A stretch of DNA of 64,000 bases, taken from NCBI GenBank assembly GCA_017466825.1, contig JAFTTJ010000020.1, positions 1 to 64,000 of the forward strand. The letters are read 5' to 3'. The notes under the pieces are model-generated. The model did not search any database, was not told where the DNA came from, and was given only the letters and a program-made list of their open reading frames with translations. Positions 1-64,000 of this stretch are shown piece by piece. How positions within the stretch are numbered: position 1 is the stretch's first letter; the number at the start of each line of letters is the position of its first letter. This DNA is from Clostridia bacterium. Its GTDB lineage: Bacteria; Bacillota; Clostridia; Christensenellales; Borkfalkiaceae. The translations under genes and the position numbers were made by a program.

Positions 1-295
1 CGCCAAGCGATAAGGCTATGATAACGTGCGCTTTGGTTACTTTATACCCACATAATTTTATTATGGTAAACAGCATACAAGTAGAAAGGAACACGCTACC
101 TAAATACGCCACGTCGTTTGCAAATATAGCAAATTCAACCGACTTTGCAAGCGAAAGCATAAGGTAACCTACGTTTACCAACGCTATACACGCAAAAAGT
201 AAAGAAAGCCAAAACTCTCTTTTTTTAATTAAAATTCTATATAAAACGAAGAAAAGCACGGAAAGAGCCGTCGTTATTCCATAACCGATTATCAT
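1..295 (-). CDS. Multi-TM sensor-like membrane protein, N-terminal part (truncated by window edge)
   Basis: The ATG at 293-295 is preceded on the minus strand by an AAAGGAG ribosome site and opens a frame with no stop through base 1 (98 codons). The translation is hydrophobic with three likely membrane helices separated by short basic loops (for example LIKKREFWLS after the first helix). Length and helix spacing look like the 7TM N-terminal region of some histidine kinases or diguanylate cyclases, but no catalytic domain lies inside the window, so that is inference only. A consensus promoter sits immediately upstream (331-359). It is transcribed divergently from nothing nearby and in the same direction as truA. 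Confidence 0.7.
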   Translation of the reverse strand, partial: MIIGYGITTALSVLFFVLYRILIKKREFWLSLLFACIALVNVGYLMLSLAKSVEFAIFANDVAYLGSVFLSTCMLFTIIKLCGYKVTKAHVIIALSLG

Positions 296-330
296 AATCT
301 TTTCTCCTTTTCAACAATTTTCGATACTTA

Positions 331-359
331 ATTATAGCAATTTTCCCTAAAAAAATCAA
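331..359 (-). promoter_or_regulatory. Sigma-A type promoter for the multi-TM gene
   Basis: On the minus strand TTGATT (354-359) and TATAAT (331-336) are separated by 17 bp. The start codon lies about 35 nt downstream, giving a short leader with the AAAGGAG site. Confidence 0.75.
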
Positions 360-585
360 GGTCTTTTGATATATGAGCGAAAAATAGTGCCATCCTTTAC
401 GAAATTTCTTTATTTTCTTTACCTTTTGTTCATAACTACGATTTTTTGACGTAAAAGAAAAAATCAGACCCCGTGTGGAATTTGATTATTTCTTTTCTCC
501 GCTTGAAAGTGCAATTTCCTATAAATTTTTAACGTTTCAAAAAACCCCTAAGAGAAGAGCGCCTTAAACGGCGGAGTTTTATTTT
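360..585. other. Intergenic region with no recognisable gene
   Basis: About 225 bp of AT-rich sequence beyond the multi-TM promoter. The only structure seen is a weak CGCC/GGCG hairpin just past the truA stop (about 560-575) without a good T-tract. I see no ORF with a ribosome site. Confidence 0.5.
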
Positions 586-1326
586 TTAGTATTCTACTGT
601 CTTTAAGGTCAAGGCGTTGGGCGGAAGGGTAAGAGCAGGGTTAGAATTTCTCGTTGAATTACCGCCGAGCAGTTTTTCAAAGTCCGCTAGGCTCAATTCG
701 CCTAATCCGATTTTTACGAGCGCTCCTGCAATAATTCTAACCATATTATATAAAAAGCCTTCGCCACGAATTTCAAATGCAAGTCTTTTACCGTTTAAAA
801 TTAGCCTTGCGCTAAAAATTTCTCTCACGGTAGAAATCTTGTTTTTTTCAACGCTTTTAAATGCGACGAAATCTCTTTTGCCTACGAGCAACTCGCACGC
901 TTTTTGCATCTTTTCGATATCTACGTTAGGGCTAAGTCTATAATTTTTAGGGTTTAAAAGGGGCAATAGGTGGTCGGAAATATAAAAGCCGTATTCGTAG
1001 GTTTTGGACTTGGCGCTATGGCGAGCGTTAAATGACATGTCTACTTCATTAGCGCTAATCGCCTGCACGTCTTTTGGTAAAAAACGATTGAGTTTAAAGG
1101 GCACTCTGTCCGTCGGCAGTTTGGTGTCAATGCAAAAATCAAAGAAATAACTTTCAGCGCTAACGCCTGCGTCCGTACGGCTACAACCCGTTATTTCGAC
1201 CTTTTGCCCAAAGACTTTGTTAATTGCGGACACGAGTTTATCTTCAATCGAATTGCCCGTGCTAACCGACTGAAAGCCGTTGTAATTTTTGCCGTTAAAT
1301 TGTATTTCAACTAAAAATTTTCTCAT
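586..1326 (-). CDS. truA: tRNA pseudouridine(38-40) synthase TruA
   Basis: Converts uridines 38-40 of the tRNA anticodon stem to pseudouridine in the cytoplasm. The protein begins MRKFLVEIQFNG, the usual TruA opening, and carries the catalytic-aspartate motif as CSRTDAGVSA (family form GRTDAGVHA). Length from this start is 246 aa, normal for the family. A longer frame from a TTG at 1362 adds 12 hydrophobic residues not seen in TruA. I prefer the ATG at 1326 on family grounds, although the ribosome site is weak at both. The gene follows the coiled-coil protein gene on the same strand with about 50 bp between them, so it may be co-transcribed. Confidence 0.93.
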   Translation of the reverse strand: MRKFLVEIQFNGKNYNGFQSVSTGNSIEDKLVSAINKVFGQKVEITGCSRTDAGVSAESYFFDFCIDTKLPTDRVPFKLNRFLPKDVQAISANEVDMSFNARHSAKSKTYEYGFYISDHLLPLLNPKNYRLSPNVDIEKMQKACELLVGKRDFVAFKSVEKNKISTVREIFSARLILNGKRLAFEIRGEGFLYNMVRIIAGALVKIGLGELSLADFEKLLGGNSTRNSNPALTLPPNALTLKTVEY

Positions 1327-1375
1327 AAACCAAAAAGAAAAAAGGGGAAGAGCGCAAAGCAATTCCCCTTGATAA

Positions 1376-3406
1376 TTATTCTACGATAATAGCCGATTCA
1401 GCAAAGCGTTTAGCCGAATCAAGCGCCTTTTCGCATTGATATTTAGTAGAGTATTCGTCGCTTTGAGTAATAGCGCGGTTGTTTTTAGAAAGCACTTTAT
1501 AAACGAATTTACCCGATTTTACTTGGCTTACGGCAACGTTTGAAGTAGCAAGAGCGTCTTTTACGTTTGCTATTGCGCCCTTAACGCCGTTAACTGACGA
1601 GTAAGCGGGGGTAGTAAGCATAACGCCACCGTTTGAAGCAAGGAGTCTTGCAAAGAACTTTCCGTCTTGGTAAGCGATAGCCCACTTGCCGTTATAACCC
1701 GTCTTTACGTGCGCGTCGCGCTTTACGGGCTCTTCGGTTTGAGCAGGGGTATCCGTCGTAGCCTTTTTTACTATTCTAGTAACGGGCTTACTAAACTTGC
1801 CTTTTTTGCGTATCGGCGTAGCGGGGATGCCGTCGTCGTAAATCTTGCCCATAGGTCTTTTCTTAGCGGGGGCTACGATTTCAATTTCGCTTACAGGTTC
1901 TTGGATAGTTTCGGTAGAAGTTGCCGTTTCAACTATTTCTTTTTCAGCGGGCTCAACGGCTTGCTCTTGATTGGGTTCGACGATTTCTTCTTGAAGGGTG
2001 TCGTCGCTTGCGCTTTCAGTAGTGGTTTCTTGGCTAATTTCAGCCCTTTGAGCGGTGAGTTCGCTAACGCTTATCGCAACTTCGTCTATTATTTCTTCGC
2101 TTGCAGGGGCTTCGGTAGGTTCAAAAGCAAGCGGTTCTCTATTTTCTAAATCTTCTTCACTTAAAACCGTTTCGTCGTCGATTTCTTCTAAAAAGGCTTC
2201 GATAAATACGACGTCTTCTTCGGGAATAGTAGTGATGTCAACAACTTTCACTTCGGGTACTTCGTAAACGTGCTCTTCAACCTTTTCTTCGGTTTTTTCT
2301 TCGGGAGAGAAAACGGTTTCGCAATTTACGTCCGCAATGATAATGTTTACGTCGTCGGGCTTTTCGTCTTCACGACTGTTAGTCGTAACGGTTACCGGTA
2401 CGAATTCGCTGAGCGCTAAGGACTTGAGTTTGGCTTGTTCTTTTTGCATTTCCTTTACGTGGTCAACGATTTCGGACATGTCTTTTTCAACTTGAACGCG
2501 TCTTCTATACGCCGCTTCGTAGGCTTCACGGGCACGGCGAATGGCTTCGTTGCGCTCGTCTTCTGCTTGTTGCTCTAAAAGTTTGCGTTGACGATCGTAT
2601 TCTTCAATCATTGTCTTAGCGTCTTCAATAGTGAGCTTATGAGCGCCTTCTGCGGTCATTTTATCGAGTTTTGTCCTAATAGCCGTTCTCTGTTCTTCAA
2701 GTTTATCTCGCTTTGCAACGAGTTGTTCGCGTTTAGCAGAGCATTCGTCGGTTATCTTTTGAATTTCAACTACTAAGTTTTCCTTTCTCAAGTTTGCTTC
2801 GTTAGTTCTTTCTAAAATAGCCCTAGCCGACTCGTTTTGCGCTTTTGCGAAAGTAGAGATGAGTTGACGGGTGCTTTCGGCTTTGGTTTTATCGTGGAAC
2901 CAACCGCGCTCTTGCTGTTTCAAAAGTTCGGTTAAAACCCTTTGCTTTTCAATCGAAACCGAAATTTTATCGTGATGCTCGACTAGGAATAAATAGTCTT
3001 GCGCGCAAGCCGTCTTTTCTTGCTCTTGAAGATTAAAGATAGTGTCGTCAGCCTGTTTTTGGGTGAGAACGATTTCAAGGTTAATCTTATTGATTTCTTC
3101 CGAAATTTCAGTAAAGTTCTTGCGTAAAGATTCGTATTCTTCCTGTCTTTTAAAAAGGGCAGCAAGTCTCTTTTTTCTGCGCGCGGCGGGGTTGACGATC
3201 GCCACGATTAAAAAGATAATCAAAAGAATCGCCAAAAGTCCTACGACTGAAAGGGTAACGATTGCAAGTATCGGCGAACCGAGATAGGTTGCAAGAAATT
3301 CGTACACGGAAATGAAAAACGCAGAGCACGCGTTCCAAGCGTCTACGAAAAATTGACTTACCGCCGTCCAAGCGACGGTCAATGCGTTAACTATGGATTC
3401 CCACAT
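1376..3406 (-). CDS. Membrane-anchored coiled-coil protein with C-terminal DUF1508 (YegP-like) repeats
   Basis: 676 aa of unknown function. Visible architecture: a hydrophobic N-terminus with a strong helix at about residues 43-70 followed by basic RRKKR; a long Glu/Lys/Arg/Gln-rich coiled coil (about 72-335); a low-complexity acidic region rich in E, V, T and P (about 350-560); and two consecutive DUF1508-type beta repeats at the C-terminus, recognised from GKWAIAYQDGKFFARLLASN and GKFVYKVLSKNNRAI. DUF1508 proteins are normally small and soluble, so an anchored fusion is unusual. The cytoplasmic side should hold the coiled coil. The start is the ATG after GGAGGTTTACT. Not an SMC or EzrA homologue by any motif I can see. 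Confidence 0.75.
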   Translation of the reverse strand: MWESIVNALTVAWTAVSQFFVDAWNACSAFFISVYEFLATYLGSPILAIVTLSVVGLLAILLIIFLIVAIVNPAARRKKRLAALFKRQEEYESLRKNFTEISEEINKINLEIVLTQKQADDTIFNLQEQEKTACAQDYLFLVEHHDKISVSIEKQRVLTELLKQQERGWFHDKTKAESTRQLISTFAKAQNESARAILERTNEANLRKENLVVEIQKITDECSAKREQLVAKRDKLEEQRTAIRTKLDKMTAEGAHKLTIEDAKTMIEEYDRQRKLLEQQAEDERNEAIRRAREAYEAAYRRRVQVEKDMSEIVDHVKEMQKEQAKLKSLALSEFVPVTVTTNSREDEKPDDVNIIIADVNCETVFSPEEKTEEKVEEHVYEVPEVKVVDITTIPEEDVVFIEAFLEEIDDETVLSEEDLENREPLAFEPTEAPASEEIIDEVAISVSELTAQRAEISQETTTESASDDTLQEEIVEPNQEQAVEPAEKEIVETATSTETIQEPVSEIEIVAPAKKRPMGKIYDDGIPATPIRKKGKFSKPVTRIVKKATTDTPAQTEEPVKRDAHVKTGYNGKWAIAYQDGKFFARLLASNGGVMLTTPAYSSVNGVKGAIANVKDALATSNVAVSQVKSGKFVYKVLSKNNRAITQSDEYSTKYQCEKALDSAKRFAESAIIVE

Positions 3407-3428
3407 AGTAAACCTCCAAACTCAGTAT

Positions 3429-3457
3429 ATTATATTACTTATATAGTTATTTTAAAA
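3429..3457 (-). promoter_or_regulatory. Probable promoter of the coiled-coil gene
   Basis: A perfect TATAAT on the minus strand (3429-3434) lies 17 bp from a poor -35, TTTTAA (3452-3457). Position about 25 bp upstream of the start codon fits. Confidence 0.5.
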
Positions 3458-3540
3458 TAAAACGCACATAAAGTCAACCGATTTTACAATAAAGGGAGCA
3501 AAGTGGCTTAAAAATAATTTATTTTTTTAATAAATTATGC

Positions 3541-3546
3541 TATAAT
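3541..3546 (+). promoter_or_regulatory. Extended -10 element upstream of the flavoprotein pair
   Basis: TGCTATAAT (extended -10) about 80 nt upstream of the flavoprotein ATG. The -35 region is only AT-rich. Confidence 0.45.
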
Positions 3547-3622
3547 GTAGTAAAGTTTAAGCCTTTCGCTTAAACGTAAGCCCTTTTTCGAGCAGAAAAT
3601 TTGGGATTTTAGGGAGTAGAAC

Positions 3623-4840
3623 ATGCAAAAAACTTATTACGTAGCGATAATAGGCGGCGGTTTTTCCGGTCTTATACTTGCCGACGTTTTGTCGTCTGCA
3701 ATCGGCGCTGAAAAGGTACTGCTTATCGAAAAAAACGATAGAGTAGGCAAAAAGATTTTGGCTACCGGCAACGGCAGGGGCAACGTTACAAACCTTTCCG
3801 TCGGCGAAGAAAACTACCACTCGGTAAACGGCGCAAACGTTGGCGAAATTATCAATAAGTATGGCAATAAGTCGATTATCGGCTATTTTAACGGGTTAGG
3901 CGTAGCAGTTTCGGACGAAGAAGGCAAGGTTTTTCCGTCGTCTTTTCAAGCAAATTCCGTGTTGGATGCGTTAAGGCAAAAACTCGATTATTTAAAAACG
4001 GATATTAAAGTTGGCGAAGGGGTTACTCTCGTTGAGAAAAATGGCAAGGGTTTTAAAATCACTACGCAAAGCGGTGAGTACTTTGCTCAAAAGGTAGTAT
4101 TCGCTTGCGGTGGTAAAGCGGGCAAACAGTACGGCACGGACGGTTCGGCTTATTCTCTTTTAAAGCCCTTTGGTCATACCGTCACCAAACTTTATCCGTC
4201 GCTCGTACAAGTCAAGACGGACGTTCAAAAGATAAAAGGGCTCAAAGGCATAAAACAGCGCGCTACGGTTACGGCTATTTCAAACGGTGAAAAGATCAAG
4301 AGTTTTACGGGCGACCTTTTGTTTACCGACTTTGGCGTTAGCGGAAACGCAATCTTTAATTTAACTGCGTATTTTCCCGTTGAAAAAAGCGTTACGCTTT
4401 CAATAGCCTTTCTCCCGGATAAGTCCTGGGGGGAACTCAGCGAGTTTATCGCAAGCAAATTTAAAAATATGCCTTTTGTCAATGGTGAAGACGTTTTAAC
4501 GGGCATAATAAATAAGCAGGTCGGCAAGGCAATCGTAAAAGAGTGCCAAGGCTTAACCTACGACGAAAAGGGCGCAAAAAAATTGGCGTCGCTAATAAAA
4601 GATTTTAGGCTTGAAGTAAAAGGCACACTCGGTTTTGACTACGCTCAAGTGACAAAGGGCGGAATTCCTTTTAATCAAGTTTCGCCTAGGGATATGCAAA
4701 GCGTAAAGGTTAAAGATTTGTATATCGTCGGCGAGATGCTCGACGTTGACGGCGACTGTGGCGGTTACAATTTGCAATGGGCGTATTCTAGCGCAATGAC
4801 GGCGGCCGACGGGGTTATAAATGATTATGAAAATAGATAA
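3623..4840 (+). CDS. NAD(P)/FAD-dependent oxidoreductase, BaiN/HI0933 (YhiN) family
   Basis: Flavoprotein of about 405 aa. The N-terminal Rossmann motif GGGFSGL binds FAD ADP. The family block that normally reads GNGRCNLTN appears as GNGRGNVTN, i.e. the cysteine is glycine. Other family landmarks are CGGKAGKQYGTDGSA and a C-terminal second FAD-contact region GEMLDVDGDCGGYNLQWA. The substrate of this family is generally unknown; in BaiN it reduces bile acid intermediates, which cannot be inferred here from sequence alone. Its 3' end overlaps the next flavoprotein gene by 20 nt, so the two are translationally coupled. Confidence 0.88.
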   Translation: MQKTYYVAIIGGGFSGLILADVLSSAIGAEKVLLIEKNDRVGKKILATGNGRGNVTNLSVGEENYHSVNGANVGEIINKYGNKSIIGYFNGLGVAVSDEEGKVFPSSFQANSVLDALRQKLDYLKTDIKVGEGVTLVEKNGKGFKITTQSGEYFAQKVVFACGGKAGKQYGTDGSAYSLLKPFGHTVTKLYPSLVQVKTDVQKIKGLKGIKQRATVTAISNGEKIKSFTGDLLFTDFGVSGNAIFNLTAYFPVEKSVTLSIAFLPDKSWGELSEFIASKFKNMPFVNGEDVLTGIINKQVGKAIVKECQGLTYDEKGAKKLASLIKDFRLEVKGTLGFDYAQVTKGGIPFNQVSPRDMQSVKVKDLYIVGEMLDVDGDCGGYNLQWAYSSAMTAADGVINDYENR

Positions 4841-6365
4841 TATAAAAATGCCCGTTTTAGCGAGCGAGAGTGAACTTTTTGAAGTTGCTATAAAAAAGAG
4901 TAGGCTCAAACGCTCGGCGATAAAGGGTGTAAAAATCTTAAAAAAATCACTCGACGCAAGGGATAAAAACGACTTAAAATACGTCTATTCGGTTGAGATT
5001 TTAGACGGAAAGGAAAGGTCTAAAAATCCCGTTTTTCCAAACTGTTCAAACGGTAAAAAAATAGGTGTGATCGGCTTTGGCCCGTGCGGAATTTTTTGCG
5101 CTTTGTACCTTGCAAAATGCGGTTTAACCCCTATCGTGTTCGAGCGTGGGAAAAAGGTTGATGAGAGGCAAAAGTCCGTCAATAGGTTGATTAACGATAA
5201 AATTTTGGATGAAAATTCAAATATTCAGTTTGGGGAAGGGGGCGCAGGCACTTTTTCGGACGGCAAATTAAACACGGGCACTTCAAGTCCGCTAATTAAA
5301 AGGGTTTTAAAAGATTTCGTCGAGTTTGGCGCGCCAAAGGATATAGAGTGGCTTGCAAAACCGCATATAGGAAGCGACAATCTTCCAAAAGTCGTTTCGG
5401 CTATGCGCCGTGAGATTGAAAGGCTTGGCGGTGAAATTAAATTCGATAGCAAAGTAGACGATATAAAGATTGTAAACGGCAGGGCGGTTTCCGTCCGCTC
5501 AAACGGAGTAGACTATCCCGTAGACGACGTCGTTATCGCAATAGGACACAGCGCGAGAGATACCTTTTATATGCTCAAAGACAAGGGCTTTGAAATGGAA
5601 CGCAAGGCGTTTGCAATGGGCGTTAGAATAGAGCATTTAAAAAGGGATATCGACGTTGCGCAGTACGGCGAAAAGTACGCAAACCTTTTGCCGTCGGCAG
5701 ATTATAGATTGGCGACTAAAAAAGCGGGCAGGGGAGTGTTTACCTTTTGTATGTGCCCGGGCGGTTTCGTAATGCCGTCGGCGTCAGAACAAGGCGGCGT
5801 CGTTACCAACGGTATGAGCCTTTACGCAAGAGACGGTGTCAATTCAAACAGCGCCGTTTTGTGCGAAGTTTACCCCGAAGATTTTTTAGACGGAGTATTG
5901 GGCGGTGTAGAACTTCAACGCCGTATCGAAAGGCTCGCCTTTACTAGCGCAGGCGGTGATTATTCCGCTCCCGTTCAGACCTTTAAAGACTTTTTAGACG
6001 GCGGTACGAAAACGCCGTTTACCACCGTAAAACCGACTTATAGCGCGGGATTTACTCCTTTTGACCTTAATAAAATTCTGCCGAAATACATTTCCGAAAG
6101 TCTTAAAATCGGCATTTTGGACATGGGCAATAAACTCAAAGGTTTTTCCGCTCCGCAATCGGTTTTGACGGGCGTTGAAACGCGTTCTTCAAGCCCCGTT
6201 AGAATTTTGCGTAACGTAAGCGGACAAAGCCTTACCGTGGTCAACGTTTACCCCGCAGGCGAAGGCTGTGGGTACGCAGGCGGAATTATGAGCGCCGCCG
6301 TCGACGGCATTAAAACGGCGCTTAATATCGTTGAAAAGTATACGGGAATTAAGGTTGAAATCTAA
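4821..6365 (+). CDS. FAD-dependent dehydrogenase, COG2509 family
   Basis: 514 aa cytoplasmic flavoprotein of unknown substrate. It has a roughly 75-residue N-terminal region typical of COG2509 (begins IDNIKMPV), then a dinucleotide-binding motif GFGPCGIFCALYLA at about residue 80, followed by the family-specific GEGGAGTFSDGKLNTG and the C-terminal GEGCGYAGGIMSAAVDG. Two start codons (4821 and 4827) are possible. It overlaps the preceding BaiN-like gene in a different frame. A strong terminator follows at 6420, closing this two-gene unit. Confidence 0.88.
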   Translation: MIMKIDNIKMPVLASESELFEVAIKKSRLKRSAIKGVKILKKSLDARDKNDLKYVYSVEILDGKERSKNPVFPNCSNGKKIGVIGFGPCGIFCALYLAKCGLTPIVFERGKKVDERQKSVNRLINDKILDENSNIQFGEGGAGTFSDGKLNTGTSSPLIKRVLKDFVEFGAPKDIEWLAKPHIGSDNLPKVVSAMRREIERLGGEIKFDSKVDDIKIVNGRAVSVRSNGVDYPVDDVVIAIGHSARDTFYMLKDKGFEMERKAFAMGVRIEHLKRDIDVAQYGEKYANLLPSADYRLATKKAGRGVFTFCMCPGGFVMPSASEQGGVVTNGMSLYARDGVNSNSAVLCEVYPEDFLDGVLGGVELQRRIERLAFTSAGGDYSAPVQTFKDFLDGGTKTPFTTVKPTYSAGFTPFDLNKILPKYISESLKIGILDMGNKLKGFSAPQSVLTGVETRSSSPVRILRNVSGQSLTVVNVYPAGEGCGYAGGIMSAAVDGIKTALNIVEKYTGIKVEI

Positions 6366-6419
6366 AACCGACCGCTCAACTAAAACCGTCCGCGCAAATT
6401 TCATAATTACGCGTATTTT

Positions 6420-6452
6420 AAAACGGCTTTGCTATCGCAAGGTCGTTTTTTA
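6420..6452 (+). terminator. Intrinsic terminator after the flavoprotein pair
   Basis: Arms 6420-6432 and 6437-6449 form a 13-bp stem (a few G-U pairs) with a TATC loop, ending in a T-run. Confidence 0.85.
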
Positions 6453-6523
6453 TTCAAAAATCGTGAAAAATAGGTAAAATTATTAAATTTTTTACAAAAT
6501 TTATAGTAAGTGCGGTCAAAAAC

Positions 6524-6552
6524 TTTACAAAAAGCAGATATTATTTTATAAT
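6524..6552 (+). promoter_or_regulatory. Strong promoter placing the transcription start at the ATG of the DUF1934 gene
   Basis: TTTACA (6524-6529), 17-bp spacer, TATAAT (6547-6552). Seven nucleotides separate the -10 from the ATG at 6560, so the predicted first transcribed base is 6559-6560. Confidence 0.75.
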
Positions 6553-6559
6553 ATCTCGT

Positions 6560-6967
6560 ATGATGGAAATTAGGGCTTTTTTTCGTTCGACGGCAGGCGG
6601 AGTTGAATTTAGAAAAATTTATAACGGCACTTTGCAAGTTATCGGCAATCAAACGGTCGTAAATTATTGTGAAGAAGACGACAACGGCGTTACTAAAACG
6701 GAAATTCGCATCGTCGGCGACGATTTCGTTGCCGTTTCACGCACGGGCGTTTTTTCTAACTACTTAGAGTTTGCCAAAAACTATCATTATACGGGTGAAT
6801 ATTTAACTCCGTACGGCAAAATTCCCGTCGAAGCGTTTACCAAAAGCCTTGAAGTCGAGTTTGAAGACGGATGCCCAACCGTTACCGCAAAATATTTTTC
6901 GTCGCTAATGGGCGAAAAGACCGAAAACGAATTTTATTTAGTCGTAAGAAAAAAGAGCGCAAAATAA
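6560..6967 (+). CDS. DUF1934 (YwiB-like) beta-barrel protein
   Basis: 135 aa protein of the Firmicute DUF1934 family, predicted calycin-like barrel, function unknown. The family signature is visible as YLTPYGKIPVEAFTKSLEVE (residues about 91-110) followed by alternating beta strands. Two ATG codons occur in tandem (6560 and 6563). No ribosome binding site precedes them, and the promoter geometry suggests a leaderless mRNA. It stands alone between the 6420 terminator and the MBL-fold gene, which has its own ribosome site. Confidence 0.75.
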   Translation: MMEIRAFFRSTAGGVEFRKIYNGTLQVIGNQTVVNYCEEDDNGVTKTEIRIVGDDFVAVSRTGVFSNYLEFAKNYHYTGEYLTPYGKIPVEAFTKSLEVEFEDGCPTVTAKYFSSLMGEKTENEFYLVVRKKSAK

Positions 6968-7016
6968 AAATTCTAGCGCAAAAAAGCCGTTAAACACGCT
7001 TATACAAGGGGATTTT

Positions 7017-7631
7017 ATGAAGATAACTTATTTAGGACACGCCTGTTTTTTAATCGAAGGCGAGCAAAAATCAGTAATAACCGATCCGTTCAAAGATATC
7101 GGGTACGACCTTGAACGGGCAACCGCCGATTACTGTACGGTTTCTCACGGTCATTTCGACCACGACAACGTAGACGGCGTAAACGTAGCCCACGTCGTAA
7201 GGGGAGCGGAAAAAGGTTTTTTGGCGATAAGGACTTATCACGACGCAAATTTGGGCGCGCTCCGTGGCGAAAATACGGTGTTTAAGTTTGAAATCGACGG
7301 GGTTACCTTTTGCCACATGGGGGATATCGGCGAGTATTTTTGCCAAGATTTAGTCGAAGAGATCGGCAAGGTAGACGTCTTGTTTATTCCCGTCGGCGGT
7401 AAATATACGATAGACTGTAAAGAAGCGGTAAAATACGCTACCGCCATATCGGCAAAAATAACTATTCCAATGCACTACAAAACCCCCAAAAGTCAAATCG
7501 ACGTGAGCGACGAAAGGGGTTTTACTAAAAAGATGCTCGGCGTTGAGCGAGTTGCAAAGTCGGTTGAAATCGACGGTTATTTACAAGGGGAAGACGACGT
7601 TACGCTAGTTTTCGACACGTCGGCGTTTTAG
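7017..7631 (+). CDS. MBL-fold metal-dependent hydrolase, UPF0173 type
   Basis: 204 aa. Begins MKITYLGHACFLIEG, typical of UPF0173, with the metal-binding motif HGHFDHDN at about residues 43-50, further ligands at GDIGE and MHYKT near residues 102 and 156. These are cytoplasmic predicted metallo-hydrolases without an assigned substrate. The start follows AAGGGGATTTT. Nine nucleotides separate it from the Rho-like gene, suggesting co-transcription. Confidence 0.9.
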   Translation: MKITYLGHACFLIEGEQKSVITDPFKDIGYDLERATADYCTVSHGHFDHDNVDGVNVAHVVRGAEKGFLAIRTYHDANLGALRGENTVFKFEIDGVTFCHMGDIGEYFCQDLVEEIGKVDVLFIPVGGKYTIDCKEAVKYATAISAKITIPMHYKTPKSQIDVSDERGFTKKMLGVERVAKSVEIDGYLQGEDDVTLVFDTSAF

Positions 7632-7639
7632 GTGAGATT

Positions 7640-8917
7640 ATGAATTTATACACGAGAGAAGATTTAAACGCAATGAGCGTTCACACTTTAAGAGTAGTAC
7701 TTCGTACGGATTTTAAGGGCGTGCCCGGCGTAATGAACAAAGCCGAACTCATTGATAAAATTTTAAGCATACAGTCGGGCGAAAAGCCCCCCGTCCGCAG
7801 TACCAAGGGCAGAAAACCGCTAGGCGAATTTTTAACCCCTGCGGATATCGAATTGCACCTTAGCGATTTTGAAGGTGTTGACGGCGACGTCCCCCAATCG
7901 GTCAAGGGCGTTTTGGAACTCCACGCTGAAGGCTACGGCTTTATTAGGCTCGGCGGTTTGGATATAACCCCTAGCGACGTGTACGTTAGCAAAGCTCTTG
8001 TCAAAAAGTTTTCTTTAAAAAGCGGTGACGAAGTCGAAGGCGACTGCGCGCAAATGCGCGATAGTGGCGTCGTTACTTTAAAGTCTGTAAAAAGCGTCAA
8101 CGGCGGGGCTAATTTCGAGCAAAAAAGGGTGGATTTTTCAACCTTTACCCCCAATTATCCTAACAAAAAAATACTTCTTTATAACGGCGAAAACCCAGCC
8201 CTTGGTCTAATCGACCTTTTCAGTCCGCTAGGCGAAGGGCAGAGATGTTTGGTTTTAGACCAAACGGGCAGGCGTAAGACCGAGTTTTTAAAAGACCTTA
8301 TCAGTTCGCTCGTAAAAAGCGGTAAAAAGGTGTGTCTTACTTCCGTTTGTTCAAAGCCCGAAGACGTTACGGCGTATAAGCAGAGCGGTGTTTCGGTGGT
8401 TGAAATCTCATCCGACTGCCAACCCCAAAAAATTGTGAGAAAGGCTATTTTGTCGGTTGAAGTTCTTAAAAGACAACTCGAAATCGGCAATTCTTCGGTG
8501 CTTATCTTAACCGACGTAAATTCGGTTATTTCCGCTTATGAAGACTGCGCGTTAACCGATAAAATAGACCAAGGCTTTTTATCCGACGGATTGACCGCCC
8601 GTAGCGTTGCTAAAAAAATATTAAACTGCGCGGGTTGTTACGGCGAAAGGGGTTCGCTCACCGTCATAGGCGTTTTAAAAAGCGATTTGAAAGATAGAGA
8701 ATATTCCGACCTGTTCGACGTGGCGACTTCGGTTATAACCCTTGCCGACAACCCCCGTAAAAGGCGTGGTTACTCGGTCGACCCCGTAAACAGTTTTACC
8801 GACGGCGACGAAAACTTGCTCACCGCAAAAGAGATTGAAAAGGCGGACTCGTATAGAACCAAACTCGCCGAAAACCCCGATTTTATGGACGAAATTTTGG
8901 CGGAAATAACTAGATAA
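7640..8917 (+). CDS. rho: Rho-like transcription terminator homologue with degenerate ATPase site
   Basis: 425 aa, normal Rho length. Order of parts: Rho N-domain (residues about 5-45), cold-shock RNA-binding domain (about 90-150; GVLELHAEGYGFIRLGG), then the RecA-like motor. The motor is recognisable (LIDLFSPLGEGQRCLVL matches LDLASPIGRGQRGLIV of typical Rho), but catalytic signatures are lost. The P-loop APPKAGKT reads DQTGRRKT; the block LIDERPEEVT, which contains the catalytic glutamate, reads SVCSKPEDVT; Walker B LLDSITRLARAY reads LTDVNSVISAY; and the arginine-containing FKGTGNMELHLSRK region reads FDVATSVITLADN. RNA-binding loops are also changed. I infer an RNA-binding protein with weak or no ATPase activity. 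Whether a canonical Rho exists elsewhere in the genome is unknown. Confidence 0.85.
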   Translation: MNLYTREDLNAMSVHTLRVVLRTDFKGVPGVMNKAELIDKILSIQSGEKPPVRSTKGRKPLGEFLTPADIELHLSDFEGVDGDVPQSVKGVLELHAEGYGFIRLGGLDITPSDVYVSKALVKKFSLKSGDEVEGDCAQMRDSGVVTLKSVKSVNGGANFEQKRVDFSTFTPNYPNKKILLYNGENPALGLIDLFSPLGEGQRCLVLDQTGRRKTEFLKDLISSLVKSGKKVCLTSVCSKPEDVTAYKQSGVSVVEISSDCQPQKIVRKAILSVEVLKRQLEIGNSSVLILTDVNSVISAYEDCALTDKIDQGFLSDGLTARSVAKKILNCAGCYGERGSLTVIGVLKSDLKDREYSDLFDVATSVITLADNPRKRRGYSVDPVNSFTDGDENLLTAKEIEKADSYRTKLAENPDFMDEILAEITR

Positions 8918-8919
8918 AG

Positions 8920-9522
8920 TTATTTATGATTTTCAACTAAACGGGCAAAACTGCCGTAAACTTTTACCGTTGAGTGCAAGTCCATCCTTTCGGGGTGGAA
9001 CTGAACGGCTAAAATATTATCGCCTACCGTAAACCCTTCGACGGTATCGTCGGTAGCGTAGCAAATATTTTCAGCGTGTTCGCACAGTTTGTCAACGCAT
9101 TGCAGATGGTTTGAGTTTACCAACTTAAAGCCCTTTAAAAATCCGTTTTTCGGCGGAATAACGGGGTGGGTGATATCTTTGCCTTGATTTTCGTGTCCCA
9201 CTACGGTTTTTAGCGTTCCCCCAAAGAAAACGTTTAAAATTTGTAATCCCCTGCAAATTCCTAAAATCGGTAGGTTTTTGCTAAAAAAGTGGTCTATAAG
9301 TTGAAATTCAAGTGAATCTCTAATTAAATTCTCGTTAAAAAAATCGGTTTTACCCCCGTAAAAGGGCGGAAAAACGTCGCCCCCACCCGTAAGAAGCAAC
9401 CCCGTAAAAGGGCTTAAATCGTTGGGAAAGGGGTGCGCTTTATAGTTTAGTCCAACTAAATTTAAGGCTCGTAAATAGGTTGACGGCGGTTTTGCGCCGG
9501 CGACCAAAATTAAATTGTTCAT
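8920..9522 (-). CDS. Class I glutamine amidotransferase, gamma-glutamyl-GABA hydrolase (PuuD-like) family
   Basis: 200 aa, somewhat shorter than the usual 230-250. The nucleophile elbow is LGICRGLQILNVFFGG (Cys at about residue 97) and the His-Glu part of the triad is QFHPERMD near residue 174. The family cleaves gamma-glutamyl amides; the actual substrate here is not determined. It converges on the Rho-like gene with only two bases between stop codons and no terminator between them. No Shine-Dalgarno is visible before the ATG; a TAGAAT about 12 bp upstream could give a near-leaderless mRNA. Start shares a 40-bp divergent region with the nucleosidase gene. Confidence 0.85.
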   Translation of the reverse strand: MNNLILVAGAKPPSTYLRALNLVGLNYKAHPFPNDLSPFTGLLLTGGGDVFPPFYGGKTDFFNENLIRDSLEFQLIDHFFSKNLPILGICRGLQILNVFFGGTLKTVVGHENQGKDITHPVIPPKNGFLKGFKLVNSNHLQCVDKLCEHAENICYATDDTVEGFTVGDNILAVQFHPERMDLHSTVKVYGSFARLVENHK

Positions 9523-9562
9523 ATTAAATTTTTATTCTAAATAAAACCAAAAGGTTACTTGT

Positions 9563-10243
9563 ATGAAAAAGATTGGAATGGTTGTTGCAATGCAGAGCGA
9601 AGTGGAGAATTTTTTATCCCAAAAAAATCTTCAAGTAGAGCGCTTTGAAAAACGCGGTTTTAAGGTTATGACGTTTAGTATCGGTCAAAACCTTGCAATA
9701 TGTGTTCAGTCGGGCGTAGGTGAAATTTTCGCCGCGTCCGCAACCCAAATGCTCATTTGCGAATACGACGTAGACGCCGTAGTCAACTTCGGTGTGTGCG
9801 GATCGCTTGTCGACGGGCTTAAAGTGGGCGAAGTAGCCCTTGTAAAAGGCGTTGCTCACTACGATTTTGACACTAGCGCAATCGACGGTTGCGAAGTCGG
9901 CAGATATCTGCAATTCCCCGAAGTTACCATTTGGGCTAGCGAAGACTTAATCTCGAAAGTGAAAAGCGTTTCCCCCGATATTCAAACGGTAATTTGCGCT
10001 TCGGCGGACAAGTTCGTCGCCGACGAAAAGATCAAGGAAAACCTTGCTAAAACCTTTGGCGCGTCCGTTTGCGAAATGGAGAGCGCAGGCGTGCTTTTAA
10101 CCTGCCTTAACGCAGGCGTTCCCTGTCTTATCGTCAAAGCCGTTTCGGACGGAAAAGGCGGAGCGGAAGAGTTTAAACGGATGGTAAACTATTCTTCACG
10201 CCAGTACGTGGACTTGATATTCAACCTTTTTCAAAACTATTAA
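9563..10243 (+). CDS. mtnN: 5'-methylthioadenosine/S-adenosylhomocysteine nucleosidase
   Basis: 226 aa cytoplasmic nucleosidase (PNP/UDP phosphorylase fold) that hydrolyses MTA and SAH to adenine, feeding the methionine salvage and activated methyl cycles. Start MKKIGMVVAMQSEV keeps the catalytic glutamate of the family's AMEEEV motif. The ribose-binding CEMESAG block and the catalytic aspartate in KAVSDGKGGAEEF are present. A futalosine hydrolase is the main alternative in this fold, but motif layout favours MTAN. Ribosome site AAAGG precedes the ATG. Confidence 0.88.
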   Translation: MKKIGMVVAMQSEVENFLSQKNLQVERFEKRGFKVMTFSIGQNLAICVQSGVGEIFAASATQMLICEYDVDAVVNFGVCGSLVDGLKVGEVALVKGVAHYDFDTSAIDGCEVGRYLQFPEVTIWASEDLISKVKSVSPDIQTVICASADKFVADEKIKENLAKTFGASVCEMESAGVLLTCLNAGVPCLIVKAVSDGKGGAEEFKRMVNYSSRQYVDLIFNLFQNY

Positions 10244-10321
10244 AAGGTGAAATTTTCGGTTAAAAACAAGGAATTTTCACAAAGATAAAATATTTGGCGT
10301 ATTATAGATAATACTATTCTT

Positions 10322-11107
10322 ATGTACGCAAACGGTAAAAAAATTAAACTTGGTTTAGCGCTCGGTAGCGGTGGGGCGCAAGGCATGGCGCATATAGGCG
10401 CTATTAAGGCGTTTGAAGAAGAAGGTTTAAACTTCGACCTAGTCGCAGGGTGCAGTATAGGCAGTATCGTCGGCGCGCTCTACGCAAAAGGTTATTCGTC
10501 GGACGATATGCTCTGCCTTTTAAAAGAGAGCGGTTTTTCAAATTCGGAATTTCCCTTATCCTTTATGCTCGGCGCGTTTAACTTAACCGATTTTTTAGAT
10601 TCCTTTTTGGGCGGAGCGCATTTTTCCGACCTAAAAAAGCCCTTTAAAGCCGTTGCGGTCGATGTTGATAGGGGTAAGGAAGTAACTTTTTCTTCGGGCT
10701 CGCTCGCAATAGCCCTTTCGGCGTCGTCGGCAATACCCCCGTTTAAACCCGTCGTATACGGCGGAAAGAGATTGGTTGACGGAGCGTTTTTGAATTACGT
10801 TCCCGCCGATTTAGTCAGGGAAATGGGCGCGGATTTTGTTCTTTCAATAAATCTCGGCAAAGGCAAGGACACCAATCAAGCCATAAAGCGCGCGTTGGAC
10901 GAAACTTATCCTAAAAACGCAATTCCGCTTGCGGTGAGAAGTAAAAAGTGTTACGAGTTTTCGGATTTTGTGATAGAGCCTAATTTATCCGCCTACGGCT
11001 CGGCTACGTCTCGCGGATTGTACGAGCGGTACGAAATAGGCTACGAAACGGCTAAATCAAATATGAAAAGAATTATAAAATTAATAAAAACAAAAACCAA
11101 ATATTAG
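10322..11107 (+). CDS. Patatin-like phospholipase, RssA/YlbK type
   Basis: 261 aa serine acyl hydrolase. The oxyanion loop is GSGGAQGMAHIGAI (residues about 16-29), the nucleophile elbow GCSIGS (about 45-50), and the dyad aspartate lies in VDGAFLNYVP (about 156-165), so all catalytic elements are intact. The family acts on membrane lipids; the substrate is not inferable. No ribosome binding site is visible before the ATG and AT-rich -10-like hexamers (TATTAT, GATAAT) lie 10-22 bp upstream, so a very short or absent leader is possible. Confidence 0.88.
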   Translation: MYANGKKIKLGLALGSGGAQGMAHIGAIKAFEEEGLNFDLVAGCSIGSIVGALYAKGYSSDDMLCLLKESGFSNSEFPLSFMLGAFNLTDFLDSFLGGAHFSDLKKPFKAVAVDVDRGKEVTFSSGSLAIALSASSAIPPFKPVVYGGKRLVDGAFLNYVPADLVREMGADFVLSINLGKGKDTNQAIKRALDETYPKNAIPLAVRSKKCYEFSDFVIEPNLSAYGSATSRGLYERYEIGYETAKSNMKRIIKLIKTKTKY

Positions 11108-11110
11108 GCT

Positions 11111-11127
11111 ATAAGTCGATTTTCGGC
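11111..11127 (+). repeat. Short dispersed motif ATAAGTCGATTATCGGC, copy with one mismatch
   Basis: Reads ATAAGTCGATTTTCGGC in the gap between the patatin and AroA-AroE genes; related copies occur at 3867, 32630, 41342, 48172, 51597 and 57721. Confidence 0.55.
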
Positions 11128-11167
11128 GTAAAACCGCCAACAAATCGTAAAAAGTCAAAAGGTCGGT

Positions 11168-13234
11168 ATGAAAATACATTCTAAAGAAAATCTGTACGGC
11201 GAATACGTCGTGCCGTCGGACAAATCAATAACGAGCAGAGCGATAGTCCTTGGAAGTATCGCAAAGGGTAAGACTTACGTCGTCAATCCGCTTATGGGTA
11301 GCGACGTTCTAACCCTTATTTCGTGTATGAAAAAACTCGGCGCAAAAGTAAAACTTAAAGGAAGAATTCTCGAGATAAAGAGCATTAAAAATCTCGACGG
11401 CAAATTCTTTAAACTCGACTGTGGAAACAGCGGAACGACCTTGCGGTTTTTATGCGGTTTAGTGGCGGGTAGCAACTGTGAAGCCGTACTTACTGGCGAT
11501 AAAGCCTTGCAACAACGCGAAATGCGCGGTATCAAAGACCCCTTGCAAGAAATGGGCGCAACGGTATCTCTAAACAGGGGCGGTCGCCCACCCGTACACG
11601 TTACGGGGGCAAAACTTCGCCCTATCGACTACCTTTTAAAAACGGCTAGTTCTCAAATTAAGTCGTCAATTTTACTCTGCGCATTGCAAAGCGGTGTAAA
11701 GGCGGACATTCACGAAGAATTTCCAACTCGCAACCACATGGAAATTTTGCTCAAAGAAATGGGCGCAAATATTGAAAAAGACTCTGAAACGGGCATAATC
11801 ACTCTTTTTAAGAGTGAAATCAAAGGCAAACGAATATTCGTCTGCGCCGATTTTTCGGTGGCAATGAATTTCGTAGCCCTTGGTCTTTTGTGCGGTCATA
11901 CGGTGTGTAGAAACGTCGGCATAAACCCCACCCGCACCGAAGTTTTAAAGATTTTAAAGCGCATGGGCGCAAAGATAGAAATTAAAAATAGAAGAATTCT
12001 TTGCGGTGAGCCTATCGCCGATATCTACGCTTACAAGAGCAAGTTGATAGCAACCCACGTCACGGGCGACGAAGCCTTAAAAATCACCGACGATATCCCC
12101 ATTTTAGCCGTGCTTATGGGCGTTGCCGAAGGCGAGAGCATTATCGGCGGACTCGGCGAAGTGCAGTATAAAGACGCCGATAAAATTGCGATTATCGCAA
12201 GGATGCTAAACGACGTCGGCGGAAAGTGTAAAAAGTTTGACGGCGGTTTGGTCATAAACGGCGTCGACCGCTACGAAGGCGGAAACGTAGACGCTCAAGG
12301 TGATTCCCGTATAGCAATGAGCGCCGTAATAGCCCTTTCTTCAAGCAAAAACGGTGGTGAAACGGAAGACGATTTTAGTATAAACGCAGATTTCCCCGGC
12401 TTTTTCGAGTGTTTGAGAGAAAATTCCTTCGTAAGGCTTAGCGCATGCCCCCCAAACGACGACAGCAATTTTATGCACTCGTTCATACTGTCTAACTTAA
12501 AACTTAAAAATTACACGTATTCCTACTTAAACGTAGCCGAAAGCGGTATCAAAAAGCGGTACGCCGAAGCAAAGGACTTCGACGGCTTTACGGTGAGCAA
12601 CCCCTATAACGCCGAAGTAGCGCGCCGAATAACTAAATTCGGGCACGTGGCGAAAATAGTCCGTAGCGTTGACTGCGTAGTCGACGGAATAGGTTATTCT
12701 ACGATTGGTCAAGCGGTTGCGTACGCAATCAAAAATAGGGGCGTAGATCTCGTCGGCAAAAGAGTTTTGGTCTACGGATGCGGAAGTTCGGCAAAGAGCG
12801 TAATCGTATCCCTTTTAGAAGAAAAAGCGGTGGTTACCGTGTATAATCGCACGTCTAAAACGTCAAACGAATTCAAGCGCAAAATTCTCGCTTTATTCGT
12901 CAAGGAAAAACTCACCGACGATTTAGTGTACGACATAGTAATAAACGCAACTCCGCTCGGCGGCGGTTACCACGCAGGCGTAATGCCCATCAATAAAAAG
13001 ATCGTTGAAAATTGCCATGCGGTTATAGAACTCGTTTCCGTACCCGAAAACACCGAACTCGTCAAAACGGCTAAAAATGCTGAAATTACGGTGGTTACCG
13101 GCAAGGAAATAGCCTTTTTTAACGCCTATTTAGCCGATTGCGCGTTTACCGAAACAGATCCGTCGCTTGAACAAGCGTCGCAAATTTATTCTGAGTATAT
13201 AAGGAGCAAATATGATAAAGTTAAAGTCGATTAA
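11168..13234 (+). CDS. aroA: Fused EPSP synthase (AroA) and AroE-like shikimate dehydrogenase domain
   Basis: 688 aa. Residues about 1-415 are 3-phosphoshikimate 1-carboxyvinyltransferase: PSDKSITSRA, CGNSGTTLRFL, SSQIKSSILL, TRNHMEI, DDIPILAV, GDSRIAMS and FPGFF are all in order. The usual VKESDRI block is YKDADKI, so its Glu is Asp and Arg is Lys. Residues about 420-688 resemble shikimate dehydrogenase, with the nucleotide-binding motif GKRVLVYGCGSSAKS (about 530-545) and DIVINATPLGG (about 587). The AroE catalytic lysine motif (VTIPHK) is TVSNPYN and the NTDG aspartate motif is GYSTIG, so both catalytic residues are missing. I infer an active or partly active EPSP synthase carrying a non-catalytic dehydrogenase-like domain. 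The 3' end overlaps the ABC transporter gene by 23 nt. Confidence 0.88.
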   Translation: MKIHSKENLYGEYVVPSDKSITSRAIVLGSIAKGKTYVVNPLMGSDVLTLISCMKKLGAKVKLKGRILEIKSIKNLDGKFFKLDCGNSGTTLRFLCGLVAGSNCEAVLTGDKALQQREMRGIKDPLQEMGATVSLNRGGRPPVHVTGAKLRPIDYLLKTASSQIKSSILLCALQSGVKADIHEEFPTRNHMEILLKEMGANIEKDSETGIITLFKSEIKGKRIFVCADFSVAMNFVALGLLCGHTVCRNVGINPTRTEVLKILKRMGAKIEIKNRRILCGEPIADIYAYKSKLIATHVTGDEALKITDDIPILAVLMGVAEGESIIGGLGEVQYKDADKIAIIARMLNDVGGKCKKFDGGLVINGVDRYEGGNVDAQGDSRIAMSAVIALSSSKNGGETEDDFSINADFPGFFECLRENSFVRLSACPPNDDSNFMHSFILSNLKLKNYTYSYLNVAESGIKKRYAEAKDFDGFTVSNPYNAEVARRITKFGHVAKIVRSVDCVVDGIGYSTIGQAVAYAIKNRGVDLVGKRVLVYGCGSSAKSVIVSLLEEKAVVTVYNRTSKTSNEFKRKILALFVKEKLTDDLVYDIVINATPLGGGYHAGVMPINKKIVENCHAVIELVSVPENTELVKTAKNAEITVVTGKEIAFFNAYLADCAFTETDPSLEQASQIYSEYIRSKYDKVKVD

Positions 13235-15704
13235 AAAAGACTATATCACCGACGAGAGAAGGTTGGCCGTATTAAAAGGTATAACTTTAGAAATGCGCAA
13301 GTCAGAATTCGTCTGCATTTTAGGCCCGTCGGGATGTGGTAAAACAACCTTGCTCAATATCATTGGCGGACTTGATAGATACACTTCGGGCGATATAGAG
13401 ATAAACGGTAAATCTACCAAAAATTTTACCGAAGAAGAATGGGATACGTATCGCAGTAGGCAAGTAGGTTTCGTATTCCAAAGTTACAACCTTATCCCAC
13501 ACCAAACCGTACTTGAAAACGTCGAAACTGCGCTCGTCATCAGCGGTATTGGCAAGGAAGAGAGAAGAAAAAGAGCAATTCAGGCTCTCGTTGAAGTAGG
13601 TCTTTCAGAGCATCTTCGCAAAAAGCCCCGTCAACTTTCGGGCGGTGAAATGCAAAGGGTAGCAATCGCAAGGGCAATAGTAAACGATCCCCAAATGATT
13701 TTAGCCGACGAGCCCACGGGCGCGCTCGATAGCGAAAACAGCGTTAAAATCATGGAACTTCTCAAAAAGATTGCCAAAGATAGGCTCGTTATAACCGTTA
13801 CACACAACGACGAACTTGCTAAAAATTACGCCACTCGTACAATAAAGATGAAGGACGGCGCAATCGTTTCGGACAGCAATCCTTTCAAAACCCCTTCAAA
13901 AACAGACGAAAAGTCGGCAACTGAGAAAGATGTTAAGCAAAAAAATTCCTTTATGCCCTATTCGTTAGCGGCAAAACTCAGTCTTAAAAACCTTGCGGGC
14001 AAAGCGGTTAGGTCGCTACTAACTTCAATAGCGTCGTCAATCGCAATAATAGGCATAGCCCTAGTACTAGCGTGTAGCAACGGCTTAAACGCCTTTATCG
14101 ATAAAGTTCAAAAGGATACCCTGTCTAGCATTCCCATAACGGTAAGTTCCAAGGAAGTAAACATAGCCCCCATTATCGACGGGGTTTTGGGGCAGGTTTC
14201 GTCGTCCGCAAGCGGTGAAAACAAAAAGCCTGCAACGGATAGCATCTTTATAAACCATACCCTTAAAAACATAACTCTTGAAGAAATAACTAATGAAATT
14301 TCTCAACATTTTATAGACTACTTAGGCGGTTTAGATCCTGATAGAGTAAGATTCGACGCCGTTAAAAACGTAACGAGAAACGTCTATAAAAAAGTACTTA
14401 TGCCCGTACACGCAAACAATACCCACAAGGTCGTAAACGTGTTAAATACGATGGGCAGTTGGGCTTGTCTACCCCCCGAAAGGGATATTGTAGAAGAGCA
14501 GTATACGTTAGTCGCAGGTAAGTACCCTGAAAAATACACCGATTTACTTCTCGTCGTAGATAAGAATTATTCTATTGCCGACACTCAACTTTTAAACTAT
14601 TTAGTTGATATAAGCGCAATGGACGAGAGTAAGACGAGTTATACTTACGACGAAATTTTAAGCAATCCTTTACTTAGCGAATACAACCTTATTCTAAACG
14701 ACGACTATTACGGAACGGAAAACTTCGCAGTAAGCAAAAACGTCGATTTAGCGACTTATATCCACACTTATTACCGTCCCGATACTCAAGTCGGCACTAT
14801 ACAAAAGGATATTTTAAAGGCAAATAGTTTTATCGCGGGCATATACGATAAAGTTCGTTGTTACAAAGCAGATCCAACGGTTGAAGATACGCGTTCAATC
14901 AAACTCAATATTGTCGGCATAATTAAACTCAACGACGATACGCAGTACGGTATGCTTTCCGCGCCTATCGCCTATACGAGAGCGCTCGACGAAGAAATTA
15001 TTCGCATGTCGGCAGATTCTGCAATCGTCAAGGCTCAAAAGGCAAGTCCAAGCGCAAGGGTTTTAGGCGGCGGTAAAATTTCTTCTAACAAAGATTATAT
15101 AAACGTTCTCGCGTCTTTGGGATATACCGAACTTCCAACGAATATTAAGTTCTATCCCAAAACCATTGCTGACAAAGACTACTTACTCGCATATCTCGAC
15201 GAGTATAACGTTATCAACAAAGACAACCCCGACTTGCCCAAAATTACTTATACCGACCACGTCGGCATAGTTGTCGGCGTAGTTAAGTTAGTCGTAGGTA
15301 GCGTAAGCGCAATACTGCTTGCCCTCACGTCCGTATCTTTAATCGTTTCGGCAATTATGATAGGTATTATAACTTACGTTTCGGTTATTGAAAGAACTAA
15401 GGAAATCGGCGTTCTTCGCTCGGTCGGCGCAAGAAAGAAAGACGTTGTAAGGCTCTTTATCACCGAAACGGGCATAATCGGTCTTGCCGCAGGTATAGTC
15501 GGCGTGCTTTTGACTATGGTTTTAACCTTGCCGTTAAACGCAATAATGCAAAATCTTACGGGCGTTGCAAGTTTTGTATTCCTTAACTGGTGGAACTTCA
15601 TTATAATTATCGCAGGGTCTGCCCTTTTAACTATAATTGCAGGCTTAATTCCATCTCTTCTTGCAAGCAAGCAAGACCCTGTAAAGGCTTTGCGTTCGGA
15701 GTAA
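13212..15704 (+). CDS. ABC transporter with fused ATPase and FtsX/MacB-type permease
   Basis: 830 aa. Residues 1-225 form the LolD/MacB-type ATPase: Walker A GPSGCGKTTLLN, signature LSGGEMQRVAIARA, Walker B MILADEPTGALD and the switch histidine in VTHND. One membrane helix follows at about residue 270 (SSIAIIGIALVLAC), then a large extracytoplasmic domain (about 290-685), then three helices typical of FtsX permeases ending DPVKALRSE. Such proteins drive mechanical work across the membrane (lipoprotein or peptide export, antimicrobial peptide resistance); cargo is unknown. ATG follows AAGGAGCAAAT inside the end of the upstream gene. Confidence 0.92.
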   Translation: MIKLKSIKKDYITDERRLAVLKGITLEMRKSEFVCILGPSGCGKTTLLNIIGGLDRYTSGDIEINGKSTKNFTEEEWDTYRSRQVGFVFQSYNLIPHQTVLENVETALVISGIGKEERRKRAIQALVEVGLSEHLRKKPRQLSGGEMQRVAIARAIVNDPQMILADEPTGALDSENSVKIMELLKKIAKDRLVITVTHNDELAKNYATRTIKMKDGAIVSDSNPFKTPSKTDEKSATEKDVKQKNSFMPYSLAAKLSLKNLAGKAVRSLLTSIASSIAIIGIALVLACSNGLNAFIDKVQKDTLSSIPITVSSKEVNIAPIIDGVLGQVSSSASGENKKPATDSIFINHTLKNITLEEITNEISQHFIDYLGGLDPDRVRFDAVKNVTRNVYKKVLMPVHANNTHKVVNVLNTMGSWACLPPERDIVEEQYTLVAGKYPEKYTDLLLVVDKNYSIADTQLLNYLVDISAMDESKTSYTYDEILSNPLLSEYNLILNDDYYGTENFAVSKNVDLATYIHTYYRPDTQVGTIQKDILKANSFIAGIYDKVRCYKADPTVEDTRSIKLNIVGIIKLNDDTQYGMLSAPIAYTRALDEEIIRMSADSAIVKAQKASPSARVLGGGKISSNKDYINVLASLGYTELPTNIKFYPKTIADKDYLLAYLDEYNVINKDNPDLPKITYTDHVGIVVGVVKLVVGSVSAILLALTSVSLIVSAIMIGIITYVSVIERTKEIGVLRSVGARKKDVVRLFITETGIIGLAAGIVGVLLTMVLTLPLNAIMQNLTGVASFVFLNWWNFIIIIAGSALLTIIAGLIPSLLASKQDPVKALRSE

Positions 15705-15710
15705 TCTTAT

Positions 15711-16643
15711 ATGAAAAATTCACTTTTAAAGGCTCAAAACAAGGCGAGTTATTCGGGGCTTTACTTTACGGTATTAGTCGTCGCTATGCTCGCCATGAGC
15801 GTGCTTTTGGGGTTGATTTTCCCCAACGGTAACCCGAGCAAGCCCGACGAAAATTTAGCGTTTACCTTTCTTTCGTTTTCTCTTTCGGGTTTGACTATTT
15901 TGGGTATAACCGTATATTATTCATTTGCCAACGAAGAAAAAATCTTAACTACTTTTAAGTGGCAAAAAACGTCCTTAAAGTATTTTTTGATAGCGATTTT
16001 CGCTTTCGTCGCAGTCTTTTTCGGACTCGGCAACTTAAACGAAATCTTCATTGATTTTTTAAGCGAAAAGTTCGGCTACGTGGCAAATACCGTCGTGTTG
16101 CCCGCCTTTACACCGCTCAATTATATCTTAGTGGTTTTAACCGTGTGCGTGCTCCCCGCCGTTGCCGAAGAGATTGCTATGCGCGGTGTAATATTAAGGG
16201 GCGTTACGACGGGCAAAATCGCCGTTAACGCGCTTATAGGCGGTCTTTTGTTCTCGATTTACCACATGAATCCCGCTCAAACGCCCTATCAGTTTGCAGT
16301 TGGGTTTATCTTTTCGTTAATAGCCATAAAAAGCCGTTCCACCCTTCCTACGACCATAGCGCATTTCCTTAACAACTTTATAGTAATAAATATCGAATAC
16401 TTTTTTCCCACGTTCTCTTTCTTTTCGGGCGCAGGCATTTGGGCGGTGGCAATTCCCGCTATTATATGTTTCGTAGCAATCGTCGTTTTACTACTTATCG
16501 ATAAAGAAGACTCTTCCTTAATCTCAAAACCCGTCGAAGGCGAAGAGATTGAAGACGGCAGTTTAAAAAACTTTCTACTTTCGGCGTCGGTCGGCATAGT
16601 AATTTGCCTTTTAGTCTGGATAACCGGCTTTTTCGTAGGGTGA
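15711..16643 (+). CDS. CPBP-family intramembrane metalloprotease
   Basis: 310 aa, about eight predicted membrane helices. The three catalytic motifs of the Abi/CAAX-protease-like family are visible: EEIAMRGVILRG (about residue 150), FSIYHMNP (about 182) and the HFLNNF motif (about 220). Substrate unknown. The ATG is 6 nt after the ABC transporter stop, so the two are probably co-expressed. Confidence 0.88.
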   Translation: MKNSLLKAQNKASYSGLYFTVLVVAMLAMSVLLGLIFPNGNPSKPDENLAFTFLSFSLSGLTILGITVYYSFANEEKILTTFKWQKTSLKYFLIAIFAFVAVFFGLGNLNEIFIDFLSEKFGYVANTVVLPAFTPLNYILVVLTVCVLPAVAEEIAMRGVILRGVTTGKIAVNALIGGLLFSIYHMNPAQTPYQFAVGFIFSLIAIKSRSTLPTTIAHFLNNFIVINIEYFFPTFSFFSGAGIWAVAIPAIICFVAIVVLLLIDKEDSSLISKPVEGEEIEDGSLKNFLLSASVGIVICLLVWITGFFVG

Positions 16644-16646
16644 AAA

Positions 16647-17120
16647 ATGATAAAGGTCAGAGTAGTAGCCGTTGGCAAAGTAAAGGAAAGTTATTTTACT
16701 CAAGCGATAGCCGAATATTCAAAAAGGCTAAACGCCTATTGCGATTTTACTATTGTTGAAGTCAAGGAAGAAAATTTTAAAAACCCGTCTAAATCGGATA
16801 TACAAAAAATTCTCACCATTGAAGGTGAGCGCATTGAAAAGAATATCAAGGGTTATCCTATCGTGTTGGCAATCGAAGGCGCAAAGGTAAGTTCGGAAAA
16901 CTTTGCAAAAAAGATAAAGGGCTTAACCGACCGTGGCGAAGGCGAATTGACCTTTATAATAGGCGGTAGTTACGGCGTGGACGAAAGGGTTAAAAAACTT
17001 TGCAAGGAAAGGCTTTCCTTTTCGGATATGACTTTTCCGCATACCTTGATGAGAGTGGTTTTAACCGAACAAATATATAGGGCGTTTTCAATAAACGCAG
17101 GTAGCGAATACCACAAGTAA
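16647..17120 (+). CDS. rlmH: 23S rRNA (pseudouridine-1915 N3) methyltransferase RlmH
   Basis: 157 aa SPOUT enzyme that methylates pseudouridine 1915 in helix 69 of 23S rRNA. Family landmarks: start MIKVRVVAVGKVKE, FIIGGSYGVDERV SAM-binding knot, MTFPHTLMRVVLTEQIYRA, and the C-terminal YHK. Stop codon overlaps the tadA ATG (TAATG). Confidence 0.95.
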   Translation: MIKVRVVAVGKVKESYFTQAIAEYSKRLNAYCDFTIVEVKEENFKNPSKSDIQKILTIEGERIEKNIKGYPIVLAIEGAKVSSENFAKKIKGLTDRGEGELTFIIGGSYGVDERVKKLCKERLSFSDMTFPHTLMRVVLTEQIYRAFSINAGSEYHK

Positions 17121-17611
17121 TGATTATGAACGTAAACGAAAAATTTATGAAATCGGCAATTCGAGAAGCGAAAAAAGCCGAAAAAGCCGAAGAAGTCCCC
17201 ATAGGTTGCGTTATCGTGCGCGACGGCAAGATAATTGCAAGAGCGCATAACTTGCGCCAAACGAAGCGTATGGCAACCGCTCACGCCGAAATTTTGGCAA
17301 TCGAAAAGGTTTGTCGTAAGATAAAAGATTGGCGACTCGACGGCATGGAAATGTACGTAACCTTAGAGCCTTGCGCAATGTGCGCGGGGGCAATAGCCAA
17401 TTCCCGCATTAAAAAGGTTTGGTTCGGCGCTTACGAAAAAAAGGGCGGTGGGGTAGTCAGTAAGTTCAATATTTTGTCTGAAAGCGGGCTAAACCACGTG
17501 TGCGCCTTTGAAGGTGGCGTTTTAGAAGAAGAATGTTCTTCAATTATAAAAGAATTTTTTAGAGCAAGGCGCAAGCCTGCGGAAAAATTAGAGCAAGACG
17601 AAAAGGATTAA
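17120..17611 (+). CDS. tadA: tRNA-specific adenosine deaminase TadA
   Basis: Deaminates A34 of tRNA-Arg to inosine. Zinc-dependent cytidine deaminase fold with HAE at TAHAEILAIE (about residue 56) and PCAMCAGA (about 87-94), all required residues present. 163 aa with a short basic/acidic tail. Two ATGs (17120 and 17126) are possible; the first overlaps the rlmH stop. Confidence 0.94.
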   Translation: MIMNVNEKFMKSAIREAKKAEKAEEVPIGCVIVRDGKIIARAHNLRQTKRMATAHAEILAIEKVCRKIKDWRLDGMEMYVTLEPCAMCAGAIANSRIKKVWFGAYEKKGGGVVSKFNILSESGLNHVCAFEGGVLEEECSSIIKEFFRARRKPAEKLEQDEKD

Positions 17612-17658
17612 AACCCCCAAAATTACGGCTACAAAAGAGAACTACTTTTACTACTTTT

Positions 17659-17709
17659 CATTTTGCCCTTGTTTTAAATAAAAATTTTATAATTTTTAAT
17701 GGCAAAATG
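17659..17709 (+). repeat. Perfect 9-bp inverted repeat with AT-rich loop
   Basis: CATTTTGCC (17659-17667) and GGCAAAATG (17701-17709) enclose 33 AT-rich bases, between tadA and the prs promoter. Could be an operator or a weak transcript end. Confidence 0.35.
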
Positions 17710-17722
17710 CCCCTTTTAACGC

Positions 17723-17751
17723 TTGATTATTTTTAAAATATTTATTATAAT
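17723..17751 (+). promoter_or_regulatory. prs promoter
   Basis: TTGATT (17723-17728), 17-bp spacer, TATAAT (17746-17751); leader of about 50 nt to the ATG. Confidence 0.8.
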
Positions 17752-17810
17752 AATATTGTTTTGCAAAAGCCTTGCAAAACGACAATACGTTTATTTACTT
17801 TGGAGGAGAC

Positions 17811-18761
17811 ATGATTACACACGGCACCGAAATTAAACTTTTTGCAGGTAATTCAAACAAGGCGCTTGCCGAAGCGATTGCAAAGGAACTTAAACTTCCT
17901 TTAAGTAGCGTTGAAGTAGGTCATTTTAGCGACGGTGAAACTAGCGTTCACATTGGCGAAACCGTCAGAGGTAGAGACGTTTTCATTATTCAATCTACTT
18001 GTTCGCCCGTAAACGAAAACCTTATGGAGCTTCTCATCATGATCGACGCCGCAAGAAGAGCGTCCGCAGGTAGAATTACGGCGGTTGTTCCTTACTTTGG
18101 CTATGCAAGACAGGATAGAAAGTCCAAACCCAGAGATCCCATTACCGCAAAACTCGTTGCCGATATAATCACTTCAGCCGGCGCTGACAGAATTTTAACG
18201 ATGGATCTTCACGCCGCTCAAATCCAAGGCTTTTTCGATATTCCCGTAGACCATCTCGTAGGCGGTCCGCTCCTTTATAAGTATTTCAAAAAATACGTTG
18301 ACGACGATTTCGTAGTCGTTTCCCCCGATATGGGCTCGGTTACGAGAGCGAGAAACGTCGCTGCAAAACTCAACTGTCCCATGGCTATTATCGACAAGAG
18401 AAGACCTAAGGCAAACCAAGTTGAAGTTATGAACATTATCGGTGACGTAAAAGGTAAAAAATGCCTTATGGTCGACGATATGATCGATACCGCAGGTACT
18501 ATTTGCCAAGGCGCGGCAGCCCTTCACGCAAACGGCGCAAGCGAAATTTACGCTTGTTGTACCCACGCAGTTTTAAGCGGTCCTGCTATTGAAAGAATTC
18601 AAAATTCTGCAATCACTAAACTCGTCGTATTAGACACTATTCCTTTGACCGAAGAAAAGAAACTTGACAAAATCGAAGTATTGTCAGTTGCTAAACTCTT
18701 CGCAATCGCAATCGAAAACATTTACTTTGACAGAAAGATGTCCGACATTTACGACAACTAA
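17811..18761 (+). CDS. prs: Ribose-phosphate pyrophosphokinase
   Basis: 316 aa. Makes PRPP from ribose 5-phosphate and ATP for nucleotide, His and Trp synthesis. Class I signature regions: [19 protein letters not shown], the [11 protein letters not shown] loop and the PRPP-binding [11 protein letters not shown]. An in-frame codon at 17772 would add 13 residues; the ATG at 17811 directly follows GGAGGAGAC and matches normal family length. Confidence 0.96.
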
Positions 18762-18790
18762 TCATATCGATACACCAAATTAAATTTTAA

Positions 18791-18820
18791 GTGGGCGGGG
18801 TTTTCCCCCGTCCATTTTTT
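18791..18820 (+). terminator. Intrinsic terminator after prs
   Basis: GGGCGGGG / CCCCGTCC stem with a short T/C loop, then six T residues. Confidence 0.88.
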
Positions 18821-18839
18821 AAACGGTTAAGGAGTAACA

Positions 18840-19409
18840 ATGAAACTTATCGTAGGGCTCGGCAATCCGGGTTTAAAATATCTCAAAAATTTGCATAATC
18901 TAGGTTTTATGGCGGTCGAACTTCTCGCCGAAAAGCACGGCGTAACCTTTAATAAAAAGGGTTTTAAAGGCGTTTATGGTGAAAAGAATATCGGCGGTGA
19001 AAAAATCATATTTTTAAAGCCCCAAACCTTTATGAATTTGAGTGGGGACTGCGTGCAGGAGATTTCGGCGTTTTACAAAATCGCCCCCCAAGACATACTC
19101 GTTATTTACGACGATTTAGATATAGCAATCGGCGCGGTTAGAATTAGGGCAAACGGCTCGGCAGGCACTCACAACGGTATGAGAAGTATAGTTTCAAGAC
19201 TTTCTTCAACCGATTTCCCCCGTGTAAGAATAGGTACTAAACCCGAAGTCGATTATGAAATAATCGATTACGTCCTTTCCGATATCCGCAAGGAAGACGA
19301 GCCCCGTTTCCGCCACTCGGTAAACGTCGCCGTAGACGCAGCCGACGCTTTTATAAAAGGGATGGGGATAGAGCGTGTTATGTGTCAATTCAATTCTAAA
19401 GGCGTATAA
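18840..19409 (+). CDS. pth: Peptidyl-tRNA hydrolase
   Basis: 189 aa. Releases tRNA from prematurely dropped peptidyl-tRNA. GLGNPG at the N-terminus, the catalytic histidine in LHNLGF and the aspartate in IYDDLDIAIG are present. Start follows AAGGAGTAACA. The last four codons and stop (19397-19409) lie within the first unit of the structured repeat that fills the following gap, so the extreme C-terminus appears to be repeat-derived. Confidence 0.95.
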   Translation: MKLIVGLGNPGLKYLKNLHNLGFMAVELLAEKHGVTFNKKGFKGVYGEKNIGGEKIIFLKPQTFMNLSGDCVQEISAFYKIAPQDILVIYDDLDIAIGAVRIRANGSAGTHNGMRSIVSRLSSTDFPRVRIGTKPEVDYEIIDYVLSDIRKEDEPRFRHSVNVAVDAADAFIKGMGIERVMCQFNSKGV

Positions 19410-19524
19410 ACGGCGCAATACTGCGTTTCTGTTTTATTGTCAAGACTTCGGTGACCAACAAGGTCTACCAAACCCTTGCCAATAAAACGAGCCTTGTCTT
19501 GCTTGTTTCTACCCCTTTAGAAGT
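19397..19524 (+). repeat. Tandem unit A of the structured repeat
   Basis: Main stem GTTTTATTG (19431-19439) with CAATAAAAC (19480-19488). Apical helix GGT-GACC, loop AACAA (19457-19461), GGTC-t-ACC. Downstream hairpin AAACGAGC (19485-19492) with GCTTGTTT (19501-19508), which overlaps the 3' arm of the main stem. The 128-bp period links this to unit B. Confidence 0.8.
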
Positions 19525-19652
19525 TAAAGACGAATAAACTGCGCAATACTGCGTTTCTGTTTTAAAGTCTAAACCCCGATGACCAAAAAGGTCTATCGTG
19601 TCTTATCCTTTAAAACGAGCCTTGTCTTGCTTGTTTCTACCCCTTTAGAAGT
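19525..19652 (+). repeat. Tandem unit B of the structured repeat
   Basis: Same layout as unit A but with changed, still complementary arms: GTTTTAAAG (19559-19567) with CTTTAAAAC (19608-19616), apical CGAT-GACC / GGTC-t-ATCG around an AAAAA loop. The 3' half (AAACGAGC...GCTTGTTT to TAAAGACG) is identical to unit A. Confidence 0.8.
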
Positions 19653-19746
19653 TAAAGACGAATAAACTGCGGTATGCGTCGTTACTGTAAGTGGTTTCCG
19701 ACTGGGATGACCAACAAGGTCTATCCCATCCGTCAACCCCTTACGA
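19653..19746 (+). repeat. Tandem unit C (partial) of the structured repeat
   Basis: Third variant: GTAAG (19687-19691) with CTTAC (19740-19744), apical TGGGAT-GACC / GGTC-t-ATCCCA around AACAA. It runs into the downstream hairpin train instead of repeating the AAACGAGC hairpin. Confidence 0.75.
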
Positions 19747-20035
19747 GCGCGTCGCAAATCGGCTTTTTGTTAGCCAACCGCAAAATGCGGTTAGCAAGAC
19801 TTTATAGCCGTTTGCTCCTTTTCCCAAAAATTCTTTTGCAGAGCAAAATTATTTTCGGGATAGATATTAAAGCACGCCGTAGGGGATTGCTTATCCTGTC
19901 AAACTAAGAGTTGTTTTAAACGGCTTTTTATAAACAGCGAGATTATAAAGGATGCAACGTCACGTTGCCGTAGGGGAGGGGCTTGCTCCTCCTATCAAAC
20001 CAAGGTTTGGTTTTAATTAAAATATTTCCCCCAAC

Positions 20036-20073
20036 TGTCATTGCGAGCCTACTGAAAGTAGGCGTGGCAATCT
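20036..20073 (+). repeat. Palindromic end of the repeat (TCATTGCGAGC...GTGGCAATCT)
   Basis: Stem ATTGC/GCAAT with inner GCCTACT/AGTAGGC and a GAA loop. Resembles the widespread bacterial palindromes that start with TCATTGCGAGC. The other copy ends in the same palindrome with an AAA loop. Confidence 0.7.
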
Positions 20074-20158
20074 AAATTTTTAGCAAGAGATTTTATCGCA
20101 TACTACGTATGCCAGAAAGACAATTATAAAAAACCGATCTAAATTTATATAAAAAACT

Positions 20159-23100
20159 ATGCTTAAAAACTACTTAACTTTCGATAATTTAGGGGTAGAA
20201 TTTGAAGATTTCGCCCAAGACGTCCGCAGCGGTTTACCGACTGCGGTTTTCGGCGTTAATTTTGCCGAGCGTTGTCATTTGGCAACGGGGCTTGAAACAC
20301 CCCTTCTATATATAGTTAAAGACGGTTTTTACGGCGCGCGCGTAGCCGAGCAAATGCGTGCTTTAAGCGGTGAAGAAGTCGTTCTTCTTCCTGCCAAGGA
20401 CGACGTTTTGCTCTATAAAAGCGCCTTTGATAAAGAAAGGCTTTATTCAAGGCTAAAAGCCCTTTACCAAATCAAAAGCGGGGCAAAAATAGTAATAGCT
20501 ACGCTCGAGAGTTTACTTCAACTTTTCCCCAAGGACGTACCCTTTATAACCATTGAAAAGGGTGGGGAATACGACCTTTACGACTTGGCTAAAAAACTCG
20601 TCGAAATGGGTTATAAACGTCAAGAATTTGCCGACGAAAAAGGCACTTTCGCCATTAGGGGTGATATTTTTGAAGTGTACCCCGTCAATGAAGAAAAGGT
20701 ATACAGAACCGACTTTTTCGGCGACGAAGCCGAGAGCATCCGTCGCTACGATAGCGCCGACAAAGAGCAAAAGGAAGCGGTTACTTCCTTTACTGCAATT
20801 TGCGCAACCGACGCCCTTATATCCCAACGGGACGTAACGGGTATCAAAGAGCGTTTACGCCAATCGCTTTTAAAATTCAGTACTTTAATCGTTAAAAACG
20901 ACGCTCGCAAAATCGTCGACGAAATAAACGAAAAACTCGATTCCGAAAACTACGTAGCCGACTGCTTACAATTTTTAATGCCCATACTTCCGTCGGTTAC
21001 GACCGACTTTTTATCCTATATGCCTAGCGATACGGTAGTTGCTTTCGACGAGTGCAAAATGCTTGCCGACGGACTTTCCGCCGTCGTAAAAGAGCATACC
21101 GAAAGGACGCTTTCTTTAAGTAGGTCTGGCAAGGCGTTTGACTTTACCATAAAGCAGATGTCCGACGGTGGAGCGCTACTGTCGGCGTTAAATCAAAAAA
21201 GGCGAGTTGCTTTTCAAAATATAACCACGGCGATAAACTTTTTCAATCCCTTAAAAACCTATTCTTTCAAGTGTTCGCCGGTAACACGTTATTCGGTCAA
21301 ACCTACCGACCTTTTCAAAGACGTCGCCAACTGGAAGTTTAACGGTTATAGGGTAATAATTTGTTGTGGAAACACCCAACGCGCCGAAAATTTAGTCGAC
21401 CAACTCTACGACCACGGCGTAACGGCAATCCGCGCGGACGATACCCATTTGCCATGCGGAACGGCGGCGGTTACGACCTTCTTTTTGCCAAGCGGTTTTA
21501 TCTACCACCAAGCAAAGACGGTAGTAGTCGGTACGGGTGATTTATATATTGAAAAAGAACGAGAAAAGAGATTGAAGCGCAAGCGTGGCGATTTATTCCA
21601 AGCCCCCGAAATAGGCGACTACGCCGTACACGAAGTTCACGGTATAGGGCACGTAGTCGGCGTTGAAAGAATAACCACTCAAGAAGGCAGTAAAGACTAC
21701 GTCGCCGTAAAATATTTCGGTGGCGATACTTTATACGTCGGCGTAGACCAAATGGACAGACTCACCAAATACGTCGGTGGGGACGTTCCTAAACTCAACA
21801 AAATCGGCGGACACGAGTTCGAGAGAATTAAGGCGAGAGTAAAAGAGTCTATTGCCGCAATGGCAATCGACCTTAAAAAACTCTACAACGCCCGCAAGGT
21901 TAAAAAGGGCTACGAGTTTTCCGAAGACACCGTATTTAGCGAAGAATTCGAGCAGGCTTTTGAGTTCGAGCCGACGGAAGACCAACTTCAATCTGTAAAA
22001 GAGATAAAAGCCGATATGCAAAGCCCTAAGGTTATGGATAGGCTTCTTTGCGGCGACGTTGGTTTTGGCAAGACCGAAGTTGCGTTTAGGGCGGCGTTTA
22101 AAGCCGTTTACGACGGCAAGCAAGTCGCTCTCGTTTGCCCCACGACTATTTTATGCGAACAGCATTACCGCGCCGCAAAGCAAAGGTTTAAAGATTTCGG
22201 TGTAAAAGTTGCGTCGCTCAACAGGTTTAAAACACTCGCTCAACAAAAGGACGTAATAAAAAAACTCGCCGACGGCGAAATCAATTTCGTCATAGGCACG
22301 CATAGGCTTTTCGGCAAAGACGTCGTATTCAACGACTTAGGACTTTTGATTTTGGACGAAGAGCAAAGGTTTGGCGTAGAGCATAAAGAGCAGTTAAAAC
22401 TCTTAAAGGAAAACGTCGACACCTTGACTATGACGGCAACCCCTATTCCGAGAACTTTACACATGTCCCTTTCGGGCATAAGAGATATAAGCACTATTCA
22501 TACTCCGCCAAGGGTAAGAATACCCGTACAAACCTACGTTATCGAAGAGAGCGAAGCCCTTATTCGCGACGCCGTTCGTAGAGAACTCGCCCGTGGTGGT
22601 CAAGCCCTTATTCTATACAACCGAGTAGAAACCATATATAAATTTTCGTCGGTCGTTCAAGCGATTTTACCCGACGCAAAGGTGATAGTTGCGCACGGTC
22701 AAATGGATAGAAAAACGCTTGAAGATAGCGTTATGAAGTTCTACGACGGCGAATACGACGTCTTAATAGCAACTACTATCATTGAAAACGGTATAGATTT
22801 GCCACGAGCCAACACTTTAATAGTAATCGACAGCGACCACTTAGGACTTTCAACCCTTTACCAGTTAAAGGGCAGAGTTGGCAGAAGCGACAAACTCGCC
22901 CACGCCTACTTTACTTTCAAGCCCGACAAGGTCTTATCCGAAACGGCGTACAAGCGCTTATCCGCCCTTATGGAATTTACGGATATGGGTAGCGGTTACA
23001 AAATCGCTATGCGCGACCTTGAAATTAGGGGAGCGGGTAACGTTTTAGGCAAAGAACAGCACGGACACATGGATAAAATCGGCTACGAACTTTACAGCAA

Positions 23101-23581
23101 ACTACTTAAAGAGAGCCTTGGCGAAAAGAAAGTCGAAAAGGACGTAGAACTCGACGTCAAGATGAACGCTTATATCCCCGAAACGTATATCGGATCACCC
23201 CCGTCTAGAATGGATTGCTATAAGCAAATAGCCGAAATTCAAGGTGATGAAGACGAGTCTAGAATTAGGTCGTCGCTTGCCGAAAATTACGGAAAAGTCC
23301 CCCTAGAAGTCGATAATTTAATACTTATCGCCCGTCTTAAACTTGCAGTTAAGGCTCGTGGCGGTGTAAAAATAACCCTTTCAAGTAAAAGGGCGGCGGT
23401 CGAGTTCGACGGTATCGAAAGTCTAAATTCACCCGAGTTTATCGACCGCATACAAAGTCACGCAAGCGACGTTCGCTTTACCGTCGGCGCAATTCCCGCG
23501 CTCGTGTTTAACGTTGAAGGAAGGTCGGTTGAAGACGTAGCAAGGCTTATGCTCGGTGTTTTTTCGGGCAAAACCGAGTGA
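20159..23581 (+). CDS. mfd: Transcription-repair coupling factor Mfd
   Basis: 1140 aa. Recognises RNA polymerase stalled at DNA lesions, removes it by DNA translocation and recruits UvrA. UvrB-homology N-terminus (about 1-350), RNA-polymerase-interacting domain (about 480-560; GDYAVHEVHGIGHVVG), RecG-like motor with Walker A GDVGFGKTE (about residue 632), DEEQ (about 735) and TATPIPRTL, then the C-terminal TRCF domain. The start has no visible Shine-Dalgarno in an AT-rich stretch just after the repeat. Its partners uvrB and uvrA are also in this window. Confidence 0.96.
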   Translation: MLKNYLTFDNLGVEFEDFAQDVRSGLPTAVFGVNFAERCHLATGLETPLLYIVKDGFYGARVAEQMRALSGEEVVLLPAKDDVLLYKSAFDKERLYSRLKALYQIKSGAKIVIATLESLLQLFPKDVPFITIEKGGEYDLYDLAKKLVEMGYKRQEFADEKGTFAIRGDIFEVYPVNEEKVYRTDFFGDEAESIRRYDSADKEQKEAVTSFTAICATDALISQRDVTGIKERLRQSLLKFSTLIVKNDARKIVDEINEKLDSENYVADCLQFLMPILPSVTTDFLSYMPSDTVVAFDECKMLADGLSAVVKEHTERTLSLSRSGKAFDFTIKQMSDGGALLSALNQKRRVAFQNITTAINFFNPLKTYSFKCSPVTRYSVKPTDLFKDVANWKFNGYRVIICCGNTQRAENLVDQLYDHGVTAIRADDTHLPCGTAAVTTFFLPSGFIYHQAKTVVVGTGDLYIEKEREKRLKRKRGDLFQAPEIGDYAVHEVHGIGHVVGVERITTQEGSKDYVAVKYFGGDTLYVGVDQMDRLTKYVGGDVPKLNKIGGHEFERIKARVKESIAAMAIDLKKLYNARKVKKGYEFSEDTVFSEEFEQAFEFEPTEDQLQSVKEIKADMQSPKVMDRLLCGDVGFGKTEVAFRAAFKAVYDGKQVALVCPTTILCEQHYRAAKQRFKDFGVKVASLNRFKTLAQQKDVIKKLADGEINFVIGTHRLFGKDVVFNDLGLLILDEEQRFGVEHKEQLKLLKENVDTLTMTATPIPRTLHMSLSGIRDISTIHTPPRVRIPVQTYVIEESEALIRDAVRRELARGGQALILYNRVETIYKFSSVVQAILPDAKVIVAHGQMDRKTLEDSVMKFYDGEYDVLIATTIIENGIDLPRANTLIVIDSDHLGLSTLYQLKGRVGRSDKLAHAYFTFKPDKVLSETAYKRLSALMEFTDMGSGYKIAMRDLEIRGAGNVLGKEQHGHMDKIGYELYSKLLKESLGEKKVEKDVELDVKMNAYIPETYIGSPPSRMDCYKQIAEIQGDEDESRIRSSLAENYGKVPLEVDNLILIARLKLAVKARGGVKITLSSKRAAVEFDGIESLNSPEFIDRIQSHASDVRFTVGAIPALVFNVEGRSVEDVARLMLGVFSGKTE

Positions 23582-23638
23582 AAATTTGAAAAAATAAAAA
23601 ATTTTTAAAAATTTTACCCAAAAAGACCGCAAAATGCC

Positions 23639-23667
23639 TTGCAATTATTTTAATAATTTATTATAAT
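23639..23667 (+). promoter_or_regulatory. Promoter of the foldase-like lipoprotein gene
   Basis: TTGCAA (23639-23644), 17-bp spacer, TATAAT (23662-23667), between mfd and the lipoprotein gene. Confidence 0.75.
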
Positions 23668-23720
23668 ACTAAAGTATTATGAGAAAGTAAATTCTCAAAC
23701 TATGTCATCAGGAGTACCCT

Positions 23721-25775
23721 ATGAAGAAATTTTTAGTAAAAGTTCTGACGGTAGTGTTATCGCTCGTAATGATTACAGGTTGCCTTGCAAGTTGTGGTCT
23801 TTTTGAAGTAAACACCGACAGAGACATGGCTCAAATCGTAGCAAACGTCAACATTGACGGACTTGGCGATCTTTCCGACGCACAAAAGAAAGACCCCAAA
23901 AACGACCCCGTATACAAGCGCGAACTCATTTCTGCGTTCACGTCTTACGGCTATATGTACGTACAAAGTTACGGTTATACCGCTAGCCAAACGTACAACC
24001 TTATCATGGACAACATTATCAACAACAAGGTTATTTTGCAAAACGCTAAAAATACCCTTAAAGCAAACTACAAGGTAGCAGACGCTAACGCTATTATCGA
24101 CGCTATCGAAGGTTACAGCAAATACGCGCTTGCTCTCTTTGCTTCTCAAGCGGAAGTTGAAGCGTTCAACGCTGAAAATCCTTCGCTCACTATCGGCGCA
24201 AGCGACTATCTTGAAAAGTTGTCTAAAAAGGTTCACGATACTTATTACGATAAGGAAGTAACCCGTTACGATCCTGCCTTTAGATTTATCAAGTTAGAAG
24301 ATATCGACCTTATTTGGAAGGCTCTTTCGGATACTAAGGATAGTGTAAACAGCCTTATCGCTTCCTTCCTTGACGAAGAAGAAACTCACGAACACGAACA
24401 TATTACCTATACCGTAAGGGCAACCCCCGATATGGGCGAAAAAGACGAAGAAGAAGAGATCGACGTTGAAAAGTGCAAGGCAAACCTTATCAAACTTTCG
24501 GGCAACGAAAGAGTAAACGCTTTAGTTGACGCTCGTAACAGATTTGAAGATATCGGTCTTGTATACAGCAACGAAAACTATTCGACCAAGTTTGAAAACG
24601 AAAGGGATAGAGATATTTCTATCTTGAATATTTCATATTTCAGAAGCGCAATCACTGCGACTCTTGAAAACGAAGTTATTTCTTACTACGAAGATCATCT
24701 TCGTGAAGAAAAGAAACTTACTGCAAACGACGGCGACGCTCTTTGGGCTGCTTATTTAGACCTTCAAAACGCTCAAAACGAAGAGTTCAACGGCAACGTA
24801 AGTTCACTTGAAACTTCGCTCGGCGCAGTATCTGATAGCACTTTCGTAGCGTACAACAAACTTTCGGGTTACGCATATATCTCGCATATTCTCGTTCAAT
24901 ACGACGAAGACACTAAAGCCGCTCTCGACGAAGCAATCGCAGGCAACGTAACTAACGACGTAGTTAAAACAAAGGTAGAAGATGCGGTTAAAAACGTTAA
25001 GGCTCAAGACCTTCGCGCAACTTGGGTACAATCGGGTTACGGCGTATACGACAACGGTGAAGTTAAGTTCACAAGCGATTACGTTTATACCGACGCTTTA
25101 GCAAAATTCGACGGTACTATTGAAAGAATGACCGCTCACACCGAAGAAGAAGACGACGGAAGAGAAACCCTTCACATCAACTACTACGGCGTAAAGGGTA
25201 ACGAAATCGATTTCACCGAATTTAGCGCTCTCGCATCAAGAGTTATTACCGGCGACCAAAACGCAAGCGCTTTAGTATTAGGCGAAGTAAGAAAGGTTGC
25301 TGACTACGCAACTTCTAAACAAGACGTTAAGAATAGATTTGAAGACCTTAAATTTGCTTATAGCACCGACGAAGGCAACTTCAACAACTACCTTGGATAT
25401 CTCTATTCGCCCGTTACTAGCGCTACTCAATACGTAAGCGCGTTTGCAGAAGCATGCGCAAAGGTTATCGACGTTGACGCAGGCTACGGCGCAGGTTCTT
25501 ACGTAATGTTCGGCTCTTACGAATACGGTCTTCATATCGTACTTTGTACTGAAATCGCTGCGGATTACCTTCTTTACGACAACGCCGACGATTTCAAAGC
25601 AGACCTTGACGACGAAGGAACTGTTGCTTACAACTTCCTTAAGGCTACCAACGACTTACTTGAATCTAACTACATTAGCAAACTTGCTAACAAGTTCGTT
25701 CAAGACGGTCTTAAAGACGGTTGCGTAAGCAAATACGAATCTACTTACGCAAATCTCGTTGACGAAGAAGCGTAA
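23721..25775 (+). CDS. Lipoprotein, probable divergent PrsA/SurA-type foldase
   Basis: 684 aa. Signal peptide with a lipobox-like ITGCLASC near residue 20-27, so it should be anchored outside the membrane. The N-terminal helical region (residues about 60-110, YKRELISAFTSYGYMYVQSY...) looks like the SurA_N chaperone part. YISHILVQYDEDTKAALDEA (about 383-402) resembles the first strand/helix of a parvulin prolyl isomerase and YGLHIVLCTE (about 601-610) its last strand, but about 200 residues separate them instead of about 80. Location directly after mfd is the common place for such foldases in clostridia. Isomerase activity is uncertain. AGGAG precedes the ATG. Confidence 0.65.
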   Translation: MKKFLVKVLTVVLSLVMITGCLASCGLFEVNTDRDMAQIVANVNIDGLGDLSDAQKKDPKNDPVYKRELISAFTSYGYMYVQSYGYTASQTYNLIMDNIINNKVILQNAKNTLKANYKVADANAIIDAIEGYSKYALALFASQAEVEAFNAENPSLTIGASDYLEKLSKKVHDTYYDKEVTRYDPAFRFIKLEDIDLIWKALSDTKDSVNSLIASFLDEEETHEHEHITYTVRATPDMGEKDEEEEIDVEKCKANLIKLSGNERVNALVDARNRFEDIGLVYSNENYSTKFENERDRDISILNISYFRSAITATLENEVISYYEDHLREEKKLTANDGDALWAAYLDLQNAQNEEFNGNVSSLETSLGAVSDSTFVAYNKLSGYAYISHILVQYDEDTKAALDEAIAGNVTNDVVKTKVEDAVKNVKAQDLRATWVQSGYGVYDNGEVKFTSDYVYTDALAKFDGTIERMTAHTEEEDDGRETLHINYYGVKGNEIDFTEFSALASRVITGDQNASALVLGEVRKVADYATSKQDVKNRFEDLKFAYSTDEGNFNNYLGYLYSPVTSATQYVSAFAEACAKVIDVDAGYGAGSYVMFGSYEYGLHIVLCTEIAADYLLYDNADDFKADLDDEGTVAYNFLKATNDLLESNYISKLANKFVQDGLKDGCVSKYESTYANLVDEEA

Positions 25776-25790
25776 AACAATTTAACTAAA

Positions 25791-25828
25791 ACGGCGTAGC
25801 GAATTACCGCTACGCCGTAACTTTTTTT
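25791..25828 (+). terminator. Intrinsic terminator after the lipoprotein gene
   Basis: 11-bp perfect stem (25791-25801 with 25808-25818), then a run of seven T. Confidence 0.92.
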
Positions 25829-25916
25829 AGACATTATATATAATACGCACGCGTGCGCAAGGATAATAATGGGTTGTAAAAAAGTAAAAAAATTTATAAA
25901 AGAGGCTAAAAATCGT

Positions 25917-25945
25917 TTGACATAAAGTTTGCAATATGCTAATAT
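25917..25945 (+). promoter_or_regulatory. infC operon promoter
   Basis: TTGACA (25917-25922), 17-bp spacer, TGCTAATAT extended -10 (25940-25945). Gives a leader of about 160 nt before infC. Confidence 0.82.
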
Positions 25946-25951
25946 ATTATC

Positions 25952-26027
25952 GTTAAGTAGAAGTTACCCTTCTCGCCGCAAGAAATTAGTCGAAACGGCG
26001 CATATTTTTTAACGCTTAAGGATAATT
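25952..26027 (+). promoter_or_regulatory. infC 5' leader hairpins
   Basis: An AGAAG/CTTCT pairing near 25956-25976 is followed by CGCCG (about 25975-25979) with CGGCG (25996-26000) and then a T-rich run (26004-26010). This could be an attenuator-like element. It is not a match to any leader I can name; infC-rpmI-rplT leaders of Firmicutes are often controlled by L20. Confidence 0.45.
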
Positions 26028-26096
26028 ATGCGTTATCAGTATGTATGGGTGCTTTCTACAAAGCAACCCTTTTTTGTTTGTATAGGGAATTTTTAA
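26028..26096 (+). CDS. Putative infC leader peptide (22 codons)
   Basis: ATG at 26028 preceded by AAGGATAATT, ending at TAA 26094-26096, 18 nt before the infC start codon. The predicted peptide starts MRYQYVWVLSTKQPFF and is aromatic-rich. Its stop overlaps the region just 5' of the infC ribosome site, so its translation could influence infC. Whether it is made is unknown. Confidence 0.4.
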   Translation: MRYQYVWVLSTKQPFFVCIGNF

Positions 26097-26114
26097 ATCG
26101 GAAGGTACACAACC

Positions 26115-26633
26115 ATTAGTAAAGACCAAGTTCAAATCAATGAAGAGATTAAAGACCGTGAAGTCCGACTTATCGGAGCAGACGGTGAGCAACTCGGTAT
26201 CGTAAGCGCGCAAGAAGCGCTTCGCATTGCCGACGAAAACAATCTTGACCTTGTAAAAATCGCGGCAAATGCAAATCCGCCCGTTTGCAAGATTATGGAT
26301 TACGGCAAATATAAGTTTGAACAACTTAAAAAGCAAAAAGAAGCAAAAAAGAACCAAAAAACCGTAGAACTCAAGGAAATTTGGCTTTCAATGACCATTG
26401 ATATTGGGGACTTAAAAGTTAAGGCTAACCAATGTCAAAAATTCCTTGCAAGCGGAAACAAAGTTAAGGTTTCAATCAAGATGAGAGGAAGACAAAACGC
26501 GCACTCGTCCTTAGGCGTAGACGTAATGAACAGGTTTTTTGAACTTGTCGGCACGGTCGCAGTTATGGAAAAGCGCCCACTTTTCGAAGGCAGAAACATT
26601 TTAATGATTCTCGCGCCCTCAAAATCTAACTGA
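26115..26633 (+). CDS. infC: Translation initiation factor IF-3 (AUU start)
   Basis: 172 aa. Binds the 30S subunit and polices start-codon choice. The frame has no ATG before 26295, yet the N-terminal domain (VQINEEIKDREVRLIGADGE, PPVCKIMDYGKYKFEQ) is encoded upstream, starting at the ATT at 26115-26117 with GGAAGG about 9 nt before it. A rare AUU start is the classic device by which IF-3 represses its own translation. The C-terminal domain (KVSIKMRGRQNAH, LAPSK) is complete. First gene of infC-rpmI-rplT. Confidence 0.93.
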   Translation: MSKDQVQINEEIKDREVRLIGADGEQLGIVSAQEALRIADENNLDLVKIAANANPPVCKIMDYGKYKFEQLKKQKEAKKNQKTVELKEIWLSMTIDIGDLKVKANQCQKFLASGNKVKVSIKMRGRQNAHSSLGVDVMNRFFELVGTVAVMEKRPLFEGRNILMILAPSKSN

Positions 26634-26659
26634 TAGAATAAAAATCGGAGGAAAAAATT

Positions 26660-26860
26660 ATGCCAAAAATGAAATCGCACAGCGGTGCAAAAAAGCGTTT
26701 CAAACTTACCGGTACTGGAAAGATTAAGAGATATAGCCAAGGCAAGAGCCATATCCTTAGCAAAAAGTCAACCAAGAGAAAGAGAAGACTTAGAACCGGA
26801 ACTTACGTATCAGCAACTCAGGAAAAGACTGTAAAGACTCTTATTCCTTACAAGAAATAA
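26660..26860 (+). CDS. rpmI: 50S ribosomal protein L35
   Basis: 66 aa, very basic, [20 protein letters not shown] start typical of bL35. Good Shine-Dalgarno CGGAGGAAAAAATT. Between infC and rplT as in most Firmicutes. Confidence 0.97.
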
Positions 26861-26879
26861 TTAAAAGGAGAAACCGAAT

Positions 26880-27233
26880 ATGCGTATTAAAAGAGGTGTT
26901 AACGCTGTTAAAAAGCGTAGAAAGATATTAAAACTTGCAAAAGGTTATTTCGGCGCAAAGAGTAAACTTTACAGAGTTGCAAGACAAGCCGTAATGAAAT
27001 CACTTTCCTATGCTTACGTAGGAAGAAAAGCAAAGAAGAGAGATTTCCGCAAACTTTGGATTGCAAGAATCAACGCTGGTTGCCACTTAAACGGTATGTC
27101 ATACAGCACGTTTATGCACGGTCTTAAACTTGCTGGCGTAAACCTTAACAGAAAAGTACTTGCTGACATGGCAATTACCGATCCCGCAGGTTTTACCGCT
27201 CTTACCGAAACCGCAAAGGCGCAACTTAAGTAA
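26880..27233 (+). CDS. rplT: 50S ribosomal protein L20
   Basis: 117 aa, [20 protein letters not shown] start of bL20. Binds 23S rRNA early in assembly and, in other Firmicutes, autoregulates this operon by binding its leader. AAAGGAGAAACCGAAT precedes the ATG; a strong terminator follows. Confidence 0.97.
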
Positions 27234-27242
27234 TTTACCATA

Positions 27243-27296
27243 AGGGCTTTTAGCGAAAGGGTAACTACCTTTTCGCTTAGCCCTATTTTTTTATTT
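27243..27296 (+). terminator. Intrinsic terminator of infC-rpmI-rplT, ending at the next start codon
   Basis: Outer stem AGGGCT (27243-27248) / AGCCCT (27279-27284), inner AGCGAAAGG / CCTTTTCGCT, then ATTTTTTTATTT. The ATG of the following gene (27297) directly abuts the T-tract. Confidence 0.9.
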
Positions 27297-28049
27297 ATGA
27301 TAATAACTTCAAAGAGTAATCCAAAAGTTAAGGAAATAGCGTCTTTAAAGGATAAAAAGTTCCGTAAAAAGTCCAAAAAATACGTTGTCGAAGGCTTTAA
27401 AATGGTAAACGAAGCAATTTTGCTCGGCAAAAAAATCGACGTAATTATCGGTACGGAAGACGGGTTAAGCCGTGTAAAAACGGCGGATTTGCCCGTCGTT
27501 ACGGTCAGCGAACAAGTCTTTAAATTTATTAGCGACGCAGTAACTCCACAGGGCGTTCTCGCCGTTTTAAGCGAAGACGAGATTTCCTTAAAATCCCCCG
27601 AAAAACCTTGCATTTTGCTTGATAGATTGCAAGATCCGGGCAACCTTGGCACGATAATTCGTACGGCTTGCGCGGTGGGCGTAAAGGACGTGTATTTATT
27701 AGATTGTTGCGATCCTTATTCCCCCAAAACCGTGCGCTCTTCAATGAGCGGAATTTTTTCGGTCAATCTCTATTTTATAACGGATAGCGACCTTGAAAAA
27801 ATCTTTGCCCAAACCCCGCTTATCGTAGCGGATATGGACGGAGAAAACGTGTTTACCTTCAATCCGCCTAAAAAATGGTGTCTAGTCGTAGGAAACGAAG
27901 CGAACGGCGTATCTAAGCAGGTTAAAAATTTGGCTAAAAACGTCGTTAAAATTCCTATGTCTAAAAATAGTGAAAGTTTAAACGCAGGCGTTTCGCTCGC
28001 CGTTACTTTGTACGAACTTACCGAAGGTAAAGGGTTATCTTTAATTTAA
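27297..28049 (+). CDS. TrmH/SpoU-family RNA 2'-O-methyltransferase
   Basis: 250 aa. N-terminal substrate-binding part (SKSNPKVKEIASLKDKKFRK, typical of RlmB/TsnR-like enzymes) and a C-terminal SPOUT knot with LLDRLQDPGNLGTIIRTA (about 103-120), LVVGNEANGVS and PMSKNSESLNAGVSLAV. rRNA is the probable substrate. No ribosome binding site: the ATG sits immediately behind the terminator T-tract, so translation may rely on readthrough or a leaderless transcript. Often found downstream of rplT in Firmicutes. Confidence 0.9.
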   Translation: MIITSKSNPKVKEIASLKDKKFRKKSKKYVVEGFKMVNEAILLGKKIDVIIGTEDGLSRVKTADLPVVTVSEQVFKFISDAVTPQGVLAVLSEDEISLKSPEKPCILLDRLQDPGNLGTIIRTACAVGVKDVYLLDCCDPYSPKTVRSSMSGIFSVNLYFITDSDLEKIFAQTPLIVADMDGENVFTFNPPKKWCLVVGNEANGVSKQVKNLAKNVVKIPMSKNSESLNAGVSLAVTLYELTEGKGLSLI

Positions 28050-28106
28050 AGTTTTATAAAAAAACTAGGGCAGTAGCCTAAAATAATTCACTTAAAGGAG
28101 CAAAAT

Positions 28107-28847
28107 ATGTCAGGACATAGCAAATGGGCTAACATAAAGAATAAAAAAGCAAAGACGGACGCCGCAAAGGGTAAAATTTTCACCAAACTCGGTAGAGAAC
28201 TTGCCGTTGCAGCAAAGGGCAACCCCGATCCGTACACCAACAGCAAACTTGCCGACGCAATCGCAAAGGCAAAGGCTGCAAACATGCCTAACGACAATAT
28301 CAAAAGGTCTATCGCAAAGGCAGCGGGCGAACTTTCGGGCGTTAGTTACGAAAATCTCGTTTACGAAGGCTACGGTATCGGCGGTAGCGCGGTTATCGTA
28401 AAAACCCTTACGGACAACAAGAACAGAACGGGTGGCGACGTAAGACACATTTTCGATAAGTGTGGCGGTAATCTCGGCACTACGGGTTCAGTTTCGTACA
28501 TGTTTGAAAACAAGGGCGTAATCGTTTTAGAAAGAACTGTTGAACTCGACGAAGATTCGGCAATGGAACTCGCTCTCGACGCAGGCGCTGAAGACGTTAT
28601 CGTAAACGACGACTCTTACGAAATCAGAACCGCCCCCGGCGATTTCTCGGCGGTAAGAAAATATCTTGAAGAAAAGAATTACGAGTTTTTAGAAGCGGGA
28701 ATTATGATGATTCCTAACGACAAAATCACTTTGAGCGCAGAACAACTCGTATCTTTTAACAAAATGCTCGACATGTTTGACGACAACGACGACGTTCAAG
28801 AAGTTTTCCACAACGTAGAACTTCCCGAAGAAGAAGACGAAGACTAA
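28107..28847 (+). CDS. YebC/PmpR-family regulator (TACO1-like)
   Basis: 246 aa. MSGHSKWANIKNKKAKTDAAKGK opening and GGSAVIVKTLTDNKNRT block are hallmarks. Family members bind DNA or act on translation of proline-rich sequences. In Clostridia yebC usually precedes ruvCAB, here separated from it by the protease gene. AAAGGAGCAAAAT precedes the ATG. Confidence 0.95.
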   Translation: MSGHSKWANIKNKKAKTDAAKGKIFTKLGRELAVAAKGNPDPYTNSKLADAIAKAKAANMPNDNIKRSIAKAAGELSGVSYENLVYEGYGIGGSAVIVKTLTDNKNRTGGDVRHIFDKCGGNLGTTGSVSYMFENKGVIVLERTVELDEDSAMELALDAGAEDVIVNDDSYEIRTAPGDFSAVRKYLEEKNYEFLEAGIMMIPNDKITLSAEQLVSFNKMLDMFDDNDDVQEVFHNVELPEEEDED

Positions 28848-28899
28848 ACACTCAACTAATTTATTGCAAGTTTGCAATAAACGCAAATTTATTTACAAG

Positions 28900-28923
28900 G
28901 GGGCGATAAAAACAAATCGCCCC
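28900..28923 (+). terminator. Probable terminator after yebC
   Basis: GGGGCGAT (28900-28907) with ATCGCCCC (28916-28923), followed by TATATTTAT. A second hairpin (TTATTGCAA near 28861) lies just before. Confidence 0.7.
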
Positions 28924-29020
28924 TATATTTATCTAGGCTATAAATTTTCACCAACTTATAACTTTTTGGTCATAAGAGCATAATAAAAAGTGGGTAAAAT
29001 ATTTATGGAGAATAGGAAAA

Positions 29021-30220
29021 ATGAAAAATTTATTTAAAAAAATCGTTTGTATATCTTTGGCGTTTTGCCTAACGCTCGGCTTAACCGCTTGTAGCGGAAT
29101 TTTTACGCCCGTCGGCGGACAGGAGTCAAATTCAGCGCCTAATATGTCAGGACTTCCCGACGGTGTAGACATCAATTTTGAAATAAACGTTACCAATAGT
29201 TTAGATATCGTACCCGACGGAGTTGCGGTTTTAGATGTTATTCGCCCGTCCGTCGTTGAAATTTATTCAATGATGGCAAACGCTCAAAGTAGCGGTAGCG
29301 GAGTAGTGCTTTCCATGGCGGACGAAGACGGCGACGGCGTTGATGACAAGGCTATAATCGTTACTTGCCACCACGTAATCGACTCTGCCTACGAAGTAAT
29401 CGTAAAGGCAATCGACGGCAAGGAATATAAAGCGACTTTGGTCGGCACGGACCCCGATTCCGACTTGGCGGTTTTGTTTATTCAAGCAACTTCTACCAAC
29501 GCTTTTGAAAATTTAACTTCGGCAACTTGGTACGATAGGTCTTCAAATCTAAAAGTTGGTACTGAAGTCTACGCAATCGGCAATCCGCTCGGCACTTTGG
29601 GCGGTACGGTAACGAGCGGTATAATAAGCGCAATCAACCGTGACGTAACGGTAGAAGATACTCAAATGACGCTTATCCAAACGGACGCCGCAATCAACGG
29701 CGGTAACTCTGGCGGTGGTCTTTTCGATAAAAACACGGGGGCGTTAATCGGCATAGTAAACGCAGGTTACGCGTCGTCTACGGCGCAGGGCTTGAGTTTT
29801 GCTATACCGGGCAACGTTGCAATTGATATTTTATCCCAACTTATATCCAACGGCTATATTGAAGGAAGGTACGATTTCGGCGTAGAATTCGGTTTGTTTA
29901 AAACTTCTTCTTGGGTGTCTACCGAGTATTACGTAGGCATAACCGCTCTCGAAGATTTCGGATTGTTCCAAAAGAACGGATTTAAGGAAAAAGACATTAT
30001 AAAATCTATAAAAATAGGGGATAGAGAAGAGTTTGTCGTACCGCAAATCAACAGTTTAAACGTCAACACAATCGTCGCCGACCTTACCGCATACGTCAAC
30101 GACGAAAATTGCAAAATAGGTGATACGGTACTTGTAAATTACCGCAGATATTATGCAAATAGCGGTTATCTTGACCAAACCGCTTCCTTTAAAGTAGAGC
30201 AGTTCGTCTATGGCGAATAA
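29021..30220 (+). CDS. Secreted S1C (HtrA/DegP-like) serine protease, lipoprotein
   Basis: 399 aa. Signal peptide with lipobox LTACSG (Cys near residue 24). Trypsin-like domain with the catalytic His in VTCHHVIDSA, Asp in DPDSDLAVLFI and Ser in INGGNSGGGLF. The C-terminal portion (about 270-395) is PDZ-like with GDTVLVNYRR; it should bind substrate C-termini. Likely extracytoplasmic protein quality control. GGAGAATAGG precedes the ATG and a strong terminator follows. Confidence 0.92.
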   Translation: MKNLFKKIVCISLAFCLTLGLTACSGIFTPVGGQESNSAPNMSGLPDGVDINFEINVTNSLDIVPDGVAVLDVIRPSVVEIYSMMANAQSSGSGVVLSMADEDGDGVDDKAIIVTCHHVIDSAYEVIVKAIDGKEYKATLVGTDPDSDLAVLFIQATSTNAFENLTSATWYDRSSNLKVGTEVYAIGNPLGTLGGTVTSGIISAINRDVTVEDTQMTLIQTDAAINGGNSGGGLFDKNTGALIGIVNAGYASSTAQGLSFAIPGNVAIDILSQLISNGYIEGRYDFGVEFGLFKTSSWVSTEYYVGITALEDFGLFQKNGFKEKDIIKSIKIGDREEFVVPQINSLNVNTIVADLTAYVNDENCKIGDTVLVNYRRYYANSGYLDQTASFKVEQFVYGE

Positions 30221-30244
30221 GTTTTTTAAACTTAATATTATCTC

Positions 30245-30274
30245 TTGCGCCGAGCGAATTTTCGCTCGGCGCAA
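30245..30274 (+). terminator. Intrinsic terminator after the protease gene
   Basis: 13-bp perfect stem TTGCGCCGAGCGA / TCGCTCGGCGCAA around a TTTT core, then TTTAGTT. Confidence 0.88.
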
Positions 30275-30366
30275 TTTAGTTAAAAGTAGCCTTTGTAAGT
30301 CTGCGCAAGCCCTTTGATGAATTTATTAAAAAGGAGTTATATTTTAAAGGCAAAACGCCTATTCGC

Positions 30367-30395
30367 TTGACTATTTACGCCAATTATATTACAAT
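30367..30395 (+). promoter_or_regulatory. ruvCAB promoter
   Basis: TTGACT (30367-30372), 17-bp spacer, TACAAT (30390-30395), about 30 nt upstream of the ruvC ATG. Confidence 0.8.
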
Positions 30396-30423
30396 AGATA
30401 ATATAAAATTAAAGTGGGTTATT

Positions 30424-30918
30424 ATGATTATTCTCGGCATTGACCCCGGTTTTGCAACCATAGGTTGGGGGGTTATAAAAAGTGAAAAAGGCAACGCTTC
30501 CGTAATAGATTACGGCGTAATAACGACGCCCAAGGAAGAAAAATTGCCACAAAGGCTTGCAATGCTCGAAGTCGGTATAAAAAAACTTATTCAAAAGTTC
30601 CAACCCGACGAAATCGCCTTGGAAGAACTCTTTTTCAATACCAACATAACCACGGGTATCAACGTAGCGCAGGCAAGGGGAGTAATACTTTTAACTTGCG
30701 TAAAGGAGTGCGGTAAACTCTTCGAGTACACGCCCTTACAAATAAAACAAGCGTTGACGGGCTACGGCAGAGCCGAAAAAAAGCAAATTCAAGCCATGGT
30801 AAAAACCTTTTTGCGCCTTGAAAAAGTCCCCAAACCCGACGACGCGGCAGACGCTTTAGCCGTCGCCTTAACCCACAACCAAACCCGCCGTTTTAAAATG
30901 CCTTTCGGCATAAAATAA
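30424..30918 (+). CDS. ruvC: Holliday junction resolvase RuvC
   Basis: 164 aa. Mg-dependent endonuclease that cuts Holliday junctions. Catalytic acids are visible in ILGIDPG (Asp near residue 7), LEELFF (Glu) and PDDAADALA (two Asp). A longer frame opening at 30367 would run through the promoter itself, so the ATG at 30424 is chosen; the ribosome site (GTGGG) is weak. Confidence 0.95.
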   Translation: MIILGIDPGFATIGWGVIKSEKGNASVIDYGVITTPKEEKLPQRLAMLEVGIKKLIQKFQPDEIALEELFFNTNITTGINVAQARGVILLTCVKECGKLFEYTPLQIKQALTGYGRAEKKQIQAMVKTFLRLEKVPKPDDAADALAVALTHNQTRRFKMPFGIK

Positions 30919-30946
30919 AGCGGTCAACTATTAAAAAAGGAAGATT

Positions 30947-31543
30947 ATGATAGCGTATATCAAAGGAAAAGTAATTGATAGATTCGACGGTGGCGTCGTT
31001 TTAGAAAATAACGGAATCGGCTACGAAATTTTTTGTTCTTCGTCGGCTTTTTCTCGTCTTGTTGAAAAGGGCGAGGGTGGAGTACATACCTATTTCCAAG
31101 TAAAGGAAGACGGGGTTGCGCTATTTGGCTTTGACACCAAAGACGAAAAGAATATGTTTTTGAAACTTATTTCCGTTTCGGGCATAGGTCCAAAAATCGG
31201 CATAGGCATTTTGTCGGGTATGCGCGTTTGTGATTTAGCGACGGCAATCGCAACTTCCGACGTAAAAACCCTTTCAAAAATCAAAGGTCTTGGCAAAAAG
31301 TCGGCGGAAAGAATTATTTTAGAACTTAGAGAAAGCGTTTCCGCAGGCGATATCGGCGAAGTCAAAAAGGCTCAGCCTATCGAAATACCTTTGACGAGAG
31401 ATGAAGAAGACGCAATCGTAGCGCTCATGGGGCTCGGGTTTACGGGTACGCAGGCTAAAAATGCGGTCAAGTTTGCAAGAGAGCAGGGCGCTTGTAGCAT
31501 AGAGCAAATTATTTCATTTGCATTACAAAGTTTAAATAGGTAA
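30947..31543 (+). CDS. ruvA: Holliday junction branch migration protein RuvA
   Basis: 198 aa. OB-fold N-terminus ([13 protein letters not shown]), two helix-hairpin-helix motifs ([13 protein letters not shown] and [16 protein letters not shown]), flexible linker and C-terminal RuvB-contact domain ([22 protein letters not shown]). AAAAAGGAAGATT precedes the ATG. Confidence 0.96.
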
Positions 31544-31548
31544 AAATT

Positions 31549-32619
31549 ATGTTAGACGACGAATTTTTTGGTAGTGATAACTACGACGAAGACGAAAGTT
31601 TAATCGTAAGCACTAAAACTGAATACGACGAGATAGAAAACGTCTTGCGTCCCAAGTCAATGGAAGGCTACGTAGGACAGGAAAAAGTCAAGCAAAATCT
31701 CGCAATTTTCATGCAGGCGGCAAAACTTCGCGGCGAAGCGTTAGACCACGTTTTACTCTACGGCCCACCGGGGCTTGGTAAAACCACTCTCGCGCATATT
31801 ATCGCTGCGGAAATGGGCGTTCAAATCAAGGTTACGTCAGGACCGTCGATTGAAAAGTCTGGCGATCTCGCCGCAATACTTACCAACCTTAACGAAGGCG
31901 ACGTATTGTTTATTGACGAAATTCACCGCTTAAATCACAACGTCGAAGAGATTTTATATCCCGCAATGGAAGACTTTTCTCTCGATTTTATTATCGGCAA
32001 AGGTCCTTCGGCAAGGTCGGTGCAAATTCCGCTTAAAAGGTTTACGCTAGTCGGCGCAACGACCAAGGCTGGTATGCTCAGTTCACCCCTTCGCGATAGA
32101 TTCGGCGTGCTTTCAAGGCTCGAGATGTATTCGGTTGAAGAACTTGCCGAAATCGTTCGCCGTTCAGCGGTAAAACTCGGCACGGAAATCGAAATAGACG
32201 CGTCTTTAGAAGTAGCGAAGAGAAGTCGCGGTACGCCGAGAATTGCCAATAGACTTTTAAGGCGAGTTAGAGATTTTTCCGCCGTCTTAAAGCACGAAAC
32301 GGTTACTCTAGCGGACACCAAGCACGCTCTCGATATGCTTGAAATCGACGAACTCGGTTTAGACAATATCGACATAAGGCTTTTAACTTCAATGATAGAT
32401 AAATTCGGCGGCGGTCCGGTAGGTCTTGACACCTTGGCGGCAACCATCAACGAAGACAGCAACACCATTGAAGACGTCTACGAGCCCTATCTTTTGCAAC
32501 TCGGATTTATTTCGAGAAGCCCTAGGGGAAGAATAGCAATGAAAAAGGCTTACGAGCATTTAGGCAAGCCCGTTCCAGCCGTTATCAAAAATCAAATTTC
32601 TATATTCGACGAAGACTAA
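31549..32619 (+). CDS. ruvB: Holliday junction branch migration ATPase RuvB
   Basis: 356 aa AAA+ motor. Walker [13 protein letters not shown], Walker [10 protein letters not shown], sensor 1 LVGATTKAG, arginine finger region SSPLRDRFG, and a winged-helix C-terminus. The first 30 residues are an acidic extension ([15 protein letters not shown]). Starts 6 nt after the ruvA stop. Confidence 0.97.
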
Positions 32620-32629
32620 AAATCGACCT

Positions 32630-32651
32630 ATAAGCCCGTTATCGGCTATAA
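32630..32651 (+). repeat. Variant of the short dispersed motif before queA
   Basis: ATAAGCCCGTTATCGGCTAT matches 16 of 20 positions of the copy at 3867. Lies between ruvB and queA. Confidence 0.4.
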
Positions 32652-32665
32652 ATTACAAGGATAAT

Positions 32666-34818
<2,153 letters not shown>

Positions 34819-34892
34819 ACTGAAAAAAACCTTAGTTTTTAGTGAAAATCTTGATAAATAGACGAAATTTTTAACAAATTAAGGTAAAAGCC

Positions 34893-34921
34893 TTGCAATA
34901 AAATTAAAAACAAGGTATTAT
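34893..34921 (+). promoter_or_regulatory. yajC promoter
   Basis: TTGCAA (34893-34898), 17-bp spacer, TATTAT (34916-34921). Confidence 0.65.
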
Positions 34922-34952
34922 ATTATTGCAAAAATGCAAAAAGGAGATTATT

Positions 34953-35486
34953 ATGTTATTTAATTTACTTGAAAGCACTACCCCTCCTGCAAACAACGGC
35001 GGAGATTGGTGGATTTGGCTCATTGTTTTAGTACCCTTCGTTATATTGCTTATAGTTAATCATTTTTCTGCTAAAAAGAGAACGGAAGAAGCCGAAGCGG
35101 CAAAACAAAAACGCAACGACATACATCCCGGCTATATTCTCGTAACTATCGGCGGTATCGTCGGCGAAGTAATTTCAGTTAACGACGAAGAAGGTAGTTT
35201 TATCCTTAAAACGGGCGACGAAGAGCATCCTTGCTATTTAAAACTCGACAAGGTTGCAATTTATTCTTGGGAAGATCCCAACGCGCCTAAGGAAGAAGAA
35301 ACTTCTGCCGAAGAGCCTGCTGAAAACGGTGAAGAAGTATTTGAAGAGCATGCAGAAGTTCCCGCAGAAGACGTAGCGGAAGTTCCCGCAGAAGTTCCCG
35401 CGGAAGACATAGCGGAAGTTCCCGCAGACGCTGAAGAAGTTCCTGCAGAAGTCGTAGAAGAAACCGACGGAAAAGACGCTGAATAA
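34953..35486 (+). CDS. yajC: YajC-family preprotein translocase subunit with acidic repeat tail
   Basis: 177 aa. Short N-terminus, one membrane helix (about 17-36, WIWLIVLVPFVILLIV), then the conserved cytoplasmic part HPGYILVTIGGIVGEVISVND. The C-terminal third is unusual: a Glu/Val/Pro/Ala-rich tail made of repeats like EVPAEDVA (residues about 117-170). Position between tgt and secD-secF supports YajC. ATG at 34953 follows AAGGAGATTATT; a TTG frame start at 34926 is rejected. Confidence 0.88.
   Translation: MLFNLLESTTPPANNGGDWWIWLIVLVPFVILLIVNHFSAKKRTEEAEAAKQKRNDIHPGYILVTIGGIVGEVISVNDEEGSFILKTGDEEHPCYLKLDKVAIYSWEDPNAPKEEETSAEEPAENGEEVFEEHAEVPAEDVAEVPAEVPAEDIAEVPADAEEVPAEVVEETDGKDAE
35360..35460 (+). 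repeat. Short tandem repeats encoding the YajC tail
   Basis: Imperfect repeats of GAAGTTCCCGCAGAAG type, 15-30 bp period, translating as EVPAE units. Confidence 0.65.
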
Positions 35487-35512
35487 TTAAAAACACGAAT
35501 TTTATTAAAAGT

Positions 35513-35543
35513 CCCCGCATAGATTATCGTGCGGGGGTTTTTT
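35513..35543 (+). terminator. Intrinsic terminator after yajC, abutting the next start codon
   Basis: CCCCGCA (35513-35519) with TGCGGGG (35530-35536), then a G and six T. The ATG at 35544 follows without a gap. Confidence 0.85.
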
Positions 35544-35927
35544 ATGTTATTTTCAAGCGAAAGCAAAGCAAGTTTAGTTCAAGTTGTAAGGGGAGTGGTA
35601 ACGGCAGTACTAATAACTCTTATCGGAGTACTCGTTTTTTCACTCGTTTTATTTTTTACCGATTTAGGCGACGGAGTAATACGCCCCGTAAACCAAATTA
35701 TAAAACTTTTGGCAATCTTTTTCGGCGCGTTTTTAGCTGTCAAGGAAGACAAGTTTTTTATAAAAGGTGGGCTTATAGGTCTTTTATCAACCCTTTTTAC
35801 CTTTTTAATCTTCGCTTTAATAAGCGGTGGTTTATCCTTTGGTTGGGGGCTTTTAATCGATCTCGTATTCGGCTTTTTAATGGGCGCTCTATCGGGGCTT
35901 ATAACGGGTAGAATTAGGCGTTTTTGA
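35544..35927 (+). CDS. TIGR04086-type four-helix membrane protein
   Basis: 127 aa, four predicted membrane helices, ending GLITGRIRRF. Small membrane proteins of this type (TIGR04086/YrzE-like) commonly sit between yajC and secD in Clostridia; function unknown. An in-frame GTG at 35529 lies inside the terminator stem, so I prefer the ATG at 35544. The only ribosome-site candidate is the GGGG of the stem's 3' arm. Confidence 0.78.
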   Translation: MLFSSESKASLVQVVRGVVTAVLITLIGVLVFSLVLFFTDLGDGVIRPVNQIIKLLAIFFGAFLAVKEDKFFIKGGLIGLLSTLFTFLIFALISGGLSFGWGLLIDLVFGFLMGALSGLITGRIRRF

Positions 35928-35965
35928 TTGAGCCTTGCAAAAAACAAAAAAGTTAAAATCAAAAA

Positions 35966-35995
35966 ATAATCGGCTTTGTAGTCGGTTATTTTTTA
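35966..35995 (+). terminator. Intrinsic terminator
   Basis: ATAATCGGC (35966-35974) with GTCGGTTAT (35981-35989) and a T-run. Ends the TIGR04086 transcript. Confidence 0.82.
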
Positions 35996-36251
35996 TATAT
36001 AATATAAAAAGACTTTTTTAGCCCGTAAATTTTACCCTTTTCGGCTAAACCCGTCAAAACGAATAAAAAAACTTTAAAAATTTATTAAAAAAATTAGAGT
36101 TCTGGCAAAAAAATGCGTTATTTTTATTGACTAAAACGCTCGTAAGTTATATAATAGAATAGTGTATAAATTCCACGCGTGACGCATTTACTATTTTTAG
36201 CGCGTGGGCGCAAGTAACAAGACAAAATGCTTTAACAAGCAGGAGGCAAGA
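35996..36251 (+). promoter_or_regulatory. secD upstream region: promoter and structured leader
   Basis: Promoter TTGACT (36127-36132), 17 bp, TATAAT (36150-36155). The leader has an inverted repeat CCACGCG (36173-36179) / CGCGTGG (36201-36207) before AGGAGGCAAGA. Farther upstream TTTAGCC (36017-36023) pairs with GGCTAAA (36043-36049). No gene is seen in this 256-bp stretch. Confidence 0.7.
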
Positions 36252-37526
36252 ATGAGCAAAAAGAAGTCAATAATAATTCTTATTGTTTTGGCAATACTCA
36301 TTGCTTTTATGGGCTTGGCGTGCTTCGTTTCGGGTCCCGTTCCCGGTAGCACCTACGACTATAAGAGCATCTTTGGCGTAATCGGCAAGGGTATTGACCT
36401 TAACGGCGGATATTACGCGGTATTAGAGCCTAAGGAAGAAATTCCCGCAGACGAATTAGACGCTGCGCTTGAAGCCGCTATCGAAACCTTAAGATCAAGA
36501 CTTGATGAAAACGGTTATACCGAAGCAACTATTTCAAGAGAAGACGTTACCAACTTAAGGGTTGAAATTCCCGAAGTTGACAATGCTGAAGAAGTTATGG
36601 AACTTATCGGCGACCAAGGCGAACTTACTTTCAAAGCGTACGACAATACCATACTCGTTACCCGTAAGGCTATTTCAAACGCGCAAGCAGGTTACGATAA
36701 AGACGGTAATCCCATCGTCGTTTTAGAGTTTACGCCTGAAGGACAAGCAACCTTTGCTGCCGCAACCGAAACCGTACTCGCTTATGAAGAAGGCAATCGT
36801 TACCTTGCGATTTACCTTGGCGAAAGACTTATTTCGTCGCCAACCGTAAGTCAAAAGATTGATAGCCCCAACGCAGAGATTACGGGTATCGAATCTATCG
36901 AACAAGCGCAAACGATTGCTTCGGTTATCAAAAGCGGTGCGCTTAATATCGAATTCACTATCGGCGCGACTCAAAAAATGAGCGCAACTTTAGGTGAAAA
37001 CGTATTGACTTACGCAATGATCGCCGCAGGTATAGGTCTCGTAATCATATTTGCAATCTTAATCGCTTTCTACGGCGGTATGGGTATTGCGGCGTCTATC
37101 GCGCTTATGATTTACGTTATCTTATACGTTTGCTTGCTTGCAATCTTCCCGTGGGTACAACTTACTTTCCCCGGTATTGCAGGTATTATCCTTTCAATCG
37201 GTATGGCAGTTGACGCAAACGTCATCATTTTCGACCGTATTAAGGAAGAATTTGCAAACGGTAAAACCGTTGACGCTTCTATCTCAGCAGGTTTTAAGAG
37301 AGCGTTTATCACCGTTTTAGACTCAAACGTTACCACCGTTTTAGCGGCTATCGTACTTTGGATACTTTGTTCGGGTTCAATCAAGGGCTTTGCAATCACG
37401 CTCTTCCTTGGCGTACTCGTTTCAATGTTTACCGCACTCGTAGTTACCAAGTGGCTTATCGGAGTAGTTAAACCGCTCGCTAAAGACGAAGAAAGATTTT
37501 TAAGACTTAAAAGGAGGGACGCGTAA
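36252..37526 (+). CDS. secD: Protein translocase subunit SecD
   Basis: 424 aa. With SecF uses proton motive force to complete Sec-dependent export. N-terminal helix, periplasmic-type P1 domain (GIDLNGGYYAVLE, then a ferredoxin-like part), and five C-terminal helices with GIAGIILSIGMAVDANVIIFDRIKEE (RND family D4 motif). Start at ATG 36252 after AGGAGG; an upstream GTG frame is rejected. Overlaps secF by one base (TAATG). Confidence 0.96.
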   Translation: MSKKKSIIILIVLAILIAFMGLACFVSGPVPGSTYDYKSIFGVIGKGIDLNGGYYAVLEPKEEIPADELDAALEAAIETLRSRLDENGYTEATISREDVTNLRVEIPEVDNAEEVMELIGDQGELTFKAYDNTILVTRKAISNAQAGYDKDGNPIVVLEFTPEGQATFAAATETVLAYEEGNRYLAIYLGERLISSPTVSQKIDSPNAEITGIESIEQAQTIASVIKSGALNIEFTIGATQKMSATLGENVLTYAMIAAGIGLVIIFAILIAFYGGMGIAASIALMIYVILYVCLLAIFPWVQLTFPGIAGIILSIGMAVDANVIIFDRIKEEFANGKTVDASISAGFKRAFITVLDSNVTTVLAAIVLWILCSGSIKGFAITLFLGVLVSMFTALVVTKWLIGVVKPLAKDEERFLRLKRRDA

Positions 37527-38593
37527 TGTTAGGCTTGAATTTTAAGGATAAAAATTTAAAAATCGTTGAAAAATTCTGGATATTCTTAATCATCAGCGCA
37601 GTTATTATCGTTGCAGGTTTAGTTGATACTTTCTTTGTAAGAAATATGAATCTCGGCGTAGAATTTAGCGGTGGTTCTAATATCGAAGTATCAGTCGGCG
37701 TTTCTGAATTCGACCAAAACGACTTTGAAACCGCAGTTAAAAATTGGCTCGGTGGCGATAGAGATGGTGATGGCAAGGTAGAAACTAAGGCTTACGACGT
37801 TGACGGCAACGTTCAAAAGTCGGGCGCTGACCTTTCTACTTTCAGTTTCCGTATCGGTATGACCATGGTTGAAGACGGTAAGACTATCGACTTAAACTCT
37901 GATCCCGATAGCACGGGTGAAATCTTACTCGTTACTGAAAACGAAGAAATCAAAAAAGAACTCAAACTCTTCATTGAAGAATATTTTGAAAATAAGGCAA
38001 CCGTCGAAGTAGAAACTCACGTTATTAGTGACGACGTTAAAAATTATACCGTAAGAAACGCGTTTATCGCAGTAGCGGTAGCAGTTGTAGTAATTCTTAT
38101 CTACATTGCCCTTCGTTTCAATCTCTTAGCAGGTATATCGGCAATCGTCGCTCTTTTACACGACGTTCTTATCATGATTGCGTTCACCACGATTTTCCAA
38201 ATTCCCGTTAATATGACTTTTATTGCGGCAGTTATCACTATCGTAGGTTACTCAATCAACGCAACTATCGTCGTATTTGACAGAATAAGAGAAATACACG
38301 CCCTTCCTTCTAACGTTGACAAAACCGACGTTGAAATCGCTAACGAAGCAATTTCAAGCACTTTGACAAGGTCTATCATTACTACCTTAACGACTCTCGT
38401 TATGATAGTAGCCCTTGCAATTTTCGGTTCTACCGCTATTAGAGAGTTCGCTTTCCCGATTATCTTCGGTCTTTTAGCAGGCGCTTATTCTTCAGTTCTT
38501 TTGTCCGCTCCCCTTTGGGTAAAACTTAGAAAGTTATTCGGTCAAGAAAATAAAAAGCCTAGCAAAAAAGCAAAAAAGGCTAAACAAGCATAA
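37526..38593 (+). CDS. secF: Protein translocase subunit SecF
   Basis: 355 aa. N-terminal helix, LGVEFSGGSNIEV, external domain to about residue 175, then five helices including FIAAVITIVGYSINATIVVFDRIRE. Lysine-rich C-terminal tail (KKPSKKAKKAK). Followed by a strong terminator. Confidence 0.96.
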   Translation: MLGLNFKDKNLKIVEKFWIFLIISAVIIVAGLVDTFFVRNMNLGVEFSGGSNIEVSVGVSEFDQNDFETAVKNWLGGDRDGDGKVETKAYDVDGNVQKSGADLSTFSFRIGMTMVEDGKTIDLNSDPDSTGEILLVTENEEIKKELKLFIEEYFENKATVEVETHVISDDVKNYTVRNAFIAVAVAVVVILIYIALRFNLLAGISAIVALLHDVLIMIAFTTIFQIPVNMTFIAAVITIVGYSINATIVVFDRIREIHALPSNVDKTDVEIANEAISSTLTRSIITTLTTLVMIVALAIFGSTAIREFAFPIIFGLLAGAYSSVLLSAPLWVKLRKLFGQENKKPSKKAKKAKQA

Positions 38594-38608
38594 TTAACCA
38601 AAAAGGTG

Positions 38609-38642
38609 GGCGGTTGGGCTTTAGTCCCAACCGCCTTTTTTT
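38609..38642 (+). terminator. Intrinsic terminator after secDF
   Basis: GGCGGTTGGG (38609-38618) with CCCAACCGCC (38626-38635), then seven T. Confidence 0.93.
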
Positions 38643-38648
38643 AAATTT

Positions 38649-38987
38649 TAAAGGCGTATAAACGGCGGTATGCGTCGTTACTGTAAGTGGTTTCCGACTG
38701 GGATGACCAACAAGGTCTACCAAACCCTTGCCAATAAAACGAGCCTTGTCTGCGTCGCAAATCGGCTTTTTGTCAGCCAACCGCAAAAAGCGGTTAGCAA
38801 GACTTTATAGCCGTTTGCTCCTTTTCCCAAAAATTCTTTTGCAAAGCAAAATTATTTTCGGGATAGATATTAAAGCGCGCCGTAGGGGAGGGGCTTGCTC
38901 CTCCCGTCAAACCAAGGTTTGGTTTTAATTAAAATATTTCCCCCAACTGTCATTGCGAGCCTACTAAAAGTAGGCGTGGCAATCTAA
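38649..38987 (+). repeat. Composite structured repeat, copy 2 (chimeric, shortened)
   Basis: Starts TAAAGGCGTATAAACGGCG exactly as copy 1 does, then follows unit C of copy 1 (GTAAGTGG, ...TGGGATGACCAACAAGGTCTA), switches to unit A (ACCAAACCCTTGCCAATAAAACGAGC), then returns to the sequence following unit C. The rest (hairpin train, GGAGG/CCTCC stem, palindromic end 38948-38985) is almost identical to copy 1 but lacks about 90 bp present at 19886-19976. Lies between the secDF terminator and recJ. Confidence 0.85.
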
Positions 38988-39092
38988 TCGTTAACACGTA
39001 AAAATAGCGCGCTTAAATTTTCAATCTTAAACGGAAAGTAAAACCCTTGCGGTGCATAGGGTGTTGCTTTTACAAAATCAAAGGGACTTAAA
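38988..39092 (+). promoter_or_regulatory. recJ upstream leader with hairpin
   Basis: About 105 bp. GTAAAA (near 39039) pairs with TTTTAC (near 39068), enclosing a CCCTTGC/GCATAGGG stem. No clear promoter. The ribosome site AAGGGACTTAAA precedes the ATG. Confidence 0.35.
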
Positions 39093-41369
39093 ATGATTCG
39101 TTATAAAGACAGGGCAGACGCCGACAAAAACTTAATATCGGAAATGTCCGCGTCTTTAGGCGTATCAACTCGCTTTGCGCAAATGCTCGTAAGCCGTGGG
39201 TTTACCGACGCGTATTCGGCAAGCAAATTCCTTTACCCCAAGTTGAGCGACTTGCACGACCCGTATTTACTCGGTGGCATGCAAAGCGCGGTCGAGCGTA
39301 TTAAACTTGCAAAAGAGCAGGGCGAAACCGTAGTAATTTACGGCGATTATGACGCCGATGGTATTTCTGCGGTAACCGTTTTATACCGCAGTTTAAAGAT
39401 TTTTGGAATAGACGCTATTCCCGTTATTCCCGAAAGGGACAACGGTTACGGACTATCGGCGGAAATGATAGATTTCGTGCTTGAAACCTATTATCCCGAC
39501 CTAATTATTACCGTTGACTGCGGTATTTCCGCAGTTCAAGAAGTTGCCGAACTTCAAGATTTAGGCGTTGACGTAATCGTTACCGATCACCACGAAATAC
39601 CCGACGAAATACCAGACTGTACGGTCATAAACTGCAAGTTAAAGGGCGATTATCCCTTTGATGGGCTTTGTGGCGCAGGCGTTGCGTACAAACTCGCAAA
39701 GGCGCTCGTAGGCGATAAAGCCAACGAGTTTATAGATATCGTTGCCATTGCGACCGTTGCCGACAGTATGGCTCTCGTCGACGAAAATAGAATAATCGTT
39801 AAAGAAGGTCTTAAAAAGATTCAGTCGGGCAGATGTTCAAAGGCTATAAAGGCGCTCGCAAACGTCGGTGGCTTAAAGGAAGTAAGTTCTACCGCCGTAG
39901 CCTTTATCGTAGCCCCTAGAGTCAACGCCGCAGGTAGAATGGGCGACGCTAATTCGGCGCTCAAATTATTCCTTACCGACGACGAAGACGAAATACAAAT
40001 TTTAGCAAAACAACTCAACGAGTACAACGTAGCCCGCCAAGCCGAATGCGATCTTTTATACCGCTCGGCAAAGGCTATGCTTTCGTCAAAAACCCTTGAT
40101 AATCGTGTTATAGCCCTATATAGCAAGGATTGGAAGGCAGGACTTATGGGTATAACGGCTGCAAAACTCGTCGAAGAATACTCAAAGCCCGTCGTCCTTT
40201 TTGCCGAAAAAGACGGGGTTTTACACGGTAGCGCGCGCTCCGTTATAGGCGTAAATATATTCAAAGCGTTCAGCGCCGTAAAAGACTTAACCGTCGACTT
40301 TGGCGGACACGCTCAAGCGGCTGGCGTGAGCATTTTAAAAGAAAATTTTGAAGAATTTGAAAATAGATTAAACGAGTATTTAACGGACAATTGCAAGTTT
40401 GAAGACTTTATTCAAGCGACTGAAGTTGAAGATTTAATTACCGAAAAGTTTTCCCTTCAATTTGCAAAAGAACTCACCCTATTAGAGCCTTTTGGCGTGG
40501 GCAACAAAAAACCCGTGTTTGCGGTTGAGTGTTCAAGGGCGTATGCAAGTCCCTTAAAATTCGGCTCTCCACACGTCGGTTTTAAGAGTGATTTTATCGA
40601 ACTTTTGCTCTTTAACGGTACGGAAAATTTACATCTTTTAAATTCTGAAATTAAAAAGACGGTTATTTTTGAGCCTAGCATATCAATTTTCCGTGGCTCG
40701 GAAACCTTAAAAGGTATCGTTAAGGAGATTAAAACCGTTGCTTGCCGTGACGACGGCGTAACTTCGGCGGTATTTTCGGCTCAAATCGACTCGCTAAATC
40801 AAAACGGCGAGTATACGCCGATAAACACAGAGCAGGCGCAAGCCCTTATAAATCAGGCTAAAACCCAAATTTACGGCACGTTGTTTATCGTAAACGACTA
40901 TGAAACTTTAAATAAGTTTAACGGCACGGAATATTTTGAAAAAAGCGTTTTAACCCCTGACGGAAAGGGAAATATTAGCGTTATAACGCTCGGCACGAGC
41001 GGAATTATCCCGGACGGCTATGAAAAAATAGTCTACCTTGACAAACCGCTCAGCGTACTAAAAACGGATAAAAAAGTATTCGTTAACCAAGAAATCGACG
41101 GCTTTTCAAAAGTCGGTATATCCACGGATAGGTTGGTGCTCGGCAAGGTTTTCGTAGCCGTAAAAAACCGTCCGCTCGGTTTTATTAGCGTAACCGAACT
41201 CGTTGAAGAAACGGGTTTAAGCGCACGGCAAATCACTTTCGCAGTAAAAGTATTTATAGAATTAGGGCTTATAATTCCGCAGGGCGGAAGGTATAAAGCA
41301 GTTGGCGGTATTAAGCGAGAATTGACTGATTCGTCGGTCTATAAGTCGATTAAGCGCATTTTAGGGTAA
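39093..41369 (+). CDS. recJ: Single-stranded-DNA exonuclease RecJ
   Basis: 758 aa. DHH phosphoesterase: GDYDADGISA, DLIITVDCG, VTDHHEIPDE (DHH motif), and the DHHA1 glycine motif DFGGHAQAAGVS (about residue 400). An extended C-terminal region follows the catalytic core (about 560-758), ending in a winged-helix-like part (VTELVEETGLSARQITFAVKVF). 5'-3' ssDNA degradation in recombination and repair. Its last codons contain a copy of the short dispersed motif (41341-41353). Confidence 0.94.
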   Translation: MIRYKDRADADKNLISEMSASLGVSTRFAQMLVSRGFTDAYSASKFLYPKLSDLHDPYLLGGMQSAVERIKLAKEQGETVVIYGDYDADGISAVTVLYRSLKIFGIDAIPVIPERDNGYGLSAEMIDFVLETYYPDLIITVDCGISAVQEVAELQDLGVDVIVTDHHEIPDEIPDCTVINCKLKGDYPFDGLCGAGVAYKLAKALVGDKANEFIDIVAIATVADSMALVDENRIIVKEGLKKIQSGRCSKAIKALANVGGLKEVSSTAVAFIVAPRVNAAGRMGDANSALKLFLTDDEDEIQILAKQLNEYNVARQAECDLLYRSAKAMLSSKTLDNRVIALYSKDWKAGLMGITAAKLVEEYSKPVVLFAEKDGVLHGSARSVIGVNIFKAFSAVKDLTVDFGGHAQAAGVSILKENFEEFENRLNEYLTDNCKFEDFIQATEVEDLITEKFSLQFAKELTLLEPFGVGNKKPVFAVECSRAYASPLKFGSPHVGFKSDFIELLLFNGTENLHLLNSEIKKTVIFEPSISIFRGSETLKGIVKEIKTVACRDDGVTSAVFSAQIDSLNQNGEYTPINTEQAQALINQAKTQIYGTLFIVNDYETLNKFNGTEYFEKSVLTPDGKGNISVITLGTSGIIPDGYEKIVYLDKPLSVLKTDKKVFVNQEIDGFSKVGISTDRLVLGKVFVAVKNRPLGFISVTELVEETGLSARQITFAVKVFIELGLIIPQGGRYKAVGGIKRELTDSSVYKSIKRILG

Positions 41370-41374
41370 TATTT

Positions 41375-43513
41375 ATGTATGATGAAATTTTAAAAAGCAT
41401 AAATCAGACGTATGGCGAAGAAGAGCGTGAAATATTAGAGCGCGCCTTTTACTACGCCAAAGAAGCGCATAGCGGACAAAAGCGCGCTTCGGGTGAAGAA
41501 TACTTTACGCACCCCGTCGCAGTAGCAAAGATTTTAATGGGGCTCGGTATGGATTGCGACACCGTTGCCGCATCTTTTTTGCACGACGTAATAGAAGATA
41601 CCGCCGTTTCTGAAGCGGATATCAGAAACGAGTTTGGCGAAGAGATTTTAAGCCTTGTAAACGGCGTAACCAAACTTGACAAAATAGAATTTAGATCCAA
41701 AGAAGAAGAGCAAGCCGAAAATTTCAAAAAGATTTTCGTTTCAATGGCAAAGGACATAAGGGTTATCATTATTAAACTTGCCGACAGGCTTCATAATATG
41801 CGTTCGCTCAACTTCCTTTCGCACGAAAGGCAACTTCGCATGGCGCACGAAACCCTCGATATTTACGCTCCGCTTGCAGGCAGGCTTGGTATTTCGCAAA
41901 TCAAGTGCGAACTCGAAGACCTTTGCCTCAAATATATCGACCCCGAAGGTTACGAATTTTTATCCGTAAACATCAACGACGAGATTCACGAAAGGCAAGA
42001 ATTCGTAAACTTCGTCGTAAACGAAATCAAAGATATTTTAAAAGAATCTTCAATCGAAGGCGAAGTTTTTGGCAGACCAAAGCATTTTTACAGCATCTAC
42101 AAAAAGATGAAAAAGCAAAACAAACCGCTCGACCAAATTTACGACTTAACCGCGGTCAGAGTTATCGTAAAGTCGGTTGACGAGTGCTACGAATTGCTTG
42201 GCAAAATTCATAAAAAATGGAAGCCTATCCCGGGTAGAATTAAAGACTATATCGCAATGCCCAAGGAAAATCTTTATCAAAGTTTGCATACGACCGTCGT
42301 AACGAGCGTGGGCAAGATTTTTGAAATTCAAATCCGTACGTGGGAAATGAACCACACGGCGGAATTCGGTATTGCGGCGCATTGGAAGTATAAAGAAAAT
42401 AAAGAGGGCTCGGATAACTTTGACCAAAGACTTTCTTGGATAAGAGAAGTTATGGAGTGGCAGGGCGGACTCAGTAACTCTACCGAATTTTTGGAAAGTT
42501 TAAAGGGCGACGTTTATAGCACCGAAGTTTTAGTTTTCACTCCCAAGGGCGAAGTTTTAAGCCTTGTAAAAGACGCCACGCCTATCGACTTTGCGTACAG
42601 AATACACACCGAAGTCGGCAATAAATGCGTCGGAGCAAAGGTAAACGGCAAAATGGTTCCCATAACCACTACCTTAAACGTCGGCGACATCGTTGAAATC
42701 GTTACGTCAAAACTTTCAAAAGGTCCTTCGTGGGACTGGCTTAGGATAGCCAAATCTCCCGGCGCTAGGGCAAAGATTAAAGCCTTCTTTAAAAAGGCAG
42801 ACTCAGCTGAAAACGAAAAGAAAGGTAAAACAATGCTCGAACTTGAAGCAAAAAACAAGGGCTACAACTTCGGCGAACTTTTAAACCCCGTTTCGTTTGA
42901 GAGAATAAGCCAAAAACTCTCTTTTTCAACTGTTGAAGAAATGTATACTGCGGTAGGTTGCGGGGCGGTAACTGTAAACCAAGTACTTTTAAAACTTATC
43001 GACTACCACAAAAAAGAAATTCCCATCCCCGAAAAAATTGAAGAGAATAAATACAAAAAGTCCACCAATAGCGTCGGCGGTGTAAAAATCAAGGGCTTTG
43101 ACAACTTTTTAGTTAGGTTTGCAGGTTGTTGCGCTCCCGTTCCCGGCGACGATATAATCGGCTTTATTTCAAGGGGAAGGGGCGTTGCCGTGCATAGGCG
43201 CGACTGCCCCAATATGAAGAGCGAAGACCCTGCAAGGTTTTTAGAAGCCGAGTGGACGGGTGTAGTCGGCAGTTACAACATTTCGGTTAGGGTAATCGGT
43301 GGCGAAAGCACGCCGATACTCGTCTACGTTTCAAACGCTTGTACGGCTCTCGGGCTTTTCATTGCATCGGTAAACGGAAGAATCGATCCCAAAACTCACC
43401 AGTCAATCGTGGACTTTACTATAAGAATTAACAAGAAAGAAGACGTTGACGCCCTTTTCGCAAAGGTTAGCCAAAACAAAGATATCATAGATATTTTCAG
43501 ACCGCAAGTATGA
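41375..43513 (+). CDS. rel: Bifunctional (p)ppGpp synthetase/hydrolase (Rel)
   Basis: 712 aa. HD hydrolase domain (HPVAVAKIL, FLHDVIEDT), synthetase domain with YQSLHTTVV and FEIQIRTWEMNHTAEFGIAAHWKYKE, TGS domain (EVLVFTPKGEVLSLVKDATPIDFAYRIHTEVG), zinc-finger/RIS region with CCAPVPGDDIIGF, and C-terminal ACT domain. Controls the stringent response. Starts 5 nt after recJ; overlaps the next gene by 4 nt. Confidence 0.96.
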   Translation: MYDEILKSINQTYGEEEREILERAFYYAKEAHSGQKRASGEEYFTHPVAVAKILMGLGMDCDTVAASFLHDVIEDTAVSEADIRNEFGEEILSLVNGVTKLDKIEFRSKEEEQAENFKKIFVSMAKDIRVIIIKLADRLHNMRSLNFLSHERQLRMAHETLDIYAPLAGRLGISQIKCELEDLCLKYIDPEGYEFLSVNINDEIHERQEFVNFVVNEIKDILKESSIEGEVFGRPKHFYSIYKKMKKQNKPLDQIYDLTAVRVIVKSVDECYELLGKIHKKWKPIPGRIKDYIAMPKENLYQSLHTTVVTSVGKIFEIQIRTWEMNHTAEFGIAAHWKYKENKEGSDNFDQRLSWIREVMEWQGGLSNSTEFLESLKGDVYSTEVLVFTPKGEVLSLVKDATPIDFAYRIHTEVGNKCVGAKVNGKMVPITTTLNVGDIVEIVTSKLSKGPSWDWLRIAKSPGARAKIKAFFKKADSAENEKKGKTMLELEAKNKGYNFGELLNPVSFERISQKLSFSTVEEMYTAVGCGAVTVNQVLLKLIDYHKKEIPIPEKIEENKYKKSTNSVGGVKIKGFDNFLVRFAGCCAPVPGDDIIGFISRGRGVAVHRRDCPNMKSEDPARFLEAEWTGVVGSYNISVRVIGGESTPILVYVSNACTALGLFIASVNGRIDPKTHQSIVDFTIRINKKEDVDALFAKVSQNKDIIDIFRPQV

Positions 43514-44127
43514 TAAAATATATAGTAAACGAAGTTCCCCCGCTCGGCGCAAACTGTTATACGGTTTATGATGATGACACCAAAAATTGTTTAATAATCG
43601 ACTTGGGCGGGGATTTTTATAAAATAATTGAACAAACAAAGTCGCTTGGTTTAACCGTGAAAGGGGCACTTTTAACTCACGCTCATTTCGATCACGCCAT
43701 GGGTACGGTTTACTGCAAAAGCGCAGGTATTCCCGTGTTCGTTTCAAAGGAAGATAGTTTATTACTCTTAGGCGACGGCAATTTGGCAAAGGCTTTTGGG
43801 CTTGGCGAGTTTTCCCTTCAAGCGGACGGCATTTTAGCCGAAGGTAAAACTCAAATCGGCGGAATAGACTTGCAGGTTATAAAAACCGCGGGGCATACCG
43901 CAGGTTCGGTTTGTTTTTTGATTGAAGACAAACTTTTTTCGGGCGACACGCTATTTTGCTCGTCTTACGGTAGGTACGATTTGCCGACCGGTAATTTCAG
44001 CGACTTAAAAAATTCTATTATCAACAAATTATTCACTTTAAACGGCAATATCATGGTTTTGCCCGGACACGGCGGAAAGACGACGATAGAAAGAGAAAGG
44101 AAGTACAATCCCATCAATGATAATTGA
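43510..44127 (+). CDS. MBL-fold hydrolase (glyoxalase II-like)
   Basis: 205 aa. Metal site THAHFDHAMG (about 57-66), AGHTAGSVCF (about 126), FSGDTLF and LPGHGGKTT. Commonly found downstream of rel in Clostridia; substrate unproven. ATG overlaps the rel stop (ATGA). Confidence 0.92.
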   Translation: MIKYIVNEVPPLGANCYTVYDDDTKNCLIIDLGGDFYKIIEQTKSLGLTVKGALLTHAHFDHAMGTVYCKSAGIPVFVSKEDSLLLLGDGNLAKAFGLGEFSLQADGILAEGKTQIGGIDLQVIKTAGHTAGSVCFLIEDKLFSGDTLFCSSYGRYDLPTGNFSDLKNSIINKLFTLNGNIMVLPGHGGKTTIERERKYNPINDN

Positions 44128-45481
44128 AACTAATTTACAATGGATGCAAGCCGAGTTTATCGAAGCGTCGGGCTTTTTCAACGGCGCGGAAGACCTTAGC
44201 GTAGAGCATTTTCATAGCCAAGAGGGCGACCTATTAAAAGACGACGTAAAAATCGGCGACAAGGCGTATTCTTACTCAAAAAAGGTCGTTTGGGGCAACG
44301 AACTTGAAAATAAACGACTTATAAAGCGATATGCAAAACTCGCCCTTTATAAATCGCTTTGCGATTATTTAGGTCAAAATTTAGTTTGGGGGGCGCTCAC
44401 GGGTATTCGTCCCGTCAAATACGCCTATTCGCTAGGTGAAAACTGGCGTCAAAAAATGGCGGAAGAGATGCTCGTCAGCGAGAGTAAACTCGATATCGTC
44501 AGTCGTATTATGCAAGAGCAAAAGCCCGTCTACGAGCGTAAAGAAGGCAACTGCGACCTTTTCGTCAGCATACCTTTTTGCCCTACGAGATGTCTTTATT
44601 GTTCCTTTTTATCCAATGAAATCGGCAAGGAAAAGCAACTCGACGGCTATATCGATAGTTTAGTAAAGGAAATCGAAAGCGCAAAGCCCTTGATTAAAAA
44701 TTTGCGTTCGGTTTACGTCGGTGGCGGTACGCCCGTTTCCTTACCCCTTCCTATGCTCGAAAGAGTGCTTAAAGCGATAGGAAAGGTCGACTGTGAGTAT
44801 ACCGTAGAAGCGGGCAGACCCGACTGTATTGAAAGGGAAACCTTGCAACTTTTAAAAGATTACGGGGTTACGAGAATTTGTTTAAACCCCCAAACTTTTA
44901 ACGATAAGACCTTAAAGGTTATTGGAAGACGACATACTGCGCAGGACATTTTAGATAAATACGAACTTGCCAAAGAGTTCGGTTTTTCGGTCAATATGGA
45001 CCTAATCGCTGGGCTTACAGGCGAGAGTTTTGAAGATTTTAAATATAGTGTAGACAAGGCAATTGAACTTTCACCCGACAATATTACCGTACATACTTTA
45101 TCCTTAAAGCGGGGTAGCAAACTCAAAGAATCCACCAAAAAATTACCCGAAGGCGAAATTGCCAAAATGATAGATTACTCGGTCTATAAGTTGATTAATA
45201 GCGGTTTTAACCCCTATTATTTGTATAGGCAAAAGTACATGGCGGGCAATTTGGAAAACACGGGCTATACGAAAAGCGGTAAATCTTGCGTATACAATAT
45301 CGACGTTATGGAAGAGATAACCGATAACCTTGCTTGTGGAGCAAACGCCGTTACCAAAAAACTTATTTTAGCCGAAGACCGTATCGAAAGATATGGCGCG
45401 CCCAAGGATATTGCTACGTATATTGCCAAAGTCGACAAAATAATAGAAGAAAAAAATAAATTCTTTTTAGAAAAACCTTGA
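44117..45481 (+). CDS. hemZ: Coproporphyrinogen dehydrogenase HemZ-like radical SAM protein
   Basis: 454 aa. Radical SAM cluster CPTRCLYCSF (C-x3-C-x2-C) in the middle third, YVGGGTPVSL SAM-binding motif, EAGRPDCI, INPQTFND-like block. The extra N-terminal 150 residues and overall length match the clostridial HemZ family rather than HemN. Overlaps the MBL gene by 11 nt. Confidence 0.92.
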   Translation: MIIETNLQWMQAEFIEASGFFNGAEDLSVEHFHSQEGDLLKDDVKIGDKAYSYSKKVVWGNELENKRLIKRYAKLALYKSLCDYLGQNLVWGALTGIRPVKYAYSLGENWRQKMAEEMLVSESKLDIVSRIMQEQKPVYERKEGNCDLFVSIPFCPTRCLYCSFLSNEIGKEKQLDGYIDSLVKEIESAKPLIKNLRSVYVGGGTPVSLPLPMLERVLKAIGKVDCEYTVEAGRPDCIERETLQLLKDYGVTRICLNPQTFNDKTLKVIGRRHTAQDILDKYELAKEFGFSVNMDLIAGLTGESFEDFKYSVDKAIELSPDNITVHTLSLKRGSKLKESTKKLPEGEIAKMIDYSVYKLINSGFNPYYLYRQKYMAGNLENTGYTKSGKSCVYNIDVMEEITDNLACGANAVTKKLILAEDRIERYGAPKDIATYIAKVDKIIEEKNKFFLEKP

Positions 45482-45488
45482 CAAACGT

Positions 45489-45517
45489 TTGATTTTTTGC
45501 TTTATATATGTTAATAT
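45489..45517 (+). promoter_or_regulatory. rpsO promoter (two overlapping candidates)
   Basis: TTGATT (45489-45494), 17-bp spacer, TAATAT (45512-45517). A perfect TTGACA at 45478-45483 with TTTATA at 45501-45506 is an alternative. Confidence 0.7.
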
Positions 45518-45519
45518 AT

Positions 45520-45604
45520 TATCGTGCTCATTGCGAGGTGTTGCGAATACTCGACGCTTTTGCTTCGTTTTGAGTGTATATTTCCATACAGGAGGATAAA
45601 TAAA
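45520..45604 (+). promoter_or_regulatory. rpsO leader
   Basis: ATACTC (about 45547) pairs with GAGTGTAT (about 45571), closing a CGACGC/GCTTCG hairpin just upstream of GGAGGATAAATAAA. S15 genes often carry autoregulatory leaders; no named family is recognised. Confidence 0.4.
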
Positions 45605-45862
45605 ATGGAAAACAAAACCGAAATCATCAACCAGTACGCAAGACACGAAGGCGACACCGGTTCTGCAGAAGTGCAAATCGCTCTTTTAACTGCAAGAATC
45701 AATCACCTTAACGAACACCTTAAGGTAAACAAAAACGACAAGCACTCTCGTCGTGGCCTTTTAAAAATGGTAGGTCGCAGAAAGGGCTTACTCGATTACC
45801 TTAAGTCTATTGATATCGAAAGATACAGAGCGCTTATTGCACAACTCGGCTTGAGAAAGTAA
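45605..45862 (+). CDS. rpsO: 30S ribosomal protein S15
   Basis: 85 aa, slightly short at the N-terminus relative to the usual 88-89. [26 protein letters not shown] and [21 protein letters not shown] are diagnostic of uS15. An in-frame extension from 45524 is rejected because GGAGG precedes the ATG at 45605. Confidence 0.96.
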
Positions 45863-45869
45863 TTGCTAT

Positions 45870-45898
45870 GGGGAGTATAAATTTATACTCCCCGTTTT
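45870..45898 (+). terminator. Intrinsic terminator between rpsO and pnp
   Basis: GGGGAGTATAA with TTATACTCCCC (ends 45893), then GTTTT. The short T-run may allow readthrough into pnp. Confidence 0.75.
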
Positions 45899-45941
45899 AC
45901 TGTGTATCAGCAGTAAACGGTGCCCGTTCGGTTTTCGGGCA
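45896..45941 (+). promoter_or_regulatory. Two hairpins in the pnp leader
   Basis: TTTACTG (45896-45902) / CAGTAAA (45911-45917), then TGCCCG (45921-45926) / CGGGCA (45936-45941). Possible processing or autoregulation site, by analogy with enterobacterial pnp leaders. Confidence 0.45.
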
Positions 45942-46010
45942 ATTCCGCAAGTAACGCAAAATATTTTGCGAGTTCTATAAAGTTATACAATGAGTAAAAA
46001 GGAGAAAATT

Positions 46011-48113
46011 ATGTTAGAAAATCACAACGTTTTCAACACCGTAGTAGGCGGTAGAGAAGTAACTGTTGACGTTGGTAAATACGCTCAACAGGCTAACGGA
46101 TCGTGCGTTATCAGATGTGGCGAAACGGTAGTAATGGTAAACGTAGCAATGGCAGACAAGCCGAGAGACGGTATGGATTTCTTCCCCCTTTCGGTCGATT
46201 ATGAAGAAAAAATGTATTCAGTCGGTAAAATTCCCGGCGGTTTCAAAAAGAGAGAAGGTAGAGCAAGCGATAAGGCAATTCTTACTTCAAGACTTATCGA
46301 CAGACCTATCCGTCCCCTTTTCCCCAAGGGACTTTTCAACGACGTAACGGTTATCGCAACCACTTTGTCCGTTGATCCCGACATTTCGCCCGAACCGTTC
46401 GCAATGCTCGGCAGTTCAATCGCCCTTTCAATTTCTGATATTCCTTGGGCAGGACCTACGGGTTCGGTAGTGGTCGGTTTAGTTGACGGCGAATACGTTA
46501 TCAACCCCACTCTCGCTCAAAAGGAAAAGAGTCTTTTAGCCCTTAACCTTTCGGGTACTAAGGACGCTATCATGATGGTTGAAGCAGGCTCTAAGGAAAT
46601 TTCCGACGAAGATATGGTCGGCGCAATTTTATTCGGTCATGAAGAAATCAAAAAGCAATGCGCTTTCATTGAAACCATCGTTGAAAAGGTCGGTAAACCC
46701 AAGAGAGAAATGGACCTTTACCATATTCCCGAAGATTTGGATAACGCAGTAAGAGCCTTCGCAAGCGAAAAACTCGACTACGCTTTAGACACTTTCGATA
46801 GACAAGAAAGACAAGCTCGTCAGGACGCTGTTGAAGTTGAAACTTTAGAGCATTTTGCTGAAATCTATCCCGATATGGCAAGAGAAATTAAAGATTCTCT
46901 TTACTATATCACTAAGGAAAAGGTTAGAGCAAAGATCACCAACGCAGGCGTAAGACCTGACGGAAGAACTCTTACCGAAATCAGACCTATTTGGTGTGAG
47001 CACGGCATTTTACCTAGAGTTCACGGTAGCGGTGTATTTACGAGAGGTCAAACTCAAGTTATGACTACTTGTACGCTCGGCACTATTTCCGAAGTTCAAA
47101 AACTCGAAGGCCTTGACAACGAAGAATACAAGAGATACATGCACCATTACAACATGCCCGGCTACGCTTCGGGTGAAGCAAGGGGATTAAAGAGCCCCGG
47201 TAGGCGTGAAATCGGTCACGGCGCTTTGGCAGAAAGGTCGTTAGAACCCGTTATTCCTTCGGAAGACGAATTCCCCTACGCAATCAGACTCGTTTCTGAA
47301 GTTCTTTCTTCAAACGGTTCTACTTCGCAGGCTTCGGTATGCGGTTCTACTATGGCTCTTATGGACGCAGGCGTTCCTATTAAAAGACCTGTTGCAGGTA
47401 TCGCAATGGGACTTATCAAGGACGTTGAAAGCGGAAAGGTATCCGTTCTTTCGGATATTCAAGGCTTAGAAGACTTCCTTGGCGATATGGACTTTAAGGT
47501 TGCAGGTACGGTAAACGGTATCACCGCAATCCAAATGGATATTAAAATCAAAGGTATTGACGAAAACATTTTAAGGACTGCTATTAAGCAAGCAAACGAA
47601 GGCAGACAACACATTCTCAATAAAATGCTCGAATGTATCCCTGCTCCTAGCGCGCAACTTAGCAAGTACGCCCCCAAGATTATTTCTTTCAATATTCCTA
47701 CTGAAAAGATTAAAGACGTTATCGGTAGCGGTGGTAAGACCATCAACAAGATTATCGACGAAACGGGCGTTAAGATTGATATCAACGACGACGGAAAGGT
47801 TTGTATCGCTACTTACGGTGAAGACCTTTCTATGGCAGAAAAGGCAAAGGCTATGGTTATGGCTATTGCTAGAGATCCTGAAATCGGCGATATGTTCATT
47901 TCAACCGTCGTAAGAATTCTTCCTAAAGTAGGTGCATTTTGCGAACTTGCTCCCGGTAAAGACGGTATGATTCACATTTCAAAAATGAGCGAAAGAAGAA
48001 TCAATTCGGTTGACGAAGTTCTTGCTATCGGAGACCTTGTTAAAGTCGAAATTATTAAAATCGGCGACAAGGGTATCGACCTTAAACTTCTTGAAAAAAT
48101 CGAACAAGAATAA
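46011..48113 (+). CDS. pnp: Polyribonucleotide nucleotidyltransferase (PNPase)
   Basis: 700 aa. Two RNase PH domains (N-terminal GGREVTVDVGKYAQQANGS; second IRPIWCEHGILPRVHGSGVFTRG with catalytic aspartate region LGDMDFKVAG), KH domain (IKDVIGSGGKTINKI, about 560-600) and S1 domain (GKDGMIHISKMSERRI). 3'-5' phosphorolytic RNA decay. The ATG at 45990 is seven codons upstream but the AAAAAGGAG site is placed for the ATG at 46011. Confidence 0.97.
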   Translation: MLENHNVFNTVVGGREVTVDVGKYAQQANGSCVIRCGETVVMVNVAMADKPRDGMDFFPLSVDYEEKMYSVGKIPGGFKKREGRASDKAILTSRLIDRPIRPLFPKGLFNDVTVIATTLSVDPDISPEPFAMLGSSIALSISDIPWAGPTGSVVVGLVDGEYVINPTLAQKEKSLLALNLSGTKDAIMMVEAGSKEISDEDMVGAILFGHEEIKKQCAFIETIVEKVGKPKREMDLYHIPEDLDNAVRAFASEKLDYALDTFDRQERQARQDAVEVETLEHFAEIYPDMAREIKDSLYYITKEKVRAKITNAGVRPDGRTLTEIRPIWCEHGILPRVHGSGVFTRGQTQVMTTCTLGTISEVQKLEGLDNEEYKRYMHHYNMPGYASGEARGLKSPGRREIGHGALAERSLEPVIPSEDEFPYAIRLVSEVLSSNGSTSQASVCGSTMALMDAGVPIKRPVAGIAMGLIKDVESGKVSVLSDIQGLEDFLGDMDFKVAGTVNGITAIQMDIKIKGIDENILRTAIKQANEGRQHILNKMLECIPAPSAQLSKYAPKIISFNIPTEKIKDVIGSGGKTINKIIDETGVKIDINDDGKVCIATYGEDLSMAEKAKAMVMAIARDPEIGDMFISTVVRILPKVGAFCELAPGKDGMIHISKMSERRINSVDEVLAIGDLVKVEIIKIGDKGIDLKLLEKIEQE

Positions 48114-48126
48114 TCGTTTTAAGCAA

Positions 48127-48155
48127 AAAGTCCACCACGAATAGCGGTGGACTTT
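48127..48155 (+). terminator. Hairpin after pnp
   Basis: AAAGTCCACC (48127-48136) with GGTGGACTTT (48146-48155); no long T-run beyond the stem. Confidence 0.75.
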
Positions 48156-48171
48156 ACTTATAAATAGGTCT

Positions 48172-48188
48172 ATAAGTCGATTATCGGC
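48172..48188 (+). repeat. Short dispersed motif ATAAGTCGATTATCGGC
   Basis: Exact copy of the motif at 3867-3883, here in the uppP leader. Confidence 0.6.
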
Positions 48189-48215
48189 ATAAAATATATC
48201 ATAAGGAGAGAAGAA

Positions 48216-49121
48216 TTGGGTATTATTGACGTTTTAAAAATCATACTGCTCGGCGTTATTGAAGGCATAACCGAGTGGTTGCCCGTATCTAGTACGGGGC
48301 ATATAATGCTCGTGTCTAATATTTGGGAAAGGTTTGGCGGTGAGTTTTGGTCGAACGCCTTTTCGCAAGGCTTTCCAAACGTCTTTGACTACGTAATTCA
48401 ATTCGGCGCAATTCTCGCCGTCGTCGTAGTCTTTTTCAAAAAGATTTTTCCGCTTGAACTCACACGGCAAGCAAATAGCCAAAACGGTGAAATTGCAAAG
48501 CGCAAACTAGCCTTTAAGCCCGAAGTATTAACCCTTTGGCTAAAAGTTCTCGTCGCTTGCGCGCCCGCCTTTTTAGCGGTTTTTATAGATAGCATTTTCG
48601 ACGGCTTAGGTGAAACTGCCGAAACCATTATCATAGCCTGCGCGCTAGTAGTCTACGGCGTAGCCTTTATCCTTATTGAAAGTTTTAACAAAAACAAAGC
48701 GCCCAAGTCAGAAAGCGTAGGCGATATAAGTTATCTCACGGCGTTTTTAATAGGTTGTTTCCAAGTTTTAGCCGTCGTTCCGGGTACTTCAAGGTCGGGC
48801 GTAACCATAATCGGCGCGTTGCTTTTAGGCGTTTCAAGGGTAGCGGCGTCCGAGTTTACCTTCTTTCTTGCAATTCCCACCATGGTCGGCGCAAGCGGAT
48901 TTAAAATCTTAAAGTTTTTGTTAAAGGGCGGATCGTTTACTTTAAACGAAATTTGGGCGTTGCTTCTGGGCATGGCGGTCGCTTTCGCCGTGTCTATGCT
49001 AACTATTAAACTCTTAATGAATTTCGTTAAAAAACACGACTTCAAACCCTTTGGTTGGTACAGAATAGTTCTCGGAGCGTTGCTTATATTACTCTTCGTG
49101 TTTTCACCTAAAATCTATTGA
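48216..49121 (+). CDS. uppP: Undecaprenyl-diphosphatase UppP (BacA)
   Basis: 301 aa integral membrane enzyme recycling undecaprenyl pyrophosphate for cell-wall synthesis; also confers bacitracin tolerance. Family motifs EGITEWLPVSSTGHIML (about 15-31) and PGTSRSGVTI (about 190-199) are intact. The start codon is TTG, 8 nt after AAGGAG; no ATG precedes the conserved first helix. Confidence 0.96.
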   Translation: MGIIDVLKIILLGVIEGITEWLPVSSTGHIMLVSNIWERFGGEFWSNAFSQGFPNVFDYVIQFGAILAVVVVFFKKIFPLELTRQANSQNGEIAKRKLAFKPEVLTLWLKVLVACAPAFLAVFIDSIFDGLGETAETIIIACALVVYGVAFILIESFNKNKAPKSESVGDISYLTAFLIGCFQVLAVVPGTSRSGVTIIGALLLGVSRVAASEFTFFLAIPTMVGASGFKILKFLLKGGSFTLNEIWALLLGMAVAFAVSMLTIKLLMNFVKKHDFKPFGWYRIVLGALLILLFVFSPKIY

Positions 49122-49124
49122 TTT

Positions 49125-49150
49125 AAAGACGGCGTTCGCCGTCTTTTTTA
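49125..49150 (+). terminator. Intrinsic terminator after uppP
   Basis: AAAGACGGC / GCCGTCTTT with a GTTC loop and T-run. Confidence 0.92.
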
Positions 49151-49176
49151 AAGGCTCAATCTCATTTTCAAATTTA

Positions 49177-49196
49177 ATCAGTCATACGCTGTGATA
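49177..49196 (+). repeat. 20-bp repeated element, copy 1
   Basis: ATCAGTCATACGCTGTGATA, 19 of 20 identical to 54297-54316. Internal ATCA/TGAT symmetry. Lies upstream of the pyridoxal kinase promoter. Confidence 0.6.
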
Positions 49197-49233
49197 TCAC
49201 AAAAAATAAATATTTTTAATAGGCTAAAAGCGA

Positions 49234-49262
49234 TTGACAAAGACTTATTAAAGTAGTAGAAT
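49234..49262 (+). promoter_or_regulatory. Promoter of the pyridoxal kinase gene
   Basis: TTGACA (49234-49239), 17-bp spacer, TAGAAT (49257-49262). Confidence 0.82.
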
Positions 49263-49290
49263 ATTCAAAAAAACTTGTAAGGTGATAGTT

Positions 49291-50124
49291 ATGGAATATA
49301 AAAGAGTTTTGACAGTTCAAGATATTTCTTGTTTTGGGCAATGTTCGCTTACCGTAGCGCTTCCCATAATTTCGGCGTGCAAAATTGAAACGGCAATCAT
49401 GCCGTCTGCTGTTTTATCAACTCATACGGCGGGTTTTTCGGGTTTTACGTTTAGAGACTTGACGGGCGATTTGCCTCAAATTATCGACCACTGGGTTAAA
49501 GAAGGTATAAAATTCGACTGTATTTATACGGGTTATTTGGGTAGCATAACTCAAATCGAATACGTAAAGCGTATGAAAAAAGACCTTTTAAAAGACGGTG
49601 GTAAGCTTATCGTAGACCCCGCCATGGGTGATAACGGAAAACTCTATTCCATCTTCGACGAAAAGTACGCTCTTGAAATGGCTACGCTATGCGAGATTGC
49701 GGATATAATCTTGCCCAATATCACCGAAGTTTGTTTTATGACGGGGCTTGATTATAGAGAAGTCTACGACGAAGAATACGTTAAAAGAGCAATACAAGCC
49801 CTTTTAGATAAGGGTATAAAAACCGTTGTTTTAACGGGAATCGGTTACACCCCTGAAACTACGGGCGTAATCGTTGCTCAAAACGGCAAATTCGACTATT
49901 ATCGTCATGAAAAAATCGAAAAGGGTTGCCACGGCACGGGCGACGTTTATTCGTCGGCTTTCGTCGGCGCTTACGTAAGGGGTAAAACCTTGTTTGAAAG
50001 CGCAAAAATTTCGGCAAATTACACCTTGCAATGTATTAAAAACACCCGTGGCGACAAAGACCATTGGTACGGCGTAAAATTTGAAACGGCGTTAGATACG
50101 CTTATTAAGGCAATAGAAGAATAA
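49291..50124 (+). CDS. Pyridoxamine/pyridoxal kinase (PdxK/PdxY-like)
   Basis: 277 aa ribokinase-fold kinase that phosphorylates B6 vitamers in salvage of pyridoxal phosphate. RVLTVQDISCFGQCSLT opening, STHTAGFSGFTFRDLT substrate region, VDPAMGDNGKLY and the catalytic GCHGTGDVYSSAFVGAY (Asp base) are all present. A GTG at 49282 is in frame, but AAGGTGA is spaced for the ATG at 49291. Followed by a MATE exporter gene after 7 nt. Confidence 0.9.
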   Translation: MEYKRVLTVQDISCFGQCSLTVALPIISACKIETAIMPSAVLSTHTAGFSGFTFRDLTGDLPQIIDHWVKEGIKFDCIYTGYLGSITQIEYVKRMKKDLLKDGGKLIVDPAMGDNGKLYSIFDEKYALEMATLCEIADIILPNITEVCFMTGLDYREVYDEEYVKRAIQALLDKGIKTVVLTGIGYTPETTGVIVAQNGKFDYYRHEKIEKGCHGTGDVYSSAFVGAYVRGKTLFESAKISANYTLQCIKNTRGDKDHWYGVKFETALDTLIKAIEE

Positions 50125-50131
50125 AATACTA

Positions 50132-51544
50132 ATGTTAAAGAATCGCGAAATGAACATGTGCGAAGGCGCATTGCTCAAAAAAATTATAATATACGCCTTG
50201 CCCCTTATGGCAACCAACGTCTTGCAACTGCTTTTTAACGCGGCGGACGTTGCCATTTTAGGCTTTTTTGCAGGGGACGACGCGGTTGCCGCCGTAGGTT
50301 CAACGGGCGCGTTAATCAACCTAATCGTTGGGCTTTTCATTGGGCTTTCCGTTGGAGCAAACGTGCTTATCGCAAAGAGCGCAGGCGAAAATAACTTAAA
50401 GCGCGCTAGGCGAATCGTAGGTATGTCAATGCTAATTAGCGTGCTTATAGGCCTACTTTTATCATTTTTCGGCGTAATTTTTGCAAAGACGTTTTTAACT
50501 TGGATGGATTGTGATAAAGACGTAATCGACATGGCTACGACTTACGTTCAAATATATTTTATAGGCATGCCAATCCTACTATTATATAATTTCTGCGCGT
50601 CCATTTTAAGGGCGGTAGGCGACACCGTTCGTCCGTTAATCTATCTGCTGATCGGCGGAGTAATAAACGTTGGGCTCAATATCTTTTTCATAACCGTACT
50701 CAAAAAGGACGTCGAAGGGGTAGCGATAGCGACTATCGTTTCACAAGGTGTTTCAGCAGTTCTTGCAATAATTAGCCTTTTGAAAAACGACGGCTTTGCA
50801 AAACTTGAGCCCAGACGAATTAAAATTTACCCCAAAGAACTTCTCATGATGGCAAAAGTCGGCTTGCCGGCAGGCATACAAGGTTGTCTTTTCGCCCTTT
50901 CAAACGTATTGATTCAATCTTCAATCAACGAGTTTGGCAAGCCGGTAATGGCGGCAAACGCAATCGCCGCTCAACTCGACGGTATAATTTACAACTCAAT
51001 GAACGGCGTAAGTTTATCTGCGCTAGCCTTTGTAAGTCAAAATTACGGCGCAAGAAACTTCGAGCGAATTAAAAAATCTATATTATACGCGCTCGCCGTC
51101 GTAACGGTAGTAGGGGTAGCCGTCGGTGGTATAATCATCTTGATAGCCCCGTTCGTATGTGAAATAATGGCGGAAGAAGCAATAGTTGCCGAACTTGCGT
51201 ATACGAGAATATTGATAATATCAACGACTTATTTCACTTGCGGAATAATGGACGTGCTAAGCAACTCTTTAAGGGGGCTCGGTAAGTCAACCCTTGCAAT
51301 GGTCTTAACGCTTGCAGGTACTTGTCTATTTAGAATATTGTATATTTATACTATATTCCAATGGTATAATAAAGGACTTACGACTCTTTACATGATTTAT
51401 CCCGTAAGTTGGATAGTATGTATCGCAATGTTTATAATAGCGTATATACCCGTAATCAAAAAACTTGCAAAGGAATTGAGCCAGCCAAAAGCCGATACTG
51501 AACTTGTCGAATTTCAATCTAACGTAGGCGAAGAAGTCGCATGA
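50132..51544 (+). CDS. MATE-family multidrug/metabolite exporter
   Basis: 470 aa, twelve predicted helices. MATE signature ALPLMATNVLQLLFNAADVAILGFF near the N-terminus and the repeated GLPAGIQGCLFALSNVLIQSSINEFG in the second half. Na+ or H+ antiporter with unknown cargo. Alternative ATG codons at 50150 and 50156. Confidence 0.93.
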   Translation: MLKNREMNMCEGALLKKIIIYALPLMATNVLQLLFNAADVAILGFFAGDDAVAAVGSTGALINLIVGLFIGLSVGANVLIAKSAGENNLKRARRIVGMSMLISVLIGLLLSFFGVIFAKTFLTWMDCDKDVIDMATTYVQIYFIGMPILLLYNFCASILRAVGDTVRPLIYLLIGGVINVGLNIFFITVLKKDVEGVAIATIVSQGVSAVLAIISLLKNDGFAKLEPRRIKIYPKELLMMAKVGLPAGIQGCLFALSNVLIQSSINEFGKPVMAANAIAAQLDGIIYNSMNGVSLSALAFVSQNYGARNFERIKKSILYALAVVTVVGVAVGGIIILIAPFVCEIMAEEAIVAELAYTRILIISTTYFTCGIMDVLSNSLRGLGKSTLAMVLTLAGTCLFRILYIYTIFQWYNKGLTTLYMIYPVSWIVCIAMFIIAYIPVIKKLAKELSQPKADTELVEFQSNVGEEVA

Positions 51545-51563
51545 CGAAAAGCGTAAAAACAAA

Positions 51564-51596
51564 ACCCCGTAGCAACGCGCTACGGGGTAATTTTTT
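51564..51596. terminator. Bidirectional terminator between the MATE and mgtE genes
   Basis: ACCCCGTAGC (51564-51573) with GCTACGGGGT (51579-51588); T-run on the plus side and A-run on the left, so it serves both convergent genes. Confidence 0.88.
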
Positions 51597-51612
51597 GCGA
51601 TAATCGACTTAT
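51597..51612 (-). repeat. Short dispersed motif, inverted copy
   Basis: GCGATAATCGACTTAT, reverse complement of the 48172 motif less one base. Identical to the copy at 57721. Confidence 0.55.
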
Positions 51613-51622
51613 ATGGGCGTTT

Positions 51623-53077
51623 TTATAGTATCGGATAGGCAAATAAGCCTATGTGAACGAAGAGTAAAAGGGATAAGCCGTAATAGGTAAACACCGAAAT
51701 AAGGTCGTTTAATGTGGTGATGAGCGGGCCCGACGCAACTGCAGGGTCAACGCCTATCTTTTTAAAGAGCATAGGTACGAGCGTGCCAACGACGCTTGCA
51801 ATAACCGTCGTCGCAACGAGCGATATACCTATGCAAGCCGAAATTTCAAAGCCGTAATAAGGTATGCCGTAAACGGACGGGTAGTCGGTTAAAAAGGTTA
51901 CGTAAAGTCCGATAAACACGAAGGAAATAAGTCCCATAATCAAGCCGTTTAAAAGGCCTACTCGCATTTCTTTGAGTATAAATTTCAGTTTGGCTTTAGT
52001 GTCGAATCCTTCGTCGGATAAAACCCTTATCGTAACGCCTAGCGACTGAGTGCCTGTGTTACCGCTCATACCGAGAATAAGGCTTTGGAAGGAGTACAAA
52101 ACGAGCAGTCCAAGCGGAATCGTTTCTTGGAACTGATTTATTATACTCGAAACGACTATGCCTAGCGCAAGTAAAATAAGTAGCCAAGGAACTCTCTTTC
52201 TAATACTCGTTAAAACGGGCTCGTTTACGTCTTCTTCTTCGGAAAGACCTGCGAGTTTTGCGTAGTCTTCACCGAGTTCTTCGTCTACCGCTTCAACGAT
52301 ATCCGACGCCGTAATTACGCCTATTAAAAGGTTGCTCACGTTGAGTACGGGTATGGAGTCTTCAGAGTACTCTTTGAGTTGTTCAAGACAGTTCTCAACC
52401 GTTTCTTTAGCGTAAACGTAGGGGTAAGAAGTAACTATAATTTCTTCAAGCGGTGTATTTTCACGCGCTCTAATCAAGTCTTTAAGTTGTATAGCGCCGT
52501 AAAAAGTCCCGTCTTCGTTGACGGCGTAAAGGGTGGAGATGTTGTCGTTGTCTTCGGCTTCGCGAATGACCGTTCGCATAGCCTGTTTAATCGTAAAATC
52601 TTTTGAAAAAGATATGTAGTTGGTAGTCATTCGGCTACCGATTTCTTCGTCTTCGTAAGAGTCGATAAGTTGAATGTCCGCAACCGACTCTTTTTCCATA
52701 AGACCGATAATTTCTTCTTTTTTATCTTCTTCAAGTTCTTCTAAAACGTCGATAGCGTCGTCGGCGTCCATGCTTTCGATAATGTCGGCGGCCTTTTCGC
52801 TATCGAGTTCTTCGATATAATCTTCAACGTCGTCAAGATAGGCGAACACGTCCGAAACTCTATCGACGCCAAGCGCCTTATAAAATCGAGTACGAACTTC
52901 TTTTGAAAGTTTAGGTATAACCGACGCAATGTCGTTTTCATGATAGTCGCTAAGTAGTTCGCCAAGGGCTTTCAAGGATAAATTTTGCTCGGAAATTTGT
53001 AAAAGTTCTTGTTCGTAATCTCGTTTTTCGGGTAATTCTACCACTTCTTCGTTTTCAAAAACGTTTTCATCTTTCAT
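51623..53077 (-). CDS. mgtE: Magnesium transporter MgtE
   Basis: 484 aa. N-terminal superhelical domain (about 20-150), two CBS domains (about 155-280) that sense Mg2+, and five C-terminal helices with LILGMSGNTGTQSLGV, the pore motif. Start after AAGGGGGATAGATT on the minus strand. Confidence 0.96.
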   Translation of the reverse strand: MKDENVFENEEVVELPEKRDYEQELLQISEQNLSLKALGELLSDYHENDIASVIPKLSKEVRTRFYKALGVDRVSDVFAYLDDVEDYIEELDSEKAADIIESMDADDAIDVLEELEEDKKEEIIGLMEKESVADIQLIDSYEDEEIGSRMTTNYISFSKDFTIKQAMRTVIREAEDNDNISTLYAVNEDGTFYGAIQLKDLIRARENTPLEEIIVTSYPYVYAKETVENCLEQLKEYSEDSIPVLNVSNLLIGVITASDIVEAVDEELGEDYAKLAGLSEEEDVNEPVLTSIRKRVPWLLILLALGIVVSSIINQFQETIPLGLLVLYSFQSLILGMSGNTGTQSLGVTIRVLSDEGFDTKAKLKFILKEMRVGLLNGLIMGLISFVFIGLYVTFLTDYPSVYGIPYYGFEISACIGISLVATTVIASVVGTLVPMLFKKIGVDPAVASGPLITTLNDLISVFTYYGLSLLLFVHIGLFAYPIL

Positions 53078-53109
53078 AATCTATCCCCCTTTGCGTATTT
53101 TTCAAGAAT

Positions 53110-53138
53110 ATTTTAACACAATTAAAAAAAATACACAA
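53110..53138 (-). promoter_or_regulatory. mgtE promoter
   Basis: TTGTGT (53133-53138), 17-bp spacer, TAAAAT (53110-53115) on the minus strand. Confidence 0.65.
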
Positions 53139-53155
53139 GAAATTTATAAAATAAC

Positions 53156-53184
53156 TTGAAGAAAATTTAAAATAATGTTAATAT
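53156..53184 (+). promoter_or_regulatory. galM promoter
   Basis: TTGAAG (53156-53161), 17-bp spacer, TAATAT (53179-53184). Confidence 0.65.
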
Positions 53185-53218
53185 ATATATGCTAATATAG
53201 TTTATTATGAGGTTTTAT

Positions 53219-54235
53219 ATGGAAAAAGTTTTGTTCGGCAAACTTTCAAACGGCAAAGAAGTAAATTCATACGTGATAAAAAGCGGTAATACCGAAGTAA
53301 CTCTTTTAGATTACGGCGCAACCGTCCAGTCTTTAAAGTATAAGGGGGTAGACGTCGTTTTGGGCTACGATAATATCGAGCAATACGAAAAGGGTAAGGA
53401 TTGTTTTGGCGGAGTAGTCGGCAGAGTTGCCAACCGTATCAAAGGCGGCAAATTTACCCTTGGCGACAAGACTTACAATTTGACTAAAAACGACGGTGGC
53501 AACACCCTTCACGGCGGAACTTTCGGCTTCCACACTCAAATTTGGGGCGTTGAAGAACATACTGAAAGTTCAATCACTTTCAAGCGCTTGTCCCCCCATA
53601 ATGAAGAAGGTTTCCCCGGCAATTTAATGGTCGGCGTAAAATATTATATTTGTGGCGAAGGTCTTGGCATCGAATATACCGCCGTCAGCGACCGCGACAC
53701 GGTAGTAAGCCTTTCAAACCACACGTATTTTAACTTGCTTGGTGACGAAACGGCTCTCAATACCTTCCTTTCAATCGACGCCGACGCCTATACCCCCATT
53801 GATAAAAACTTTATCCCAACGGGCGAAATTAAACCCGTCAAAGGCACGCCTATGGACTTTAAATGGGCTAAATTCGTCGGCAGGGATATCGAAGAAGAAG
53901 ACGAGCAGTTGGCTTTAGCCGGCGGTTACGACCATAACTTCGTTTTAAACGGCGAAGGATTTAGGCAGTTTGCCGTTTTATCTTGCGCAAGAAGGAATAT
54001 TTTAGTAAGATGCTTTACCGACCAATCGGGCGTTCAACTCTACAGCGGTAATTTTTTGCGCGGTGAGTTAGGAAAAGGTGGCGTCGCTTACGAAAAGGGC
54101 TTTGGCGTATGTCTCGAAACGCAATCCTTCCCCAACGCCGTAAACGAAGAAAAATTCCCAACGCCTATCTTGAAAAAGGATGAAGTTTACAAATCGGTTA
54201 CCGAATACCGCTTTGAAGATTTTATGGCTAAATAA
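53219..54235 (+). CDS. galM: Aldose 1-epimerase (mutarotase)
   Basis: 338 aa. Interconverts anomers of galactose/glucose. GGVVGRVANRIKGGKF substrate loop, catalytic His in SNHTYFNL (about residue 169) and catalytic Glu in CLETQSFPNAVNE (about 298). An ATG at 53207 lies 12 nt upstream, but TGAGG is positioned for 53219. Confidence 0.94.
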   Translation: MEKVLFGKLSNGKEVNSYVIKSGNTEVTLLDYGATVQSLKYKGVDVVLGYDNIEQYEKGKDCFGGVVGRVANRIKGGKFTLGDKTYNLTKNDGGNTLHGGTFGFHTQIWGVEEHTESSITFKRLSPHNEEGFPGNLMVGVKYYICGEGLGIEYTAVSDRDTVVSLSNHTYFNLLGDETALNTFLSIDADAYTPIDKNFIPTGEIKPVKGTPMDFKWAKFVGRDIEEEDEQLALAGGYDHNFVLNGEGFRQFAVLSCARRNILVRCFTDQSGVQLYSGNFLRGELGKGGVAYEKGFGVCLETQSFPNAVNEEKFPTPILKKDEVYKSVTEYRFEDFMAK

Positions 54236-54254
54236 TTAAACTGAATATTTTATC

Positions 54255-54288
54255 GGCTACGTCACGACTGTTGGCGTAGCCTTTTTAT
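54255..54288 (+). terminator. Intrinsic terminator after galM
   Basis: GGCTACG (54255-54261) with CGTAGCC (54275-54281) and a T-rich run. Confidence 0.85.
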
Positions 54289-54296
54289 TTAAGTTT

Positions 54297-54316
54297 ATCA
54301 GTTATACGCTGTGATA
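54297..54316 (+). repeat. 20-bp repeated element, copy 2
   Basis: ATCAGTTATACGCTGTGATA; extended symmetry TTATCA...TGATAA. Between convergent galM and rhaM. Confidence 0.6.
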
Positions 54317-54347
54317 AAGCCTTTACGTAATTACGACGAGTAGTAAA

Positions 54348-54384
54348 AACCCCTGCGATTTGCCTTTGCCAAATCGCAGGGGTT
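54348..54384 (-). terminator. Intrinsic terminator of the rhaM transcript
   Basis: 15-bp perfect stem (54348-54362 with 54370-54384); T-run on the minus strand. Confidence 0.9.
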
Positions 54385-54396
54385 ACGTTTTAAAAA

Positions 54397-54714
54397 TTAG
54401 TCGAGTTCAAAAACTTGTTTAAGTTGGGGTTGAGCGCCCGTAACGGGGTCCATTTCCATTATCAAAATGTCCTTCATGTATTCGTTCCATTTGTCAACGA
54501 TGGGGCTGTTTGCTTGGGTTTTAGTAGCAAACTCAATTCCTTTCTCGCATTCGTAATAGCCGAAAAGGGTAGTGCCCGTAAGCCAAATAGAGTAGTTTTT
54601 AATACCCGACGCCTTTAAAAGTTCTACCATTTCAGGCCAAATTTCGTTGTGGCGTCTTACGTATTCTGCCTCAGTACCTTCTTTAATCTTAGCGCTCCAC
54701 GCGTATTTTTCCAT
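54397..54714 (-). CDS. rhaM: L-rhamnose mutarotase family protein
   Basis: 105 aa dimeric ferredoxin-like mutarotase. RRHNEIWPEMVELLKASGI contains the active-site histidine (about residue 22) and IWLTGTTLFGYYE matches the family core. No other rhamnose genes are in the window; galM, another mutarotase, is the convergent neighbour. AAAGGAGAAAATT precedes the ATG. It may be read through from the surface protein gene 28 bp upstream. Confidence 0.88.
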   Translation of the reverse strand: MEKYAWSAKIKEGTEAEYVRRHNEIWPEMVELLKASGIKNYSIWLTGTTLFGYYECEKGIEFATKTQANSPIVDKWNEYMKDILIMEMDPVTGAQPQLKQVFELD

Positions 54715-54742
54715 AATTTTCTCCTTTATTAGGGTTTTAGTC

Positions 54743-64000: not shown

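Follow-up and report, generated by a model that had tools for sequence, protein, structure and literature searches.

Few families of DNA are conserved by shape over letters, and the textbook cases, attC and REP, each have their own kind of enzyme. attC sites typically follow stop codons and carry R' and R'' boxes with the consensus GTTRRRY / RYYYAAC. They are described as sequence-variable hairpins in which conserved unpaired features set the choice of strand (PMC2727003). The account of REP and TnpAREP in E. coli is one of folded single-stranded DNA that is recognised strand-specifically, with two stem mismatches required (PMC8266576). ERIC (127 bp), YPAL and other bacterial MITEs are portrayed as short, non-coding, intergenic and mobile sequences with a long stem-loop (PMC2229807), and for the interspersed bcr1-bcr18 repeats of Bacillus cereus, transcription of 51% and 40% of copies is reported from two strains, along with conserved structures for bcr10 and bcr18 (PMC3446304).

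The locus considered here lies in a window of 64,000 nucleotides, the whole stretch of DNA that was analysed, from a Clostridia genome of 1.65 Mb in 39 contigs that is 83.6% complete. It contains a real, structure-conserved hairpin element, present phylum-wide and apparently undescribed so far. We found no earlier description of it in the open-access literature. No known RNA family reaches threshold at the element: Rfam 15 gave 0 matches across the window and just three hits, far under their gathering scores, at the element region, and none of 22 distinct loci from relatives matched at the element.

The pth-mfd array and its fold

The array lies between two + strand reading frames, 18840-19409 and 20159-23581, which we take, as the preliminary description did, to be pth (peptidyl-tRNA hydrolase) and mfd. 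The gap between them is 749 bases and contains two full units and one 3'-truncated unit with a period of 128 bp. TRF places the array at 19397-19671 and 19485-19748, so the 128-bp tandem repeat described earlier is real; of the three units then proposed, the period holds, while the full units start at 19394 and 19522 and the third is incomplete. Unit 1 (19394-19523, + strand) is a full-length element that matches our covariance model at 132 bits (E 6.6e-32), and unit 2 (19522-19651, + strand, 122.2 bits) is also full-length but differs in its P3 helix. Unit 3 (19650-19748, + strand; 73 bits, match 19650-19776) is truncated at GAGC and joined to another dispersed repeat; because it runs into that repeat, which begins at 19749, after 19748, the P2 and P1 helices are left without their 3' arms. 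A fourth, chimeric copy (38646-38775, + strand, 54.4 bits) has a 5' arm from one subfamily and a 3' arm from another, joined at the cap, and directly follows what by eye is a terminator-like hairpin and T tract.

Other repeats accompany these loci. The second dispersed repeat (GCGTCGCAAATCGGC...) occupies 19749-20160 and 38752 onward, after truncated hairpin units, with the junction placed as if at one fixed spot. A third repeat (TGTCATTGCGAGCC...) occurs downstream of both hairpin loci, at 20036-20080 and 38948-38961. A short palindrome, GGATGCAACGTCACGTTGC, lies at 19950-19968; it is fused directly to the element apex at one further locus (L042), and is also found near elements in other species. 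Elsewhere in the window, short tandem repeats with 42-bp and 12/36-bp units, possibly coding, lie at 54891-55111 and 35331-35460.

The element is a single nested, imperfect long hairpin of 13 pairs in P1, 7 in P2 and 24 in P3. In unit 1, all on the + strand, the P1 5' arm (19398-19411, alignment columns 5-18) pairs with 19505-19518 (columns 115-128) around a conserved T·C mismatch, and the P2 5' arm GCAATAC (19415-19421, columns 22-28) pairs with GTCTTGC at 19496-19502 (columns 105-111) around another. P3 (19431-19488, columns 39-97) consists of a variable stem with a 2x2 internal loop and a bulged T, and ends in the cap GACC-AACAA-GGTC. The stop codon TAA of the pth frame, at 19407-19409, is inside the P1 5' arm, which places the last codons of pth within the element.

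The stems, GACC-loop-GGTC-T cap and paired changes of the preliminary description are all present in the units, and its proposal that pairing is maintained is strongly supported, since P1, P2 and P3 all covary. Against dinucleotide shuffles every unit folds more stably, with z of -4.06, -5.21 and -4.74 on the + strand and -4.12, -4.87 and -4.75 on the - strand. From 55 copies with full context we aligned 40 full-length ones (alignment A1), leaving out 15 that were truncated, fused or chimeric and keeping the chimera C27:138056; the covariance model built from A1 (R1) finds matches in this genome and in related ones. Since the structure was taken from the same sequences in which it was tested, both the shuffle and the slide comparisons are biased toward it: both sides change in 33 of 44 pairs, against 27.7 (sd 1.4) in shuffles, and in 364 cells where shuffles give 136.6 (sd 9.3); the covariation score reaches 0.451, shuffles scoring 0.143 (sd 0.008); and 85.6% of cells are paired, a share that falls to 66.4% in shuffles and to 29 to 41% after a shift of 1 to 3 columns. 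One covariation measure, the number of further pair types, was no higher than chance (65 against 68.0 in shuffles).

Competing folds had also been suggested, with a second hairpin GAGC..GCTC as the alternative. The 3' part of that hairpin is in fact the P2 partner of 19415-19421, so both segments belong to one nested structure and competition between folds is unsupported. A division into separate hairpins, CGC..GCG and GAGC..GCTC, was rejected on similar grounds, the inner segments of the two pairing with each other as P2 with compensatory changes; both sides change in 6 of the 7 P2 pairs.

The unpaired positions are conserved as well. Among 35 representatives drawn from the whole order, the P1 T·C mismatch is kept in 29, the P2 mismatch has its T in 34 and the opposite C in 29, and the conserved unpaired bases include C21, T29, G32, T35 and a 3' CC.T. 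The structure also holds in distant members: when eight of them, taken from other orders and classes, were folded one at a time, P1 and P2 could be recognised by eye in all and P3 in most, L346 having a different fold inside.

Dispersal, gain and the search for a mover

Within its own genome the element is dispersed in many copies. A 15-base core, GACCAAMAAGGTCTA, has 45 exact matches in the genome and its reversed control has 0, which excludes chance; R1 finds 73 matches in the 1.65 Mb at E <= 0.001. Many copies are near-identical members of subfamilies that adjoin different genes, while others are chimeras whose junction is the cap, or consist of a right half alone. At four loci (L083, L126, L142 and L278), right-half-only copies, which start near GAGCC or at the 3' arm of P2, lie downstream of a complete element.

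Presence between relatives is patchy. Matches occur in 18 of 41 relatives overall, and within the genus the number per genome ranges from 0 to 81 (15 genomes). In the order the element is present in at least 71 of 396 genomes and 29 of 143 genera, a lower bound with 8 candidates scored per genome. Beyond it, the element was found in 11 of 391 genomes at the level of the class (nine outside the order) and in 6 of 398 at the level of the phylum (five outside the class), the taxa of the searched genomes being known by kinship alone. The architecture recurs across the phylum at near-constant length. Among the matches listed, records with the core pattern came from MAGs of Clostridia or Clostridiales, many from ruminant or deer gut, and from one Christensenella sp. 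Two further candidates had no model match: a Phycisphaerales core-pattern record (L139), which we take to be chance, and a Paenibacillus locus (L345), which we set aside. Phages and viral contigs gave no match with the queries used.

The pth-mfd array itself is specific to this lineage. The readable gap has no element in 13 of 13 congeners, where by eye it is short (under ~100 bases), a fourteenth being left out as a contig end cuts its gap; it is likewise short and without the element in one outgroup from the family and one from the order (L231 and L232). Most simply, then, the array is a gain of this lineage. These congeners are 62 to 88% identical in Pth, which is too distant to resolve the insertion point or a duplication. 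Mobility of the element is well supported.

Searches of 25 genomes for Y1 transposases, reverse transcriptases and tyrosine recombinases turned up no enzyme that tracks copy number. Y1 transposase is present in 12 of the 25. PF01797 (Y1) has 0 matches in the element's own genome and in the high-copy genomes G002, G010 and G021, all incomplete MAGs; the high-copy genomes G001, G006 and G008 do have Y1 genes, which we take to be IS200 copies. An IS200-type Y1 transposase was rejected as the mover, the element being present in one of eight Y1 loci (L243 among L241-L248). The right-half-only copies had prompted the idea of SINE-like spread by a reverse transcriptase, which was set aside with RVT_1 in just 4 of 25 genomes (the element's own, G003, G010 and G015; none in G001, G002, G006, G008 or G021). 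Tyrosine recombinases (PF00589) are present in 23 of the 25; at the three loci that were read, the gene is Xer-like, looks like a housekeeping one and has an HflX-like or LexA-like neighbour. Nor does P1 appear, by eye, to be a general product of copying the target flank in inverted form at each insertion, since similar P1 arms recur at different genes. Because contigs tend to break at repeats and many of these genomes are in fragments, a mover that is itself multi-copy could be absent from the assemblies.

Gene ends, folded DNA and the rival readings

The element sits at gene ends. A crude ORF caller, applied to the best 150 of 159 matches, gave 74 clusters of elements flanked by two ORFs (clusters lacking an ORF on either side were dropped); the upstream gene is on the same strand in 65, with a median gap of 1 bp for those 65 (interquartile -5 to 46). 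Unit 2 (19522-19651) is absent from this match list, presumably because of its two-base overlap with its neighbours. Order-wide, with one of 37 cases at an edge, the upstream gene is on the same strand in 32 of 36, and in 26 of these 32 it ends within -15 to +11 bp. A nearby in-frame stop (ORF >= 100 codons) accompanies 96 of 176 elements, at offsets of -5 to +13 in 87 of the 96; the other 80, for which no such stop was detected, include array-internal and after-terminator copies. Orientation follows the gene in 90 of 100 cases and, by GC skew, the leading strand in 92 of 100, so gene direction and replication direction are inseparable here.

On balance, we think these features are probably best explained by a family of ~128-bp non-autonomous mobile DNA hairpins that are read by a protein as single-stranded DNA and inserted at gene 3' ends. 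One strand of the element would fold into the single long imperfect hairpin of P1, P2 and P3, and selection would preserve the helices, the two T·C mismatches and the internal-loop bases while the remaining sequence drifts. A putative protein supplied in trans would recognise the folded single-stranded form, and would insert or amplify the element where genes end, either at the stop codon or shortly past a terminator, oriented like the gene and like leading-strand synthesis. Reading of folded single-stranded DNA through required mismatches has a precedent in TnpAREP and REP, as described in PMC8266576. Insertion would, by this account, be targeted to gene ends rather than merely tolerated there; against this, the placement may reflect tolerance alone, as PMC3049150 argues for pneumococcal repeats near 3' ends.

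The strongest rival is a cis-acting RNA at mRNA 3' ends, in which the transcript would form the hairpin at the stop codon, so that decay, termination or translation of the upstream gene is controlled, and the copies have spread secondarily. Contact with the stop codon and agreement with the strand of the upstream gene are equally expected of such a 3'-UTR element, and several copies have, by eye, a stop codon on one side and a terminator-like hairpin downstream. Some + strand loops in one family also look GNRA-like by eye, which is an RNA trait. Single or few copies at the same genes in several genera are unlike a pure parasite, which weighs against the mobile-DNA account. Elements are found in different species at the same RNKL-ending gene and, in six cases, at a gene that its protein end marks as queA-like; at both genes the 5' arm of P1 is part of the coding sequence, and its 3' partner shows the compensatory changes, as an RNA element would also show. 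A gene that we likewise take to be rpsG-like is followed by the element in three genera of one family (L256 and L259, L299, L307) and beyond the order in another family (L341, the only one of these where the following gene looked by eye like fusA), and the element's arm sequences are very different between loci. Elements at these genes may be long-standing residents or may have arrived by repeated insertion.

Other evidence argues against the RNA. The host genes form no evident regulon, the fold is kept in copies past terminators, and an antisense copy is present in an rRNA operon: a distant relative at L343 (genome G791, 2 contigs; one locus read of 4 equal-scoring matches) is flanked by the 5S and 23S rRNA genes and runs antisense to both, and by eye L344 (G573, 1 contig) has the same flanks. 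This antisense placement counts against the mobile-DNA account too. The pairs themselves are also informative. G·U pairs are common in RNA helices, and in 12 tRNAs from the same loci they make up 16 of 144 acceptor and T-stem pairs (11%), with no A·C. P1 and P2 are nearly without them, at 0.4 to 1.8% of pairs over six alignments. In P1 and P2 of the 35 order-wide representatives (A4), 617 cells are Watson-Crick, 6 are G·T, 17 are A·C and 57 are of other kinds; for G·U the difference from the tRNA stems has Fisher p ~3e-8, although the cells are not independent. The 90 representatives of a larger set (A3) have 28 G·T and 55 A·C beside 1509 Watson-Crick, and the remaining alignments have G·T to Watson-Crick counts of 13/714 (A5), 2/161 (A6), 4/410 (A2) and 1/273 (A1). 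P3 is less clear: G·T is scarce in A3 (12/1803) but more frequent in diverse sets (26/504 in A4, 17/630 in A5, 7/53 in A6). These counts are affected by many gaps and some misalignment and are not relied upon, which leaves P1 and P2 as the basis of the argument. On the + strand of the element's own genome, A·C cells outnumber G·T by 60 to 8 once the doubtful column pair 30-104 (24 G·T) is left out, an excess that points, if anything, to the - strand.

The scarcity of G·U in P1 and P2 relative to tRNA stems favours selection on folded DNA and suggests that the selected form is DNA. The preliminary description had offered a candidate RNA element, with single-stranded DNA as its other option; the former is made doubtful by the G·U counts together with the mobile-repeat-like dispersal, and the latter is the better reading. 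We place DNA ahead, as an account that could well be correct, and regard a cis-acting RNA as possible and rather less likely. Comparing G·U with Watson-Crick covariation may offer a simple test of whether a covarying motif is a DNA hairpin or an RNA. An earlier use of G·U content, reported in PMC2864571, was to pick the strand of an RNA motif.

We consider it improbable that the covariation is a by-product of template switching, in which one arm of a quasi-palindrome is copied onto the other without selection and the repeat is junk. The scarcity of both G·U and A·C would fit such arm-to-arm copying, as would half-copies, chimeras, and a 3' arm that, from species to species at one gene, follows the coding sequence in its 5' counterpart. 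However, arm correction would erase the two T·C mismatches, which are conserved order-wide, with several unpaired bases, amid changing pairs, and the architecture is the same across the phylum at nearly fixed length. That the elements are true integron attC sites of a lost or divergent integrase is very unlikely and mostly refuted already: they are long variable hairpins with conserved unpaired bases that abut stop codons in gene orientation, but the conserved columns read TATANAC / GTNTCTA with a T·C mismatch in place of the GTTRRRY/RYYYAAC boxes, P1 covaries outside any R-like box, the copies are dispersed with no cassette arrays, and no integron-like integrase was recognised in the three PF00589 loci read.

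Comparison with known systems

Among described repeats, the bcr1-bcr18 families resemble the element in being interspersed; they are reported for the B. cereus group, and the comparison is with their published description. Like MITEs, the element is short, non-autonomous, multi-copy and patchy between relatives, and forms a single long stem-loop. As far as the ERIC and YPAL account goes, most such elements keep their terminal-repeat sequence and have TA ends with duplications, whereas the P1 arms here covary and are not conserved, although they are similar within the genus, and no duplication is seen at pth-mfd, where the relatives are distant (62 to 88% Pth identity).

With REP, the element shares dispersed extragenic palindromes and conserved stem mismatches, strand-specific folded single-stranded DNA being a feature of REP as described. 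It differs in its length of ~128 bp (against 20-40 bp), in stems that vary freely, in the absence from A1 of the invariant GTAG, and, relative to REP/RAYT, in the absence of a Y1 transposase from the incomplete MAGs of its own genome, G002, G010 and G021. With attC as described, it shares a sequence-variable hairpin with conserved unpaired bases after a stop codon; it differs in having neither R boxes nor a cassette array, and in having three helices, including a covarying outer P1.

More tentatively, and with somewhat less probability than the RNA reading, the element could belong to a phylum-wide system of DNA-hairpin mobility distinct from both integrons and REP/RAYT, in which a protein would read 128 bases of single-stranded DNA through mismatches and loops and place them at gene ends, some copies having long been kept at queA-like and rpsG-like genes. 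If true, this would be a third family of DNA conserved by shape beside attC and REP, phylum-wide, multi-copy in gut Clostridia and located at stop codons. The element fits the general logic of REP and attC, and fails the defining sequence features of both.
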